Assembly: GCF_001007935.1 (NCBI RefSeq) | Contig: NZ_CP011451.1 | Span: 2,604,001 to 2,668,000 of the forward strand | Direction: 5' to 3' | DNA from: Nitrosomonas communis | Lineage (GTDB): Bacteria > Pseudomonadota > Gammaproteobacteria > Burkholderiales > Nitrosomonadaceae | DNA: 64,000 bases | In this document: one piece after another, positions 1-64,000 of the stretch | How positions within the stretch are numbered: position 1 is the first letter of the stretch | Layout of the letters: the number at the start of each line of letters is the position of its first letter | Made by a program: the position numbers and the translations under genes | Notes under the pieces: generated by a model | Told to the model about the DNA's origin: nothing | Database searches by the model: none | What the model saw: only the letters and a program-made list of their open reading frames with translations

Positions 1-74
1 TAACAGCACCTGAAATTACATCAGCTCAGTGCAAATCTTGTGGTGCTGACGATTGCCATATTGCAATCAAATAG
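1..74 (+). CDS. 3' end of an unidentified gene (partial)
   Basis: An open frame enters from the left edge in the phase beginning at base 3 and stops at TAG 72-74, nine bases before umuD. The visible 23 residues end with a Cys-x-x-Cys...Cys pattern (CKSCGADDCHIAIK), which could be part of a small metal-binding C-terminus. The short distance to umuD would allow co-transcription. The family cannot be identified from so little sequence. Confidence 0.35.
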   Translation, partial: TAPEITSAQCKSCGADDCHIAIK

Positions 75-83
75 AGGAATATC

Positions 84-551
84 ATGACAATTATTCCATT
101 TGAACCAACTTGCGAATCGACCCTGCCTATTTTGCAGAGAGCAAAGCTCAACCCTCCGTTTTGCGCACTGCCTTTATTGCAGTTCAGAATTCCTGCTGGC
201 TTCCCATCTCCTGCAGATGACTACAAAGAAAAAAGTCTGGATATCAATGATTACCTGGTACGCAATAAAGCCTCGACGTACTTCTTTCGCGTTGTAGGTG
301 ATTCAATGACTGGTGCACATATCCACGATGGCGACATGCTGGTAGTTGATCGCTCAATCAAACCTAAACACGGGCATATAGTTCTGGCAGTGATTAACAA
401 TGAATATACTGTGAAGCGATTGTATTCCTGCAATGGTGTGATTGAGCTGCATGCTGCGAATCCGGCTTATCCACCTATCCGCTTCCGCGAAAATGAGGAA
501 TTGCAGGTCTGGGGAGTCGTAGTGGGAACATTTGCACGCTTTATCGTGTAA
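84..551 (+). CDS. umuD: UmuD-type error-prone polymerase V subunit (S24 self-cleaving protein)
   Basis: The 155-residue protein matches UmuD, the SOS accessory subunit that is processed to UmuD' by RecA-stimulated self-cleavage and then joins UmuC to form DNA polymerase V. The Ala38-Gly39 cleavage site lies in RIPAGFPSP, the nucleophile Ser74 in VGDSM, and the general base Lys111 in YTVKRL. The length is slightly above the usual 140. The ATG at 84 is preceded by AGAGGAA at good distance. umuC normally follows directly, but here it starts 2.9 kb downstream (3418). No LexA box is visible upstream, although only 83 bases can be seen. Confidence 0.93.
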   Translation: MTIIPFEPTCESTLPILQRAKLNPPFCALPLLQFRIPAGFPSPADDYKEKSLDINDYLVRNKASTYFFRVVGDSMTGAHIHDGDMLVVDRSIKPKHGHIVLAVINNEYTVKRLYSCNGVIELHAANPAYPPIRFRENEELQVWGVVVGTFARFIV

Positions 552-653
552 TCATGTCTACTAACATTATCTCTGTCAGTTATAAAAATTAATATAGACA
601 CCCACATAATTAAAGCTATTTAAGATGTCTTGAAAATTGTGAAAAGTACAGCC

Positions 654-687
654 TGTGCCGTATTAAACAGTGAATGAATGCGGCACA
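654..687. terminator. Weak inverted repeat between convergent umuD and crp-like gene
   Basis: TGTGCCG (654-660) and CGGCACA (681-687) form a perfect 7-bp stem with a 20-nt loop, placed between the stop codons of two convergent genes. There is no T-run on either side, so it is a poor intrinsic terminator and may be chance. Confidence 0.25.
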
Positions 688-728
688 GATAAGTGCGGAT
701 GTGGATAATCATCCAGATTGTTCCATTA

Positions 729-1556
729 CTAAATTGTCAGAGAATTTGTCAACTTCTCCTTTCTCTTATTCTCACGGTATGTAGAAAGGCCAAGACTTGA
801 TTTTTTTCTTAATAATGTTGATCGCATTGTGATCAAGTCAGAAAGTAGCTGATCATATTCCTTCTTGAGGACTTTATAGCACTCACAAACCTCGGTTTCC
901 AGGCGCGGTCTATCCAGCACTTTGATGTGACCTCGCGAGTAATGGATTATGTTCTTGCGTTGCAATTTACCGGCCGCCTCAGTAATGCCTTCGCGGCGGA
1001 CACCAAGCATATTGGCGATCATTTCTTGCGTCATTGTCAACTCATTCGATGGCACGCGGTCAAGGTATAACAGCAACAGACGGCAGAGATGCTGTTCCAC
1101 CGAATGATGCTGATTGCACACTGCCGTCTGTGCGATCTGCGTGAGCAATGCCTGAGTGTAACGCAGCATCTGATGCTGCATCGGCATAACATGATTGAAT
1201 TTCTGTTTCAACAAATTTTCATTTAATCGGTAGGCATAACCTGCACTCTGCACCACGGGAATATTTGACATGGTATCCCAACCCATAAAGAGGGACATTC
1301 CGATTACTCCCTCATTGCCGATTATCGCGATTTTAGTGGATTTACCATCCTCCGTAAAATTGAGTAGAGACACGACCGAAGTAGTAGGGAAGTATACATG
1401 ATTTAGTTTATGGTCTGGCCCGCCCAGTGTTTCTCCGACCAGCATCGGCACTAGTTCCAAATGAGGATACAATTGTTCCAATTCATCTGTGGGCAGGGCG
1501 GCGAGGAGACAGTTCTGGTGTGGACTATGGGGAATCTGGGAAAGAGCAGTAGACAT
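729..1556 (-). CDS. Crp/Fnr-family transcriptional regulator
   Basis: The 275-residue protein has a cyclic-nucleotide-binding-like beta-roll (about residues 20-140), then a dimerisation helix, then a winged helix-turn-helix (about 170-220, with MTQEMIANMLGVRREGI as the DNA-reading part). The N-terminal domain lacks the clear cAMP pocket of Crp and the cysteines of Fnr, so the ligand is unknown. A basic C-terminal tail of about 50 residues extends past the usual end of the family. An AGGGAG ribosome-binding site precedes the ATG at 1556. It is convergent to umuD and not obviously part of an operon. Confidence 0.85.
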   Translation of the reverse strand: MSTALSQIPHSPHQNCLLAALPTDELEQLYPHLELVPMLVGETLGGPDHKLNHVYFPTTSVVSLLNFTEDGKSTKIAIIGNEGVIGMSLFMGWDTMSNIPVVQSAGYAYRLNENLLKQKFNHVMPMQHQMLRYTQALLTQIAQTAVCNQHHSVEQHLCRLLLLYLDRVPSNELTMTQEMIANMLGVRREGITEAAGKLQRKNIIHYSRGHIKVLDRPRLETEVCECYKVLKKEYDQLLSDLITMRSTLLRKKSSLGLSTYRENKRKEKLTNSLTI

Positions 1557-2060
1557 TTTAATCTCCCTTTAAATTAAAACTGAGTTTAAGCCATATCTGA
1601 TTGGCTTAAGCTAAGTGCATATAAAAAGATGATTATTAGCTGGCTAAAGCTAAATTAGATTTTAACTACTAAATTATATATATAGCAATAAACTTATCGC
1701 TTGAATGCTAATAATAGCGGGTAATTTTATGTGATATTTGGCAGATCACAATAAATTATAATATGTTATGTGAATAGTATATCAAAAATGTTGACTAAAA
1801 ATATACCTATAAACGCGTATATTTAGCTCCTGTTGATCGACAATTAAAAACCTTTTTAGAGCTTCCATCATTTCAGCAAAAAATATTAATGCGCATGGAT
1901 AAACTAGCTTATAGCGGCAATTTAAATATTTTTATGAAATAAAAGATATTCATATCTTAATAATTTAAAAAATATGATATAGAAGTAAAAATCCTTGTAC
2001 CGGTGGTTCAATCTTTGGCATTTGCGGCGCATGATATCTGTCGATTAGTTTGGAGCACGG
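1557..2060. other. AT-rich intergenic region with an apparent gene relic
   Basis: This 500-bp stretch between the crp-like start codon and the IS contains the promoter side of the regulator. It also holds an open plus-strand frame at 1799-1942 without a usable start; an in-frame TAA at 1796-1798 precedes it. Its 47 residues (with LKTFLELPSFQQKILMRM) vaguely resemble RelE/ParE-type toxin or other small phage proteins, which suggests a relic. A second open stretch runs from about 1990 into the IS insertion point. Confidence 0.3.
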
Positions 2061-2073
2061 TGATGTGGTTCCC
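2061..2073 (+). repeat. Terminal inverted repeat of the IS3-family element, orfB side
   Basis: The sequence TGATGTGGTTCCC pairs with the other end (3313-3325) at 11 of 13 positions. CGG immediately outside matches the base triplet outside the opposite end. Confidence 0.85.
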
Positions 2074-2128
2074 TGTAACTGGACAACCTGAAAGAAAGTT
2101 CAGCTCTGATATGTATAGTTAAACAGGT

Positions 2129-2956
2129 TCAGGCAACCCGATCAATTCTTGGATCACTATAGTAGATTTCATCAGGCGTAAGACGGTCAAGGCTTTGATG
2201 AAATCGTTCTTGATTGTACCATTCAAACCATGTGGATAAATTCTGCTTTATCTCCTTCAGATTATTGAATTCTCTGGTATATAAAAGCTCATACTTAACT
2301 GTCCGCCAAAGTCGTTCAACAAAAATGTTGTCATAGTAGCACCCCTTGCCATCCATGCTGATCTGAATATGATGATCTTTTAGTATGGAGGTAAATGCTT
2401 CGCTGGTAAACTGTACGCCCTGGTCGGTATTCATGATCTGTGGACAGCCATAATCCTGGATGGCTGCCTCCAGCGCCTGAGTACAAAAGTCAGTATCCAA
2501 GGTATTGGACAAGCGCCAGCTCAACACCTTACGCGAATGCCAGTCGATGATGGCAACCAGATAGCCAAAGCCTTTCTCCATGGGGACATAGGTTATGTCG
2601 GCAGCCCAAACCTGATTGGGTTTATTAATGACAAGTTCTCTAAGCAGATAAGGATAGACCTTATGCTGTTTGCTTGAGATGCTGGTCCTGGGTTTTGGAG
2701 CTATGCTGACAATACCGAGTGTCTTCATTAAGGAAGAGGCTTTCTTGCGCCCTAACATGATTCCCTGGCGCTGAAACCAGGTAGCATAACTGCGTGAGCC
2801 ATATTGTGGCGTCTTTAAGTACTGTTCATCCATCATGCGCAGCAGAACCAGATCAGCATTACTGATTGGTTGCGGTTGATAATAATAAGTTGAGCGCGCC
2901 AGATCCAGCAGCTGACATTGACGAGTTTGACTAAGTTTGCCATGGGGCTCAATCAT
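2129..2956 (-). CDS. IS3-family transposase OrfB (DDE integrase domain)
   Basis: The 275-residue protein has the HTH_21-like region near the N-terminus and an rve integrase core. The core shows the DDE signature: Asp in WAADITYVP, Asp in MNTDQGVQFTS, and Glu in NIFVERLWRTVKYE. The C-terminal YNQERFHQSLDRLTPDEIYY is characteristic of IS3-family OrfB. It starts 20 bases after the orfA stop. In this family the active enzyme is usually an OrfAB fusion made by -1 frameshifting, but the slippery site was not resolved here. Confidence 0.95.
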   Translation of the reverse strand: MIEPHGKLSQTRQCQLLDLARSTYYYQPQPISNADLVLLRMMDEQYLKTPQYGSRSYATWFQRQGIMLGRKKASSLMKTLGIVSIAPKPRTSISSKQHKVYPYLLRELVINKPNQVWAADITYVPMEKGFGYLVAIIDWHSRKVLSWRLSNTLDTDFCTQALEAAIQDYGCPQIMNTDQGVQFTSEAFTSILKDHHIQISMDGKGCYYDNIFVERLWRTVKYELLYTREFNNLKEIKQNLSTWFEWYNQERFHQSLDRLTPDEIYYSDPRIDRVA

Positions 2957-2976
2957 CTCTTTGCGTTCTACAAGAC

Positions 2977-3258
2977 TTAATGATTGAGCTTTCTTGCTAA
3001 AAAATCGCGTTCTACCGCCAATTGACCAATAACCCGGTGCAGGTCATCTGTTGTAGGCTGCTCCTTATTGGCGGCAGTATTATTTTTACAAAACAGCTCG
3101 GCAGCTTGCTCAATGAGTTGCCGTTTCCAGCTATTGATCTGCGTGGGATGTACATTATAACGCGCTGCTAATTGGGGGACAGTTTCATCACCACGTATCG
3201 CTGCCAGCGCTAGTTTTGCTTTGAATTCGCTCGAATATTGTATGCGCTTTTTACTCAT
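2977..3258 (-). CDS. IS3-family transposase OrfA (helix-turn-helix protein)
   Basis: The 93-residue protein begins MSKKRIQYSSEFKAKLALAA and has the HTH_Tnp_1 fold, with VPQLAARYNVHPTQINSWKRQ as the DNA-binding helix pair (about residues 28-47). A C-terminal heptad-like region (IGQLAVERDFLARKL) fits the leucine zipper through which OrfA and OrfAB multimerise. It is the upstream frame of the element and binds the terminal inverted repeats. Confidence 0.93.
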   Translation of the reverse strand: MSKKRIQYSSEFKAKLALAAIRGDETVPQLAARYNVHPTQINSWKRQLIEQAAELFCKNNTAANKEQPTTDDLHRVIGQLAVERDFLARKLNH

Positions 3259-3312
3259 TGTTATTAAGCGCCTTTTTAATTCTGCCAGAGCTTAACAACC
3301 TGTACAGTTTTT

Positions 3313-3325
3313 GGGTACCACTTCA
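3313..3325 (-). repeat. Terminal inverted repeat of the IS3-family element, orfA side
   Basis: Read on the minus strand this is TGAAGTGGTACCC, the partner of 2061-2073. The CGG duplication follows at 3326-3328. Confidence 0.85.
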
Positions 3326-3417
3326 CGGATAAGGTAGACAGAGCGTCCGCACAGCTCGTCGTATGTTACTTATCAAATAAGTATTTTATACTGTCCCTAT
3401 CATTAACCACCTAAGCA

Positions 3418-4740
3418 ATGGTCATGACGATTAATGACATTATTTCCGTCAATAAACAAATATTCGCTTTAGCAGACGTAAATAATTTCTATGTCAGCTG
3501 TGAGAGAGCTTTCAATCCTAATCTGCTCAATAGACCGGTCGTAGTACTCTCCAATAATGATGGATGTGCGGTCGCCCGTTCCAATGAAGTCAAGGCGCTT
3601 GGCGTTAAAATGGGTACGCCATGGTTCCAGCTTAAAGATTTGGCAAAACAGCATAGCATTGTTGCGTTGTCATCCAACTATACATTGTATAGCGACATGT
3701 CTAATCGGGTGATGACGATCCTGCGCGATTTCAGCCCTCATGTTGAAGTCTATTCGATCGATGAGTGTTTTCTTGGTCTGCAGGGCTTGGTAAACCTCTG
3801 GCCGATACCCATGGGGATTGGTCACAAAATACGTAGCCGTATACGGCAGTGGACCAGTTTGCCGGTGTGCGTAGGCTTTGGCGCCACTAAAACGCTAGCA
3901 AAACTTGCTAACCTTATTGCCAAGAAACAACCATATTTTAATGGTGTATGCGACCTTTCAAACATGCCTCATGAACAATTCGAGTCTTTATTATCTACTA
4001 TAGAAGTAGGTGAAGTATGGGGTGTTGGAAGAAAATTGAATCAACATCTGAATGAGGCAGGGATTAAAACCGTGCAAGCATTACGTGACACTCCAACTGC
4101 CTGGTTACGTGCTAAGTTCGGAGTTGTGATGGAGCGCTTAGGTTATGAATTACGTGGGATCTCATGCTTGGCACTGGAAGAATTATCAGCACCTAAAAAG
4201 CAGATCATTTCCTCAAAATCATTTGGACAATTGATTGATAGTCTACCGGAGATTAGTGAATCCGTCGCCAGCTATACCAGCAGTGCGGCAGAAAAGCTGC
4301 GCAGCCAGAACTCGGTCTGTAATGCAATCCAGATATTCATCCAGACCAATCCATTTCGTGAGCATGATAAGCAGTATAGTAACTGCATTACTGTGCCGCT
4401 ACCCAATGCCAGCAGCGATAGCCGTTTACTGGTCAGAGCGGCACTATTTGGTCTCAAACGTATTTACCGACCAGGCTATGCTTATAAAAAAGCAGGGGTA
4501 ATTCTGGCCGGCATAGACTCTGAAGAAATATATCAAGACTCATTATTTGGACTATATGGTGCAGATGATAGGTCAACTAAGTTAATGAGTGTGCTTGACC
4601 AAATAAATCAACGATACGGATGTAACACTCTTTCAGTGTATTCAGCAGGTAAGAAAAAATCATGGATGATGCGTAGGGAGAATATGTCTCCTGGTTACAC
4701 CACAAATTGGCAGGATGTTCCAATTGCGTATGCGCATTGA
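3418..4740 (+). CDS. umuC: UmuC, Y-family DNA polymerase V catalytic subunit
   Basis: The 440-residue protein matches UmuC (422 in E. coli). The palm has the catalytic Asp20 in FALADVNNFYVSCE and the Asp115-Glu116 pair in YSIDECFL. These are followed by the helix-hairpin-helix thumb (GVGRKLNQHLNEAGI), the little finger, and the UmuC C-terminal domain. The N-terminus carries about 16 residues more than E. coli UmuC, starting MVMTINDIIS. No better methionine follows, and the ribosome-binding site is poor. Its partner umuD lies 2.9 kb upstream beyond an IS, so umuC probably relies on its own or an IS-borne promoter. Confidence 0.94.
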   Translation: MVMTINDIISVNKQIFALADVNNFYVSCERAFNPNLLNRPVVVLSNNDGCAVARSNEVKALGVKMGTPWFQLKDLAKQHSIVALSSNYTLYSDMSNRVMTILRDFSPHVEVYSIDECFLGLQGLVNLWPIPMGIGHKIRSRIRQWTSLPVCVGFGATKTLAKLANLIAKKQPYFNGVCDLSNMPHEQFESLLSTIEVGEVWGVGRKLNQHLNEAGIKTVQALRDTPTAWLRAKFGVVMERLGYELRGISCLALEELSAPKKQIISSKSFGQLIDSLPEISESVASYTSSAAEKLRSQNSVCNAIQIFIQTNPFREHDKQYSNCITVPLPNASSDSRLLVRAALFGLKRIYRPGYAYKKAGVILAGIDSEEIYQDSLFGLYGADDRSTKLMSVLDQINQRYGCNTLSVYSAGKKKSWMMRRENMSPGYTTNWQDVPIAYAH

Positions 4741-4757
4741 CCCGGTGATAGCTTGTG

Positions 4758-5188
4758 TTATTCTGTTTCCGTTTCAACTTCCTGAATATCCCCAATCCAC
4801 TTTAAGAAATCGTAGGCATTCGACTCCTTAATATCATCTTTAGAAAAAGATTGCACGCATTCAACTTCATAGAAACAAGTCAGGTAATTACGGAAAAAGA
4901 TTTTCTTTCCCATTTCAACCAATCTCAACACAAAATCCAATGCTTCGATAGCTCTTTAAGAACAGCGGTTTGAAACTCATCTTTTGTTATTTTCGTGTAT
5001 CCTATATCAATAGCAATATGTACTTCACGTGGATCGCCTTCCCAGGTAACACAATCACATTTAAGCGCAATATTTCCTTCTGGATCATCAGTCCAATGCA
5101 TAGCAAAATCAAATTTTATGCCTCTAAAAAACCACATACATCTTTTCTCGTCGTACCATGTTTCGATATTGTAGAAAGCTTCTGACAT
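4758..5188 (-). pseudogene. Unknown phage-type protein split by a 1-nt frameshift
   Basis: An ATG-initiated frame (5188 down to 4925, starting MSEAFYNIETWYDEK) ends abruptly after KELSKHWILC. A second frame overlapping its end (from about 4940 to 4758) has no ATG and continues with LDFVLRLVEMGKK, then FFRNYLTCFYEVE and an acidic end. Adding one base near 4941 (AAG GCA TTG instead of AAGCATTG) joins them into one protein of about 143 residues, with KELSKALDFVLRLVEMG as a continuous helix. I do not recognise the family. The gene is the last of the minus-strand block. Mutation and sequencing error cannot be told apart here. Confidence 0.55.
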
Positions 5189-5366
5189 CGGTTATTCTTC
5201 CTGTTAAGATGGGGTGCTGGATAATCCCCAAAATCACACTATATCTTATTGCTTATTAATCGTGTATAGGGTGTCACCTTGATCACATCTTATCCGGTCA
5301 ATAATGGTTACATGGGGCGCACGGAACTCATTAAATTCATGCTCTAACTTATTGATTATTACTGTA
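5189..5366 (-). other. Gap between phage-type genes with an unassigned open frame
   Basis: A minus-strand open frame without a standard start runs from about 5404 to a TAA at 5246-5248. It overlaps the end of the 116-residue gene in another phase and encodes about 50 protein-like residues (with INKLEHEFNEF and DRIRCDQGDTLY). It may be a frameshifted extension of the upstream gene or a small gene with an unusual start. Confidence 0.25.
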
Positions 5367-5717
5367 CTAGAGGTGTACAGATTGGCCGTCTGGATTGAAT
5401 GAGTATTTCATATCAGCCCACCAAACTGGATTATCATCAATAACCCATTGTCCGCAACCGTTATACCAATAAACATCCCTCCCGGTCCTAGCCCATTCGA
5501 TAATCATTTCGGCGTGCGGGTGGGGCTGGCAGATCATGTAAACATCAATCTCATTACCTTTCAGTAGGGCATCAACTCTTTGCTCTGAAAATACATCGTA
5601 CGCTTTCCAGATATTTGACTCCGTTCCAGCTTTAGTACAAATCTTGAAACCTTCTTTGGAAGTTTTCATCTCGATAATCTGCTCTTCACTTCCGGTGAAT
5701 TTTTTCCAGGCTGGCAT
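5367..5717 (-). CDS. Hypothetical protein, 116 aa, phage-type block
   Basis: I do not recognise the family. The protein is mixed alpha/beta in appearance. It is rich in aromatic residues in its second half (WARTGRDVYWYNGCGQW, NPVWWADMKY) and has a central QPHPHAEMIIEWA stretch. It starts 6 bases after the rtcB stop, so the two are probably co-transcribed. The C-terminus may be incomplete, because an open frame continues in another phase past its stop. Confidence 0.6.
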   Translation of the reverse strand: MPAWKKFTGSEEQIIEMKTSKEGFKICTKAGTESNIWKAYDVFSEQRVDALLKGNEIDVYMICQPHPHAEMIIEWARTGRDVYWYNGCGQWVIDDNPVWWADMKYSFNPDGQSVHL

Positions 5718-5723
5718 TAGTTA

Positions 5724-6938
5724 TCATCCCTTAACATTTAATACCTGCTTCAAGGTATGCTTGATCTTCACCAAATCCCATTGATTTTCCATGACTTGAT
5801 CAATATTTTTGTAGGCAGCTGGAATTTCATCAATTCTTGCTTCATCTTTAGGGCATTCAATACCTTTAGTCTGCTCCTCCAGATCAGCAACAGTGTAAAT
5901 TCTTTTTGCCTCATTCCTTCCCAACCTTCTACCTGCACCATGAGAGCACGAATGAAATGATTCTTCATTCCCCAAACCTTCCACGATGTAAGACTTTGCA
6001 CCCATACTGCCTGGAATAATGCCTAAATCACCTTTTCTCGCTCTAATTGCGCCCTTACGTGTAACAAGCACATTAGCCCCGAAGTGATTTTCTCTTGCAA
6101 CATAATTGTGATGGCAGTTTATAGCTTTATCGGTAGTGGTGAATGATGGGAAAAATCTACTCATACACTGCAATACAATATCCATCATGATCCGCCTGTT
6201 AAGTTCAGCGAACCTCTGTGCCCATGACACAGCATTAATATAATCATCATATATTTTGGTATGCTCCACTAAGTAGGCCAAATCTCTGTTGGGCAGATTA
6301 TCCAGGAGACTGTATCGCTCCATTTCTTCCTTGGCTTTCTCAATAAAATAGGAGCCTATTCTGTTACCTATTCCCCTTGAGCCCGAGTGAAGCATTGCCC
6401 AGACGTAATCTAATTCATCTATGCATATCTCAATAAAATGATTTCCGGTACCAAGGGTACCCAAGTGGTTTATAGTGTTATATCCTTTGGCTTTAGGATA
6501 TTTAGCAATGATTTCTTCATACCCATCAGCAAGAAATGTATTCCAATAATGCGAAACACACTCAATTGGGTTGCCCCACGCTCCTCTGTCACCACTTCCT
6601 CCATTATTAGTTCTTCCATGAGGTATTCTTTTCTCAATTTCTGAACGCAATTCATAAAGGTTATCAGGCAGCATTGACGCTTTTAACGAGGTTTTAACTG
6701 CCATCATTCCACAACCAATATCCACACCCACAGCAGCCGGAATGATTGCACCTTTGGTGGGAATAACTGATCCAATAGTTGATCCAATGCCAGCATGAAC
6801 GTCAGGCATTACAGCAACATGTTTATGGATGAATGGTAGTTTTGATAGATCGGATAGTTGGTCTAGTGCTGATTGATCAACTTCTTCAGTCCAGATTTTT
6901 ACAGGGACTCCATTCCTCAATACTTTCTTTACAGTCAT
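5724..6938 (-). CDS. rtcB: RtcB 3'-phosphate RNA ligase
   Basis: The 404-residue protein (E. coli RtcB is 408) is an RNA-splicing ligase. It joins 2',3'-cyclic phosphate or 3'-phosphate ends to 5'-OH ends using GTP and Mn2+. The metal-binding region has MPDVHAGIGSTIG and GVDIGCGM (Cys76, a Mn ligand). The guanylylated histidine is in SCSHGAGRRLGR near residue 330, and NHLGTLGTGNHFIE is conserved. There is no rtcA or rtcR beside it. Instead it sits in a minus-strand series of phage-type genes, where RtcB may repair host tRNA or mRNA cut by defence nucleases; that role is inference. The gene appears intact. Confidence 0.95.
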   Translation of the reverse strand: MTVKKVLRNGVPVKIWTEEVDQSALDQLSDLSKLPFIHKHVAVMPDVHAGIGSTIGSVIPTKGAIIPAAVGVDIGCGMMAVKTSLKASMLPDNLYELRSEIEKRIPHGRTNNGGSGDRGAWGNPIECVSHYWNTFLADGYEEIIAKYPKAKGYNTINHLGTLGTGNHFIEICIDELDYVWAMLHSGSRGIGNRIGSYFIEKAKEEMERYSLLDNLPNRDLAYLVEHTKIYDDYINAVSWAQRFAELNRRIMMDIVLQCMSRFFPSFTTTDKAINCHHNYVARENHFGANVLVTRKGAIRARKGDLGIIPGSMGAKSYIVEGLGNEESFHSCSHGAGRRLGRNEAKRIYTVADLEEQTKGIECPKDEARIDEIPAAYKNIDQVMENQWDLVKIKHTLKQVLNVKG

Positions 6939-7035
6939 TGTTCTTTTTCACCAATTTAAATTTAGGATGTTGACCAACCTTAAGCAAAAATAATTCCCAT
7001 CCGTAGGAAGAAATCTATCAAGGTATTCAGCTATT

Positions 7036-7919
7036 TTAAACCGCTGATTCTGCCTTAATTCCAGGCTGATTCTCACACTCTAACAGCTGCCGGTATTGAA
7101 TCCAACCGCGTAGGTTTCCACTCCAAAAATGACCATTCCTATCCATATGCGTTATTCCTTTTTCCCAACTAAGCTCGTAATTATCCTTTACGAAATTCAT
7201 AGGTGTTGCTGGGTGTTCTGTCGGGCTCATGTGAACATCCGATATCAAATCATCGTGTAACTGGATATCCTTCGGTATAATCGGATCACTACCATCATGA
7301 TTGTTATAAGAGACTCTTGCTATTCTTGTCGTAGAACATTTGATAGCACTTTCATTACCCATCCCGTTCCATTCATCAAAAGTTATATAAAGCAAATGCC
7401 ATTGCCCTGGCATTAATTCAATGGGAGTTGAATTATCCATTGATTCTTTCATCTTCTTGGCAACGTCATACATAGCAGGGTCAGCATCAGGATGAACTCT
7501 TAGATTCCAGAAATTTTCCCAATCAGTTCCAGTGCAAATCTTATGCTGCCAATAGAATCCAGATAGATACCTATTCAAGTGCTGCTTATGAACCTTATCC
7601 CATTCTTTTAACTTGCCAGCCGTATAGCCATAAATATCTTTGAGAACATTCCAGAACTCTTCCTTTGAATCCTCATCAAGCAATAAATCTCCCTGCATAC
7701 CAGGCTGATTCAATCGCACATCTTCTGGCGGTAATAACCATGGTCGAGCATCTTCATGAAAGGAATGGCCCGGTTAGATGAACTGTTAGAGCTGATGTTA
7801 GATAGCCTCCTGTGCTTCTCAAATTCCGCATCAAGAAACATGGGTGCTTTTGACTGAATGCTCGTTATTCTTATCCCATTAGCAATGGAATCGCATATTG
7901 TTTTTGCTGTTATTGTCAT
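7036..7919 (-). pseudogene. thyX: ThyX-type flavin-dependent thymidylate synthase, frameshifted
   Basis: Two frames make up one ThyX-like protein. The 5' part (7919 down to 7710, 69 residues) carries the N-terminal strand and the ThyX signature region FEKHRRLSNISSN...RAIP, equivalent to the R-H-R-x-x-S motif. The 3' part (to 7036) carries LNQPGMQ, GFYWQHKICTGTDWENFWNLR and TTRIARVSYNNHDG, as in phage ThyX proteins. One extra base near 7727 (CCCGCC instead of CCGCC) would restore HGYYPPEDVRLNQPG and give about 294 residues. The intact enzyme would make dTMP from dUMP using FAD, NADPH and methylene-tetrahydrofolate. In the present sequence it is broken unless recoded. Confidence 0.75.
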
Positions 7920-7958
7920 GCCGTAGACCGTTCCTTGTTGTTTGTTGAGTTTTGTTAA

Positions 7959-8450
7959 TTAGTGAACCGCTGTTGATAGCAGCGCAAGAAATGCATCGAC
8001 TTTGGCCGCACTTTCGTTTTTCTCTGGCTCTGCATGCTTATTTCCAGCTGTATTTTCATAAAGAACCACGCGGTTTCTGGCATCTTCGTTAAGCTTATTC
8101 AAAGCCACAACACAGAGAATTTGTGCAAAAAATTCATTATCATGGTGGTTTGATTTGTCATACTTCATCATTTCAGCTTCAACCTCTTCGTAAGGGCATC
8201 TAACCGAGATGTTTCTATAATCAATGTTAAAGCGCACAACAGCATTTTCCCCATTTATGATGAAGCATTGATATTCTTTAATTAACTCTGCGTTTGTGGC
8301 AAGCAAATCATCAATTTTACGCATAATATCCATAGCTGATTTTTTGCCATCTTCAGAAGGATGAACCATTGTTCCGTTTTCAAACACAACCCAATTGTTG
8401 CCGCATTCAATCTTACTCATTTGTTCTTTCCAAAACTCAACGTGACTCAT
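7959..8450 (-). CDS. Hypothetical protein, 163 aa, tandem paralogue 1
   Basis: It has no recognised family. It starts MSHVEFWKEQMSKI, then WVVFENGTMVHP, and near the C-terminus NEDARNRVVLYEN. These blocks match the neighbouring 131-residue protein (8451-8846), so the two arose by tandem duplication. It has a longer charged C-terminal tail than its sister. Its ATG immediately follows the sister's stop codon, consistent with translational coupling. It lacks obvious catalytic motifs, signal peptide and membrane segments. Confidence 0.7.
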   Translation of the reverse strand: MSHVEFWKEQMSKIECGNNWVVFENGTMVHPSEDGKKSAMDIMRKIDDLLATNAELIKEYQCFIINGENAVVRFNIDYRNISVRCPYEEVEAEMMKYDKSNHHDNEFFAQILCVVALNKLNEDARNRVVLYENTAGNKHAEPEKNESAAKVDAFLALLSTAVH

Positions 8451-8846
8451 TTATTCCACCGTATCCTTATTACTATCAAATAAAACTACTCTACTTTTTG
8501 CATCAAGATTTCTTTGCTTTATGCCCAAATAAATAGCGCAATGCATTACCTCATCTGGGCTTGTGTATGCTGGAAAATCTTCTTTTTTACAATATGTCCA
8601 TATGGTTCCGTACGAACTCTGAAATGAAGTTGTCCAATAATTGGCATAACCTCTTGGGTAAATATACATAGCGAAGTTCATTTTTTCTCTGAAATCCACA
8701 TGAAGCGCATGATCTAACATCTCAAGGACTTGGGAAGCGTTAAAGCCCAAATAAGGAGTGACTAATGTTCCATTCTCAAAAACAACCCAATCTTCTAATA
8801 ATCCTAACTTGTTAATAAATTCTTTCCAAAACTCAAGGTGATCCAT
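8451..8846 (-). CDS. Hypothetical protein, 131 aa, tandem paralogue 2
   Basis: It is the sister of the downstream 163-residue protein. It begins MDHLEFWKEFINKL, followed by WVVFENGTLVTP, and ends with LDAKSRVVLFDSN. The middle is rich in aromatic residues (YIYPRGYANYWTTSF). It is cytosolic by appearance. The stop codon abuts the ATG of the next gene. Function is unknown. Membership in a phage-type operon suggests a small accessory or anti-host protein, but this is only inference from position. Confidence 0.7.
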   Translation of the reverse strand: MDHLEFWKEFINKLGLLEDWVVFENGTLVTPYLGFNASQVLEMLDHALHVDFREKMNFAMYIYPRGYANYWTTSFQSSYGTIWTYCKKEDFPAYTSPDEVMHCAIYLGIKQRNLDAKSRVVLFDSNKDTVE

Positions 8847-8866
8847 TAATTTCCCTATTTTTGTTT

Positions 8867-9058
8867 TTAGTTTTTATCGAATGTGTGATAACCAATGAAG
8901 TTTTTACACCCGCTTAACGTCAGAGCAGGCTTGATATAAACCTGCCTCGGGTTAGCGTTGGGATCCCTTCTTCTGCATCGCTGGCAGAGTGGAGCCTTTA
9001 TTCCTCCGCATTTGTCTATGTAGTGTATGAGTCGATCGTTTGGATCACCTTTTAACAT
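8867..9058 (-). CDS. Small cysteine-rich protein, 63 aa
   Basis: It starts MLKGDPNDRLIHYIDKCGG and contains C-x(6)-C-x2-C-R-R-R-D and a further SGCKNF, a pattern that could bind zinc. The ATG overlaps the downstream in-frame TAA (9052-9054) of the dNMP kinase gene as ATGTTAA, a typical coupled arrangement in compact phage operons. No family is recognised. The overlap supports it being a real gene. Confidence 0.55.
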   Translation of the reverse strand: MLKGDPNDRLIHYIDKCGGIKAPLCQRCRRRDPNANPRQVYIKPALTLSGCKNFIGYHTFDKN

Positions 9059-9639
9059 TTAACTACTTCCAGGGCATCATCAATAGCGATCGTCAAATCC
9101 TCTAAGCTGCCATCGTTGTGAATAATCAAGTCAATGTATTTCGGGTCCAGACCTTTCTTAGATTCGTGCGGAGATTCCACTTTGAAGGGGTTGTTCTACC
9201 TTTTTACTTGCCAGATAGTGCCGCCATTCTTTTTGATCATTTGAGCTTCATCCTCAAACCGAACATCAGAAACAACGATATCAAGAAGAGATTGTGTTTT
9301 TAGTTTTAAGTAAGTCTTTATTTTTAACTCAGTAGGTTTAACAGATGTATCAGGGTCAATTGATCGAGCCCAGTCACTAAATGAGAACATAACTTCTCTT
9401 GGTGTGGATTCACCTAGTAATTTGCTAGGCTTATCTTTTAGCTTTCTATCATAGAAAAGATTGAAATATATTTCATAATCAGGATGACCGTTTACAATAT
9501 CAAGTGACAGCAATATTCTTCTGACAAACTCAGTTTTAAACATAATCTCTTTATAACCATATTTGTCAGAGAGAAGCCGCCCCACCTGACTCTTGCCTGA
9601 TCCAATTGCCCCAGCTAGGCCGATTAATTTAAAAGGCAT
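9052..9639 (-). pseudogene. Phage-type deoxynucleoside monophosphate kinase with internal amber codon
   Basis: The P-loop GAIGSGKS lies at residues 10-17. The conserved VVSDVRFEDEAQMIKKNGG near residue 125 is typical of phage dNMP kinases (T4 gp1-like), which phosphorylate dNMPs for DNA synthesis. The frame hits TAG at 9196-9198 after WQVKR but stays open past it. It continues with NNPFKVESPHESKKGLDPKY and NDGSLEDL, the expected family C-terminus (the HES...GLD block), to TAA 9052-9054. The full product would be about 195 residues. The TAG is therefore either a nonsense mutation or a suppressed codon. The ATG at 9639 follows the upstream gene by 15 bases. Confidence 0.78.
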
Positions 9640-9654
9640 GCTTCCTTTTCTATC

Positions 9655-10188
9655 CTATTCAGAGTACATCGTAGTTTCGTCACCTGTTGCGCGCCAATCA
9701 AGTTCATTGTCGCTCAGTCTTCTACGCATCATCACCTCTGTCTCGGGAACAACATACAGCACTCTACATATTCGCGAATAAACTGAGAACCACCAGTTAC
9801 GTATTCTCATATCAGGATGCTGGTAACCAAGCACCTCTGCAGCATGCATGAAGTGAGTTAAGTAATGGTGTGGTAACTCGTCCTTGGCTTTAAGAAAGGC
9901 ATCTATTTTTGGTTTCATGGCTGTTTCCCAATCAAGAGCAAAACGACCATCATAATCTTGCATATTGCATGATGGCCCGGTAAATGATCCGCCTCCGAGT
10001 TGACAAGGGCTGTTAAAAACCTTTCCATCAAAAGCAGATACAAGCACACATCTGCGAAACCATCTAATCATAGCCCGACATGCTTGACACTTGGATATAC
10101 CATCTGGACCACGTATAGCACTTAACAATACTGATTGTTGCATCAGAGGTAACTCAGACACCCAATCTTGCACTGTACTTTTACTCAT
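9655..10188 (-). CDS. Conserved phage-type hypothetical protein, 177 aa
   Basis: It starts MSKSTVQDWVSELPLMQQSV and continues LLSAIRGPDGISK, then a WFRRCVLVSAF block, GGGSFTGPS, and a helical C-terminus with PHHYLTHFMHAAEVLGYQHPD and DWRATG. This layout is familiar from conserved hypothetical proteins of tailed phages and prophages, but no function is known to me. It is the first gene of the minus-strand block. AGGAGTG precedes the ATG, and a TTGACA hexamer and a palindrome lie upstream. It appears intact. Confidence 0.75.
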   Translation of the reverse strand: MSKSTVQDWVSELPLMQQSVLLSAIRGPDGISKCQACRAMIRWFRRCVLVSAFDGKVFNSPCQLGGGSFTGPSCNMQDYDGRFALDWETAMKPKIDAFLKAKDELPHHYLTHFMHAAEVLGYQHPDMRIRNWWFSVYSRICRVLYVVPETEVMMRRRLSDNELDWRATGDETTMYSE

Positions 10189-10552
10189 TATTCACTCCTT
10201 TATAATTTAGTTTGCACAATTTGTTGCAAACAAAACTTATAAATGTTGTTTTATTGTCAACCTAATCGCTAAAGATCTCTGTTTTTGCCAACTGAATTAA
10301 TAGTCAAACACCAGAAGAAATGGAATTTTAAAAATTTTATTCATAAATTATCAAACCAGACTCTAAGCTGTAAAATCCGTTACTTTTAATAAATATCGTC
10401 TTTATCCATTTAAATATTTACCTTAATATGCAAAATTCCAGCTATACACAACATAACTTCAACTACAACCAGCGCACGAAACAGACTCTTTCCAAGACAT
10501 TCTTTTTTTATCCTTACCATTAAATTAAACATCAGCAAAAAGCTCTTCAGTT
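10189..10552. other. Intergenic region between phage-type block and truncated GIDE gene
   Basis: This 364-bp AT-rich stretch holds the promoter/operator candidate at 10210-10260. The rest (10270-10528) has stops in all frames of useful length. It does not encode the missing first half of the neighbouring GIDE-domain gene. A 32-codon ATG frame (from about 10429) reads as low-complexity Asn/Tyr/Gln sequence and is not convincing. Confidence 0.5.
10210..10260 (-). promoter_or_regulatory. Putative promoter/operator of the phage-type block
   Basis: On the minus strand a perfect TTGACA occurs at 10255-10260 and a TATAAG at 10236-10241. The spacing of 13 bases is too short for a standard sigma-70 promoter. 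Downstream, GTTTGCA (10210-10216) and TGCAAAC (10225-10231) form a perfect 7-bp inverted repeat with an 8-base centre, which looks like a repressor operator. It ends about 20 bases before the first start codon. Confidence 0.4.
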
Positions 10553-11173
10553 TTGTTCAATGATCAAAATGTAAGTAATCAACAATTTATGTTGAGCGAT
10601 GGAACGAATAGTTGTCTTGTTGATCCAGATGGCGCAAAAATTCAGAGTGATATAAAACTAGTTTGGTATGGGAGCACTGAATGGCCAACTACGACCAAAA
10701 TTCTGGAAAGTCAATCTATATTGAATATAGCCTCCAAGCATTATCGCTACCAGGAAAGACTCATATTACCCCGCCAATCACTTTATATTATCGGACAATT
10801 TAGAACCCTATCCTCTCATACCAATCAATCAGTTAGACAAGTGATGCTTGATCTCATTGATAATTGGAAAAAAGATAAGCTGCAACTATTGACGCGTTTC
10901 GATACCAATAAAGATGGTGAAATTGATCAGGAAGAGTGGGAATCAGCACGTCTGGCAGCACAATTACAAGCTCAACAAATTTACCTTGAGCGACCAGTGG
11001 AACAAGCTGTCAGCATTATTACAAAACCAGATATCTCACAGCGACCTTTTATCATATCTGTTTATCCCCAGAAGCGACTGATCAAAAAATATCGCCAAAT
11101 TGCTTTTTCTGCTTTCACTCTTTGTCTGGTCTTAATGGGCTACATTGTCTGGTTAATGCAGACATACCATTGA
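10529..11173 (+). pseudogene. 5'-truncated GIDE-domain (MULAN-like) membrane protein with EF-hand
   Basis: The open frame begins after a TAA at 10526-10528, and its first possible start is TTG at 10553. It encodes the C-terminal part of a GIDE-domain protein: MLSDGTNSCLVDPDGAKI, WYGS, then YRYQERLILPRQSLYIIGQF. An EF-hand-like loop DTNKDGEIDQEE (residues 117-128) and a membrane helix near 184-202 follow. Bacterial relatives usually carry a further N-terminal membrane helix and a P-x-x-W-Y-R-Y-type segment, which is absent here. The truncation coincides with the edge of the phage-type block. A functional short form starting at TTG cannot be excluded. Confidence 0.65.
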
Positions 11174-11311
11174 CATACAATACGCATTAACTAGTCTTTT
11201 AAACCTTTAGCAATCCTATACAGTTGTGATTTTGTTTTAGAAATGTTAATTTAAAAATAAGGTATCGATAAAATTATCATCAAATATTGAGTTATGGGGT
11301 GATTATCATTT

Positions 11312-11839
11312 ATGAAAATACCAAGACTGATCAATAGCTTTTATATTCTTATTCTGTTGAGTTTAATGCTATTTTTATTCGGGTTGATTGCCTTTCTATC
11401 TCCAGCTAGGGATAAGTTTGTTTATGGCTATATCGAGCCTGTTGTCCTCTACCCTGATGAAATTCCATTAGCTGCTAAATTAGATACAGGCGCTGTGACC
11501 TCTTCGCTTTCTGCAAAAGAGATTTATATATACAAAAAAAATGGTAAAGACTATGTGAGATTTAAGGTTTCTCATCCCGATATCAAGGAAACACCAGAAT
11601 ATGATTTACCCGTTACGCGAATTGTCAAGATCAAGAATCGTGCAAACAAGGAAATATCGAAAAAATATAATTCACGCCCAGTGGTAAAAATTCCTATCTA
11701 TTTTGATGGAAAACTTTACAATATCATGGTCAATCTTATTGATCGTTCCCATTTCTCAACACCGATGCTGTTAGGTAGAGAAGCACTGGATAAGATAAAT
11801 GCTATTGTCGATAGCACAGCCATAAACACTATTCGATGA
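11312..11839 (+). CDS. Membrane-anchored retropepsin-like protease homologue (ATP-dependent zinc protease family)
   Basis: The 175-residue protein has an N-terminal signal anchor (about residues 8-29) and then the Zn_protease/RimK-associated domain, an aspartic-protease-like fold. The Asp58-Thr-Gly motif is in AKLDTGAVTSSLSA, and TPMLLGREAL forms the C-terminal flap region. Family members are annotated as putative ATP-dependent zinc proteases although the fold is retropepsin-like. The orientation predicts a periplasmic domain. It has its own upstream region and no clear operon partner. Confidence 0.8.
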   Translation: MKIPRLINSFYILILLSLMLFLFGLIAFLSPARDKFVYGYIEPVVLYPDEIPLAAKLDTGAVTSSLSAKEIYIYKKNGKDYVRFKVSHPDIKETPEYDLPVTRIVKIKNRANKEISKKYNSRPVVKIPIYFDGKLYNIMVNLIDRSHFSTPMLLGREALDKINAIVDSTAINTIR

Positions 11840-12227
11840 TATTGAGTAAAACAGGCTACTCAACTTTTCAGCGTTTTTTATGCCGTATTTCACAGCACTT
11901 CTGGTCCCTCCTACAGGGCTATTTTCTCAGGCCGTATTGCACTGGATGAAAATGTTTAATCGTGCTGCTGGAGTATGAAGAAACTGTCGGCAGTTTTATC
12001 TCTTTAAGAAATAGATAAATGATGGTGAGCGACGAACCTGATAACATTCTACATGATAGGTCGAATTCCAATGCTGTTGCTGTGTTTGGTCAAGCTGCCA
12101 AATATTCTAATGATCCGAGCAGAGGAGAATCGGATGTGTTGATAGTCGTTAATTTACCTATTTATTTACTGTAAACAATTGTAGCATTTCTTCCAAGTTA
12201 CGCTCATGCATGTACCACTAATTGTCT
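11840..12227. other. Gap after the protease homologue
   Basis: The first 180 bases show no gene. The second half holds the 51-codon frame described separately (12019-12174). No strong terminator or promoter was found. Confidence 0.4.
12019..12174 (+). CDS. Small frame resembling a nucleotidyltransferase (MNT) fragment
   Basis: The frame starts ATGATGGTG and encodes 51 residues. The stretch AVAVFGQAAKY followed by SRGESDVLIVV resembles the core pattern of minimal nucleotidyltransferases (vxLFGSxARGxxxxxSDIDLLV). The Ser after Gly is replaced by Gln, and only one acidic residue of the D-x-D pair remains (SDVL). It is far shorter than a working domain (about 100 residues) and no HEPN partner is nearby, so it is probably a relic. 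It could also be chance similarity. Confidence 0.3.
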   Translation: MMVSDEPDNILHDRSNSNAVAVFGQAAKYSNDPSRGESDVLIVVNLPIYLL

Positions 12228-13511
12228 ATGAGAATTGCGATAATCGGCGCAGGCTGTTCAGGCCTTACCACCATAAAAAATTTGGTTGAAGCTGGCCTGG
12301 AAGACATTAATTGCTTCGAGAAAAACGACCAGATTGGTGGCAATTGGGTTTTTACGGCCAACGAGAGTCATAGCAGTATTTGCGAAACAACGCATATTAT
12401 CTCTAGCAAATCAATGTCGCAGTTCAGCGACTTCCCCATGCCCGATGATTATCCTGATTATCCAAGTCATCAGCAAATACTGGCATATTTTCAAGCTTAT
12501 ACCAAGCATTTTCAACTGGAGAAATATATTCGGTTTAATACTGCGGTGCTACATGTAGAAAAAATCGAAAAAGAAGGCTGGCGACTGTTTCTGAGCGATG
12601 GTACCTGGACAGATTTTGATTATCTATTGATCGCCAATGGCCACCATTCGGCACCACGTCACCCTGCTTGGAAAAATGACTTTACGGGAGAATATCAGCA
12701 TAGCCATGATTACAAGTCTAATCAGGGGTTCGAAGGCAAACAAGTATTGGTAGTGGGTGCGGGCAATTCTGGCTGTGATTGTGCTGTTGAAACCAGCCGT
12801 GTTGCTGCGCGAGTGGATATCAGTCTCCGTTCTCCGCAGTATATTATTCCTAAGTTTGTTATGGGGCAGCCTACCGATGCTTTCGCTGCTTCGCTTCAAT
12901 GGTTGCCCCAAAATATCCGTGATAAGTTACAGAAGATTTCTCTACGTCTCCAGATTGGACGCTACCGTGATTACCAATTACCCGAGCCAGATTTTCTACC
13001 AACCAGAGCTCACCCCACCATCAACTCTGAATTATTAGACAAAATACGGCATGGAAAAGTATATCCTCGTCAGGGGGTCAAAGAAATTTCAGGCCAAACC
13101 GTATTTTTTGAGGATGGTTCTGCTGCTGGATACGACGTTATTATCGCTGCCACAGGTTATAAGATTAGCTTCCCTTTTTTTGATCCCTCTTTCATTAACT
13201 GGGAAGATGTCATCCGTATTCCGCTTTATCTTCGCATGTTTCATCCAGAGCACTCCACTCTGATTTTTATCGGATTGATACAGCCTCAAGGGTGTATCTG
13301 GCCGCTTGCTGAGATCCAGGCCAGGCTGGCTGCCCGACTGATTGCTAACAAAATACAACTTCCAATTAACTGGCGTGCACAAGCATCCATTGAAGGTAAA
13401 TGTTTAGAACAACAATTTATCCGACATCCGCGCCATTCCATTGAAGTGCATTATTTCCCGTATTTAAAGCAATTAAACCGAGTACTCCACTCCGGCTATA
13501 GCCGAGAGTAG
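12228..13511 (+). CDS. Flavin-containing monooxygenase (FMO-like)
   Basis: The 427-residue class B flavoprotein monooxygenase has an FAD-binding GAGCSG near residues 7-12. The FMO fingerprint is FTGEYQHSHDYK (pattern FxGxxxHxxxY), the second Rossmann motif is GAGNSGCD for NADPH, and ATGY sits near the C-terminal third. Such enzymes oxygenate nucleophilic N or S atoms; the substrate is unknown. A TTG lies 6 bases upstream in frame, but the ATG at 12228 is the more likely start. The ribosome-binding site is weak for either. It is convergent with hemW, only 14 bases apart. Confidence 0.88.
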   Translation: MRIAIIGAGCSGLTTIKNLVEAGLEDINCFEKNDQIGGNWVFTANESHSSICETTHIISSKSMSQFSDFPMPDDYPDYPSHQQILAYFQAYTKHFQLEKYIRFNTAVLHVEKIEKEGWRLFLSDGTWTDFDYLLIANGHHSAPRHPAWKNDFTGEYQHSHDYKSNQGFEGKQVLVVGAGNSGCDCAVETSRVAARVDISLRSPQYIIPKFVMGQPTDAFAASLQWLPQNIRDKLQKISLRLQIGRYRDYQLPEPDFLPTRAHPTINSELLDKIRHGKVYPRQGVKEISGQTVFFEDGSAAGYDVIIAATGYKISFPFFDPSFINWEDVIRIPLYLRMFHPEHSTLIFIGLIQPQGCIWPLAEIQARLAARLIANKIQLPINWRAQASIEGKCLEQQFIRHPRHSIEVHYFPYLKQLNRVLHSGYSRE

Positions 13512-13525
13512 CTTGGTTGTGGTTT

Positions 13526-14749
13526 CTATTCTTTACACTTTAAAAAAATCTGCAGTAAATCATTTAAAAAACGTCTACCCGTTAACGTTGGCATGATGCG
13601 ATGATGATCCCAGCTGATCAAATTACGCTGCTCTGCTTCTTCCAGTTGTTGTTGAATAGTGGTAATAGGCATGCCCGTTCGCGCCTGCAAGCTATCGACC
13701 TGAAAGCCACTGGTTAAACGAAGTGCATTCATCATGAATTCAAATACACGGTCTTCCGCCTGAATTTCGTGTTCAGATTGTACCGGATCACCCAAGGCGC
13801 TGTCTCTCGTTAAGATCTTTGCAAGATACTGCTTGGGTTGCTTATATCGCATTTGTCGTATTATCTTATGTTGGAAGCTGATTTTACTGTGCGCCCCCGC
13901 ACCGATCCCCAAATAATCGCCAAATTGCCAGTAATTCAAATTGTGACGTGATTGATAATTAGGCTTGGCGAATGCCGAAATCTCGTAGTTGGCATAACCC
14001 CAACTGGATACTGTCTGCTCAATCATCAATTGCATCTCAGCAGCGAGATCATCATCTGGCACCGAAGGCGGAAAGCGATAAAATAGGGTATTCGGCTCCA
14101 AGGTCAGATGATAAGCTGAAATGTGCGGAACCCCTGAGGCACATGCAAGCGCAATATCATGACTGGCTTCTTCCAGGGTTTGATCTGGTAATGCGTACAT
14201 CAGATCTAGGTTCACGTTATCAAAATTTTTTAATGCAATTTCGATTGCATGATGCGCTTCCTTATCATCATGTATTCGCCCCAATGCTTGCAAATGTCTG
14301 GGATTGAAGCTTTGAATACCGATAGACAGGCGATCGATTCCCGCAGCATGGAAATCTGCAAACTTTTGGGCCTCGAATGTGCCAGGGTTGGCTTCCAGCG
14401 TAATTTCAGCAGAAAGCTCTAATGGCAAAAGCATTCTGACATGGGTAAGCAGTTTGTCCACTGCTTGAGCACTTAACAAACTAGGCGTTCCACCCCCCAG
14501 GAACACGCTAGTGACAGGTCGTCCCCAGATTTGAGGTAACGCCATTTCCAAATCACGGATAAGCGCCGAGACATACTCATCTTCCGGCAATGAACTCCCC
14601 TTTTTACCAATTTCATGCGAATTAAAATCACAATACGGGCATTTTTTTACGCACCATGGTATGTGAATATAAAGACTCAACGGCGGTAAAGCTGACAGCT
14701 TGGGCGAGTGCGTACTAAATATAGATGAAACGGAAATAGCCGTTGCCAT
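13526..14749 (-). CDS. hemW: HemW-like radical SAM protein (haem chaperone)
   Basis: The 407-residue radical SAM protein has the cluster motif C33-x3-C37-x2-C40 in PWCVKKCPYCDFN, then the GGGTPS SAM-binding region and a HemN C-terminal domain. The family was once annotated as oxygen-independent coproporphyrinogen III oxidase, but the short type next to rdgB is HemW, which binds haem and delivers it to respiratory proteins. ATG 14749 is preferred to an in-frame TTG six bases upstream. It is the last gene of rph-rdgB-hemW. Confidence 0.9.
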   Translation of the reverse strand: MATAISVSSIFSTHSPKLSALPPLSLYIHIPWCVKKCPYCDFNSHEIGKKGSSLPEDEYVSALIRDLEMALPQIWGRPVTSVFLGGGTPSLLSAQAVDKLLTHVRMLLPLELSAEITLEANPGTFEAQKFADFHAAGIDRLSIGIQSFNPRHLQALGRIHDDKEAHHAIEIALKNFDNVNLDLMYALPDQTLEEASHDIALACASGVPHISAYHLTLEPNTLFYRFPPSVPDDDLAAEMQLMIEQTVSSWGYANYEISAFAKPNYQSRHNLNYWQFGDYLGIGAGAHSKISFQHKIIRQMRYKQPKQYLAKILTRDSALGDPVQSEHEIQAEDRVFEFMMNALRLTSGFQVDSLQARTGMPITTIQQQLEEAEQRNLISWDHHRIMPTLTGRRFLNDLLQIFLKCKE

Positions 14750-14784
14750 GATCAATCACATACCTATTTTCGATAAAAAAATAA

Positions 14785-15377
14785 TCAGCGTTTAGTAGTC
14801 GCAAGAAACTCGCTTAACTTCTTGAGTGCTTTTCCACGATGACTGATCTGGTTTTTTTGCTCCATTGGAAGCTGTGCCGCAGTCTTATTCAATTCAGGTA
14901 AGAAAAAATACGGATCATATCCAAACCCCTCTGTCCCCGAGGTTCCAGCACGATCTCACCATGCCAGCTACCATCAACAATAATGGGCTGTGGATCGTTA
15001 GCGTGCCTTACCAACACGATAATACAGTAGTAATAGGCACTGCGATCAGATTGATTTCTCAAGATACCAATTAGTTTCTGGTTGTTACGCTCGTCTGACT
15101 TAGGCTCCCCTGCATAGCGGGCAGAAAAGACACCGGGCGCACCGCCCAGAATATTAACACAAATACCAGAATCATCGGCAAGCGCAGGTAAACCAGTCAC
15201 TCGGCTAGCGTGACGTGCTTTGGCAAGCGCATTCTCAACAAAAGTGCCATAAGGCTCTTCGATTTCAGTTACTGCCAAATTTGATTGCGCTATGGCCTCG
15301 ATTCCAAGTGGTGCTAGTAATTGTTGTATTTCTCTCAACTTGCCTGAGTTACTACTTGCAATGATAAGCTCTTGCAT
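14785..15377 (-). pseudogene. rdgB: RdgB/HAM1 non-canonical purine NTP pyrophosphatase, 1-nt frameshift
   Basis: The protein matches RdgB, which hydrolyses dITP, XTP and related NTPs to monophosphates. The N-terminus has SSNSGKLREI (substrate loop), the middle EEPYGTFVENALAKA and LADDSGI. After EPRG the frame runs through [14 protein letters not shown] to an early stop (14889). The expected continuation [17 protein letters not shown], with [12 protein letters not shown] near the end, is present in another phase and ends at TGA 14785-14787. One more G in the GGGG run near 14930 would restore a normal protein of 197 residues. A homopolymer sequencing error is at least as likely as a true mutation. 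Confidence 0.88.
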
Positions 15378-15380
15378 GTA

Positions 15381-16106
15381 TTAATAATCTGCTGCGAGTG
15401 CTTTTTTTTGCAAGGCAATCAGCTCTTGTATTCCCTGCTGAGCCAAATCTAACATTGCATCCATCTCTTTCCGGGTAAATGCTGCACCTTCGGCGGTTCC
15501 TTGTATTTCCACCAAACCAAGACTTCCTGTCATTACAACATTCATATCAGTATCGCAAGTAGAATCTTCAGAATAATCCAGATCCATCAAAGGTGAACCA
15601 TCATGTATGCCCACTGAAATAGCTGCAACATGATCCCGTATTGGATTACTCACGATCAAGCGCTGTGTCAGCAGAGATTCGATTGCATCGTATAATGCGA
15701 CAAATGCACCCGTAATACTTGCCGTCCTGGTTCCTCCATCCGCCTGGATGACATCACAATCAATCTGAATAGTTAGTTCTCCTAAAGTTTCCAAATTAAT
15801 GATTGAGCGTAATGCTCGTCCTATTAAGCGTTGAATTTCCATGGTGCGCCCGGACTGTTTTCCTTTTGCAGCCTCTCTCTGCATGCGCTCATTCGTTGAG
15901 CAGGGTAACATACCATACTCAGCAGTTAACCATCCCTGCCCTGTTCCCTTAAGAAAGGGAGGCACTTTGTCGGCTACACTTGCCGTACATATAACTCTGG
16001 TATCACCAAATTCAATGAGAACGGCTCCTTCAGCATACTTGGTATAACGACGTGTAATCCTGACTGGGCGAATTTGGCTAGCAGCGCGATTGTTATGACG
16101 GAACAT
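15381..16106 (-). CDS. rph: Ribonuclease PH
   Basis: The 241-residue protein (238 in E. coli) is a phosphorolytic 3'-5' exoribonuclease that trims the 3' ends of tRNA precursors. The N-terminal [32 protein letters not shown] and the phosphate-site region [16 protein letters not shown] are present. The core [18 protein letters not shown] and the C-terminal [17 protein letters not shown] are also present. It is the first gene of a minus-strand operon, with rdgB starting 3 bases after its stop. It appears intact. Confidence 0.97.
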
Positions 16107-16157
16107 TATTGGAATCCGTTATCAAAAATTTTCATCTAAAATATTAGAGCAAGATAT

Positions 16158-16967
16158 TCAGGTAACAAAACGATAAGAAGTCGGTTTCGGCGGAGAACCT
16201 GTTGATACTGTTAATATTTCATAACCATTCTCAGTAACTAATACTGTATGTTCCCATTGGGCTGATAAGCTGCGATCTTTCGTTATCACCGTCCACCCAT
16301 CTGGTAGCGCGCGAATAGCAGCTTTCCCCGCATTGATCATAGGTTCAACGGTAAAAATCATACCGGCCTTAAGCATCAAACCTGCACCGCGATGCCCATA
16401 ATGAAGAACCTGGGGATCTTCATGGAATTTTGCACCAATACCATGACCACAAAATTCTCTTACTACGCTATAACCTGCACCTTCAGCCATGCGTTGAATG
16501 GCATAGCCAATATCACCTAAATGTTTACCAGGCCTGATTTCTTCTATTCCTCGCCACATCGATTCAAAAGTTACCTCACATAAGCGCTTTGCCTGTATCG
16601 ACGGCTGCCCAACATAATACATGCGACTGGTATCCCCATGATATCCATTATAGATTACCGTCACATCAATATTGACGATATCTCCCTCTTTCAATTTTTT
16701 ATCTCCTGGAATGCCATGACAGACCTGGTGGTTAATTGAAGTACAGATTGATTTTGGAAAAGGGCTGTATCCAGGGGGAGCATAATTAAGGGGTGCAGGT
16801 GTAGTTTTTTGGACATTAACCATGTAGTCATGGCAAAGCTTATCAAGTTCGCCAGTTGTCCTTCCTCTCACAACATAAGGGGTAATATAATCAAGAACCT
16901 CGGACGCCAATCTACCGGCTATCCGCATTTTTTCAATTTCCTCAGGGGTTTTTATCTGGACCGTCAC
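16158..16967 (-). CDS. map: Methionine aminopeptidase, type I
   Basis: It removes the initiator methionine from nascent proteins. Metal ligands are visible: the two Asp residues in NIDVTVIYNGYHGDTSRMY, His in FCGHGIG, and Glu in FTVEPMI and WEHTVLV. GTG at 16967 gives a protein beginning V-T-V-Q-IKTPEEIEKM that aligns with other family members, so I chose it. A TTG at 16979 in the same frame with AGGTGG upstream is the alternative. The C-terminus is close to the family length. It is not coupled to rph and lies alone. Confidence 0.95.
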   Translation of the reverse strand: MTVQIKTPEEIEKMRIAGRLASEVLDYITPYVVRGRTTGELDKLCHDYMVNVQKTTPAPLNYAPPGYSPFPKSICTSINHQVCHGIPGDKKLKEGDIVNIDVTVIYNGYHGDTSRMYYVGQPSIQAKRLCEVTFESMWRGIEEIRPGKHLGDIGYAIQRMAEGAGYSVVREFCGHGIGAKFHEDPQVLHYGHRGAGLMLKAGMIFTVEPMINAGKAAIRALPDGWTVITKDRSLSAQWEHTVLVTENGYEILTVSTGSPPKPTSYRFVT

Positions 16968-17319
16968 AATATTTCTCAATAATCCACCTATTACATAATA
17001 AAATTCTTCATTTTTTATATTTTAGAGCTTGTTGTTGCCATTAGGTCATCCATTTTGGTATTTCCGACTTACTATCAAAAATTGCTGAATAAGGGTATGG
17101 GTTTTCTCTTCCACTTCTTTCGTTTTCGGGTGATTAAAAATGATGAATTTTACTAGCTCAAATTTTAACTTACTAATATTTACATTTACGCTTGAAATAC
17201 AAATACCTTTATTTTTTATTCTCTCGAACTATTGCATTGCTACCAACTGCTCACGTAATATGCTGAATGAAATAGTACTATGTCACGGTATACTACTTAA
17301 CTTAGATCATTAAAGTAAT

Positions 17320-17494
17320 GAGCACTTCTGAAACTCATATTTGCGAGCATTCGCTTCGAAGAATGACCCGCTTACCTTGTTTTGTCACAATCTTCGTAGT
17401 TCAAAAAAAATGTTTCCTTAGCTATCAGTTATAGGCTGCGTCAATATTTTTTGCTAGCCTTGTCTTGTTTAAAACTCTGAATTTTTAGAGGCAC
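17320..17494 (+). repeat. MITE-like dispersed repeat, copy 1 (degenerate)
   Basis: This 175-bp stretch aligns over its whole length with 35099-35287. Shared blocks include TGCGAGCAT near the left, GCTTACC, TGTTTCCTT and CTATCAG. A nearly identical right end reads CCTTGTCTTG...CTCTGAATTTTTAGAGGCAC. Copy 2 has a 9-base insertion relative to this copy. The ends are imperfect inverted repeats (GAGCACTTCTGA at the left, AGAGGCAC at the right). No target duplication survives here. It contains no coding frame. Confidence 0.75.
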
Positions 17495-17774
17495 GCTATA
17501 TTAAATTCAGCAACTCATTAATTACCTTTAAATCTTACATTACTTTATTTATATGATATTTGCTCTGGTACGATACGAATCGATACCAAATATAGTTATA
17601 TTTTGCATGCTACTCCTGAAGATAACAATTTTATTTTTATAGATATCTTTATCTTTTGTGTCATGCGATCTTTTTTTAATTCAATCCTAGCTAAACAATA
17701 TTCGAAAATTTCTTTTAACCAGCGCTGATATAAGTAAAAAATATTTTTATTCTGATGGATTATCAGCTATAACC

Positions 17775-17805
17775 GTTTACTGCTATAAGTAAACCTTGTT
17801 AGAAT
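17775..17805 (+). promoter_or_regulatory. Putative promoter with overlapping palindromic operator for cytochrome c4
   Basis: GTTTACT (17775-17781) and AGTAAAC (17788-17794) are a perfect 7-bp inverted repeat with a 6-base centre. Five bases downstream of its right arm is TAGAAT (17800-17805) preceded by TG at 17797-17798, an extended -10 element. The matching -35 position (17777-17782, TTACTG) is poor and lies inside the palindrome. This arrangement suggests a regulator-dependent promoter. Transcription would start about 20 bases before the cytochrome ATG. Confidence 0.45.
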
Positions 17806-17833
17806 GCGAAGTTAATTTGGCTCTTTTCTTTTT

Positions 17834-18511
17834 ATGAAAACCTTAAAATCATCAATTCCTCAAAATATGAAAGTCATTAAAAATACTGCTGTCATTTTTG
17901 CATTTATATTTTCAAATCAAATTTTAGCCGATACACCTAGCACTCATGGTGATTCTGAAAAAGGCAAAGAAATTGCTACGGGTGTTTGCGCTGGCTGCCA
18001 TAACGCTGATGGCAATAGCGTTATCCCAAACAACCCCACTCTTGCTGGCCAGCATCCGGAGTATATCACCAAGCAATTAATGGATTTCAAGGTAGAAGGT
18101 GATTCACCTGCAAAACGCGATAGTCAGGTGATGGTTTCTATGGTGGCAGCACTCTCTGCAGATGATATGCAGAATATCGCCGCTTACTATGCTCAACAAA
18201 AAATCACGCCTGCAACGACAACTAATAGTGATGAATCATTACTAGAAGTCGGTAAAAGAATATATGACGGCGGTAACTTAGAAAATAATGTGCCAGCTTG
18301 TTCCAGCTGCCATTCCCCTAACGGAGCAGGTATCCCTCCTCATTATCCAAAGCTCGCAGGTCAGCACCCAGCCTATACCATTTCTCAATTAGATGCATTT
18401 TATCGTGGAGGTCGTACTAATGACATCAATCACTCCATGCAAAAAGTCGTACTACGCATGAGTGCTCAGCAAATAAAAGCTGTAGCTGAATATATTGCAA
18501 CGTTACACTAG
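17834..18511 (+). CDS. Dihaem cytochrome c4-type protein
   Basis: The 225-residue periplasmic electron carrier has two haem c attachment sites, C52AGCH and C156SSCH. Each is followed by a matching repeat (NPTLAGQHPEYITKQL and YPKLAGQHPAYTISQL) that marks the two-domain cytochrome c4 fold. Methionines later in each domain would be axial ligands. A signal peptide is present. Translation may begin at ATG 17834 or at ATG 17867, which would give a more standard signal peptide (MKVIKNTAVIFAFIF). Neither has a clear ribosome-binding site. Cytochrome c4 commonly feeds terminal oxidases. The gene stands alone with its own promoter. Confidence 0.93.
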   Translation: MKTLKSSIPQNMKVIKNTAVIFAFIFSNQILADTPSTHGDSEKGKEIATGVCAGCHNADGNSVIPNNPTLAGQHPEYITKQLMDFKVEGDSPAKRDSQVMVSMVAALSADDMQNIAAYYAQQKITPATTTNSDESLLEVGKRIYDGGNLENNVPACSSCHSPNGAGIPPHYPKLAGQHPAYTISQLDAFYRGGRTNDINHSMQKVVLRMSAQQIKAVAEYIATLH

Positions 18512-18561
18512 AATGAGATTCCGCTGTTAAAAAAGAGGCATAGCCTCTCATTGAAAATTGG

Positions 18562-18592
18562 AAATTACCACCGTTATCATCGGTGGTAATTT
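18562..18592. terminator. Strong stem-loop between convergent cytochrome c4 and hemL
   Basis: AAATTACCACCG (18562-18573) and CGGTGGTAATTT (18581-18592) form a perfect 12-bp stem with a 7-base loop. It lies between the cytochrome stop and the hemL stop. TAACATTTTT follows on the plus strand, so it can act as an intrinsic terminator. A smaller hairpin GAGGCATAGCCTC (18535-18547) lies just before it. Confidence 0.8.
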
Positions 18593-18599
18593 AACATTT

Positions 18600-19883
18600 T
18601 TATACCCAAGAGCTAAAAATACGTTCAGCTGCAAGCAACGTATTATCAATCTCTTCGCTATTATGCATAGCAGAAACGAAACCGGCCTCATAGGCAGATG
18701 GCGCAAAATAAACTCCCTCTTCTAACATCGCATGAAAAAAGCGATTAAACGCTGCTCTATCACACGCCATTACCTCTGCAAAACTTTTTGGCGGTTCTTT
18801 ACAAAAATATAAACCAAACATGCCACCAACAGACTCGGCGCAAAAATTTACGCCACATTTGTTTGCAACGGCTGTCAAACCTTGAGTCAGCTGTTGAGTT
18901 TTAGCTGAGAGTGTCTCATAAAAACCGGGCGCTTGCACTTCGCGAAGCGTTGCTAGTCCAGCTGAAACTGCAACAGGATTACCAGATAAAGTACCCGCTT
19001 GGTATACCGCACCGAGTGGAGCCAGGCATTGCATAATTTCCCGTCGTCCTCCAAATGCAGCCAGAGGCATACCTCCTCCTATCACTTTACCTAGTATCGT
19101 AATATCAGGTTTTATCTGATAAAGTCCCTGAGCACATTCCAGACCAACACGAAAACCTGTCATGACTTCGTCAAAAATCAGGACGCTACCATGTTGTGTG
19201 CTTAGTCTTCTTAAAGCTAGTAAAAAATCCGGCTCTGCTTTCACCAGATTCATATTCCCTGCGACAGGCTCAACGATAGCGGCAGCAATTTCCTTACCAA
19301 ATTCATCAAAGGCTCTTTCTAAGCCATCAATATCGTTATAACTTAGTACAATGGTATGTGCTGCAGTTTCAGCTGGAACACCTGCTGAACTGGGGTGACC
19401 AAATGTCAATGCCCCAGAACCCGCTTTTACTAATAAGGCATCATCATGACCGTGATAACACCCCTCAAATTTAATAATATGGCTTCTACCAGTATAGCCA
19501 CGTGCTAAGCGAATGGCACTCATCCCGGCTTCAGTACCTGAACTCACCAATCGCACTTGTTCTATCGAAGGAAGCAATTTGCAAAGCAGCTCAGCAATTT
19601 CAAGTTCTGTCTCGGTAGGAGCGCCAAAGGATAATCCATTCTGTGCTGCTTCTTGAACTGCTTTGACCACGTTGGGATGAGCATGACCAAGGATAAGCGG
19701 TCCCCATGAGCCGACATAATCTATATAAGATTTTTCATCCGCATCCCAAAAATAAGCACCTTTACCACGTTTAAAAAAAATAGGCGTGCCACCAACAGAT
19801 TTAAAAGCACGTACAGGCGAGTTAACACCTCCAGGAATATATTTTTGAGATGATTCATATAATTGTTGATTAAGTGAGGTCAT
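18600..19883 (-). CDS. hemL: Glutamate-1-semialdehyde 2,1-aminomutase
   Basis: The 427-residue PLP enzyme converts glutamate-1-semialdehyde to 5-aminolevulinate, the C5 route to haem. Clear blocks are [59 protein letters not shown], and the PLP-lysine region [13 protein letters not shown] near residue 265. Length is standard. It is the last gene of thiD-thiE-hemL on the minus strand, 14 bases after thiE. Haem supply fits a cytochrome-rich organism. Confidence 0.97.
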
Positions 19884-19897
19884 TTACTTACTCGTCA

Positions 19898-20551
19898 TTA
19901 AGATGATGAAGAAAAAGTTTGTTCAGTCCTAAAAAATAGCTGGCTAAATTTTTTTGCAACAAATTGAATATCCTGCGTACCAAATAGCTCATGACATACA
20001 GCAATAGAATTGCTTCCATGAGCGATTAATGAGGAAGCATTAGCCAGAGTAATGCCACCAATTGCAACGATGGGAATATTCAATTTCTTCTTTGCTTCAG
20101 ACAGTAGGTCAGTTGATGCTCTTACCGTATTAGTTTTAGTTTTTGAGCAAAAAAAGGCGCCAAATGCAACATAATCAGCGCCCATTCTTTCTGCCCCAAG
20201 CGCTAACTCCAGCTGATTATAACAGGACACGCCAATAATTTTGTTTTTCCCTAGATAGTCTCTAGCATCAGTAATAGCAATGTCTTCTTTTCCTATATGT
20301 ATGCCGTCAGCGTCGACTTCTATAGCCAGATCATAATGATCATTAATAATTAAGCGAGTACCATATTGCTTACAAAGCTTGGATAACGCATTTGCCTGAG
20401 CCAAACGCAGTCTGTAATCGGCGATTTTATTTCGATATTGAACATATTGAACGCCACCTGCAATCGCCTGACGCGTCATCTCACACAGTTGTGTTGTATC
20501 CGTAATACCAGGCGTAATAGCATATAAACCATTCATTTCGTGAGAGATCAT
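19898..20551 (-). CDS. thiE: Thiamine-phosphate synthase
   Basis: The 217-residue TIM-barrel enzyme couples HMP-pyrophosphate and thiazole phosphate to thiamine phosphate. It starts MNGLYAITP (in-frame after MISHE) and has VQYRNKIADYRLRL, LIINDHYDLAIEVDADGIHIGKED, IGVSCYN, and VAIGGITLANAS for phosphate binding. It follows thiD by 5 bases, so the two are coupled. No TPP riboswitch was recognised upstream of thiD. Confidence 0.95.
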   Translation of the reverse strand: MISHEMNGLYAITPGITDTTQLCEMTRQAIAGGVQYVQYRNKIADYRLRLAQANALSKLCKQYGTRLIINDHYDLAIEVDADGIHIGKEDIAITDARDYLGKNKIIGVSCYNQLELALGAERMGADYVAFGAFFCSKTKTNTVRASTDLLSEAKKKLNIPIVAIGGITLANASSLIAHGSNSIAVCHELFGTQDIQFVAKKFSQLFFRTEQTFSSSS

Positions 20552-20556
20552 TAAAA

Positions 20557-21390
20557 TCAGCTTTTTTTTTCTTCTAAATCATTCTCATCAGACGCCCAGA
20601 AAAATCTATCTGGTAAATATTGTCCCATCCCGGGACGGAACCCTGATTTAAGTGCATGCCAAGTATAGTCTTGTGCTTCATAAACACTTTCAGCGATAGG
20701 CAATCCATGTGCGAGAGAGGCGGCAATTGCTGACGAGAGCGTGCATCCCGATCCATGATAAGACCCGGGCAAACGCTGCCATTCATCAGATCGGATAACC
20801 CCGTTGGTATCATACAATGTATTAATTACCTTCCCTGTATTTTCATGAGTACCCGTGATCAAGGCATATTCGCAACCTATCTGTAATAACCGATCCGCAC
20901 TTTGCTTTAAATCAATAATCTCTAATTCGTCCTCATTCTCAAGTATCAGCCGCCTTGCTTCTAGACTATTGGGCGTAATAATGGTGGTTTGTGGAATTAA
21001 TAAATCACGTATGGCTGTAATTATCTGTTCATTAGCAAGTGGATCACCACGACCAGAAGCAAGCACTGGATCAAGAACCACTGGAATATCAGGATAATCA
21101 GCAATTATTTCCGCAATGGCAACGACAGTTTCTACACTGCCGAGCAGGCCTATTTTAAAAGCATCTACTGGCATATCTTCTAGTACGATACGAGCCTGAT
21201 CTGTAATCCACTCAGAATCTAGCGCCATTATATTTTCAATGCCAACAGTGTCCTGGATGGTTACCGCGGTAATAACTGAAAGTGGATGACATCCTATACT
21301 TGCTAATGTGAGAATATCAGCCTGTATACCTGCTCCGCCGCTTGGATCGCTTGCAGCAAATGATAATACTTTGGGGGGTGGTTGTGACAT
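20557..21390 (-). CDS. thiD: Hydroxymethylpyrimidine/phosphomethylpyrimidine kinase
   Basis: The 277-residue ribokinase-fold protein phosphorylates HMP and HMP-phosphate for thiamine synthesis. It shows SFAASDPSGGAGIQADI at the N-terminus, DAFKIGLLGS, VVLDPVLASGRGDPL, TPNSLEA, and the GSGCTLSSAIAA anion-hole motif. It is the first gene of thiD-thiE-hemL and is divergent from the rubredoxin gene, 52 bases away. Confidence 0.95.
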   Translation of the reverse strand: MSQPPPKVLSFAASDPSGGAGIQADILTLASIGCHPLSVITAVTIQDTVGIENIMALDSEWITDQARIVLEDMPVDAFKIGLLGSVETVVAIAEIIADYPDIPVVLDPVLASGRGDPLANEQIITAIRDLLIPQTTIITPNSLEARRLILENEDELEIIDLKQSADRLLQIGCEYALITGTHENTGKVINTLYDTNGVIRSDEWQRLPGSYHGSGCTLSSAIAASLAHGLPIAESVYEAQDYTWHALKSGFRPGMGQYLPDRFFWASDENDLEEKKS

Positions 21391-21442
21391 GCAATAATAC
21401 CGTAAAATATAATTTTAACTTAAAAGGACGTTTCGATCTATC

Positions 21443-21631
21443 ATGCAGACCGATGAAAATCAGATTTATCACCGATACATGTGTTTGATCTGTGGTTATA
21501 TCTATGATGAAGCCGAAGGTGCACCCCAAGAAGGAATTCCTCCTGGAACGCGATGGGAAGATGTACCAATTAATTGGACTTGCCCTGAATGTGGCGCACG
21601 TAAAGAAGATTTTGAGATGGTAAATATATAA
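21443..21631 (+). CDS. Rubredoxin
   Basis: The 62-residue iron protein has two C-x2-C-G knuckles: C14LIC17G and C47PEC50G, with the usual YDEAEG and [15 protein letters not shown] between them. It is a small cytosolic one-electron carrier. Its TAA overlaps the ATG of the glyoxalase gene by one base, so the two are translationally coupled. Confidence 0.96.
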
Positions 21632-22014
21632 TGCGCATACTTCATACGATGCTGAGAGTAGGAAATCTCGAAAAATCTATTCATTTTTATACCAAAATTC
21701 TGGGTATGAAAGTTTTGCGCCAGAAAGAATATCCGGATGGAAAATTCACGCTGACATTTGTAGGCTATCAGAATGAATCAGAAAATGCTGTTTTAGAATT
21801 AACTTATAATTGGGGTATAGAAAAATATGAACTTGGCACAGCATTTGGCCACATTGCAATAGAAGTAGACAATGCATACGAAATGTGTGAAAAAATAAAA
21901 AACTTAGGAGGAAAAGTAACGCGTGAGGCTGGTCCAATGAAACACGGTTCTACTGTTATTGCATTTATTGAAGATCCAGATGGGTATAAAATTGAGTTTA
22001 TTCAAAAAAGATAA
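21631..22014 (+). CDS. gloA: Lactoylglutathione lyase (glyoxalase I)
   Basis: The 127-residue vicinal-oxygen-chelate protein converts the methylglyoxal-glutathione hemithioacetal to S-lactoylglutathione. Metal ligands match the Ni-type enzyme: His5 (RILHTMLRV), Glu56 (VLELTYNW), His74 (FGHIAIEV) and Glu122 (YKIEFIQ). Length agrees with bacterial GloA. It is coupled to the rubredoxin gene by a TAATG overlap. Confidence 0.95.
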
Positions 22015-22194
22015 ATGAAGCAATATCAATATAACTGATAGGCTTTATCAGGAAAATGCTGTTACCAGGAGTAAGAATAATATAAATGATGTTTAATCTA
22101 TGCAAATAATTAACTATGATTTATAAAATGATGGTAACAGCAGAATTCGTATTTATTCTCGTAAGCTGATAAGAGAAAAGAGAACCCCTTCAAA

Positions 22195-22902
22195 TTATCT
22201 GTGCAATAAAAAAACTGTCGGTCTCCTGTTTATTTGGGGTAAATAGCTTTTCCATTCCTTGATTTTCTTGGTAGCAATATATTCATCTTTTAAAGTAAGA
22301 TTACTGGCAATACATAAATCAGTTTCGTCATTACAGTTCTGGATGAGCAACTCCAGCAATTTCTGATTCCGATATGGTGTTTCTATAAAGATTTGGGTTT
22401 GATTAAATCGTGCTGATTCTTGCTCTAATTGGATAATTGTTTTGAGACGCAGTTCGTGCTTTATGGGTAAATAACCATGAAAGTGAAAGCTTTGTCCATT
22501 CAGTCCAGATGCCATCAACGCTAATAAAATAGAGGATGGTCCCACAAGCGGAACAATAGGCACATGCTTTTGATGTGCAGCCCGTACAAGATTTGCCCCC
22601 GGATCAGCAACGGCGGGACAACCTGCTTCAGATAACAGTCCTATATCATTTCCTGCAAGTAAAGGTTCAAGTAGTCGACCTAGCTCATTAAACCGGGTAT
22701 GCTCATTTAATACCTGCATCTCAATTTCTTGTAAAGGCCGCATCCCTTCAATCTGCTTCAGGAAATATCTAGCAGTCTTTGGATGCTCAACAATAAAATA
22801 TTTGAGACAAGTAATACGCTGCTGAACATTTGCAGGAATGATATCAGCAAACTCTGCCTCTCCTAATGGAGCCGGTATAAGGAATAGTGTGCCAGGATGC
22901 AT
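22195..22902 (-). CDS. SAM-dependent methyltransferase, RsmI-like tetrapyrrole-methylase family
   Basis: The 235-residue protein opens MHPGTLFLIPAPLGEAE, the family SAM-site start. It contains IGLLSEAGCPAVADPGANLVRAAH and VPLVGPSSILLALMASGL, as in RsmI (16S rRNA C1402 2'-O-methyltransferase). It is shorter than RsmI and lacks the canonical AEDTR and GTPIGNLxD blocks; ITCLKYFIVEHPKTARYFL occurs instead. It is best called an RsmI paralogue of unknown substrate. It stands alone. Confidence 0.82.
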   Translation of the reverse strand: MHPGTLFLIPAPLGEAEFADIIPANVQQRITCLKYFIVEHPKTARYFLKQIEGMRPLQEIEMQVLNEHTRFNELGRLLEPLLAGNDIGLLSEAGCPAVADPGANLVRAAHQKHVPIVPLVGPSSILLALMASGLNGQSFHFHGYLPIKHELRLKTIIQLEQESARFNQTQIFIETPYRNQKLLELLIQNCNDETDLCIASNLTLKDEYIATKKIKEWKSYLPQINRRPTVFLLHR

Positions 22903-23023
22903 ATACAGACAGTCTACAACTCATTTCGCTGTCAAATCATGAAGCTATTAGGAATGATCTAACTAGCATCTTTGAAAATACCTTAATCGTAGAAGTCTAA
23001 GGTCAATCTGATTTGTTAAATAT

Positions 23024-23407
23024 TTAATGAAGCACTCTTGGAACACTCAAAATGAATTCAGGAATATCTACGGTAAAATGAAAGCCATCCTCAGCAACCA
23101 TTTGATAACTTCCCTTCATTGTGCCAGCTAGAGAAGGAATCGTTGTACCGCTGGTATATTCGAAAGTATCGCCAGGTTTAATAAGGGGTTGTTCTCCTAC
23201 CACACCTAAACCTCGTACCTCATGAATATTACCATCACCACTCGTAATGATCCAATGGCGACTTATTAATTGGGATGCCACATTTCCTGTATTGGAAATA
23301 CTAATAGTATAAGAAAATACATGGCGATCCGCTTCTTCGTCTGATTGTTCTGGCAAGTATGTTGTGCGGACCAATATATTGATATCATATTTTTTTTCGT
23401 TATTCAT
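23024..23407 (-). CDS. apaG: ApaG (CorD) family protein
   Basis: The protein of about 127 residues has an FN3-like fold, with HVFSYTISISNTG, ISRHWIITSGDG, VRGLGVVGEQPLIKPGDTFEYTSG and GTMKGSYQM. ApaG is conserved in proteobacteria; its role is unclear beyond links to Co/Mg resistance and nucleotide binding. ATG 23407 is preferred over an in-frame GTG 18 bases upstream. It stands alone here. Confidence 0.93.
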   Translation of the reverse strand: MNNEKKYDINILVRTTYLPEQSDEEADRHVFSYTISISNTGNVASQLISRHWIITSGDGNIHEVRGLGVVGEQPLIKPGDTFEYTSGTTIPSLAGTMKGSYQMVAEDGFHFTVDIPEFILSVPRVLH

Positions 23408-23946
23408 AGTTTGTGTATAGCGCACTATTTTCCAAATTACACCAAGTTACTAACTTAGATTTAGTTATCTCTAAAAGACCATAACTACCTACAGTGAATG
23501 TATGGAGTATGTCAAAAGTTAAAATATTAAGAATCGAGTTATGCAAGTATCGTTCTCATAGCTATTCAATTTTTCAAGCTAAGATTAATTTAATCCATAA
23601 ATCAAAGCTATCGCTAAAGCTACCCGAATAATCTTCAAAAGAAGATGGCTAATCTCATAAATTACTAAAAGTAATTGGTAGTTAAAAATAAATGGTAGTT
23701 GCCTGAATAATATATGCCTAAGGATAGCTTTTGAAAAATGCGTAGATACACAGCACTACGATGTGAACTTGAAACGAGGCAACAAGCGATTCTTTCTGAA
23801 GTTCTCTAAGTATATATAAATCTTGTAAATTATTACCTAAATTTGCAATATAACCATCATTCCTGTAATGATACTATATGCAAAACTTACTCATGTGTAT
23901 ATTTTTAACATAATATTACCAAAATATTGACATAATAGTGAGTAAT
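23408..23946. other. Intergenic region between apaG and trkH
   Basis: Over 500 bases carry no convincing gene. A 23-codon frame (23739-23810) with AAGGA upstream is the only small candidate and looks like chance. The sequence is AT-rich and no strong stem-loop was seen. Confidence 0.4.
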
Positions 23947-25404
23947 CTATTTTTTCCAGAAAGCAGCCGTAAATACGATTAAAAAAGTATAAAACTCTAG
24001 TCTTCCCAGTAACATAGCAAAGCTACAGAGCGAGATCTGGAAATCTGTCAAAGAAGCATAGGTTGTCGCTGGTCCAATTTGATTAAGTCCGGGCCCCAGA
24101 TTATTGATATTTGCGACTGCAGCCGAGAAGGCTGTTATTTCATCCAGACCACTTAACGTCAGCACCAAAGTCAAGAGAATCATACTTGCTAAATAAACAA
24201 ATAAAAATACGAATACTGCAAAGATAATTCGATTGGCGACTACATTTTTCCCTAACTTAACAGGCGAAATTGCTTGCGGATGCATAATTGTGATCAATTC
24301 ACGAAAAAACTGCTGATATAAAATCCTCACACGGATCATTTTAATTCCCCCTCCAGTTGATCCAGAGGAAGTACAAAAACCGGATAAAAATAGCATCCAT
24401 AGCGGAGCAAATATCGGCCACAAGCTATAATCAGTATTGCTGTAACCGGTAGTAGTCGCAACGGAAACAACATTAAAAGAAGCATAGCGCAGCGCTGTTA
24501 ACGGATCAGTATACACTCCTGTCAACCATAAATAGCCGGCAAGCCCTATACAGCTAGCTAATACAATCACAAAATAAGGTTTGATCTCAGGATCATGATA
24601 ATAAGATGAGAAGCTTTTAGCTCGCCAGACCATAAAGTGGGTTGCAAAATTTATTCCGCTGATCATCATGAATATGATCGCAACCAATTCAATTATTGGC
24701 GAGTTCCAATATCCATAACTTCCATCATGAGAAGAAAATCCCCCTAACCCCAAAGTCGTGAATGCATGCATGACTGCATCGAACCAGTTCATCCCCGCCA
24801 GCTTGTATGCAATCATGCAAATCAAGGTGAGCAATACATACACTAACCATAATCCTTTCGCGGTCTCAGCAATACGAGGTGTCAATTTAGACTCTTTCAT
24901 GGGGCCGGGTATCTCTGCTTTAAATATCTGTCTACCCCCTACCCCGAGCATAGGCAGAATAGCAACAGCCAATACAATCAATCCCATACCTCCTAACCAT
25001 ACCATTTCACCACGCCACAAATTAATCGAGTGAGGCAGGATATCGAGACCGGTTAAGACTGTTCCTCCAGAGGCTGTCAGACCAGATGTTGCCTCATAGT
25101 ATGCTTTAGCAAAACTGATGTCAGGAAAAAAACGTAATAAAGGCAGCATGCCAAAAAGTGGAAGCAGGAGCCAAACTAGAACAACCAATAAAAAACCATC
25201 ACGAATCTGTAGTTCACGCTTGTAACGGCGGGTCATTAATCCGATAATTGCGCCACAACTCATTGTCATCAGAATAGCCTCACCAAAAACAACTGATGAG
25301 CCATCTTCTGACCAGTATGCGACACCGTAAGGTACCAGCATCGTAAATCCGAATACCAGTATGATCTTGCTCAGTACATTGGTAACCGACAAAAATTGAT
25401 TCAT
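23947..25404 (-). CDS. trkH: TrkH potassium uptake channel subunit
   Basis: The 485-residue inner-membrane protein has about ten hydrophobic segments. Selectivity-filter-like loops are visible: SGLTASGGTVLTGLD, HAFTTLGLGGFSSHDGS, ATTTGYSNTDY and NINNLGPGLNQIGP. It also carries SGFCTSSGSTGGGIKMIRV, a conserved intracellular loop. It forms the K+-conducting subunit together with TrkA. It follows trkA by 11 bases on the minus strand, a clear operon. Length is normal. Confidence 0.97.
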   Translation of the reverse strand: MNQFLSVTNVLSKIILVFGFTMLVPYGVAYWSEDGSSVVFGEAILMTMSCGAIIGLMTRRYKRELQIRDGFLLVVLVWLLLPLFGMLPLLRFFPDISFAKAYYEATSGLTASGGTVLTGLDILPHSINLWRGEMVWLGGMGLIVLAVAILPMLGVGGRQIFKAEIPGPMKESKLTPRIAETAKGLWLVYVLLTLICMIAYKLAGMNWFDAVMHAFTTLGLGGFSSHDGSYGYWNSPIIELVAIIFMMISGINFATHFMVWRAKSFSSYYHDPEIKPYFVIVLASCIGLAGYLWLTGVYTDPLTALRYASFNVVSVATTTGYSNTDYSLWPIFAPLWMLFLSGFCTSSGSTGGGIKMIRVRILYQQFFRELITIMHPQAISPVKLGKNVVANRIIFAVFVFLFVYLASMILLTLVLTLSGLDEITAFSAAVANINNLGPGLNQIGPATTYASLTDFQISLCSFAMLLGRLEFYTFLIVFTAAFWKK

Positions 25405-25415
25405 GGATCGGTCAA

Positions 25416-26864
25416 TTATAAAAAGGATGCGCTAACCTGAAATAACCTTTCAATTTGTCGAATCATCTTTTTATTGATGACAAACAGAATTACATGATCT
25501 TCTGACTCAATGACTGTATCGTGGTGAGCAATAATGACGCGTGCTTTATCCCAATCTTTGGCATTATTACTTTCCTCAATAGCGCCTGTACTCAACCACC
25601 GCTTGTTCTGCGGTGGTAAGCCACGCACGATGGCACCGATCGTCGCACCTTTAGGTAATTTGATATCCTCGATTTTGCGTCCGACTATATTGGATGATTG
25701 GGAGTCACCGTGCGCGACCAGCTCAAGCGCCTCAGCTGCTCCACGACGCAAACTATGGACTGCAGCGACGTCTCCCTGCCGGACATAGGCAAGTAATGAG
25801 CCAATCGTCACTTGTGCAGGTGAAATTGCGATATCAATTCCACTGCTTTGAACTAAATCCACATATACACTTCTGTTAATTAAAGCAATGACCTTTCGTG
25901 CACCCAGACGCTTAGCTAACAGCGATGCCATGATATTATTTTCATCGTCATTGGTTAATGCACAAAATACATCCATTTCAGCTACATTCTCATCCTCCAG
26001 TAATTCTTCATCCGTGATATCTCCATGCAGCACCAGCGCATAATGTAGTTCCTGAGACAGAAGCTCGCATATCTTGCCATCACGTTCGATGATTCTGACT
26101 TGATATTCTTTTTCCAGTGCTTCCGCCAGACGCCTGCCAATTTTACCGCCTCCCCCAATCATGACCCGTTTGACCGGCTTATCCATGCTGCGGAGCTCAC
26201 TCATCACAACACGAATATCCTGAGTAGCCGCTATGAAAAAAACTTCATCACCCTCCTCGATGGCGCTACTTCCTTCGGGAATAATAGGGCGATCTTTGCG
26301 AAATATCGCTGCAACTCGGGTATCGATATTGGGGATATGCTTCCGTAATGTCTGTAGTTGATGTCCTACCAATGGCCTACCTTGTAGTGCCCTTACAGCG
26401 ACCAGACTCACTTTACCAGAAGCAAAATCAAGTACCTGTAATGCTTCTGGAAATTCGATTAATTTCTCGATATATTCAGTTAATATTTGCTCTGGATAGA
26501 TAGCATAATCAACACAAAAATTCTTTTGTGAAAAAATATCAGGATGCTTTAGAAAATCACTTGCACGAATTCGTGCAATTTTGGTAGGAATATTGAATAA
26601 GCTGGCGGCAATCTTACATGCCACAAGATTGATTTCATCACTTTCGGTGACAGCCAATACCATATCAGTATCTTCAGCCCCTGCTCGTTTAAGTACTGAA
26701 GGATGAGAAGCATTTCCGGCAACTGTTCTTAAATCAAAGCGATCCTGCAGTAAGGCTAACTGATTTGCGGCAATATCGACCACCGTGATGTCATTTGCCT
26801 CACTTACCAGGCTCTCGGCAACAGTAGAACCAACTCGCCCGGCTCCCAGAATAAGAATTTTCAT
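25416..26864 (-). CDS. trkA: TrkA potassium uptake regulatory subunit
   Basis: The 482-residue cytosolic protein has two RCK units, each an N-terminal Rossmann domain (MKILILGAGRVGSTVAE; VKRVMIGGGGKIGRRLAEAL) followed by a C-terminal ligand domain. It gates TrkH in response to NAD(H) or ATP. It is about 24 residues longer than E. coli TrkA, due to an extra segment in the last domain (around PPQNKRWLSTG). It is the first gene of the trkA-trkH pair. Confidence 0.97.
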   Translation of the reverse strand: MKILILGAGRVGSTVAESLVSEANDITVVDIAANQLALLQDRFDLRTVAGNASHPSVLKRAGAEDTDMVLAVTESDEINLVACKIAASLFNIPTKIARIRASDFLKHPDIFSQKNFCVDYAIYPEQILTEYIEKLIEFPEALQVLDFASGKVSLVAVRALQGRPLVGHQLQTLRKHIPNIDTRVAAIFRKDRPIIPEGSSAIEEGDEVFFIAATQDIRVVMSELRSMDKPVKRVMIGGGGKIGRRLAEALEKEYQVRIIERDGKICELLSQELHYALVLHGDITDEELLEDENVAEMDVFCALTNDDENNIMASLLAKRLGARKVIALINRSVYVDLVQSSGIDIAISPAQVTIGSLLAYVRQGDVAAVHSLRRGAAEALELVAHGDSQSSNIVGRKIEDIKLPKGATIGAIVRGLPPQNKRWLSTGAIEESNNAKDWDKARVIIAHHDTVIESEDHVILFVINKKMIRQIERLFQVSASFL

Positions 26865-27061
26865 AGAGGCAATCTGTTCTTTTGAGTTTTTAATAACTAT
26901 ACACCTAAGTTCCTCTGTTGGAATTTAGGATGAAAATAGCTGTAATATAATTCTATCAACAGTTCCCGGCCAAAAATATTAACTGCTCCTAAGTTACAGT
27001 AAACAAGCTGAAAGCAAGGTGTGACAATACTGTGAGAAGATTTTGATTATTTTATTAAAAT

Positions 27062-27078
27062 CTCACCTGATTGGTGAG
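27062..27078 (-). terminator. Putative intrinsic terminator downstream of the IMPase operon
   Basis: CTCACC (27062-27067) and GGTGAG (27073-27078) form a 6-bp stem with a 5-base loop. Read on the minus strand it is followed by ATTTTAATAAAAT. It lies about 85 bases after the inositol-monophosphatase-like gene. The U-rich tract is interrupted, so it is moderate evidence only. Confidence 0.45.
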
Positions 27079-27163
27079 GCCATGAATCTCTCAAAGTGCC
27101 TTAATCAGTAGGGTTCTTGAGCAATTTAAAAGATTTCAACTGAGGAATTTAGGATAAAACATC

Positions 27164-27970
27164 CTACACCGCAGAAATCCCGTCATTTTGATAGTGTGCT
27201 CTTACCCAATCACGCCATTGCCTAAATAATGCAGGATCAAGTGCAGCAATTACTGAGCGTTGCCAGGGTGATCCTGCCCAATAATCATCCTGCTCAAAGC
27301 TGCACATAGAGCCACCTGATTCTTCCAGAATCAGACAGCCGGCAGCGTAATCCCAAGGTTTCTGGCCACCGTGGAGATACAAATCAAAGTAACCCGCAGC
27401 GGTATAACACCATTCTAGAGTACATGCACCAAAGTTACGCTGTGACGCATAGGGAGGAGAGGCAGCTATCTTCTCAGCCAGCTTACGATCAAGGCGTTTA
27501 AGATCGACGTTAGCTATTGCATTTCGTAAATGAGTCTCACGATTTCTCAACGGTAATCGAATACCATTAAGATAAGCACCTTTACCTTTCTCTGCGTAAA
27601 ACAATTCTTTTGTGACAGGGTTGTAGACCACACCCAAAATACTTCGCCCCTTGCGCATCAATGCGACGGAAACTCCAAAATAGGGAAGGCCATTAAAAAA
27701 ATTGGAGGTGCCGTCGATTGGATCAACGCTCCAGAGCCCGGCATCTCCCGCTTCCCACAGTGCATGTTGTTGCTGTATGGACATTTCTTCACCCATTACT
27801 GCAGCAGGATGAATTCTCTGGAGTTTATCCAGCAAAACTTTCTGTGCGACTAAATCAGCTTCAGTATAAAAGCTACCATCCGCTTTACGGTGGCGCACCA
27901 CTTGCATATATCGAGGCATAATCTCCTCTTGTGCAACGTCTTTTACGACCGCAATGAGTTGTTCCAGCAT
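27164..27970 (-). CDS. Inositol monophosphatase family protein
   Basis: The 268-residue Mg-dependent phosphatase fold shows all metal motifs: GEE near residue 60, DPIDGTSNFFNGLPYFG near 83-99, and KPWDYAAGCLILEESGG near 210. Family substrates include inositol phosphates, histidinol phosphate, PAP and fructose bisphosphate, and they cannot be told apart by these motifs. It lies 2 bases downstream of the thioredoxin-fold gene, so the pair is an operon. Confidence 0.9.
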   Translation of the reverse strand: MLEQLIAVVKDVAQEEIMPRYMQVVRHRKADGSFYTEADLVAQKVLLDKLQRIHPAAVMGEEMSIQQQHALWEAGDAGLWSVDPIDGTSNFFNGLPYFGVSVALMRKGRSILGVVYNPVTKELFYAEKGKGAYLNGIRLPLRNRETHLRNAIANVDLKRLDRKLAEKIAASPPYASQRNFGACTLEWCYTAAGYFDLYLHGGQKPWDYAAGCLILEESGGSMCSFEQDDYWAGSPWQRSVIAALDPALFRQWRDWVRAHYQNDGISAV

Positions 27971-27972
27971 AT

Positions 27973-28530
27973 TTAATCAGCTCGCCATTTAATCGAGCAG
28001 CCGATACTCGGTATTTGATCTTTAGGGCCCTGACCTGTTTGAGCCACTTGTACCATTGCCTCGAATAAGTCACGGCGCGCATCATCTGGCGCCGCCTCTT
28101 TGCGAGAGGCATCTAACCGTCCACGATACTGTAGTTCCAGGCGACTATTAAAACCAAAAAAATCCGGTGTACAAACTGCTCCATAGACTTTGGCAATTTC
28201 CTGGGTTTCATCCCATACGTAGGGAAAAGGATAGGCATACTCTTTAGCCACTTTAACCATGTTATCAAAAGAATCTTCTGGATAATCCTGAGGATCATTC
28301 GACATGATAGCGATTGCACCAATACCATATCCCACCAACTCTTTTACGTCCCGTATAATACGATCGCGTACTGCTTTGACATAAGGGCAATGATTGCAAA
28401 TAAACATCACCAGCAACCCATTCTCACCTTTTGCAGCAGCCAGGCTATAACGTTTGCCATCTACTCCAGGCAAATCAAAATCAATTGCTTTCCAGCCAAA
28501 ATCACAAACAGGTGTTTCAAGACTTGCCAT
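27973..28530 (-). CDS. Thioredoxin-fold redox protein (AhpC/TSA-like)
   Basis: The 185-residue protein has a CNHCPY motif (C45-x2-C48) after LLVMFI, then the family blocks IAIMSNDPQDYPEDSFDNM and GAVCTPDFFGFN. Such proteins are annotated as thioredoxin family or peroxiredoxin-like; the exact substrate is unknown. It lacks a signal peptide and is probably cytosolic. It is the first gene of the pair with the IMPase homologue. Confidence 0.88.
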   Translation of the reverse strand: MASLETPVCDFGWKAIDFDLPGVDGKRYSLAAAKGENGLLVMFICNHCPYVKAVRDRIIRDVKELVGYGIGAIAIMSNDPQDYPEDSFDNMVKVAKEYAYPFPYVWDETQEIAKVYGAVCTPDFFGFNSRLELQYRGRLDASRKEAAPDDARRDLFEAMVQVAQTGQGPKDQIPSIGCSIKWRAD

Positions 28531-28617
28531 ATTTTCTTCTCCTTATCGTAGGTCTTGTTTGTCTTTGCTATATTATCATGGAATCACAACTCGCCTGCTC
28601 TCAGGCCCTTATTCACT

Positions 28618-29379
28618 ATGACTGCACGCTTTTATTACCCTGGCGCTATGCTACCGGGTCAAATTATTACTTTGCCTACAAATACAGGCCATCATGCCAC
28701 GCGCGTGCTACGTCTTAAGCAAGGCGACAAAGTAATTTTATTCAATGGAGAAGGGGGCGAATTTTCTGGATCAATCCATCATCTTGATAAATCAGCCAAC
28801 ACAGTGATTCTCTCACAATTTCACGCAATCGAACGTGAATCACCGCTTTCTATCAGTTTGATGCAAGCGGTTTGCTCTAATGAGAAAATGGATTGGATCA
28901 TACAAAAATCAGTAGAACTCGGTGTTAGCTGTATCCAGCCTGTTACGGCAAATCGTAGTGTTGTACGGCTTTCAGAAGAACGTGCAAATAAACGGCTATT
29001 GCATTGGCAACAAGTCATCATTGCTGCCTGTGAGCAATGTGGTCGAAACCGTATTCCAAAACTATACCCTTTACTAACACTATCAGATTGGTTCAATCAA
29101 CAATTTGAAAGTAAACTAAATAGTATAGAGAATCAATTCATTTATAAACTTATGCTTTCACCTACAGCAAATAAGCGCTTATCAAAATTCCCGCTGCCAA
29201 GCATGGATACCCCCCTGTTACTGCTTGTTGGGCCGGAAGGGGGCTTTACCACAGAAGAAGAAAAAGCGGCTCATACGATGGGTTTTGTTTCAATTTGCTT
29301 AGGTCAGCGCACCTTACGAACTGAGACTGCGGCACTCGCTGCGATAGCCACTATGCAGACTTTATGGGGAGATTATTGA
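28618..29379 (+). CDS. rsmE: 16S rRNA m3U1498 methyltransferase
   Basis: The 253-residue SPOUT methyltransferase has a PUA-like N-terminal domain (TARFYYPGAMLPG). The catalytic part carries KMDWIIQKSVELGVSCIQPV, ACEQCGRNRIP, LLVGPEGGFTTEEE and LGQRTLRTETAALAA, the knot and SAM site. ATG 28618 was chosen because it matches the family N-terminus; the open frame extends 63 bases further upstream. It is divergent from the thioredoxin-fold gene. Confidence 0.96.
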   Translation: MTARFYYPGAMLPGQIITLPTNTGHHATRVLRLKQGDKVILFNGEGGEFSGSIHHLDKSANTVILSQFHAIERESPLSISLMQAVCSNEKMDWIIQKSVELGVSCIQPVTANRSVVRLSEERANKRLLHWQQVIIAACEQCGRNRIPKLYPLLTLSDWFNQQFESKLNSIENQFIYKLMLSPTANKRLSKFPLPSMDTPLLLLVGPEGGFTTEEEKAAHTMGFVSICLGQRTLRTETAALAAIATMQTLWGDY

Positions 29380-29622
29380 ATAAATTTTGTATCCATAGAC
29401 AAAAGCTTTCCATTCTCATCCCCCTTCAAAATGTGGTATCCATACTTTTACCTGAAGGGAGAAAGCTGAATGAGGAATGATAACAATCGGATTTTAAAGT
29501 GCTATGAGTATAGTTTCAAAATACATGAAATTGCTTTTCTTCTAATAAAATATCTACTGATCAGCTTGCTCTCATGAAAAAGCTCTAAGTGATCATTAAA
29601 CTCATAACAACATTACTTGAAC

Positions 29623-30957
29623 ATGGCACAAAATGCTGATTTTGTCACTTGGTTCCGTTCCGTTGCACCTTATATTAACGTATTTCGCAGTAAAACCTTT
29701 GTGGTCGCATTCGGGGGTGAAATTGTAGCTGATGGAAATTTTGTTGAACTGGTTCACGATTTCAACCTGTTAGCAAGCTTGGGAATCCAGTTAATTCTGG
29801 TGCATGGCGCACGACCACAAATTGAATCCCGATTACAACAGCATAATTTGGAAGCAATGTATGTAAACGGAATACGCGTGACAGATAATCCCACGCTTCA
29901 ATGTGTTAAAGAAGCAGTCGGGAAAGTTCGTGTTGAAATCGAAGCTTTGATGTCTATGGGATTACCCAATTCACCCATGGCTAATGCTGCTATCCATGTT
30001 GCTAGCGGTAATTTTGTTATAGCCCGCCCTATCGGTGTGCTTGAAGGCGTTGATCTTATGTATAGCGGGGAAGTACGAAAAATTAACACCTCAGTTATCC
30101 GCTCACGTTTGGAAAAGGGAGAAATCGTTTTACTCTCGCCACTTGGTTACTCTCCCAGTGGAGAAATCTTCAATCTCACACTGGAAAATGTTGCTACCGA
30201 AGTCGCTATTGCGCTTCAGGCAGAAAAACTTATATTTCTGATGAACCCACTTGGTGTCATGCGCGGATCTACGGACCAGAGTAGCACTTTATGGCGTGAA
30301 TTGACTATTGCGGAAGCAAAAGCAGTACAAAAAAAATTCATCACGCCCATCGATTCAACAGATGATATTCAGTTATATCTCCCCTGCGCAATACATGCGT
30401 GCGAGAATAGTGTTGCGCGAGTTCATCTGATTAGCCGTCATATAGAAGGTGCTTTGTTGCAGGAATTATTTACCCATGAGGGTATTGGCAGCATGATCAC
30501 ACAAGGGCCTCTGCAAACTATACGCAAAGCTGAAATAGAAGATATAGGCGGCATTTTGCAATTAATTGAGCCATTAGAAAATGAAGGTGTGCTGGTTAGA
30601 CGCAATCGCGAATTATTAGAGATTGAGATTGATCATTTTACCGTTCTGGAACACGATAACATGATCATTGCCTGTGCTGCACTTTATCCTTTCCCAAATG
30701 AAGGCGCCTGCGAGCTGGCTTGCCTTGCTGTTCATCCGCACTATCGCAGGACTGGCTGTGCCAGTACGTTACTTAAACATATCGAACAGCAGGCCTTAGC
30801 GCAAGGTTATCTCAAGCTATTTGTCTTAACCACGCGTACAGCCCACTGGTTCATTGAAAGAGGTTTCACAGAGACTACACCTGATAGGCTGCCTAAGAGC
30901 AAGCAGAGTCTTTACAATTATCAGCGTCGCTCAAAAGTATTCATGAAAGAAATATAA
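29623..30957 (+). CDS. argA: Amino-acid N-acetyltransferase (N-acetylglutamate synthase)
   Basis: The 444-residue protein performs the first step of arginine synthesis (glutamate plus acetyl-CoA). It has an amino-acid-kinase domain for arginine feedback (VAFGGEIVADGNFVELVHD, VHGARPQIE) and a C-terminal GNAT domain (about 300-440). CELACLAVHPHYRRTGCASTLL is the acetyl-CoA pocket. ATG 29623 is chosen over an in-frame TTG six bases upstream. No clear ARG box was seen. Confidence 0.95.
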   Translation: MAQNADFVTWFRSVAPYINVFRSKTFVVAFGGEIVADGNFVELVHDFNLLASLGIQLILVHGARPQIESRLQQHNLEAMYVNGIRVTDNPTLQCVKEAVGKVRVEIEALMSMGLPNSPMANAAIHVASGNFVIARPIGVLEGVDLMYSGEVRKINTSVIRSRLEKGEIVLLSPLGYSPSGEIFNLTLENVATEVAIALQAEKLIFLMNPLGVMRGSTDQSSTLWRELTIAEAKAVQKKFITPIDSTDDIQLYLPCAIHACENSVARVHLISRHIEGALLQELFTHEGIGSMITQGPLQTIRKAEIEDIGGILQLIEPLENEGVLVRRNRELLEIEIDHFTVLEHDNMIIACAALYPFPNEGACELACLAVHPHYRRTGCASTLLKHIEQQALAQGYLKLFVLTTRTAHWFIERGFTETTPDRLPKSKQSLYNYQRRSKVFMKEI

Positions 30958-31049
30958 GTTGGAGGGAGTGGCATGACAACCATTTGTTTTAATATGAATT
31001 ATAATTGAGAGAAATATAACTTCTTCAATTAACTTGTTTGGGTAACAAT

Positions 31050-31322
31050 ATGACAAGAATAGTGAAATGCATCAAGCTGGGTCGTGAAGCGGAAGGGTTG
31101 GATTTTCCGACTCTTCCAGGTGAGTTGGGAAAACGAATTTATGAGAGTGTATCTAAAGAAGCATGGAGCCAATGGATCCAGCACCAGACTATGCTTGTTA
31201 ATGAATACCGTCTCAATCTTGCTGATATCAAAGCACGTAAGTATCTCATAGCGCAAATGGAAGCTTATTTTTTTGGTGAGGGTGCTGATCAGCCAGCAGG
31301 GTATGTTCAACCTGACAAGTAA
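31050..31322 (+). CDS. yggX: YggX-type Fe(II)-trafficking / oxidative damage protection protein
   Basis: The 90-residue protein matches YggX, with [39 protein letters not shown] and [11 protein letters not shown]. The conserved Cys is at position 7. The family protects Fe-S clusters from oxidation. Start ATG 31050 fits the family better than an in-frame TTG 12 bases upstream. It stands between argA and ppk1. Confidence 0.95.
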
Positions 31323-31394
31323 ACTGGAAAGAAAAACATAATTTTTTATCTTAACAGATCATGGATTGCAACCATTAAACAAGATAAGCCGGAA

Positions 31395-33494
31395 ATGCCA
31401 GATTCAGCCATTATGAGTGATGTGACTAGCTCCACTCCATTCCTCAACCGAGAGCTTAGCCAAATCGAGTTTAACCAGCGTGTGCTTGCTCAAGCTCGAA
31501 ACAAAGATACACCCTTACTGGAGAGATTGAAGTTTTTGTGTATTGTGAGCAGCAACTTCGATGAATTTTTTGAAGTACGAGTCGCTGGATTAAAAGAACA
31601 AATCAAGCTGGACACACCAGGTTTTGGGCCAGATAGCATGTTACCTCGCCAGACCTTCAAGCTGGTTTCCGAAAAAATACATCAAATTGTAGATGAACAG
31701 TATAAGTTACTTAACGGATCTATTTTCCCAGAGTTAGCACTACACGGGATTCGTTTCCTTCGCAGAAATGATTGGAATGACTGCCAGCAAGAGTGGATTA
31801 AAGCTTTTTTCTTTCGTGAGCTTATGCCCATGCTCACACCGATCGGCCTGGATCCTTCCCATCCTTTTCCACGCGTATTGAACAAAAGTCTGAATTTTGC
31901 GGTAGAACTAGAAGGGAAAGATGCCTTTGGGCGAAATTCAGGTATGGCAATAGTTCAGGCGCCACGTATTCTTCCGCGTATTATACGACTCCCGAAAGAG
32001 GTCAGTACCGAAGAATATAATTTTATCTTCTTATCTTCGATTCTTCATGCGCATGTCGGTGAGCTGTTTGCAGGCATGCAAGCGATTGGTTGTTTCCAAT
32101 TTCGCGTCACTCGCAATAGCGATTTGTTCGTGGACGAAGAAGAAATCAAAGATTTGCGCCTAGCTTTGCAAGGTGAATTACCTCAACGGCATCTTGGTAA
32201 TGCGGTACGTCTCGAAGTGGCGGATAACTGCTCACCACATATGACAGAATTTCTACTTAGCCAGTTTGGCCTGACTCTGGATGATTTATACCAGGTTAAT
32301 GGACCGGTCAATCTGGTACGTCTCATGCAAGTTCCTGCACAAATTGATCGCCCCGGCCTGAAATTTCCTCTGTTCATTCCTGGTTTGCCGTTTTCCACTC
32401 AGAAAAAGAAAACTTCCGATATTTTCCAGTTAATTCGCAAGAATGACATTTTATTGCATCATCCCTATCAGTCATTTCAACCAGTCATCCAGTTTATCCA
32501 GCAAGCATCAGTGGATCCGAATGTCGTAGCGGTCAAACAAACGGTCTATCGTACAGGCTCAGACTCTACTGTCATGGAAGCGCTCATTGCCGCAGCCAGC
32601 CGGGGAAAGGAAGTGACTGTGGTTGTCGAGTTATTGGCGCGATTTGATGAAGAAGCTAATATCAATTGGGCTAGTCGCCTCGAAGAAGTCGGCGCCCATG
32701 TGGTTTATGGTGTTGTCGGTCATAAGACTCATTCCAAGATGGCAATGATTGTGCGACGTGAAGAAGGCAAACTCCGTCGCTACACCCATCTTAGTACCGG
32801 TAATTATCATCCGGGTACCGCCCGGCTTTATACTGATTTCGGCTTGCTCACCTGCCATGAAGAAATCTGTGCTGACGTCAATGAAGTATTTTTACAACTG
32901 ACTAGCCTTGGCAAAGCCAGCAAATTGAAATATCTATGGCAATCCCCTTTTACTCTTCATAGCCAAATTCTAGCTGCGATCACCAATGAAATGGAGAATG
33001 CGAAAGCAGGTAAACCTGCAGGGATCATTGCCAAAATGAATGCATTATTGGAGCCCAATATCATTCAGGCCCTCTATGCTGCTTCGCAAGCTGGCGTAGA
33101 AATTCAACTGATTGTACGAGGTGCCTGTGCCTTGCGCCCAGGCGTACCGGGCATGTCAGAGAATATTACAGTGCGATCCATTATTGGACGTTTTCTTGAA
33201 CACACGCGTATTTTTTATTTTTGTAACAATAACAATCACAATATTTATTTATCGAGTGCTGATTGGATGGATCGTAATTTCTTTCGCCGGATTGAAATCT
33301 GCTTTCCAATTTTAGAGCCGCGCCTAAAAAAACGCGTGATTGCTGAAGGATTAAAACCTTATCTTAGAGATAACACCAACGCGTGGGAAATGGATGCCAG
33401 TGGGCGCTACAAACGTAAATCGGTTCGCCCGAGCAGGCGTTTTGGTGCGCAAGAGGTATTACTTACCAAGCTCGCTGCCGCCAAACAAAGCTAG
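31395..33494 (+). CDS. ppk1: Polyphosphate kinase 1
   Basis: The 699-residue enzyme (688 in E. coli) reversibly makes polyphosphate from ATP. The N-terminal FLNRELSQIEFNQRVL and middle domain are followed by the two phospholipase-D-like catalytic domains. The phosphorylated His is in GHKTHSKMAMI, and STGNYHPGTARLYTDFGLLT carries the second His; ADWMDRNFFRRIEI is near the end. A second ATG lies 33 bases inside. It is followed 19 bases later by the CYTH-CHAD gene, so they form a polyphosphate operon. Confidence 0.97.
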   Translation: MPDSAIMSDVTSSTPFLNRELSQIEFNQRVLAQARNKDTPLLERLKFLCIVSSNFDEFFEVRVAGLKEQIKLDTPGFGPDSMLPRQTFKLVSEKIHQIVDEQYKLLNGSIFPELALHGIRFLRRNDWNDCQQEWIKAFFFRELMPMLTPIGLDPSHPFPRVLNKSLNFAVELEGKDAFGRNSGMAIVQAPRILPRIIRLPKEVSTEEYNFIFLSSILHAHVGELFAGMQAIGCFQFRVTRNSDLFVDEEEIKDLRLALQGELPQRHLGNAVRLEVADNCSPHMTEFLLSQFGLTLDDLYQVNGPVNLVRLMQVPAQIDRPGLKFPLFIPGLPFSTQKKKTSDIFQLIRKNDILLHHPYQSFQPVIQFIQQASVDPNVVAVKQTVYRTGSDSTVMEALIAAASRGKEVTVVVELLARFDEEANINWASRLEEVGAHVVYGVVGHKTHSKMAMIVRREEGKLRRYTHLSTGNYHPGTARLYTDFGLLTCHEEICADVNEVFLQLTSLGKASKLKYLWQSPFTLHSQILAAITNEMENAKAGKPAGIIAKMNALLEPNIIQALYAASQAGVEIQLIVRGACALRPGVPGMSENITVRSIIGRFLEHTRIFYFCNNNNHNIYLSSADWMDRNFFRRIEICFPILEPRLKKRVIAEGLKPYLRDNTNAWEMDASGRYKRKSVRPSRRFGAQEVLLTKLAAAKQS

Positions 33495-33513
33495 ATCGAC
33501 TGGACCTGTATTT

Positions 33514-35064
33514 ATGCCTAAAGAAATCGAGCTCAAGCTATCGCTACCCAGAAGCTGCATTAAACATTTGCAGCACTTACCGCTACTAGAGACTTTGGGT
33601 ATTTCCCGGCCAACTAAACAAAAGCTTTATACCATTTATTTCGATACACCTGACTTAGCTTTAAAACGGCAAAATTGTGCGCTACGCCTACGTCAAATGG
33701 GCAAAAACTGGTTACAAACCATTAAAACAGAAGGGAGTGTTGCATCTGGATTGCATGAGCGCAATGAATGGGAAGTATCCGTTCCCAGTAATCAGCTTGA
33801 TTTCACTCAATTAGGCGATCCTGGAATGATCAAATTATTGAGTGATGCTGAGTTAAGGAAGCAACTACGGCAGGTATTCATTACGCGATTTACCCGGCAT
33901 ATGTATCTCCTGCAAATGGAAGAAGGTAGTCAAATCGAGTTCTGCTTTGATCATGGCAAAATTATCATCGATCACACAAAAGAATCTTTTACTGAAATCG
34001 AACTTGAATTAAAGTCGGGCAAGCCTAAGCAACTATTCCGGCTTGCGCTTACGCTTGTCCAGATACTTCCTTTCCCACTCAGACTGGAAAACATAAGTAA
34101 GGCTGAACGAGGCTATATGCTTTATACGGGACATAAAAATCCTCCTGTTAAAGCCTTGCCTGTTGAGCTTAAAGCTGATATGGACTTAACGACAGCTTTT
34201 ACTCTGATTGCACAAAACTGCCTTGATCAATTGACCAGAAATGAACATGGCGTGATAACGCGTATTGATGTTGAATATCTCCATCAGATGCGTATTGCGC
34301 TGCGTCGGCTCCGCACAGCTTTTGATGTTTTTGCGTCTGCTATCCCAAATGAGGTATCACTCATACATGAGCTTAAATGGTTAACGAACCAATTGAATCC
34401 AGCACGTGACTGGGATGTTTTTGTTACAGAACAGCTTCCGAAAATTCAGCAGAATTTTGAAGATCATACAGGAATAGCTGCGCTCATAAAAACATGTGAA
34501 ATATTACGCAAAAAACACAATAAAGCTGCACGCAATAGTATCAAATCGAAACGTTATACCAAATTGATTTTGCAGTTAAATTTGTATCTTGAAGAAGCAT
34601 TTAAATACCCAGGCCAACCGAAGACCTTGAAAAAAGCAGTTACCAACATGGCATTGATTAATTTCACGAAATCTGTGTTGATCAATTGCCATAAGCACAT
34701 TATTGATACTACGAATAAAGTTGAAGAATTTGATCTCACATCACTCCATTCGCTCCGCATTAGCATAAAAAAACAACGTTATGCCGTAGAATTTTTTCAA
34801 GCGCTTTTCGCCCCTGTCGAGGTTAAAAAATATATCCAATCATTATCTGGGCTACAAGATATCCTTGGCTCCATTAATGACAGCATAAATACTCAAAGAC
34901 TGCTTAAACAAATCCCGGGCTCGAAGACAAAGACATTAGTATCGCGAGAAGCGACTGGAATTATTCTAGGATGGAATAAGCAGCGACTCCAGCGAATGAA
35001 TACAGAAATAAAGGATGCCTTGCAACTTTTCTACCACGCTCCCCTTTTCTGGGAAGCTCGTTGA
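33514..35064 (+). CDS. CYTH-CHAD domain protein (polyphosphate-associated)
   Basis: The 516-residue two-domain protein starts MPKEIELKLSL, the ExExK signature of CYTH triphosphate-tunnel enzymes, here as EIELK. It continues with YFDTPDLALKRQNCALRLRQ and IELELKSGKPKQL. After about residue 215 an all-helical CHAD domain begins, with histidine- and arginine-rich helices (YLHQMRIALRRLRTAFDVF, LHSLRISIKKQRYAVEFF). CHAD domains bind polyphosphate and the CYTH half may hydrolyse inorganic triphosphate. The position directly after ppk1 fits this. The frame is open 120 bases upstream into ppk1, but ATG 33514 gives the family N-terminus. Confidence 0.93.
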   Translation: MPKEIELKLSLPRSCIKHLQHLPLLETLGISRPTKQKLYTIYFDTPDLALKRQNCALRLRQMGKNWLQTIKTEGSVASGLHERNEWEVSVPSNQLDFTQLGDPGMIKLLSDAELRKQLRQVFITRFTRHMYLLQMEEGSQIEFCFDHGKIIIDHTKESFTEIELELKSGKPKQLFRLALTLVQILPFPLRLENISKAERGYMLYTGHKNPPVKALPVELKADMDLTTAFTLIAQNCLDQLTRNEHGVITRIDVEYLHQMRIALRRLRTAFDVFASAIPNEVSLIHELKWLTNQLNPARDWDVFVTEQLPKIQQNFEDHTGIAALIKTCEILRKKHNKAARNSIKSKRYTKLILQLNLYLEEAFKYPGQPKTLKKAVTNMALINFTKSVLINCHKHIIDTTNKVEEFDLTSLHSLRISIKKQRYAVEFFQALFAPVEVKKYIQSLSGLQDILGSINDSINTQRLLKQIPGSKTKTLVSREATGIILGWNKQRLQRMNTEIKDALQLFYHAPLFWEAR

Positions 35065-35098
35065 GATGCGGAGCTGCTACACCGCATTTTGCTTTTAT

Positions 35099-35287
35099 GG
35101 GCACCTCTGAGAATTTATGTCTGCGAGCATCTGCTTCGTGGGTTGCCTGCTTACCCCGTCTCGTCACACTACTTCGTTATTCACAATAAATGTTTCCTTT
35201 ACCTATCAGGTATATCAGTTATATGCTGCATCAACATTTTTTGTTCTCGCCTTGTCTTGGTTAGAACTCTGAATTTTTAGAGGCACC
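35099..35287 (+). mobile_element. MITE-like element, copy 2, with 5-bp target duplication
   Basis: The 189-bp non-coding element is bounded by imperfect inverted ends: GGCACCTCTGAGAATT at the left, and GGTGCCTCTAAAAATT read inward from the right (12 of 16 match). The direct repeat TTTAT is present on both sides (35094-35098 and 35288-35292). It aligns along its whole length with 17320-17494. It is inserted 34 bases after the CYTH-CHAD stop codon. The features fit a small non-autonomous transposon; the parent IS is not in the window. Confidence 0.75.
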
Positions 35288-35336
35288 TTTATATCAATAT
35301 TAAGAAAATATAGTTAAAAAAACATAGCAAAAAATT

Positions 35337-35387
35337 AAGGCTGCTGGTGTTTGGGAAGATCATCAACCCATTTCGAGCAGCCTTTTT
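35337..35387. terminator. Strong bidirectional intrinsic terminator
   Basis: AAGGCTGCT (35337-35345) and AGCAGCCTT (35376-35384) are a perfect 9-bp stem. TTTTT follows on the plus strand, and AATTTTTT follows on the minus strand. It separates the convergent ppk1/CYTH-CHAD and carbon-metabolism operons, ending 18 bases after fba on the minus strand. The loop carries a second small stem (TGGG/CCCA). Confidence 0.88.
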
Positions 35388-35404
35388 ATCCCTGTCTCTA
35401 CTTA

Positions 35405-36469
35405 TTAAGCAATGATAGGTTTTAGTTCACCTTTTGCATATCTGTTAGCTATTGCTTCTAGCGAGGTAGGTTTGATTTTACCTGCCTGCCCTGCACTACC
35501 AAATGCTTCAAACCGTGCTTTACAAATTTCTTTAGCTGCGGCAGTCGCATCTTTTAGATATTTTCTTGGATCGAATTCACTCTTGTTTTTAGCCAAATGA
35601 CGACGGATGGCTCCAGTCATAGCTAACCGAATGTCTGTATCAATATTCACCTTACGCACACCATTTTTAATACCTTCCTGAATTTCCTCGACAGGCACAC
35701 CGTAAGTTTCTTTCATTTCGCCGCCATATTCCCGAATAATTTCAAGCCATTCTTGAGGGACAGAGCTTGAGCCATGCATTACTAAATGAGTATTAGGAAT
35801 CCGTTTGTGGATTTCCTTGATACGCTCAATAGCCAGAATATCTCCGGTTGGTTTGCGTGTGAATTTATATGCGCCATGTGACGTGCCAATGGCAATAGCA
35901 AGCGCATCCACGTTAGTTTTTTTCACAAAGTCGGCGGCTTGCTCTGGATCGGTCAGCAGTTGATCATGCGACAGCACACCTTCCGCACCATGACCATCCT
36001 CTGCTTCGCCCATCCCGGATTCAAGTGATCCAAGGCAGCCTAATTCACCTTCAACAGAAACGCCGACGGCATGAGCCATTGCAACAACTCTTGCGGTAAC
36101 ATCAACATTATATTCATAGGATGAAGGTGTTTTGGCATCTTCTTCAAGGGAACCATCCATCATGACACTAGAAAAGCCGCTACGAATTGCATTTACACAT
36201 ACTGCAGGTGAAGCGCCATGGTCTTGGTGCATGACAATAGGAATATGTGGGTAGGCTTCCACCGCGGCTTCAATCAAATGACGCAAAAAAGGCTCTCCAG
36301 CATATTTACGCGCACCAGCTGAGCCTTGCATGATCACTGGGCTATTGCATTCATCCGCTGCCTGCATAATCGCGTGAATTTGTTCGAGATTATTCACATT
36401 AAATGCCGGTAGTCCATATCCATTTTCTGCTGCATGGTCCAACAGTTGTCGCAATGATACAAGTGCCAT
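35405..36469 (-). CDS. fba: Class II fructose-bisphosphate aldolase
   Basis: The 354-residue Zn-dependent aldolase has [18 protein letters not shown] at the N-terminus, [13 protein letters not shown] (Zn ligand His), [22 protein letters not shown], the [15 protein letters not shown] loop, and [14 protein letters not shown]. This length and the GELGxLGxxE region are typical of the Calvin-cycle subtype. It is the last gene of the minus-strand set tkt-gap-pgk-pyk-fba, 118 bases after pyk. Confidence 0.96.
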
Positions 36470-36587
36470 TTAAGTCTCCTTCATTTTAAATTTTGTATCG
36501 GATTTATTAAAAAAATTAGTTGATACGAAGCAAGTATCTCGATAAAGGGCATTATTAATCTTTTAAATTGACTTACGATAAGAAAAC

Positions 36588-38069
36588 TTAAGAAGTTATT
36601 GATACTGAATTTGTTTCAGTGCTTTTTACATCTCTTGATTTTCTGTGATCACCTACACGAACGATTTTCATGGTATTAGTCCCTCCCGATTTGCCAACAG
36701 GCTCTCCTATAGTCATTACTATCAAATCACCATCACGGACTGCTCCACGCTTGAATAACTCATCTTCTGCCAGACCTAAAATAGCTTCTGGATCAAATAA
36801 TCCCTGGCCAAATTCTATGGGATAAACGCCCCGAAATAGAGTCATCTTACCAAGGGTATCTTCCTGGGGGCTAAGGGCAAATATAGGCACTTTTGAGCTT
36901 CTTCGCGACATAAGTAATGCTGTTACACCACTTTGAGTAAGTGCTGCAATAGCACGAATTTTGAGACCGGTGGCAGTATACATCGCTGCACGAGCAATAG
37001 CCTCTTCAATACTAACTAGTTGGGTTTCGGGCGAACGCTCAAAGCTCTGATTTACTATGTATTCTTTTTCTGCCTCCAGGCATACTCTTGCCATGGCTTC
37101 TACTGCCTCGGTCGGGTACTGTCCTGCTGCAGATTCCGCAGATAACATAACCGCATCCGTTCCATCCAATACCGCATTGGCTACATCTGAAACTTCCGCA
37201 CGAGTGGGAATCGGATTAATGATCATGGATTCCATCATCTGTGTTGCAGTTATCACGAGTTTATTTTTAGCACGAGCAGATCGTATCATCCGCTTTTGCA
37301 ATGCCGGTACGGCAGCATCCCCCACTTCAACGGCCAGATCACCACGCGCAACCATGATCGCATCTGATGCGTCTAAGATGTCATCTAATGCCAAGATAGC
37401 TTCAGAGCGTTCAATCTTCGCCATAATCAGGCTATTACCCCCAGCCTCTTGCATTAAGGTTCGTGCTTGACGGATGTCTTCACCTGTGCGAGGAAAAGAT
37501 ACCGCCAAATAATCTGCTTTCAATGCTGCAGCGGTCTGGATATCCTGTTTATCCTTAGTAGTCAGTGCAGGTGCGCTTAATCCACCCCCTTTTCGATTAA
37601 TGCCTTTATTATTTGATAGCACCCCCCCTTGCTTGACTTGGCAATATATTTCATTTCCTACTACCTTAGTGACATTAAAAACAATGCGGCCATCATCTAA
37701 TAATAATGTCGCACCAACTTCCACGTCATTAGGTAATTCCTTGTAGTCAAGTCCTACTCTCTCTTCATTGCCTAATTCACAGTCAGCGTCCAGTATGAAT
37801 TCATCACCTGCTTTGAGCCAGATTTTTCCATGATCAAATTTACCAATGCGAATTTTTGGCCCTTGCAAATCAGCTAATATCCCAACCTTATAACCAGTAG
37901 CGCGAGCAAGATTACGAGTCAGGTCAGCGTAAGCGATATGTTCTTCGCGAGTACCGTGTGAAAAATTTATTCTCACGACATCAACACCTGCAAGAATCAT
38001 ACGTCGCAGAACAGTAGAATCGCTACAAGCAGGTCCCAGCGTAGCAACGATTTTTGTTCTTCTAATCAT
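36588..38069 (-). CDS. pyk: Pyruvate kinase
   Basis: The 493-residue protein contains RRTKIVATLGPACSD, VRINFSHGTREEH, KIRIGKF, the catalytic-lysine signature SLIMAKIERSEAI, MVARGDLAVEVG, and ITATQMMESMIINPIPTRAEVSDVANAVLDGTDA split over the active site. It makes pyruvate and ATP from phosphoenolpyruvate. It starts 24 bases after pgk and is probably co-transcribed. The C-terminal tail is about 20 residues longer than usual. Confidence 0.96.
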   Translation of the reverse strand: MIRRTKIVATLGPACSDSTVLRRMILAGVDVVRINFSHGTREEHIAYADLTRNLARATGYKVGILADLQGPKIRIGKFDHGKIWLKAGDEFILDADCELGNEERVGLDYKELPNDVEVGATLLLDDGRIVFNVTKVVGNEIYCQVKQGGVLSNNKGINRKGGGLSAPALTTKDKQDIQTAAALKADYLAVSFPRTGEDIRQARTLMQEAGGNSLIMAKIERSEAILALDDILDASDAIMVARGDLAVEVGDAAVPALQKRMIRSARAKNKLVITATQMMESMIINPIPTRAEVSDVANAVLDGTDAVMLSAESAAGQYPTEAVEAMARVCLEAEKEYIVNQSFERSPETQLVSIEEAIARAAMYTATGLKIRAIAALTQSGVTALLMSRRSSKVPIFALSPQEDTLGKMTLFRGVYPIEFGQGLFDPEAILGLAEDELFKRGAVRDGDLIVMTIGEPVGKSGGTNTMKIVRVGDHRKSRDVKSTETNSVSITS

Positions 38070-38093
38070 TCTAAAAGAATTTTCAGATAAATT

Positions 38094-39272
38094 TTAACGT
38101 GCACGCAATTCAAGAATCTCAACTGCTGGAAGCTTTTTCCCTTCCAGGAATTCAAGAAAAGCCCCCCCTGCTGTCGAAATATATGACACTTTATCGTATA
38201 TTCCATATTTCTGAATTGCAGCAATAGTATCGCCACCTCCAGCCAATGTAAAAGCCTTGGTGTCAGCAATTGCTTTTGCGATGGTATGTGTGCCTGCACC
38301 GAACTGATCAAATTCAAATACACCGACTGGTCCATTCCAAACAACCGTCCCTGCCTTCATTATGATATCAGCCAATTCTTGCGCGCTTTTTGGTCCAATA
38401 TCGAAAACCATGTCATCATCTGATACATCATCAGCATCTTTTAATACAGCTGGCTCATTAGCATCAAATTTCTTACCAACCACGACATCTACAGCGATTG
38501 GGATGATTGCACCTCGTTTTTTCATTTTGTCTATCAACATTTTTGCCGTTGGAATTAAATCATCCTCGCATAAGGATTTCCCAATATTTTTTCCAGCAGC
38601 TTTAAGGAAGGTATTTGCAATGCCACCTCCTACCACCAGTTGATCTACTTTTTCAGAAAGTGATTCAAGTACTGTCAGCTTGGTCGAAACTTTTGAACCT
38701 CCAACAATCGCAACCATAGGTCGTGCTGGGTTGTGTAAAGCTTTAGTCAAGGCTTCCAGTTCTTCTGTCAAAAGTATGCCGGCACAGGCAACGGGAGCAT
38801 ATTTTGCGATCCCATGCGTGGATGCTTCAGCTCGATGCGCGGTACCAAAAGCATCCATGACAAATATGTCACATAACTTAGCATAACTCTGGGCAGTAGC
38901 ATCATCGTTCTTTTTCTCGCCTTTATTAAAACGGCAGTTTTCGAGAATAACCAACTCGCCTTGCGCAACATCAAACCCACCATTCACCCAATCCTTGATC
39001 AAACGGACCGGTTTACCCAGACGTTCTGCAATATTATCGGCAACAGGTTTTAGCGAATTCTCCTCACTCCATACGCCTTCTTTCGGACGACCTAAATGGG
39101 AAGTTACCATAACTCTTGCGCCACGATCTAAACAATATTTTATAGTGGCCATTGATGCTGTGATGCGCGCATCGGATGTAACTTTGCCATCTTTGATGGG
39201 TACATTAAGATCAGCGCGTATAAAAACGCGTTTGTCTTTCAAATCCAGATCGGTGAGTTTGATAACAGACAC
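38094..39272 (-). CDS. pgk: Phosphoglycerate kinase
   Basis: The 392-residue two-domain kinase opens [25 protein letters not shown]. It has [48 protein letters not shown], and [13 protein letters not shown] at the nucleotide site. It acts in glycolysis and in the Calvin cycle. It follows gap after 212 bases that contain a long inverted repeat. Confidence 0.97.
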
Positions 39273-39376
39273 ATTAACTCCAATATATACTAAATATTAA
39301 TAGGGATAACTTGCAGTATTGATTGCTTTACTTACTCAAAGAAATACACTAGTCATGATGAAATTAGAAAAAAATA

Positions 39377-39452
39377 ACTCCGAGTAAAATCATAACCTTG
39401 TTCTTTAACATCTCATTAAGAAGTTTAAACTTTTGCGCCTTTTACTCGGAGT
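39377..39452. repeat. Perfect 13-bp inverted repeat between gap and pgk
   Basis: ACTCCGAGTAAAA (39377-39389) and TTTTACTCGGAGT (39440-39452) are exact reverse complements, separated by 50 bases. The interval also contains the 12-bp palindrome AAGTTTAAACTT (39421-39432). It lies within the gap-pgk spacer of an apparent operon. In RNA it could form a long hairpin acting as attenuator, processing site or stability element. There is no U-run right after either arm. Confidence 0.6.
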
Positions 39453-39484
39453 AAATCGTATGCTTGCCTTGATTCTTTGAATGC

Positions 39485-40498
<1,014 letters not shown>

Positions 40499-40560
40499 TC
40501 AAAACAAAAAAAAACCATAACTAAGTGTGTCTCTTCTGTCTACTAAATGGGCGACACGAT

Positions 40561-42576
40561 TTATATTATTCTTTTCACAGCATCAACGACGTTCTCGACA
40601 GTGAAACCAAAATATTTAAATAACACTTCAGCAGGAGCTGATTCTCCGAAAGTGTCGATGCCAATGATTTCTCCCTCAAATCCGACATATTTATACCAGT
40701 AATCTGTTACACCCGCTTCTACTGCAACTCGGTTAATGCCTGGTGGCAGTATACTTTCCTTATAGGCTTGGTCTTGGCGATCAAACAAGCTAGTGCATGG
40801 CATGGATACGACACGTACCTGTATACCTTCGGCAGATAATGCTTTCTGCGCAGCCATGGCTAGCGCCACTTCTGATCCGGTTGCGATAATAATTGCTTGT
40901 GGGTTGCCATCAGCGGCTTCAGATAAAATATAAGCTCCTTTATCAATGAGTTTGATAGTTGCCGCATCTCTTTTCTGGAAAGGCAAATTTTGACGACTGA
41001 AAATAAGTGTCGTCGGTCCATTTGTGCGTTCAATTGCACGTGCCCAGGCTACAGTTGATTCGACTGTATCACAGGGTCGCCATACATCCATATTAGGTAT
41101 TAAGCGTAACGTTGCCGTTTGCTCTATCGGCTGATGTGTCGGGCCATCTTCACCCAGACCAATTGAATCGTGAGTAAATACGAAAATGTTACGGATTTTC
41201 ATTAAAGCTGCCATGCGTAAAGCATTGCGGGCATATTCTGAGAACATCAGAAATGTAGCACCGTAAGGAATGATACCGCCATGTAACGATAAACCGCTCA
41301 TAATAGCGCTCATACCAAATTCACGCACGCCATAGTAAATATAATTCCCGCCGGTTTCTGCGCTTACTCCTTTTGAGCTAGACCATTGCGTCAGATTTGA
41401 ACCAGCTAAATCTGCCGACCCGCCAATCAATTCTGGTAAAATAGGAGCTAATCCTTCAATTGCATTCTGTGATGCTTTTCTCGTCGCAATCGTCTCTTCT
41501 TTTGCGTTAACGCGATTTATAACACTGTTAACATGCTCTGGCCAGTTAGCTGGTAATTCCCCAGCCATACGGCGTTTAAGTTCGGTTGCTTCTTCAGGAT
41601 ATTTCTTTTCATACTCTGCAAACTTGTTATTCCATTCACTTTCTAGCTTTTGACCTTTTGCGCGAGCATCCCATGCATCATAGACTTCTTGAGGAATCTC
41701 AAAGGGAAGATGATGCCACCCAATATGAGGTCGTGTAGCCGCGATTTCCTCTTCCCCTAATGCTGCACCATGAACTGCATGTGTATCGGCTTTATTGGGA
41801 GAGCCCATTCCAATAACAGTTTTACAGCAAATCATGGAGGGTTTGTTTGGAATATTTTTAGCAGCTTCGATAGCAGCTTCAATGGCATCTGGATCATGAC
41901 CATTTACATTTGGCACAACATGCCATCCGTATGCTTCAAAGCGTTTGGGCGTATCGTCAGTAAACCAGCCTTCCACATGTCCATCAATTGAAATACCGTT
42001 ATCATCATAAAAACAGATGAGCTTACCCAACCCGAGTGTGCCCGCCAGAGAACAGGCCTCATGTGAAATACCTTCCATCAAGCAGCCATCGCCAAGAAAC
42101 ACATAGGTATAGTGATTAACAATATCAAAACCAGGACGATTGAATTCTTGCGCAAGAATTTTTTCAGCCAGTGCCATTCCAACCGCATTGGTAATACCCT
42201 GACCTAAAGGCCCTGTTGTTGTTTCTACCCCTGGCGTATAGCCATATTCTGGATGTCCGGGAGTTTTGGAATGAAGTTGTCGAAAATTCTTAATATCTTC
42301 GATTGACACATCATAACCCGTCAAATGTAAGAGCGCATAAATCAACATGGAACCATGCCCATTGGATAAAACGAAGCGGTCACGGTCAGCCCATCCGGGG
42401 TTATTTGGATTATGACGCAAATGATGAATCCAAAGCACTTCCGCAATTTCCGCCATACCCATTGGCATGCCGGGATGACCCGATTTAGCTTTTTCTACTG
42501 CGTCCATCGCCAAGGCACGAATAGCACTCGTCAAATTCTTGAATACTGGCGCGTTAAAATCCTCAAATGCTCCCAT
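40561..42576 (-). CDS. tkt: Transketolase
   Basis: The 671-residue TPP-dependent enzyme has [18 protein letters not shown]-type start sequence (here [20 protein letters not shown]). It also shows [30 protein letters not shown], and the TPP motif [20 protein letters not shown] with [10 protein letters not shown]. In the Pyr domain it has [17 protein letters not shown]. It moves two-carbon units in the Calvin and pentose phosphate cycles. ATG 42576 is placed 8 bases after AGGGA; a GTG six bases upstream is the alternative. It is the first gene of the operon. Confidence 0.97.
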
Positions 42577-42728
42577 CTTCACTATCCCTTAAAAAAATCA
42601 AAAAACAGAATATCCATCTTCCGCGCCACATGACAACAAAAGTTGGCAAAAACCAATATTATCTCCTAAGACGAAGTGCTCTACAACATCGATTTATTGA
42701 TTACTCAAACATAGTTTTTATTGTTATT

Positions 42729-43991
42729 TCAACTATTCTGGTTGCGCAACTTAATACCTAGCGCCTTTATCTTACGGTAAAGATGCGTGCGCTCCAAGCC
42801 CGCACGATCGGCAACACGCGTCATATTACCGCCTTCTTGGTCAATCAGCTTTTCGAAATAATTTTTCTCAAATAAATCTCGTGCTTCACGCAAAGATACA
42901 TTTAAAGGTATATCCGGCGCAATTGATATAGCTGTCGATAAAGGAGGGGCTAAAGTCTGTTGCACAAGCTCTGCTGAAATTTCACTACTGGTACAGGTTA
43001 AAGCTAGCGAATGTACCGCACTTGTCAATTGAGCCAAATTACCCGGCCAATCATAATTGCGTAGCGTATTCAATGCAGCTGTACTAAAGTGAATGAAGGG
43101 TGCTTCACCTGATTCAATATAATTTGAGAGTATTTGATTAGCTAGCTCGGGAATGTCTTCACGATGCATTCTAAGAGAAGGGACGCTGATACAAAGACTG
43201 CTTAATACCTCGTATAACTTAGGATTATAAATACCTTGCGCGGTTAATTCTGCCAAGGGCAAAGTCGTGGCACACACTAGGCGTACATTATATTTCTCTA
43301 ATTTATTCAAGAGCAGAAGCAACCCTTTTTGTTCTAATTTATTGAGATCGCCAACTTCTCTAAGAAATAATAAACCATCCTTTGCTTGCTCGAGTAAATT
43401 GAGTGGATTTTCTGCGAGAAAAGAAAATGATTCCGGCTCAACCCATGGAGTATTGATATGATGCAAGAAATGTGCACAATACTCTATTCCTACACCTGGC
43501 TCCCCCATGAACAGCACAGGCACTTTCAAATTAATTATTTGCTCGAGTTTCTTTTTTAATTCTGTAATTAAAACTCCCCGACCCAGACTCGCCAGGGAAA
43601 AAGTCGGAATTGGCTTACTTTGCCCGCCACGCAAAGCTTGCCCAACAGTGCTAAGTAATTTTTGCAAAGGTATGGGTTTTTCAAGGTAACCCACAGCTCC
43701 AATACGCGTTGCTTCGACTGCAGTATCAATGGTACCGTGTCCAGACATCATTATCACTGGCATGGTAAGCAATCCACTATTGGCCCAATCTTTAAGTAAT
43801 GTTATGCCATCTGTATCTGGCATCCAGATATCCAAAAGTACCAAGTCGGGGCGAATTTGATTACGCCAATTGCGAGCTTGTTCTGCATTTTCTGCCAAAG
43901 CTACCTGATACCCTTCATCATTTAAGATTTCGGATAAGAGCTCGCGTATGCCAACTTCATCATCAACAACAAGAATCGTATTGTTGGCCAT
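42729..43991 (-). CDS. ntrX: NtrX-type response regulator with degenerate AAA+ domain
   Basis: The 420-residue protein has an intact receiver domain (VVDDEVG; phosphoacceptor Asp54 in LLDIWMP; Lys in EKPIPLQ). It also has a C-terminal Fis-type helix-turn-helix (MTRVADRAGLERTHLYRKIKALG). The central AAA+ region is altered. Walker A reads GEPGVGIE with Ile169 in place of Lys. Walker B reads LLFLREVGDL with Arg211 in place of Asp. The segment between them is only about 38 residues and holds no GAFTGA loop. It therefore cannot be a standard sigma-54 activator, and DNA binding without ATP-driven activation is inferred. The NtrY kinase gene lies 94 bases upstream. Confidence 0.92.
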   Translation of the reverse strand: MANNTILVVDDEVGIRELLSEILNDEGYQVALAENAEQARNWRNQIRPDLVLLDIWMPDTDGITLLKDWANSGLLTMPVIMMSGHGTIDTAVEATRIGAVGYLEKPIPLQKLLSTVGQALRGGQSKPIPTFSLASLGRGVLITELKKKLEQIINLKVPVLFMGEPGVGIEYCAHFLHHINTPWVEPESFSFLAENPLNLLEQAKDGLLFLREVGDLNKLEQKGLLLLLNKLEKYNVRLVCATTLPLAELTAQGIYNPKLYEVLSSLCISVPSLRMHREDIPELANQILSNYIESGEAPFIHFSTAALNTLRNYDWPGNLAQLTSAVHSLALTCTSSEISAELVQQTLAPPLSTAISIAPDIPLNVSLREARDLFEKNYFEKLIDQEGGNMTRVADRAGLERTHLYRKIKALGIKLRNQNS

Positions 43992-44085
43992 TATATTGTA
44001 ATTACCCTCCCCAGAACTGGAATGCAACTAACGCTTTGTAGCATTCATTATTATCAAGTCAACAACGCAAATACTATTTTCTCTA

Positions 44086-46257
44086 TCATGTTACTTGAAG
44101 AGGAATGGATATGGGGTGATCAGATAATAATCTTGGTAATACAATGATGATCTTAGCTCCATGCGGTTTGATGTTTTCGATTTGGATTGTACCATTATGT
44201 TCATTAATAATTTTTTTGACAATTGGCAGCCCGAGACCCGTACCTTTTACTTTGGTCGTTACATAGGGTTCAAATGCCTGCGCTTTAATCTGTTCTGCAA
44301 ATCCCTTGCCATTATCGCTTACGCTGAACTGAACACTATTAGAGAGCGTTTCAGTTCGCACGGTGATCGTAGGCTCTACTACATCAACTAAAGCATCCTG
44401 AGCATTTTGCAGCAAATTATGTATAACTTGCCTTAACCTTGTAGGATCTCCGCGAATTAATGAAGGCTCAGCGCTCAATTCTAAATTAATTTTTGAGCCA
44501 TGACTGCGACTTGAGTGAGTATTTGCAGTCTCATATAACGCAAGTACTTCACGTATCAACCTATTAAAATCGAGCTGGTATAATTCCAGTTCAGGTATAC
44601 GTGCATATTCACTAAATTCATTGACCATCTTCTTAAGCGCTTCGACCTGATTGACAATTGTTTCAGTAGAGCGCTGTAAAATTTTTGCATCCTGCCCAGT
44701 TAATTTTTCCATTAATTTATGCTGCATACGTTCTGCAGAAAGTTGGATAGGGGTTAAAGGATTTTTGATTTCATGAGCAAGTCGACGGGCAACCTCACCC
44801 CATGCAACCGTGCGCTGAACTTGCAGTAAGCTGGTGATATCATCAAATACCACAACACCTCCTCCGGTCACTTGAGGCAGGTGTGACCCTCGAAGAAGCA
44901 AAACTTGATCTTTATTTTCACTAAAATGTAACACTTGACGTTGCCATTCTCCCATTTCCGCGGAATTGAATCCTATGCGTATTTCTGTGGCGAGTACACG
45001 CAATTTCGGTTCTTTTTCGGCACATTCTTCAATCGTTAACCCGACCAGATTGGTCAACGGAGTCTGTAGAATTTGCTCAGCACTATGATTGACGGTACTG
45101 ATGCGTAACTTTTCATCAAATACCATCACGCCAGAAGAAAGGTTTGCCAGTATACTTTCAAGATAAGCCCGGGCATTTTCAATCTCCTGCTGATTCCGTT
45201 GCGTGGTAGCACGCGCTACTTCAAGCTGCTCAGTCATAAGATTAAAAGATTCTGTCAGTATGCCAAGTTCGTCGTTACTTTGCACAGAATGGCGTCTACT
45301 AAAATCCCCTTGTGCTACAGCTCTTGTTCCCTCAGCTAACATACCCAACGGTGCGCTTAATTTTTCACTAATAAGGAAGGCGGCAGCAAGAGCAGAAAAA
45401 AGCGCTAAAAATAATGCTAATGTTAATGTTATGCCATAAAGTCGAGTCAACCCATGACGAGATAATGTTAACTCTTGGTAATTGCGATACCCTGTTTGAA
45501 CAATCTCGGCATTCTCCGCAAGTAATCGGGGCACTTGCTGCAAAACCTGCAATACACGGATATCATCATCAAGATTTAATACATTCACGGGAACGAGTAC
45601 TCGCAAATACAGCCCATTACCAGGAATAGATTCCACTGCACTATAGCTCTTCTGCATGCGAATATGCCGCATAGCGGCAGCGTTGGGTATTTCTGGAAAC
45701 AGCGCCATGTCATCTATGCTGGAAAAAGCAATTGCTTTACCATCCTGGTTAAACAACGTGGCTTCTTGTATCTGCGACTGAACCAATAGCTGATTCAATG
45801 CTGACAATGGCATTATAGGTGATTCAGATAATGTTAATGCAGTAGCCTTGGCTTTTTTCTCGAGCTCTTCAAGTAAATTGTCAAGCATAGTTTGCCCTAA
45901 ATTTAATCCGCCCTCTAATGCCTCATCGACTTTGACATCAAACCAGGATTCGATACTTTTCCCTAAAAACTGGACCGAAATACCATACACCAGAATCCCT
46001 GGAAGGATGGCCATCAGTGAAAAAACCATCAGTAAGCGAACTGCAAGTTTAGAGCCAAATACGCCTGCTTTTAGCCTCCTGTTTAGCCTCCATAGCAAGA
46101 GCCCCACAACTATCAGCAAAAATAATACAAAAATTACATTAAAGCCAATCAGCCAGCGGTAAACACGCTCAAGAAATTCAGTATTAGCACCGGCTGTTGC
46201 CAGTAAAAACAGCATGACTACGCTAAGCCCTGTAACTATGATGATGAGGTACTTCAT
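44086..46257 (-). CDS. ntrY: NtrY-type sensor histidine kinase
   Basis: The 723-residue membrane kinase has N-terminal transmembrane segments (about 1-25, 35-58 and 70-95), an extracytoplasmic sensor region, and another membrane helix near 275-297. These are followed by HAMP, a PAS domain (about 365-470), HisKA with the phospho-His in RRLAHEIKNPLTPIQLSAERM, and the HATPase (NLLQNAQDAL, DNGKGF, GTGLGLPIVKKI). It acts with NtrX. It follows the DUF4390 gene by 9 bases. Confidence 0.95.
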   Translation of the reverse strand: MKYLIIIVTGLSVVMLFLLATAGANTEFLERVYRWLIGFNVIFVLFLLIVVGLLLWRLNRRLKAGVFGSKLAVRLLMVFSLMAILPGILVYGISVQFLGKSIESWFDVKVDEALEGGLNLGQTMLDNLLEELEKKAKATALTLSESPIMPLSALNQLLVQSQIQEATLFNQDGKAIAFSSIDDMALFPEIPNAAAMRHIRMQKSYSAVESIPGNGLYLRVLVPVNVLNLDDDIRVLQVLQQVPRLLAENAEIVQTGYRNYQELTLSRHGLTRLYGITLTLALFLALFSALAAAFLISEKLSAPLGMLAEGTRAVAQGDFSRRHSVQSNDELGILTESFNLMTEQLEVARATTQRNQQEIENARAYLESILANLSSGVMVFDEKLRISTVNHSAEQILQTPLTNLVGLTIEECAEKEPKLRVLATEIRIGFNSAEMGEWQRQVLHFSENKDQVLLLRGSHLPQVTGGGVVVFDDITSLLQVQRTVAWGEVARRLAHEIKNPLTPIQLSAERMQHKLMEKLTGQDAKILQRSTETIVNQVEALKKMVNEFSEYARIPELELYQLDFNRLIREVLALYETANTHSSRSHGSKINLELSAEPSLIRGDPTRLRQVIHNLLQNAQDALVDVVEPTITVRTETLSNSVQFSVSDNGKGFAEQIKAQAFEPYVTTKVKGTGLGLPIVKKIINEHNGTIQIENIKPHGAKIIIVLPRLLSDHPISIPLQVT

Positions 46258-46266
46258 AGCTGCTCT

Positions 46267-46896
46267 TTATAGTAGGTTCTTAGGAGGCGCAGGCAATTTA
46301 ATACGCCATTCCTTTTTTTCTGAACTTAAATTCCAATCTTTTGAACTAAACCATTCCAATTGAAATGGTTTGGCTAATCGAGAAATATCCAGCCATACTT
46401 GCAATGTGGCGATGTATTCTACATCCTGTTTCAGCGTAGAATTGATTTCAATAGGAATATTATGCTGTTTTCCCAATGTCTGGAGTGCTTCTTGCAGCGT
46501 ATCAAAGCCTTGTGGCATCATTCGATTACCACTCAAACGATATTGCCGGGTGAGCGCATGATAACTCAACTCTATACGCTGCTTACTGCGAGCCACCTCT
46601 TCATCTAGCCAGTACCAATGACTATCTATGAGTGTGAATTTGGATACAAAATAAAGTATGATGCCTTTTTCTAGGGCCTGCTCTAAAGTATTGTTGAGCG
46701 TGATATCAGCATCAAGATTTATTTGGTAACCTTTATCTACTGCTTCCAGCGTAAACGATTTTATCTCTATTCCCCCTCCCCCTTCGCCCCGAGCTGGTGC
46801 TGCTAATAATATCGACGAAATCAGCAATATTGTCGCCATCATCTGCAACAATATTTTAAGTCGTAGTGTTCTATCAAGTCTTACAAAGCAAGGCAT
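46267..46896 (-). CDS. DUF4390 family exported protein
   Basis: The conserved proteobacterial protein of unknown function lies between rsmB and ntrY, its usual place. A signal peptide (hydrophobic ATILLISSILLAAPARG) is followed by a beta-rich domain with GYQINLDADITLNNTLEQALEKGIILYF, SYHALTRQYRLS and PFQLEWFSSKDW. The start is uncertain. ATG 46896 gives a basic n-region but overlaps rsmB by 23 bases; ATG 46842 avoids the overlap but has a poor n-region. An envelope role linked to NtrY is inference. Confidence 0.83.
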   Translation of the reverse strand: MPCFVRLDRTLRLKILLQMMATILLISSILLAAPARGEGGGGIEIKSFTLEAVDKGYQINLDADITLNNTLEQALEKGIILYFVSKFTLIDSHWYWLDEEVARSKQRIELSYHALTRQYRLSGNRMMPQGFDTLQEALQTLGKQHNIPIEINSTLKQDVEYIATLQVWLDISRLAKPFQLEWFSSKDWNLSSEKKEWRIKLPAPPKNLL

Positions 46897-48148
46897 AGAA
46901 AAAACCGTCATGTAAAGAACTTGGCAGCAACTGCCCATTAACCATATCAGAATGCGAAAGAGGTAATAAACGAGCATCTTGATGCGATTTTAGAAATTCC
47001 TTAATTAAAATTAAATTTTCTTCATGAAAAATAGAGCAAGTTATATACAGCAACTTTCCTTCTCTTTTCAGAATTTTCCATAAAGCATTGAGAATATTCT
47101 CTTGGTTGCTTGCAAATAGGGATAGATCGGTTTGTCGCCGCAACCATTTAATATCAGGATGACGACTGACTACGCCCGATGCACTACAGGGTACATCAGC
47201 CAGAATTCGGTCAAATGCTTGGCCATCCCACCATTCTGAAGGATAAAGCGCATCACCACATACCAAACGATGAGGTTCATTCCCGAGACGCTCAAAATTT
47301 TCTGCTACACGTTTAAGTCTCTGCGCATTACTATCAAGCGCAGTCAATTTTATTTGGGCTAATTCCATTAAATGAGTGCTTTTTCCCCCTGGTGCTGCAC
47401 AAGCATCTAACACGTGCATACCTTCATGCACATCCAGTAAAGGTGCAGCCAACTGAGCGCCTGCATCTTGTATTGACATCAAACCATCCTTAAATCCTGG
47501 AAGTTTCTCTATTGGCAATGGCTGCGCCAACTTCAATGCGGCATCCCATATTAAATCAGCTTTAATACCGTGCTCCTCCAGCATTTCTTGGTAGGCTTTA
47601 ACTCCAATTTTCCGGACATTAACGCGCAATGTCATTGCAGGATGCTGATTGCTTGCATTCAGAATAGTTTTATAATGGTTGGGGTATTGTTTACGTAGTT
47701 TATTAATCCACCATTGTGGATGGGAATATTTCCCAATATCACTACTAACTTGCTCACATAATGCAGAACTATTACGTATAAAATTCCGCAAGACAGCGTT
47801 AACTAATCCTGGTGCGCCTCGTTTATTACTTAAAATACGGGCAGTAGAAACAGCATGATCAACAATTGCATAGGAAGGCGCTTTGCTGTATTGCAGCTGA
47901 TATAAACTTACCAATAATAAGTAACGCAGTTTAAGATCTTGTAGCGTATTATCTAATAATAAATTAAGTAATGCATTAAGTTGCCCGTAGTAACGCAATA
48001 CTCCATAGCTCAAATCCTGAATGGCGCCTTGCTGTTGATGAGAAAGAGGCAGATTCGATTGCCATATCTCCTGTAGAACCTCCGTTAGGTTTTTGCCTGA
48101 AAGAACACGTCTTATAGCGATAACAGCGAGGTGCTGAGCTTTAATCAT
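46874..48148 (-). CDS. rsmB: 16S rRNA m5C967 methyltransferase
   Basis: The 424-residue protein has an N-terminal NusB-like RNA-binding domain (QHLAVIAIRRVL, GVLRYYGQLNALL). The catalytic domain has SIQDAGAQLAAPLLD, the SAM motif VLDACAAPGGKSTHLMELA, ADVPCSASGVVSRHPDIKWLR with one catalytic Cys, and LYITCSIFHEEN with the other. Start ATG 48148 fits the family; the frame is open further into fmt. It overlaps the DUF4390 gene and follows the fmt stop (48157) by 8 bases. Confidence 0.95.
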   Translation of the reverse strand: MIKAQHLAVIAIRRVLSGKNLTEVLQEIWQSNLPLSHQQQGAIQDLSYGVLRYYGQLNALLNLLLDNTLQDLKLRYLLLVSLYQLQYSKAPSYAIVDHAVSTARILSNKRGAPGLVNAVLRNFIRNSSALCEQVSSDIGKYSHPQWWINKLRKQYPNHYKTILNASNQHPAMTLRVNVRKIGVKAYQEMLEEHGIKADLIWDAALKLAQPLPIEKLPGFKDGLMSIQDAGAQLAAPLLDVHEGMHVLDACAAPGGKSTHLMELAQIKLTALDSNAQRLKRVAENFERLGNEPHRLVCGDALYPSEWWDGQAFDRILADVPCSASGVVSRHPDIKWLRRQTDLSLFASNQENILNALWKILKREGKLLYITCSIFHEENLILIKEFLKSHQDARLLPLSHSDMVNGQLLPSSLHDGFFYALLCKT

Positions 48149-48156
48149 ATTCCGAA

Positions 48157-49101
48157 TTAGCAATCCACCACGGTAGAAAAAAACTGACCTGGCTGTAAAT
48201 AATGCCCCACCATAAATTCTGCGATAGGCATTTTTTTTCCGCCAGGTTTTTGCACAACCTCTAGAATCAGCGATCCTCTTCCACAAGCTACTACGACCCC
48301 CTCACTGCCGGTCGTAACGATTTCTCCTGCTTTACCAGGATTATTTTTTACAGCAGCTTTAGCTTGCCATATTTTCAATAAACTACCTTGAAAGTACGTA
48401 TAAGCTCCCGGGTAAGGGTTAAAAGCACGAATACTCCGATCAATTTGATCCACATCCATTCGCCAGTCAATTTCTGCTTCTTTTTTTTGGATCTTTGCAG
48501 CATAGCTAGCCAGTGTTTCATCCTGGGGAGTCGCGCTCAATTTACCAAGCTGCATTAATTCTAATGCTTCGACAATACTCTGCGCGCCTAAATCAGCAAG
48601 CTTATCATGAAGGGTTTGCGCCGTATCCACAGCGTCAACAGGAATGTCACGTTGCAGCAACATATCACCAGTATCAAGCCCCTCATCCATTTGCATAATG
48701 GTAATACCCGTTTCCTGGTCACCTGCTAATATCGCTCGTTGAATCGGCGCTGCACCTCGCCAGCGAGGTAAGAGGGAAGCGTGAATGTTCAAGCAACCAT
48801 AACGTGGAATTTTTAAAACTTCTTTAGGTAGAATTAATCCATACGCCGCGACCACCATCACATCCGCATTAAATACTTTTAATTGAGTATGGACAGTTTC
48901 CGTTTTTAATGTAAGCGGCTGCAACAAAGGAATATCATGTGCTTGTGCAACTTTTTTTACATCACTCACCTGAGTTTTCATCCCGCGCCCTGCCGGACGG
49001 TCTGGTTGAGTCAACACTAATACGATCTGATATTCAGCATTCAGTAAAGAAAGCAATGCTTTGGCGGCAAAAACTGGTGTACCAGCAAAAATAATTCTCA
49101 T
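48157..49101 (-). CDS. fmt: Methionyl-tRNA formyltransferase
   Basis: The 314-residue enzyme formylates initiator Met-tRNA. It has MRIIFAGTPVFAAKALL, the formyl-THF motif region LNIHASLLPRWRGAAPIQRAI, GDQETGITIMQMDEGLDTGDML, and the C-terminal OB domain. It lies between def and rsmB in the conserved order def-fmt-rsmB, 66 bases after def. Confidence 0.97.
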   Translation of the reverse strand: MRIIFAGTPVFAAKALLSLLNAEYQIVLVLTQPDRPAGRGMKTQVSDVKKVAQAHDIPLLQPLTLKTETVHTQLKVFNADVMVVAAYGLILPKEVLKIPRYGCLNIHASLLPRWRGAAPIQRAILAGDQETGITIMQMDEGLDTGDMLLQRDIPVDAVDTAQTLHDKLADLGAQSIVEALELMQLGKLSATPQDETLASYAAKIQKKEAEIDWRMDVDQIDRSIRAFNPYPGAYTYFQGSLLKIWQAKAAVKNNPGKAGEIVTTGSEGVVVACGRGSLILEVVQKPGGKKMPIAEFMVGHYLQPGQFFSTVVDC

Positions 49102-49167
49102 GGAAAAATCTTCAGATCAACCTATTCATTACTTGGAAAGAAAAAGATTCAGGCAAGACGCAGTAAA

Positions 49168-49674
49168 TTAGGATTTAGCATCACGTTGTCGCTTTCTTAA
49201 TTTTGATCGAATTCGTGACTGCTTTAGTTGTGAGAGATATTCAATAAATACCTTACCCATCAAATGATCCATTTCATGCTGAATACATATTGCCAATAAA
49301 CCGCTAGCATCCAGTTCAAACAGATCGCCATTCAGATTCATTGCTCTAACAGAAATATTTTCAGCTCGTTTTACTTTCTCGAAAATTCCAGGCAGTGACA
49401 AACATCCTTCCTGATAATCAAATTCTCCTTCGCTTGCAATAATTTCCGGATTAATGAAAACATGAAGTTGATCACGAGTTTCGGAAACATCAATAACAAT
49501 CACACGTTGATGCACATCAACCTGAGTCGCCGCCAGACCAATTCCCGTTGCGGTATACATCGTTTCCGTCATATTTTGAACGAGTACATGAATTTCATCG
49601 GTAATGGTCGATACAGGAACTGCAACCTTATGCAGCCTTTCATCCGGATATTGTAATATTTTCAGAATTGCCAT
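49168..49674 (-). CDS. def: Peptide deformylase
   Basis: The 168-residue metalloenzyme (169 in E. coli) removes N-formyl groups from nascent proteins. All three motifs are intact: [18 protein letters not shown] (metal Cys) and [10 protein letters not shown] (two metal His and catalytic Glu). It is first in the minus-strand run def-fmt-rsmB-DUF4390-ntrY-ntrX and is divergent from the LysM gene. Confidence 0.97.
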
Positions 49675-50042
49675 AGCAAACTAGCGTAATTCGGTTTAAT
49701 AAATTCTGCTGTTAGATCGTAAGCTTTGAATGCTGTTCAATTCAATTTAAAGATTTGCATCTTAATAAAGACCTCTTTAACTATTAGAAACGAAACCTAG
49801 ATTCCTCAGTTGATCGCTCGTTCTAATATTAATATTATGAATATAAAAATCTTTCTGATAAGTTTTATTCTTCTCTTTCGGGTGTTTCCCTTCCGGTGCG
49901 GATTAATCGTTTTGCAAGCATATGGCTGCGTTGCAGTTCCTTGGAATGGAACAACCCTTCTGCGATGTTGCGCCCTACCCTGCACTTGCGCAACCTACAC
50001 TACACTATTCCGTCGTCCAAATGAGAAACCCAGGTTAAATCT
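49675..50042. other. Divergent spacer between def and LysM gene
   Basis: The 368-bp stretch must hold promoters for both strands but none is clear. It includes the word GATCGCTCGTTCTA (49812-49825), repeated at 61547-61560. A more GC-rich patch (49880-50010) differs in base composition from its surroundings and may be a mobile-element remnant. An 80-codon frame starting at 49810 runs into the LysM gene in another phase and is not protein-like. Confidence 0.45.
49812..49837 (+). repeat. Short dispersed repeat, copy A
   Basis: GATCGCTCGTTCTA is identical at 49812-49825 and 61547-61560. The next 12 bases are similar (ATATTAATATTA here, GTTTTAACATTA there). It may be the end of an unidentified element; alone it is weak evidence. 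Confidence 0.4.
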
Positions 50043-51065
50043 ATGCGTGTGATTATATCCGCGATTTTACTTATGTTCGTTTTTTCTGATGAGATCGTTA
50101 AGGCAGCAGAAATTGAGCTACATCATAATGCGCCCGATCGCTATGTTGTTGTTCAAGGTGATACGTTATGGAGTATTGCCTCTCGCTTTTTAAAAGATCC
50201 CTGGCGGTGGCCAGAAATATGGCATCAGAATCGGGAGTCCATGAAAAATCCACATATGATATATCCAGGCGATATCATTATCCTCGAAAAAACAGCCAAA
50301 GGAATTCAATTAAAACTTTCCGAGGAAAAAGCAATCATAAAATTATCTCCTAAAATGCGGATAGAAAAATTAGGAGTGCACGGCATCCCAACTATTCCTA
50401 CCCACAAAATCAAACCATTTCTGAGTCAGCCATTAGTTATTGAAAGACACGCTCTAGATAAAGCCCCCCTTATATTAGGCTCTAGTGACAACCGAGTAAT
50501 ATTGAGCACGGGAGAAATCATCTATGTACAGGATTTGCCTCATGACAAAGGATCCTTATGGCAAGTTTTTCGCGCGAGTAAGGCATTGATGGATCCGGAT
50601 GATAATAATCGCATCCTTGGGTATGAAGCAATTTATTTAGGGGATATTGAAGTAAAAAATTTTGCTAAGATCAGCTCTGTTACGGTAACACATTCTGTCC
50701 AAGAAATATTAAAAGGCGATCGCTTGCTTCCCTCTACTCCTGATAAAGACATCTACTATATGCCTCATGCACCAGATTTTGCTATCAAGGGACGTATTAT
50801 CTCTGTCTATGGTGGAATAACTGAGATCGGTGAAAATGCTATTATCACGCTTAATAAAGGCACTCATGACGGATTAAAGGAAGGTCATGTCCTCGCCGTT
50901 TATCGGAAAAGTGAAGTAAAATCTCCTTCCGACGAAATAATAGCATTACCCGATGAACGCATTGGCTTAGTACTTATTTTTCGTGTATTTGATAAAGTAT
51001 CTTATGCATTAATTACTCAAAGTTCTCAAGCAATTAAAGTATTGGATGCAGTAAAAACGCCCTGA
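50043..51065 (+). CDS. LysM-domain exported protein
   Basis: The 340-residue protein begins with a signal peptide (MRVIISAILLMFVFSDEIVKAAE) and one LysM domain at about 33-82 (YVVVQGDTLWSIASRFLKDPWRWPEIW, NPHMIYPGDIIIL), which binds peptidoglycan. The rest is a beta-rich region without a recognised catalytic motif. Proteins of this kind sit upstream of dprA in many betaproteobacteria and divergent from def. The start ATG is preceded by no strong ribosome-binding site. The precise role is unknown. Confidence 0.9.
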   Translation: MRVIISAILLMFVFSDEIVKAAEIELHHNAPDRYVVVQGDTLWSIASRFLKDPWRWPEIWHQNRESMKNPHMIYPGDIIILEKTAKGIQLKLSEEKAIIKLSPKMRIEKLGVHGIPTIPTHKIKPFLSQPLVIERHALDKAPLILGSSDNRVILSTGEIIYVQDLPHDKGSLWQVFRASKALMDPDDNNRILGYEAIYLGDIEVKNFAKISSVTVTHSVQEILKGDRLLPSTPDKDIYYMPHAPDFAIKGRIISVYGGITEIGENAIITLNKGTHDGLKEGHVLAVYRKSEVKSPSDEIIALPDERIGLVLIFRVFDKVSYALITQSSQAIKVLDAVKTP

Positions 51066-51210
51066 TAGACCATATATAAGACTAAAATTGTTCGTATCAA
51101 AATGAGTGGAAATTATTCGCAGACTTTTTATACAAAAATAGACTTTCTTATTTCCATGATAAGTTCTATTTATTATCTTTTTTATATCACGATAAGCATT
51201 ATTCTTTACC

Positions 51211-52305
51211 ATGAAAGCTCCGCCAGATGTTGAATCCTGGCTTAATCTTATTTTAATAGATAACTTAAGTAGTGAGTCCATTCGAAAGCTACTTATTGCC
51301 TTTGGTAGCCCAAGAGAAATTCTTTCAGCGGATACCTATCAACTGGAACGTATCGTAAAAAAGCAAGCCGCTCATAACCTCGGCCGACGTGCAGACAAGA
51401 GCAAAGTCGATGGTACACTTAAATGGTTGGAAGACCCTTCTAACCACATCATTACCCTTGCAGATCATGATTATCCAAAGCTACTGCTTAATATTGCCGA
51501 TCCTCCTCCTTTGCTTTACTTAAAAGGGCAACGCAAACTTCTCAATTCACCTGCCCTTGCTATCGTTGGGAGTCGTAATGCGACGCCTCAAGGCATAATC
51601 AATGCGAGTGCTTTCGCTGAAGCTGCAAGTAATGCTGGATTTTGCATCGTTAGTGGAATGGCTCAAGGAATTGATACTGCCGCACATCAAGGTGGCCTAC
51701 GCGGGATTTCAGCGAGCATTGCTGTGGTAGGGACGGGGCTCGATATTGTCTATCCTGCAAGAAATCGAGAGCTAGCACACCAGCTGGCAAAAGAAGGTGC
51801 AATCCTTTCGGAATTTCCCCTGGGAATGCCTGCATTGGGCAGAAATTTTCCTCGTCGCAACAGAATTATCAGCGGCATGAGTCTTGGCTGTTTAGTCGTT
51901 GAAGCCACTTTGCACAGTGGCTCACTTATCACTGCAAAACAAGCATTAGAACAGGGGCGCGAGGTGATGGCCATACCCGGTTCCATACATTCACCTTTGT
52001 CCAAGGGCTGTCATGCATTGATTAAGCAAGGGGCAAAATTGATAGAAAATATTCAGGATATCCTGGATGAACTTAACTGTCAGACTGCGTTATCCCATGA
52101 AAATACCAACATAACACTTGATTTTAGTGATTCGCAAGAGGATTCGCTATTGTTGCCCCACTTGGGCTATGACGTGATCGATATCGATACCTTATGTATG
52201 CGAAGTGGCTTGACGGTCGAAGCAGTATCCGCCATGCTATTGACACTAGAGCTAAATGGAATGGTTGCCAGCTTACCTGGCGGCCGCTATCAGAGAGTTC
52301 GTTAA
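51211..52305 (+). CDS. dprA: DprA (Smf) DNA-processing protein
   Basis: The 364-residue protein loads RecA on incoming single-stranded DNA during natural transformation. The extended Rossmann fold shows ALAIVGSRNATPQGI, SGMAQGIDTAAHQGGL, AVVGTGLDIVYPARNREL, and FPRRNRIISGMSLGCLVVEA. A C-terminal winged-helix (DprA_WH, about 300-364) is present. It is followed by smg. Conservation of dprA is wider than competence, so it does not prove transformability. Confidence 0.95.
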   Translation: MKAPPDVESWLNLILIDNLSSESIRKLLIAFGSPREILSADTYQLERIVKKQAAHNLGRRADKSKVDGTLKWLEDPSNHIITLADHDYPKLLLNIADPPPLLYLKGQRKLLNSPALAIVGSRNATPQGIINASAFAEAASNAGFCIVSGMAQGIDTAAHQGGLRGISASIAVVGTGLDIVYPARNRELAHQLAKEGAILSEFPLGMPALGRNFPRRNRIISGMSLGCLVVEATLHSGSLITAKQALEQGREVMAIPGSIHSPLSKGCHALIKQGAKLIENIQDILDELNCQTALSHENTNITLDFSDSQEDSLLLPHLGYDVIDIDTLCMRSGLTVEAVSAMLLTLELNGMVASLPGGRYQRVR

Positions 52306-52371
52306 TGCCATTGATAAAATTTATCCAACAAAAAATCTGCTAATGTGCATCCAGCGAAAGAGAGCGTCTAT

Positions 52372-52830
52372 ATGTACGAAATTTTAATTTACTTATTCGA
52401 AAATTATTTCGACAGAGGAGGTTGCCCAGATTCTGCAACCTTAACGCATAAATTAACTATAGCTGGCTTTGGAGAGGATGAAATTAACCAAGCACTTAAT
52501 TGGTTATCAGATCTTACAAAAGGTGATAATGATCACTATCCGGCAACGCTTGCTCAAAGCAAATCACTACGATGGTTCATGCCTTCTGAAATGGAAGCAA
52601 TTGATAAGGAAGGACTTGGATTTATTCTTTTTCTTGAGCAGGCAGGTATTCTTAATCCACTACAACGGGAATTATTAATTGACCGTGTTCTTAAAATGAA
52701 TGGAAATAATTCCAGTCTGGAAAAGATTAAGCTTGTCGTTTTGCTTGATCTATGGATACAAAATCAATTAACCGACCCCAATGTTCTGGAAACTTTATTC
52801 ATAGCGAGTAATCCGCGATACCGGCATTAA
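52372..52830 (+). CDS. smg: Smg family protein (DUF494)
   Basis: The 152-residue helical protein opens MYEILIYLFENYFDRGGCP, the Smg signature, and continues EDEINQALNWLSDL and SMRWF-like SLRWFMPSEMEAIDKEGLGFI. Its function is unknown; it lies between dprA and a topoisomerase gene in many beta- and gammaproteobacteria, as here. Start ATG 52372 was chosen over an upstream frame extension to 52345 because it matches the family N-terminus. Confidence 0.92.
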   Translation: MYEILIYLFENYFDRGGCPDSATLTHKLTIAGFGEDEINQALNWLSDLTKGDNDHYPATLAQSKSLRWFMPSEMEAIDKEGLGFILFLEQAGILNPLQRELLIDRVLKMNGNNSSLEKIKLVVLLDLWIQNQLTDPNVLETLFIASNPRYRH

Positions 52831-53003
52831 TTGTTGCAAAACAATTACTCTGTTCGACTTTATATAAACTCTTTATTTAATGGGCAATAACTGCCCTTAA
52901 AATAAAGGGGTCAGGCGCACAAAATGTACCTTTGACTTCTCTGAATAATCTGAATATTTCAATTTTGTAATTAATAATAAATATCATTATCTAGCCAAAA
53001 TTC

Positions 53004-55520
53004 ATGAGCAAAAAATTGATCATCGCCGAGAAGCCTTCCGTGGCAACAGATATTGCCCGTGCATTAGGTAATTTCACTAAAGAAACTGATTATTTTGAAA
53101 GCGACGAATACGTTTTATCCTCTGCGGTTGGCCATTTGCTTGAGCTGACTGTACCGGAGGATTATGAAGTCAAGCGCGGCAAATGGAGCTTTGATCATTT
53201 ACCAGTTATTCCTCCCTATTTTGATCTTGCCCCCATCGAAAAAACAGCTAATAGATTGAAATTATTGATAAAACTGATCAAGCGAAAAGATGTGGGTACG
53301 CTAATTAATGCTTGTGATGCTGGACGAGAAGGAGAATTAATTTTTCGTTATATCACTCGCTACGCGGATATAAAAAAACCCGTTAAACGCCTATGGTTGC
53401 AATCCATGACACCTGCTGCCATTCGAGAGGCTTTCTCTAAATTACTTGATGATAGTGAAGTGCAGCCATTAGCAGAAGCCGCTGTCAGTCGTTCTGAATC
53501 AGATTGGTTAGTTGGGATTAATGGTACCCGTGCAATGACGGCGTTTAATTCTCAAGAAGGTGGCTTCCATAAAACCACTGTGGGACGTGTTCAGACCCCA
53601 ACGTTAGCCATACTGGTTGAACGGGAAGAAGCCATCAAGAAATTTGTGCCCAAAGATTACTGGGAGATCCACGCTATTTTTTCTAATAACAATGATCACT
53701 ACAAAGGAAAATGGTTTGATGAAAAATTTTCAAAAGATAAAGAAAATAGTGAAGCCAGAGCAGAACGTATATGGGAGAAAAATAAAGCAGAAGCGATCAA
53801 GATCAAATGTCAAGGCAAACCAGGCATAGTTAGCGAAGAAAGCAAGCCTGCAAAAGAAACCTGTCCGTTATTATACGACCTCACAAGCTTACAACGAGAT
53901 GCCAATAGTCGCTTTGGTTTTTCTGCTAAAACAACATTAGGGCTGGCACAGGCGCTCTACGAAAAACATAAAGTATTAACTTATCCACGTACTGATTCAC
54001 GCGCACTTCCGGAAGATTACATTGCGCCTGTAAAAGATACCCTACATGCACTGGTAACCACTGAATACGACCAATTCGCCAAGCAAATTCTGGATTCTGA
54101 TTGGGTAAAACCTAATAAGCGTATTTTTAACAACACGAAAGTTTCCGATCACTTTGCCATTATTCCAACTTCACTTGAGCCAAAAAAATTAAATGATGCG
54201 GAAACAAAGCTTTACGATCTGGTAACCAAACGTTTTCTTGCAATCTTCTATCCAGCTGCAGAATTTCTTGTAACAACTCGTATTACGCGCGTTGAAGGCG
54301 AGCCCTTTAAAACAGAGGGTAGAATTATGATTAATGCTGGATGGCAAGCCGTTTACGGCAAATCTCTCATACATGATGATAAGAATGATGGCACTGTTTT
54401 ACCTGCGATCAGCGCTGATAAATCAGCTACTACTGAGGAAATCAAGGTCATTTCCAATCAAACTCGGCCACCAGCGAGATTCAATGAATCAACTCTGTTA
54501 TCTGCTATGGAAGGAGCGGGAAAACTAGTTGAAGACGAAGAATTACGGGCAGCAATGAGTGCAAAAGGGCTTGGCACACCGGCCACGCGTGCAGCCATCA
54601 TTGAAGGTCTCGTCTCAGAAAATTATATACAGCGCATGGGACGAGAATTATATCCGACTGCCAAAGCATTTTCGCTTGTTACCTTATTGCGCGGGCTAAA
54701 AATACCTGAGTTGATCTCTCCGGAATTAACAGGTGATTGGGAATTCAAATTACGTCAGATCGAGCAAGGTAAACTAAAGCGTGAAGCGTTCATGGCTAAA
54801 ATTGCTGACATGACGAAGCATATTGTCGAGCAAGCAAAAAATCATCGTGGAAAAACGATCAGTGGCGATTTTGCGACGCTCAAAGTCCCCTGCCCCAAAT
54901 GTGGGGGAGTGATACAAGAGACATACAAGAAATTTCAATGCCAACAGTGTGATTTTGCTCTATGGAAAATTCTGGCTGGACGGCAATTCGAAATAGAAGA
55001 AATGGAAACTCTCATTTCAAAAGGTGAAATTGGTCCATTGCAAGGGTTTCGCAGCAAAATGGGACGTTTATTTAACGCGATCATTAAGCTTACTGATACC
55101 TTCGAGATGAAATTTGAGTTTGGTAGCAATGATATGGAAGAGGCTGATGCAATTGATTTTTCCAACCAACACCCTCTCGGCAAATGCCCCAAATGCAGCA
55201 ATTCTGTTTATGAGCACGGATTATATTATGTCTGCGAAAAGGCAGTAGGCGCAACGCACACATGCGACTTTAAAACCGGAAAAATTATTCTCAGCCGAGC
55301 TATCGAACAGGAGCAAATCGTTAAATTGCTACAAACAAGGAAGACTGATTTGTTAACTAAATTTATTTCCAAGAAAGGACGACCATTCTCGGCTTATTTG
55401 GTAATCGGAAAAGAAGGTAAAATAGAGTTTGAATTTGAGCAGAAGGCTTCCAAAGCAAAAATAGAAAATATAAGTGAAGTTAAAACATCACCGTCTTCAA
55501 GTAAGAAAAAACGTGCATAA
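53004..55520 (+). CDS. topB: DNA topoisomerase III (type IA)
   Basis: The 838-residue type IA enzyme has an N-terminal TOPRIM domain (KLIIAEKPSVATDIARALG; acidic NACDAGREGELIFR). The gate domains include SRSESDWLVGINGTRAMT and the catalytic Tyr in LTYPRTDSRALPEDY near residue 331. C-terminal zinc-binding or degenerate repeats follow (CPKCGG...CQQC near 633; CPKCSNSVYEHGLYYVC near 730) with a basic tail. It relaxes negative supercoils and decatenates. It lies third after dprA-smg. Note that it is the TopB-type protein rather than TopA. Confidence 0.93.
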   Translation: MSKKLIIAEKPSVATDIARALGNFTKETDYFESDEYVLSSAVGHLLELTVPEDYEVKRGKWSFDHLPVIPPYFDLAPIEKTANRLKLLIKLIKRKDVGTLINACDAGREGELIFRYITRYADIKKPVKRLWLQSMTPAAIREAFSKLLDDSEVQPLAEAAVSRSESDWLVGINGTRAMTAFNSQEGGFHKTTVGRVQTPTLAILVEREEAIKKFVPKDYWEIHAIFSNNNDHYKGKWFDEKFSKDKENSEARAERIWEKNKAEAIKIKCQGKPGIVSEESKPAKETCPLLYDLTSLQRDANSRFGFSAKTTLGLAQALYEKHKVLTYPRTDSRALPEDYIAPVKDTLHALVTTEYDQFAKQILDSDWVKPNKRIFNNTKVSDHFAIIPTSLEPKKLNDAETKLYDLVTKRFLAIFYPAAEFLVTTRITRVEGEPFKTEGRIMINAGWQAVYGKSLIHDDKNDGTVLPAISADKSATTEEIKVISNQTRPPARFNESTLLSAMEGAGKLVEDEELRAAMSAKGLGTPATRAAIIEGLVSENYIQRMGRELYPTAKAFSLVTLLRGLKIPELISPELTGDWEFKLRQIEQGKLKREAFMAKIADMTKHIVEQAKNHRGKTISGDFATLKVPCPKCGGVIQETYKKFQCQQCDFALWKILAGRQFEIEEMETLISKGEIGPLQGFRSKMGRLFNAIIKLTDTFEMKFEFGSNDMEEADAIDFSNQHPLGKCPKCSNSVYEHGLYYVCEKAVGATHTCDFKTGKIILSRAIEQEQIVKLLQTRKTDLLTKFISKKGRPFSAYLVIGKEGKIEFEFEQKASKAKIENISEVKTSPSSSKKKRA

Positions 55521-55599
55521 GAGTCCAACTGTACGCTCATCAGACTTATTATCTTCTACATTAATCCTTTAATATCTCTTTATTTTTCGCATTAAAAAG

Positions 55600-55639
55600 T
55601 GAATACTGTAATGAGATTTTCTTTCAATTACAGTATTCA
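55600..55639. terminator. Bidirectional stem-loop between topB and small membrane protein gene
   Basis: TGAATACTGTAAT (55600-55612) and ATTACAGTATTCA (55627-55639) form a perfect 13-bp stem with a 14-base loop. On the minus strand it is followed by CTTTTTAA, so it is a good intrinsic terminator for the gene at 55675-55923. On the plus strand no T-run follows. Confidence 0.75.
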
Positions 55640-55674
55640 TACTATATAGCCTTAATAGGCTTTTTGAGGCTCAA

Positions 55675-55923
55675 TTAGCCATAAACATTAATAATATACT
55701 TAGCAATTCCAGATGTTGCAGCAATAAGAATGGCCAATCCTCCAACTACCGCTATTCCTTCTATCAAAAATGAAAAAAGTGCTTCACGCGTGGTCTTAAA
55801 CTCTACTTCACCATCATTATTACGTCGGCGATCTCTCCGGTCTTTTACCCAGAGTTGGATTGCAATGACAAATGGAATAGCCAGTACAGAAATAATTAGT
55901 GAATTTAAAGAATCATCTTCCAT
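55675..55923 (-). CDS. Small inner-membrane protein, 82 aa
   Basis: It has no recognised family. Two membrane helices are clear (about residues 7-25 and 50-72), joined by a strongly basic loop (KDRRDRRRNNDGEVEFKTTREA), which should face the cytoplasm. It is a single gene facing topB with its own terminator. Its start ATG 55923 is preceded by GGGACTGAGCA rather than a clear ribosome-binding site. Confidence 0.65.
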   Translation of the reverse strand: MEDDSLNSLIISVLAIPFVIAIQLWVKDRRDRRRNNDGEVEFKTTREALFSFLIEGIAVVGGLAILIAATSGIAKYIINVYG

Positions 55924-56155
55924 TGCTCAGTCCCATTACCTATCAATTATAATTTAATTAAATATGAATCCTAGCTCTCGAGTTTTTAGCTAGTCGTATC
56001 GCTAGAAAATTTATTATTATAGCAGGCACTACAAATTTACGTTCTCCTTCTATTCATAACTTTTGTTTACCCTAGACTATCCTGCCCTGCTCAGCTAATT
56101 TGCCATTATAAAAAAGACATGAAGACCTATAGTATATTTATTTTTCGGAAAATTT

Positions 56156-57457
56156 ATGGACTGGCTTGATCTTCCTGCTGCTAATGCTGCACGTGGCATC
56201 ATTCAACTGCCAGGTTCCAAAAGCATCTCTAATCGTATCCTTTTACTTGCAGCACTAGCAAACGGTAAAACCCTGGTTCAGAATCTGCTGATTTCCGATG
56301 ATACAGCACAAATGCTGAAGGCACTTGAAACGCTCGGAGTTAAAATCAATCAAATTAATAAAAATGATTACAGCGTGGAAGGTATTGAAGGGAAATTCCC
56401 AGTCAAACAAGCTGATTTATTTCTAGGTAATGCTGGTACTGCTTTTCGTCCTCTCGTGGCGGTGCTTGCGATAATGGGAGGGCATTATCGATTATCTGGC
56501 GTAGCCCGCATGCATGAACGCCCTATTGCGGATTTAGTAAATGCTCTACGTCAATTAAATGCCAATATTGCTTATCTTGGAAATGAAGGTTTTCCTCCCT
56601 TAGAGATTAAGCCTGCTAAAATACAAACCAAAGCCATTTCAATCAAAGGAGATGTTTCGAGTCAATTTCTCAGCGGACTCCTGATGGCGTTACCCTTAAC
56701 CAGTAAAACTACCACAATTATGGTTAATGGCATACTTATTTCAAGACCTTATGTTGAACTTACTCTGGCTCAAATGGCACGATTTGGTGTCCAAGTCATA
56801 CAAGAAAATTGGCAACAATTTACAGTAACTGCCCCACAAGCATACAAGAGTCCAGGTGAAATAATTGTAGAAGGAGATGCTTCCTCAGCATCCTATTTTT
56901 TGGCTGCTGGAGCGATTGGTGGCGGACCCGTGCGCGTGGAAGGTGTAGGTACAGAGAGTTTGCAGGGCGATATTCATTTTGCTGATGCGTTAGAAAAAAT
57001 GGGCGCTTATATCACAAAAGGAAAAAATTGGATTGAGTCTTCTTCGCCAATTAGTGACACTTCTCGTCAGTCTCTGCAAGCTATTGATCTTGATTGCAAT
57101 CATATCCCCGATGCAGCCATGACATTAGCCACAACGGCCTTGTTTGCAAAAGGAACGACTACACTCAGAAATATTGCGAGTTGGCGGGTCAAGGAAACTG
57201 ACCGTATTTCAGCAATGGCAAAGGAATTGCGTAAAGTTGGCGCTCTGGTTGAGGAAGGCAAGGATTTTATACGGATTACACCACCTGCTACCGCATTAAC
57301 TCCTCATGCAATCATCGATACATACGATGATCATCGGATGGCGATGTGTTTTTCTCTTGTATCGCTAGGTGTCCCTCTACGCATCAATGATCCGGGTTGT
57401 GTCGCTAAAACCTTCCCAGATTATTTTGAAAAATTTGCGATGATTGTGCATTCCTGA
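56156..57457 (+). CDS. aroA: 3-phosphoshikimate 1-carboxyvinyltransferase (EPSP synthase)
   Basis: The 433-residue shikimate-pathway enzyme shows [64 protein letters not shown], and RIKETDR-type [13 protein letters not shown]. It condenses shikimate-3-phosphate with phosphoenolpyruvate. The pattern is class I-like. It is the first gene of aroA-cmk-rpsA-ihfB, with cmk starting 37 bases after its stop. Confidence 0.97.
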
Positions 57458-57494
57458 CACTACGAGTTCTCATATTTTTACTCAAGAGGTTTTT

Positions 57495-58166
57495 ATGGAA
57501 AGTCACATTATTCCAGTCATTACTATTGATGGTCCTTCAGCTTCTGGAAAAGGTACAGTCGCACAAATGGTTGCTCAAAAACTTGCTTACCATTATCTTG
57601 ACAGTGGCGCACTTTATCGTCTAGTGGCGTTGGTAGCAATACGATCAAATACTGATTGTGCGAATGAGTCGGACATAGCAGATATTGCTTCACATTTAAA
57701 TGCAACTTTCGATGGCTCGTCTATTCTATTAAATGGAGAAGATGTCTCAGATGCTATACGTAGCGAACAATGCAGTAAACTGGCCTCTATAATTGCTGGC
57801 CAACCCGCAGTAAGAGCAGCATTACTGCAGCGCCAATGTGCATTTCGCCAATCACCTGGATTAGTAACAGATGGCAGAGATATGGGATCAGCTGTGTTTC
57901 CAGATGCTTCCCTTAAAATTTTTCTTACTGCCAGTGCAGAAGAGCGAGCACGACGACGCTATAAGCAGTTGATAGAGAAAGGAATAAATGCTAACATGCA
58001 ATCCATATTGCAGGATATTTATGAACGCGATACGCGTGATAGCAATCGCGATATTTCTCCTCTAAAGCAACAAGTAGATACAAAATTGTTAGATACAACT
58101 TTTCTCAGTATTGAGGAGGCTGTTAATGAAGTACTGCGGTTGCATAATGCGGCCTGCAAGAATTAA
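57495..58166 (+). CDS. cmk: Cytidylate kinase
   Basis: The 223-residue NMP kinase (227 in E. coli) phosphorylates CMP and dCMP. It has VITIDGPSASGKGTVAQMVA (P-loop), YHYLDSGALYRLVAL, VTDGRDMGSAVFPDA, and SAEERARRRYKQL. Start ATG 57495 has AAGAGG upstream and fits the family; the frame is open into the end of aroA. Confidence 0.96.
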   Translation: MESHIIPVITIDGPSASGKGTVAQMVAQKLAYHYLDSGALYRLVALVAIRSNTDCANESDIADIASHLNATFDGSSILLNGEDVSDAIRSEQCSKLASIIAGQPAVRAALLQRQCAFRQSPGLVTDGRDMGSAVFPDASLKIFLTASAEERARRRYKQLIEKGINANMQSILQDIYERDTRDSNRDISPLKQQVDTKLLDTTFLSIEEAVNEVLRLHNAACKN

Positions 58167-58181
58167 ATTTAATGAGAAGAG

Positions 58182-58202
58182 GTTTTATTTTTTAAATAAA
58201 AC
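58182..58202 (+). terminator. AT-rich hairpin between cmk and rpsA
   Basis: GTTTTATTT (58182-58190) and AAATAAAAC (58194-58202) form a perfect 9-bp stem with a TTT loop. It is followed by TATATTTTAT. It could partly terminate cmk transcription or be part of the rpsA leader. All-AT stems are weak, so confidence is limited. Confidence 0.4.
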
Positions 58203-58294
58203 TATATTTTATAATTCAAGTAATTTTTGATTAACTTTTAACTAACTCACCATCTCATTTATGGGATGAAATTAAAATCGGGTATTTTTCTATA

Positions 58295-60013
58295 ATGACT
58301 ATTGCTTCCAACGTAACCCCTTCCTCAGAAAATTTTGCCAAACTCTTCGAAGAAAGCCTTACACGTAAAGAAATGCGTGTAGGTGAGGTCATCACCGCAG
58401 AAGTTGTGCGAATTGACTATAATTTTGTAGTGGTCAATGCAGGCCTCAAATCCGAAAGTTATATTCCTATTGAGGAATTTAAAAATGACAGAGGCGAGAT
58501 TGAAGTTAAGGTAGGAGATTTTGTCAGTGTTGCTATTGATGCGCTCGAGGACGGTTTTGGTGAAACGCGCTTGTCCAGAGATAAAGCTAGACGATTAAAT
58601 GCTTGGCATGACCTGGAAGAAGCTATGGAAAAAGGCACCATAGTAAATGGCATGGTCAATGGTAAGGTAAAGGGTGGATTAACTGCCATGGTCAACGGTA
58701 TTCGTGCTTTCTTACCTGGTTCATTAGTAGATATCCGACCCGTCAAGGACACTACTCCTTATGAAAATAAGGAAATGGAATTCAAAGTCATTAAGCTCGA
58801 CCGTAAACGCAATAATGTTGTTATATCTCGACGCGCGGTGCTAGAAGAAACTCAAGGAGCGGATCGAGAATCTCTATTGGCAAACTTGCAAGAAGGCGCT
58901 ATTGTGCATGGTATTGTTAAAAATATTACTGATTATGGTGCGTTTGTTGACCTAGGCGGAATAGACGGACTCCTTCATATCACAGATTTAGCTTGGCGTC
59001 GTGTAAAACATCCTTCAGAGATCATTAATGTTGGCGACGAAGTGGCAGCCAAGGTGCTTAAATTTGATCAAGAAAAAAACCGTGTTTCCTTAGGCATGAA
59101 GCAATTAACCGAGGATCCATGGGTGGGTCTCTCAAGACGCTATCCTCCAGGCACACGCCTCTTTGGTAAAGTAACTAATCTCACAGACTACGGTGCCTTT
59201 GTAGAAATTGAACAAGGAATTGAAGGTTTAGTGCATGTTTCTGAAATGGATTGGACCAACAAAAATGTCTATCCTTCCAAAATAGTACAATTAGGTGATG
59301 AAGTTGAGGTCATGATTATTGAGATAGACGAGGAGCGCCGTCGTATCTCTCTTGGAATGAAACAATGCAAACCTAATCCTTGGGAAGAATTCGCAATGAG
59401 CCATGAAAAAGGTGATAAGGTCAAGGGTCAAATAAAATCTATCACTGATTTTGGGGTATTCATCGGCTTACCGGGCAATATTGACGGCCTAGTTCATTTA
59501 TCTGATCTTTCCTGGACTCAGCCAGGTGAAGAAGCCATACTAAATTATAAAAAAGGTGATGAGGTAGAAGCCGTTGTATTATCGATTGATGTTGAGAAAG
59601 AACGTATTTCCCTGGGAATAAAACAGTTAGAAGGAGATCCTTTTACTATATTTGTTGCAGCACACGATAAAAATAGTATTGTCAAGGGCACTGTAAAATC
59701 AATCGATGCCAAAGGTGCAGTCATCGCTTTAACTGAAGAAGTTGAAGGTTATTTGCGTTCTTCTGAAGTATCTCGTGACAAAATTGAAGATATACGGACT
59801 CAGCTCAAAGAGGGGGATCAGATTGAAGCGATGGTCATCAATATTGATCGTAAGAATCGTAATATCAATCTTTCCATAAAAGCAAAAGATCAATATGAAG
59901 AAAATAGTGCATTACAGATGGTCACCACTAAAACTCCTGCCAGTACAGGTACTACTAATCTGGGAGCATTGCTCAAAGCTAAAATGGATAGCAAAAACTC
60001 TGAAGAACAATAA
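58295..60013 (+). CDS. rpsA: 30S ribosomal protein S1
   Basis: The 572-residue protein has six S1 RNA-binding repeats. The first two bind the ribosome. The later ones carry the [52 protein letters not shown] and [26 protein letters not shown]-type signatures, quoted here from three adjoining repeats. It helps start translation on structured or weakly anchored mRNAs. Length is standard (557 in E. coli). A 128-base leader precedes it. ihfB follows after 9 bases. Confidence 0.97.
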
Positions 60014-60022
60014 AGGACATCG

Positions 60023-60319
60023 ATGACGAAATCTGAATTGATTTCCAAGCTTGCTGCTCGATACCCTCAGCTCTTGGCAAAAGATACTGAATTAGCCGTC
60101 AAGATGATACTTGATGCGATGGCTAATAGCCTCTCTAGAGGGGAGCGTATCGAAATTCGCGGTTTTGGCAGTTTTGATTTAAATTACAGGCCAGCTCGTG
60201 TTGGCCGCAACCCAAAGTCAGGAGAGAAGGTTCATGTACCTGAAAAATATGTTCCACATTTTAAAGCTGGAAAGAAAATGCGTGAACGCGTTGATTTTAA
60301 AGCAAAAGATAGAGCATAA
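60023..60319 (+). CDS. ihfB: Integration host factor beta subunit
   Basis: The 98-residue DNA-bending protein has [37 protein letters not shown] and the DNA-binding arm [19 protein letters not shown] with the intercalating proline. It forms IHF with IhfA. AAAGGACATCG precedes its ATG. It is translated from the rpsA operon as in many proteobacteria. Confidence 0.97.
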
Positions 60320-60341
60320 TAAATCCATTTAAAATATAGAG

Positions 60342-60387
60342 GATGCTCTTTTTGAACTAATAGCAATTATTGGTCGAAGAGAGCATC
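60342..60387 (+). terminator. Stem-loop between ihfB and lapA
   Basis: GATGCTCT (60342-60349) and AGAGCATC (60380-60387) form a perfect 8-bp stem with a 30-base loop. The following bases (TTCATATTTTATA) are T-rich but interrupted. It may attenuate transcription from rpsA-ihfB into lapA-pyrF. Confidence 0.4.
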
Positions 60388-60413
60388 TTCATATTTTATA
60401 TAATGTAAAGCTT

Positions 60414-60623
60414 ATGTATTTTTTTAATTGGCTTTTAAATATAATACTTTTCTTATTCCTAGTTAGCTTTGCCGCAAAAAATACTGAAATAATAACTATT
60501 CATTATTATTTTGGCTTTGAATGGCAAGCTCCACTAATAGTAGCTCTATTAGCATTTTTTGCATTAGGTATTATTTTGGGATATTTCTTTTGTTTAATCA
60601 AAAGATTAAGAAAAAAATTATAA
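60414..60623 (+). CDS. lapA: LapA family membrane protein (DUF1049)
   Basis: The 69-residue protein has two membrane helices (about 2-19 and 38-60) and the typical AAKNTEIITIHYYFG link between them. A basic C-terminus LIKRLRKKL follows. In E. coli LapA works with LapB in controlling LPS synthesis. Here no lapB follows; pyrF starts 18 bases after lapA. No strong ribosome-binding site is seen at the ATG. Confidence 0.88.
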   Translation: MYFFNWLLNIILFLFLVSFAAKNTEIITIHYYFGFEWQAPLIVALLAFFALGIILGYFFCLIKRLRKKL

Positions 60624-60641
60624 TGCTCCTAACGTGACTAC

Positions 60642-61340
60642 ATGAATAATCCCCGTATTATTGTTGCGCTTGATTTTTCTAATAAAAAACAGGCGCTTGA
60701 ATTTGCATCCAAATTAGATAAGAATTTATGTAGAATAAAAATTGGTAAAGAACTTTTTACTAGTGCTGGCCCGCAATTAATTGAACAATTGATGAGTTAC
60801 GGTTTTGATATTTTTCTTGATTTAAAATATCATGATATTCCGAATACGGTAGCAAATGCTTGTCGAGCTGCGTCAGATCTGGGCGTATGGATGGTTAATG
60901 TTCACGCGTTGGGAGGGAGAAAAATGCTTATTGCTGCTCAAGAAGCACTCTCCACAAAAAAAACAAAGCTCATCGCGGTAACATTACTTACCAACTTAAA
61001 TAAGAGCGATCTCTATGAGATAGGCTTGAATGAAGAACCCATCGATATTGTACAACGCCTTGCTTTACTTGCCAGCGATTGTGGTCTGGATGGTGTAGTT
61101 TGCTCAGCCATGGAAGCCCCGCAGCTTAGAAAAATCATTTCAAAAGATTTTTGCTTGGTAACACCAGGAATTCGTCCTCTGAATGGTAATAAAAATGATC
61201 AGGCTCGTGTAGCAACACCCCAAGAAGCGATACAAAATGGTGCTGATTATTTGGTAATTGGTAGACCTATTACACAATCTAATGACCCTCTCTTAATGCT
61301 TCAACAGCTAAACTATGAGATCGAAATGGTCCAGCTATAA
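60642..61340 (+). CDS. pyrF: Orotidine 5'-phosphate decarboxylase
   Basis: The 232-residue TIM-barrel enzyme makes UMP. It has RIIVALDFSNKKQALEFA, the catalytic DLKYHDIPNTVANACRA (Asp-Lys-x-x-Asp), LIAVTLLTN, VCSAMEAPQL, and LVTPGIRP with GADYLVIGRPIT for phosphate binding. It is the last gene of the plus-strand series beginning with aroA. Confidence 0.97.
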   Translation: MNNPRIIVALDFSNKKQALEFASKLDKNLCRIKIGKELFTSAGPQLIEQLMSYGFDIFLDLKYHDIPNTVANACRAASDLGVWMVNVHALGGRKMLIAAQEALSTKKTKLIAVTLLTNLNKSDLYEIGLNEEPIDIVQRLALLASDCGLDGVVCSAMEAPQLRKIISKDFCLVTPGIRPLNGNKNDQARVATPQEAIQNGADYLVIGRPITQSNDPLLMLQQLNYEIEMVQL

Positions 61341-61546
61341 AAAATTGAAAAAATTAATCCAATTTATGCGATCAATAACCGCTTTTTGTGCAACCACTAA
61401 TATAATCTCTCGCAAAGTACTCAAATAACCTCTCCATTTTCAAATCACAAATGGCGCAAAGGCGAGCCGCAGACAGTATCAATCTATACGGCAAGGTGAA
61501 GCCGACAAAGTCAGTTTTGGTTTGAAATGTAATAAGTTTATCAATC

Positions 61547-61572
61547 GATCGCTCGTTCTAGTTTTAACATTA
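61547..61572 (+). repeat. Short dispersed repeat, copy B
   Basis: The 14-base word GATCGCTCGTTCTA matches 49812-49825 exactly and then continues with partial similarity for about 12 bases. It lies next to a base-composition anomaly, which hints at a decayed mobile element. Confidence 0.4.
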
Positions 61573-61705
61573 GTCCCTTTCTCGGTATTCTCATTACACA
61601 GCCTGGACTCAGAGCTAATTCCGTTTTTAAATTTAAAGGATATTTATTGAATTATTTATTGATGTAAATTCAATAACTTTCCATAGTTAATAATTAACTT
61701 TTGAT

Positions 61706-61897
61706 CTAGAAATGGAATAATAGCACTTCCACCTTGATCACAGCATACGTGTACTCAGCGACCGGGGATGAACAACGCAACTTCTCCTCAAATTGTGCTA
61801 TCTCCTGCACAACCGCATCTATTACATTTGCCAGTAATTTTTGCTCAAATTCCGCACAAAACCTAATTTCCCCATTGAGTGACTTTTTCTCATTCAA
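61706..61897 (-). CDS. Possible small protein, 63 aa
   Basis: The frame starts with TTG and encodes a helical, protein-like sequence (FEQKLLANVIDAVVQEIAQFEEKL). The open frame continues upstream for about 12 residues without an ATG. No family is recognised and no ribosome-binding site is clear. It could be a gene relic. Confidence 0.25.
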   Translation of the reverse strand: MNEKKSLNGEIRFCAEFEQKLLANVIDAVVQEIAQFEEKLRCSSPVAEYTYAVIKVEVLLFHF

Positions 61898-62156
61898 TCG
61901 TAAGGCTTTTACAATACTATGTTTGCAGCTTTTTTATAGATCCAAATGAGGAAAAAAGATGAAGGAAATGTCTAGCTCCTACTTTTTCTACCATATATTA
62001 TTAAGCAAAAAATATTTAATCTCTAGAACTAATCTATCCATAAAAATTTTCAGATAAGAAAAGCTTCATAAAATTTTAATATAAACAATACTTTCCATTT
62101 ATATTATTCCTTGATATACTTTTTATTAATATATCATGTAAGTATAAATTAAAAGC

Positions 62157-62654
62157 ATGTCTGATAAGAACATTGTCATTTTATTTATTTACGCATGTTT
62201 AGTAACTGGTTGTGGATCAATAGGAAAAAAGGAGGCAAATTTTAATAGACAGCCCTCTCACATCCAAAATGATGACAAAATAAATTCACACTCTGTAAAA
62301 AATATTTTGTATGAAAATTATAAAAAATGGCAGGGAGTGCGCTATCAGCTTGGGGGGTTAAGTCAAGACGGAATCGATTGCTCAGGATTCGTTCATATTG
62401 TTTATAAAAAAGGATTAGGTAAGGAATTACCAAGAACAGCAACCCAGCAATCAAGGTTAGGAAAAATAATAAGTAAAAATGATCTTAAACCAGGTGATTT
62501 AATTTTCTTTAGAACTAATAAAAGATCAAATCATGTAGGTATTTACCTTGAAAATAGAAAATTTATTCATGCGTCCAGATCTAGAGGAGTAACGATATCC
62601 AGATTAGATGATCGTTACTGGAAATCTACATATTGGAAATCAGTCAGAATCTAA
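62157..62654 (+). CDS. NlpC/P60 family lipoprotein
   Basis: The 165-residue protein starts with a lipoprotein signal peptide and a lipobox LVTG-C19. The NlpC/P60 cysteine-peptidase domain has the nucleophile in DGIDCSGFVHIVYKKG, the first His in SNHVGIYL, and the second polar residue His in KFIHASRSRGV. Such enzymes cut peptide bonds in peptidoglycan. It is related to the Spr/MepS type. It stands alone behind an AT-rich region. Confidence 0.92.
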   Translation: MSDKNIVILFIYACLVTGCGSIGKKEANFNRQPSHIQNDDKINSHSVKNILYENYKKWQGVRYQLGGLSQDGIDCSGFVHIVYKKGLGKELPRTATQQSRLGKIISKNDLKPGDLIFFRTNKRSNHVGIYLENRKFIHASRSRGVTISRLDDRYWKSTYWKSVRI

Positions 62655-62699
62655 TAATTAATATCTAAGAAAACTAATTAATTTTAGCTTTTCAGAAAG

Positions 62700-63842
62700 T
62701 TATACCAACCATGCTGGACGCAGAATGAGTATTCCTCCCAATCCCAGCATCAATAATCCACTAACTAGCTTGAGTAAGCGCCCTGTTTGCATCGTAAGCT
62801 TATGGCTACTTAATGCAATTACACTTGCTCCCACCATGAGCGCATCATCTGTCAAGTATCCAAGAATATAAAGACCTAAATATGCATGATAAGTTATTGG
62901 ATGTAAATCCTGCTGAGTCAATATTGCGGTATAGATGGCGGGAAAACCTGCTGTGCATAATAATTCGATAAAATTAACCATGACTGCCAATACCGCAACT
63001 GCTATCAGAGCAGATAGCATCCTGTTTGTAGCCAGAATTGCTCTCATTCGAGCATATAGAGCAGGCTTAGCAGAATCTGGAATAGATAATGAGAACCCCC
63101 CTTTCCAGAAGATGAAATCCTTCATATTCAATCCACCAACGATTAATGCCATCCCGCCCAATATCCATCTCACGACAGCCGACAAACCAATTAATAAAAA
63201 AACATTGAGCCAAGCTGCCATGAATGCGTAATAAACTATTCCACTAACCAAAACAAAAATACCGGCAATAAGCGCCATTCTTTTACGGTCTTGCAAATGC
63301 ACAAGCATCGAGAGTAAGAATAACAATACCCACATCGCGCATGGATTTAAGCCATCAAGCAAGCCTACTATTAACGTGAACAGTGGTAGACCCAACTGGA
63401 AAACACTGATAGTACCGAATAGCGCTGTCTCAATCTGATTGCTCTTTGCCTCTTTGTCTGTCGTAGTTTGATCCACCAAAGATTCTAATAAAATACCAAT
63501 ATGATCAGCATTATCGAAACCAACAAGTAGTTGATTTTTGAAGTAAAATGCAGGCACGCCGGGTGGCCAGACACCTGCTTTCTGAGAATATTTCATCAAA
63601 TCATCACTAGCAGATACATCGTGATCGACTGAACGGTAAACTATGCGTAACCAAGGCCGTTCGCTTCCAAATCTTAAAAGAAATTTTTTGGCTTTTGCGC
63701 AATGTGGGCAATCATCACGTACGAAAACCTCAAGCTCATTTTCTTTAATAAATGTTTGCTGTATTTCCTCTGCTGCATTTGATAGTGATGAAATTAGGAT
63801 GTCGTCAAAAATAACTTCCAGAAATTGGATTAGAATGTTCAT
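62700..63842 (-). CDS. Thioredoxin/glutaredoxin-CcdA (DsbD-like) fusion membrane protein
   Basis: The 380-residue protein has an N-terminal thioredoxin-fold segment with C45-P-H-C48 in VRDDCPHCAKAKKFL and a cis-Pro region GVPAFYF. After about residue 145 a CcdA/DsbD-type membrane domain of six or more helices follows. It has LLDGLNPCAMWVLLFLLSML (first transport Cys) and NFIELLCTAGFPAIY (second). This layout suggests transfer of reducing power across the inner membrane. No clear signal peptide precedes the redox domain, so its side of the membrane is uncertain. Confidence 0.87.
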   Translation of the reverse strand: MNILIQFLEVIFDDILISSLSNAAEEIQQTFIKENELEVFVRDDCPHCAKAKKFLLRFGSERPWLRIVYRSVDHDVSASDDLMKYSQKAGVWPPGVPAFYFKNQLLVGFDNADHIGILLESLVDQTTTDKEAKSNQIETALFGTISVFQLGLPLFTLIVGLLDGLNPCAMWVLLFLLSMLVHLQDRKRMALIAGIFVLVSGIVYYAFMAAWLNVFLLIGLSAVVRWILGGMALIVGGLNMKDFIFWKGGFSLSIPDSAKPALYARMRAILATNRMLSALIAVAVLAVMVNFIELLCTAGFPAIYTAILTQQDLHPITYHAYLGLYILGYLTDDALMVGASVIALSSHKLTMQTGRLLKLVSGLLMLGLGGILILRPAWLV

Positions 63843-63891
63843 GCAGGATTATGGATAATAAAGCCAATTTATAATTGGTGAATGACAAATT

Positions 63892-64000
63892 GTGGCTGTT
63901 TACGATAAAAGCATTGAACTGAAGATGCAGCGGTTGTTTCTGCTGCTATCAGAAAAGGATCGGCGGCGGTATGCGGGGATTGAAGCGGCCAAGCTAGGGC
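63892..64000 (+). CDS. Transposase N-terminus (partial, possibly ISAzo13-like)
   Basis: A GTG-started frame runs off the right edge with 36 codons. The peptide LLSEKDRRRYAGIEAAKLG resembles the N-terminus of ISAzo13-type transposases, whose start has a similar E-x-x-R-R-x-x-A-x-x-EA-x-x-LG pattern. A perfect CCAATT/AATTGG palindrome (about 63864-63878) just upstream may be near the element end. The family call rests on short sequence only. Confidence 0.5.
   Translation, partial: MAVYDKSIELKMQRLFLLLSEKDRRRYAGIEAAKLG

Follow-up and report, generated by a model that had tools for sequence, protein, structure and literature searches.

Two small genes lie side by side on the minus strand of the window, the 64,000-nucleotide stretch of Nitrosomonas communis DNA that was analysed here. 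The first encodes P131 (8451-8846; 131 amino acids, ATG start) and the second P163 (7959-8450; 163 amino acids, ATG start), and the two are joined stop-to-start, the TAA of one abutting the ATG of the other (...GAATAAATGAGT...), just as an earlier reading made from the sequence only had described them. The three blocks picked out in that reading, HxEFWKE, WVVFENGT and DAxxRVVL, are all common to both proteins, and the tandem paralogy that it proposed is borne out by BLASTP (E=3e-13, 26% identity over 133 columns) and by a local alignment score of 120, where 2000 shuffles average 28 and never exceed 58. Beyond the first 31 residues the score is 41, which is equalled by 22 of the 2000 shuffles, so that the middle parts have diverged almost past recognition. 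Because similarity past residue 31 is weak, support for paralogy comes mainly from the N-terminal part and the C-terminal block, with their order kept. Judged by sequence comparison, P131 and P163 are true, ancient tandem paralogues.

Relatives of the pair are found in two further genomes only, those of N. communis Nm44 and Nitrosomonas sp. Nm34. The Nm44 genome carries one intact copy, P160 (160 amino acids), which is 60% identical to P163, and is without P131. The existence of this relative, together with a dN/dS of 0.27 between the two genes, indicates that P163 is a real protein; the possibility of spurious open reading frames (ORFs) was ruled out by the same ratio and by the conserved motifs. 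Under a simple model, the chance of finding zero stops after 133 unconstrained substitutions between P163 and the Nm44 copy is about 0.006, which, taken with the dN/dS, implies that P163 has been under purifying selection for most of the divergence time, in a phage or in the host. The fast change that had been suggested for these proteins is visible in the 27% identity between the paralogues and the 60% identity between P163 and its Nm44 counterpart.

The genes surrounding the pair also lie on the minus strand, as far as the right edge of the block. A conserved upstream neighbour, p63 (8867-9058), is a small cysteine-containing ORF (CQRC) that is 97% identical in Nm34 and, in Nm44, stands directly 5′ of the single P163 relative with 60% identity over 50 residues. 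It is preceded by a gene for a deoxynucleoside monophosphate (dNMP) kinase (9052-9639; PHROG 139, E=6e-20) with an in-frame stop; the ORF of 147 amino acids spans 9639-9196 and the homologous frame runs on to about 9052, and in Nm34 the frame is open for 191 amino acids. The phage-type protein p177 (9655-10188) has no significant Pfam or PHROG match and no match in IMG/VR, and its phage relatives are 35-43% identical. These include a hypothetical protein of Synechococcus phages Ssp-JY38 and Yong-L2-223 (43% over 94%) and relatives at 35% in four Rhizobium phage records. In Ssp-JY38 the p177 relative lies near a recombinase, a RecB-type exonuclease and 7-deazaguanine/queuosine genes, with DNA polymerase genes further down, and in the two Rhizobium phage regions that were read it is surrounded mostly by hypothetical proteins. 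No P163 relative was present in the flanks of the p177-bearing phages (L077-L079). All 177 of the 177 residues of p177 are identical between the window and Nm34.

On the other side of the pair, a ThyX thymidylate synthase gene (7036-7919) is split into two frames (7919-7710 and 7719-7036). The C-terminal part matches PHROG 85 (E=1e-53), and the N-terminal part, with no match in Pfam or PHROGs, was assigned by position and by eye. Beyond it are an RtcB RNA ligase (5724-6938; PF01139, E=6e-123), the phage-type ORF p116 (5367-5717; phrog_13152, E=2e-4), which is truncated in Nm34, and a further ORF of the block, p87 (4925-5188; 94% in Nm34). Among the phage matches listed, identities are 29-36% for the kinase, and the best listed are 39-42% for ThyX and 60-61% for RtcB. 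The right edge of the block is marked by a conserved gene on the plus strand (10553-11173), a homologue of which is present in 70 of 85 Nitrosomonas genomes. The base composition of the block (39%) is only slightly lower than that of its surroundings (41%).

The pair thus stands beside phage-type nucleotide and replication genes, and the block is genuinely phage-like, since the kinase, ThyX, RtcB and p177 all have phage relatives. Signs of decay are equally plain: in the window the ThyX frame is interrupted and a stop codon lies inside the kinase gene (whose frame is open in Nm34), and all three genomes have a broken thymidylate synthase gene beside the pair or its relative. The block is a decaying remnant of phage-type DNA. 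The sequence-only reading had placed the pair in a phage early operon; the phage-type block stands, but a working operon does not, with ThyX and the kinase broken and with no significant relative of the pair on any phage, plasmid or viral contig of the collections searched. Since neither an intact phage nor a complete prophage with the pair was found in phage records or in IMG/VR scans, which as pattern scans reach close relatives only, a phage origin of the pair is suggested by its neighbours.

The block may also be a composite of mobile pieces, because umuDC adjoins it and RtcB copies occur elsewhere in the genome. Beside the block are genes that we take to be UmuD (84-551) and UmuC (3418-4740). 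UmuD is also found near the Nm44 family copy, in DNA that is 90% identical over 553 bases, and may for that reason travel with phage material. RtcB is present in three copies in the genome, the other two (C1:2284091-2285284 and C1:1494571-1495770, in loci L013 and L014) being 88-90% identical to the window copy; both adjoin a 353-amino-acid ORF, presumably transposase-like, that is alike in the two places. Nm34 has two full RtcB copies and one broken copy. A 1266-bp element, presumably of the IS3 type, occupies 2061-3326 between the Crp-like and UmuC genes and has a 99.8% identical copy in L014; Nm34 lacks the element here, and its matches to the two flanks share 5 bp.

The two related loci record different fates of the pair. 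In Nm34 the block adjoins the same left flank as in the window (thiG, trmB) and stops where the contig ends, at an IS copy; of the right-flank gene, the final 49 residues alone were found, on another contig. P131 is intact there and 98% identical to the window protein, with 5 substitutions between them, and a deletion of about 1 kb, which fuses window positions 7387 and 8383, has taken the greater part of P163 together with the front part of ThyX. In Nm44 the gene order of p63, P163 relative and thymidylate synthase is the same as in the window. The synthase is a ThyA pseudogene (L019:8900-9800), with a 111-amino-acid ORF between it and the P163 relative, and at a distance of about 6.4 kb there is a gene for a tyrosine integrase (PHROG 1, E=1e-49). 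ThyA is a protein unrelated to ThyX, and the same p63-P163 genes are therefore found ahead of non-homologous synthases, ThyX in the window and the ThyA pseudogene in Nm44. The DNA match between Nm44 and the right flank of the window starts at 10563, and trmB, the left-flank gene, is absent from the Nm44 stretch that shares this right flank; a clean empty site for the block is therefore not demonstrated.

The Nm44 copy combines a leader and ribosome-binding site that are P131-like (L019:7925-8050) with a body that is P163-like. Such a hybrid gene would be expected if the two tandem genes had recombined at their first codons, which are nearly identical, and so collapsed into one; or else P131 may have arisen in the other lineage and then diverged quickly.

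The arrangement of these loci bears on what the pair might do. A thymidylate synthase gene comes after p63-P163 in both lineages and, in the window, a dNMP kinase gene precedes them, as would be expected if the pair modulated thymidylate or dNTP synthesis, for instance by binding one of these two enzymes, from either phage or host. We regard such modulation as improbable, given that there are only two distinct arrangements, that the synthase is broken in all three genomes, and that the 111-amino-acid ORF separates the P163 relative from the synthase in Nm44. A specific contact with the synthase is further disfavoured because unrelated synthases have been swapped beside the same gene. The place beside either type of synthase is the only hint that the pair may serve nucleotide supply, and it is drawn from those two arrangements.

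The persistence of open pair members invites another explanation, in which the host has domesticated the surviving copy, since each genome keeps at least one intact member amid rotting phage genes; all three have a broken thymidylate synthase gene and an open frame for one or both pair members. The intact genes are short, however, and the decay may be recent, with P131 differing by only 5 substitutions between the window and Nm34. P163 has moreover been lost in Nm34 and P131 is absent from Nm44, and 82 of 85 genomes of the genus have no match at all, which together make domestication very unlikely.

The narrow distribution of the family was seen at every level searched. A profile search gave strong matches in 3 of 85 Nitrosomonas genomes, a scan of genome contigs returned the two loci in Nm44 (L019) and Nm34 (L020), and a search of the order with a single-sequence query found the family in 1 of 399 genomes. 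At the level of the phylum, the only strong profile match among 398 genomes was in the pair's own genome, and a DNA pattern for WV[FLIMV]FE[NH]GT likewise occurred in 1 of 398 genomes, again its own, at two sites. The phylum profile search also returned 14 other genomes (L021-L034) at E 0.003-0.03. These weak matches cover model positions of about 110-150, in the C-terminal part, and lie within ORFs that are 360-439 codons long, and 12 of the 14 genomes belong to one bacterial family; the matches were read as chance or composition and rejected as relatives.

Searches of mobile elements were negative for the pair. With tblastn against 50,697 phage records, P163 gave matches at E of at least 8 only, P131 a single match at E=10 and the Nm44 relative none, and 72,556 plasmids held no match. 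Three protein scans and one WVVFENGT scan of IMG/VR were likewise without a relative of the pair. The motif FENGTCV occurs at 8 loci in IMG/VR, where no frame resembled a relative by eye, and these loci were set aside.

The conclusion of the sequence-only reading that no family is recognised holds for Pfam and PHROGs, and for NCBIfam, Pfam and PADLOC when queried with all four known members. Neither P131 nor P163 has a significant match in Pfam, PHROGs, NCBIfam, PADLOC or PDB sequences, PHROGs having been queried with the two window proteins only. The best matches are weak (P163 to phrog_32366 at E=0.023; D5_N at E=0.026, for one of four members; a PDB capsid protein at E=0.054), and membership of a known family was rejected. 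No match of the pair to a housekeeping family, the finding that the earlier reading had named as contrary to its view, was obtained, and no title or abstract opening among the papers listed deals with the two proteins. The P131/P163 family is undescribed in the libraries searched.

Genes that are gained and lost from strain to strain are typical of anti-defence and host-takeover functions, and pair members have been gained or lost between the strains compared here. Small early phage proteins of this kind bind and block the defence or transcription machinery of the host, and duplicates could then have different targets. The small size of the proteins, their duplication, the 27% identity between the paralogues and their place among phage nucleotide-metabolism genes would all be in keeping with such a role. 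Other observations point the other way. Anti-defence names are absent among the PHROGs matches of 8 window neighbours and 9 proteins of related loci, these neighbours being known from three remnants only, and the pair itself matches no named anti-defence PHROG or Pfam family. None of the PADLOC profiles, a library of defence proteins and not of counter-defence as such, matches the four members, and the dN/dS of 0.27 signals constraint, not positive selection. An anti-defence or host-takeover function is a conjecture that none of the results supports, and is considered unlikely.

Structure prediction adds a rough outline. AlphaFold models built from a four-sequence input are poor (mean pLDDT 48 and 57); at this low confidence both run from a helix through a hairpin and a second helix to two or three strands and a further helix, and P131 has one more strand at its end. 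Fold searches, for which the P131 model alone was used, returned nothing with E below 0.03, and a second comparison gave a Z of at most 2.4. The Foldseek list against the PDB was rich in Ragulator, Roadblock and longin chains, with E values of 0.047 or worse and TM-scores below 0.3, and the second comparison, with the same low-confidence model, returned no row titled Roadblock, a result that such a fold would still allow. The Roadblock/LC7 family (PF03259) has no match at E<=1 to the four members, and none at E<=1e-6 anywhere in the pair's own genome. In profile comparison, 148 of 200 shuffles were as good as the pair profile against the Roadblock profile; this Roadblock alignment is thin, two of its seven loci having been dropped because the expected frame was not readable there, and the L076 row being not Roadblock-like and probably a wrong-strand reading. 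With the profile comparison at chance and no PF03259 match, a Roadblock/LC7 identity was rejected on sequence grounds.

A further resemblance came through the WVVFENGT motif, which recalls an unnamed Streptomyces family of the form WV[LV]FE[HN]GTCV ... GWVVTGHHNDVLTYV ... RDGxELxVVHVED. A WVLFEHGTCV family is indeed real in Streptomyces plasmids, with proteins of 129-133 amino acids (WP_198939719.1, WP_189829303.1), and matches no Pfam, NCBIfam or PHROG entry. It is possible, though doubtful, that P131 and P163 are remote members of this family. An hhalign comparison puts the helix and WVxFExGT in register (E=0.0014, probability 18%), and none of 200 profiles with all columns shuffled reaches the score of the real comparison; when the motif columns are held fixed, however, 189 of 200 shuffled profiles do so, and in all four members the parts flanking the motif align with one Streptomyces member no better than shuffles. 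The shared motif is not independent evidence, because it was through that motif that the Streptomyces family was chosen for comparison.

In a set of 2514 ORFs from 14 hand-chosen loci, the Streptomyces loci included, the first three non-self matches of the P163/P131 profile are Streptomyces members (E 0.2-1.1; a fourth member at 7.9), and in the reverse search the Nm44 P160 is the second non-self match, at E 0.9; the matches are significant in neither direction. When the Streptomyces profile was run against the Nm44 genome, on the other hand, the P163 relative was not reported at E<=1. The C-terminal block of P131 aligns opposite the Streptomyces C-terminal block, and DAxxRVVL[YF][ED] of the pair is placed similarly to GLFGRSKR..DG.EL.VVHVE, without statistical support. 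The Streptomyces family has no match in IMG/VR and matches phages at E of at least 0.6 only; a typed consensus was found in 0 of 200 phylum genomes, a set without a positive genome, in which an empty result shows nothing. The motif resemblance may serve as a lead only.

The reading favoured here, to which we give a probability of roughly 0.65, is that P131 and P163 are a lineage-specific accessory pair of a Nitrosomonas phage, preserved in a prophage remnant. The genes would be old tandem duplicates of an ORFan gene in the DNA-precursor cluster of a phage infecting Nitrosomonas, sited between the dNMP kinase and thymidylate synthase and now carried in a decaying chromosomal remnant. Each product would be small, soluble and of the alpha/beta type, with no catalytic signature, and the conserved N-terminal helix and WVVFENGT hairpin may form a common scaffold, an idea that is weak because both models are poor. 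The diverged middle segment could then let the two copies bind different partners during infection, presumably nucleotide-metabolism enzymes of the host or of the phage. This mechanism, in which a shared scaffold with diverged middles serves different partners, is the likeliest one, is offered tentatively and, taken by itself, is rather unlikely.

It is very unlikely, though conceivable, that the pair represents a new effector family, duplicated and diversified in ammonia-oxidiser phages, whose target is the making of thymidylate or dNTPs, or else a defence that responds to it. If this were true, the same small gene would stand beside ThyX or ThyA because the effector acts whichever type of synthase the phage carries, and proteins acting on nucleotide synthesis or defence would make useful small tools. 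Phages of ammonia oxidisers are poorly known, and the family probably marks an unseen lineage of Nitrosomonas phages. Its immediate value is modest, because an orphan pair in decaying phage-type DNA is a common situation.

With regard to known systems, Roadblock/LC7 (PF03259) resembles the P131 model in weak Foldseek rows and differs in having no Pfam match to the pair. The Streptomyces family is like the pair in length, in the helix followed by WV[LV]FE[HN]GT and in a C-terminal D[AG]..VV..[ED] in a similar place; unlike the pair, it is found on plasmids and not in phage-type blocks, and there is no significant similarity outside the motif. The nucleotide-metabolism clusters of phages, although tblastn gave nothing significant for P131 or P163 in any phage record, are like the window block in the kinds of enzyme genes that they bring together, namely dNMP kinase, ThyX and RtcB.
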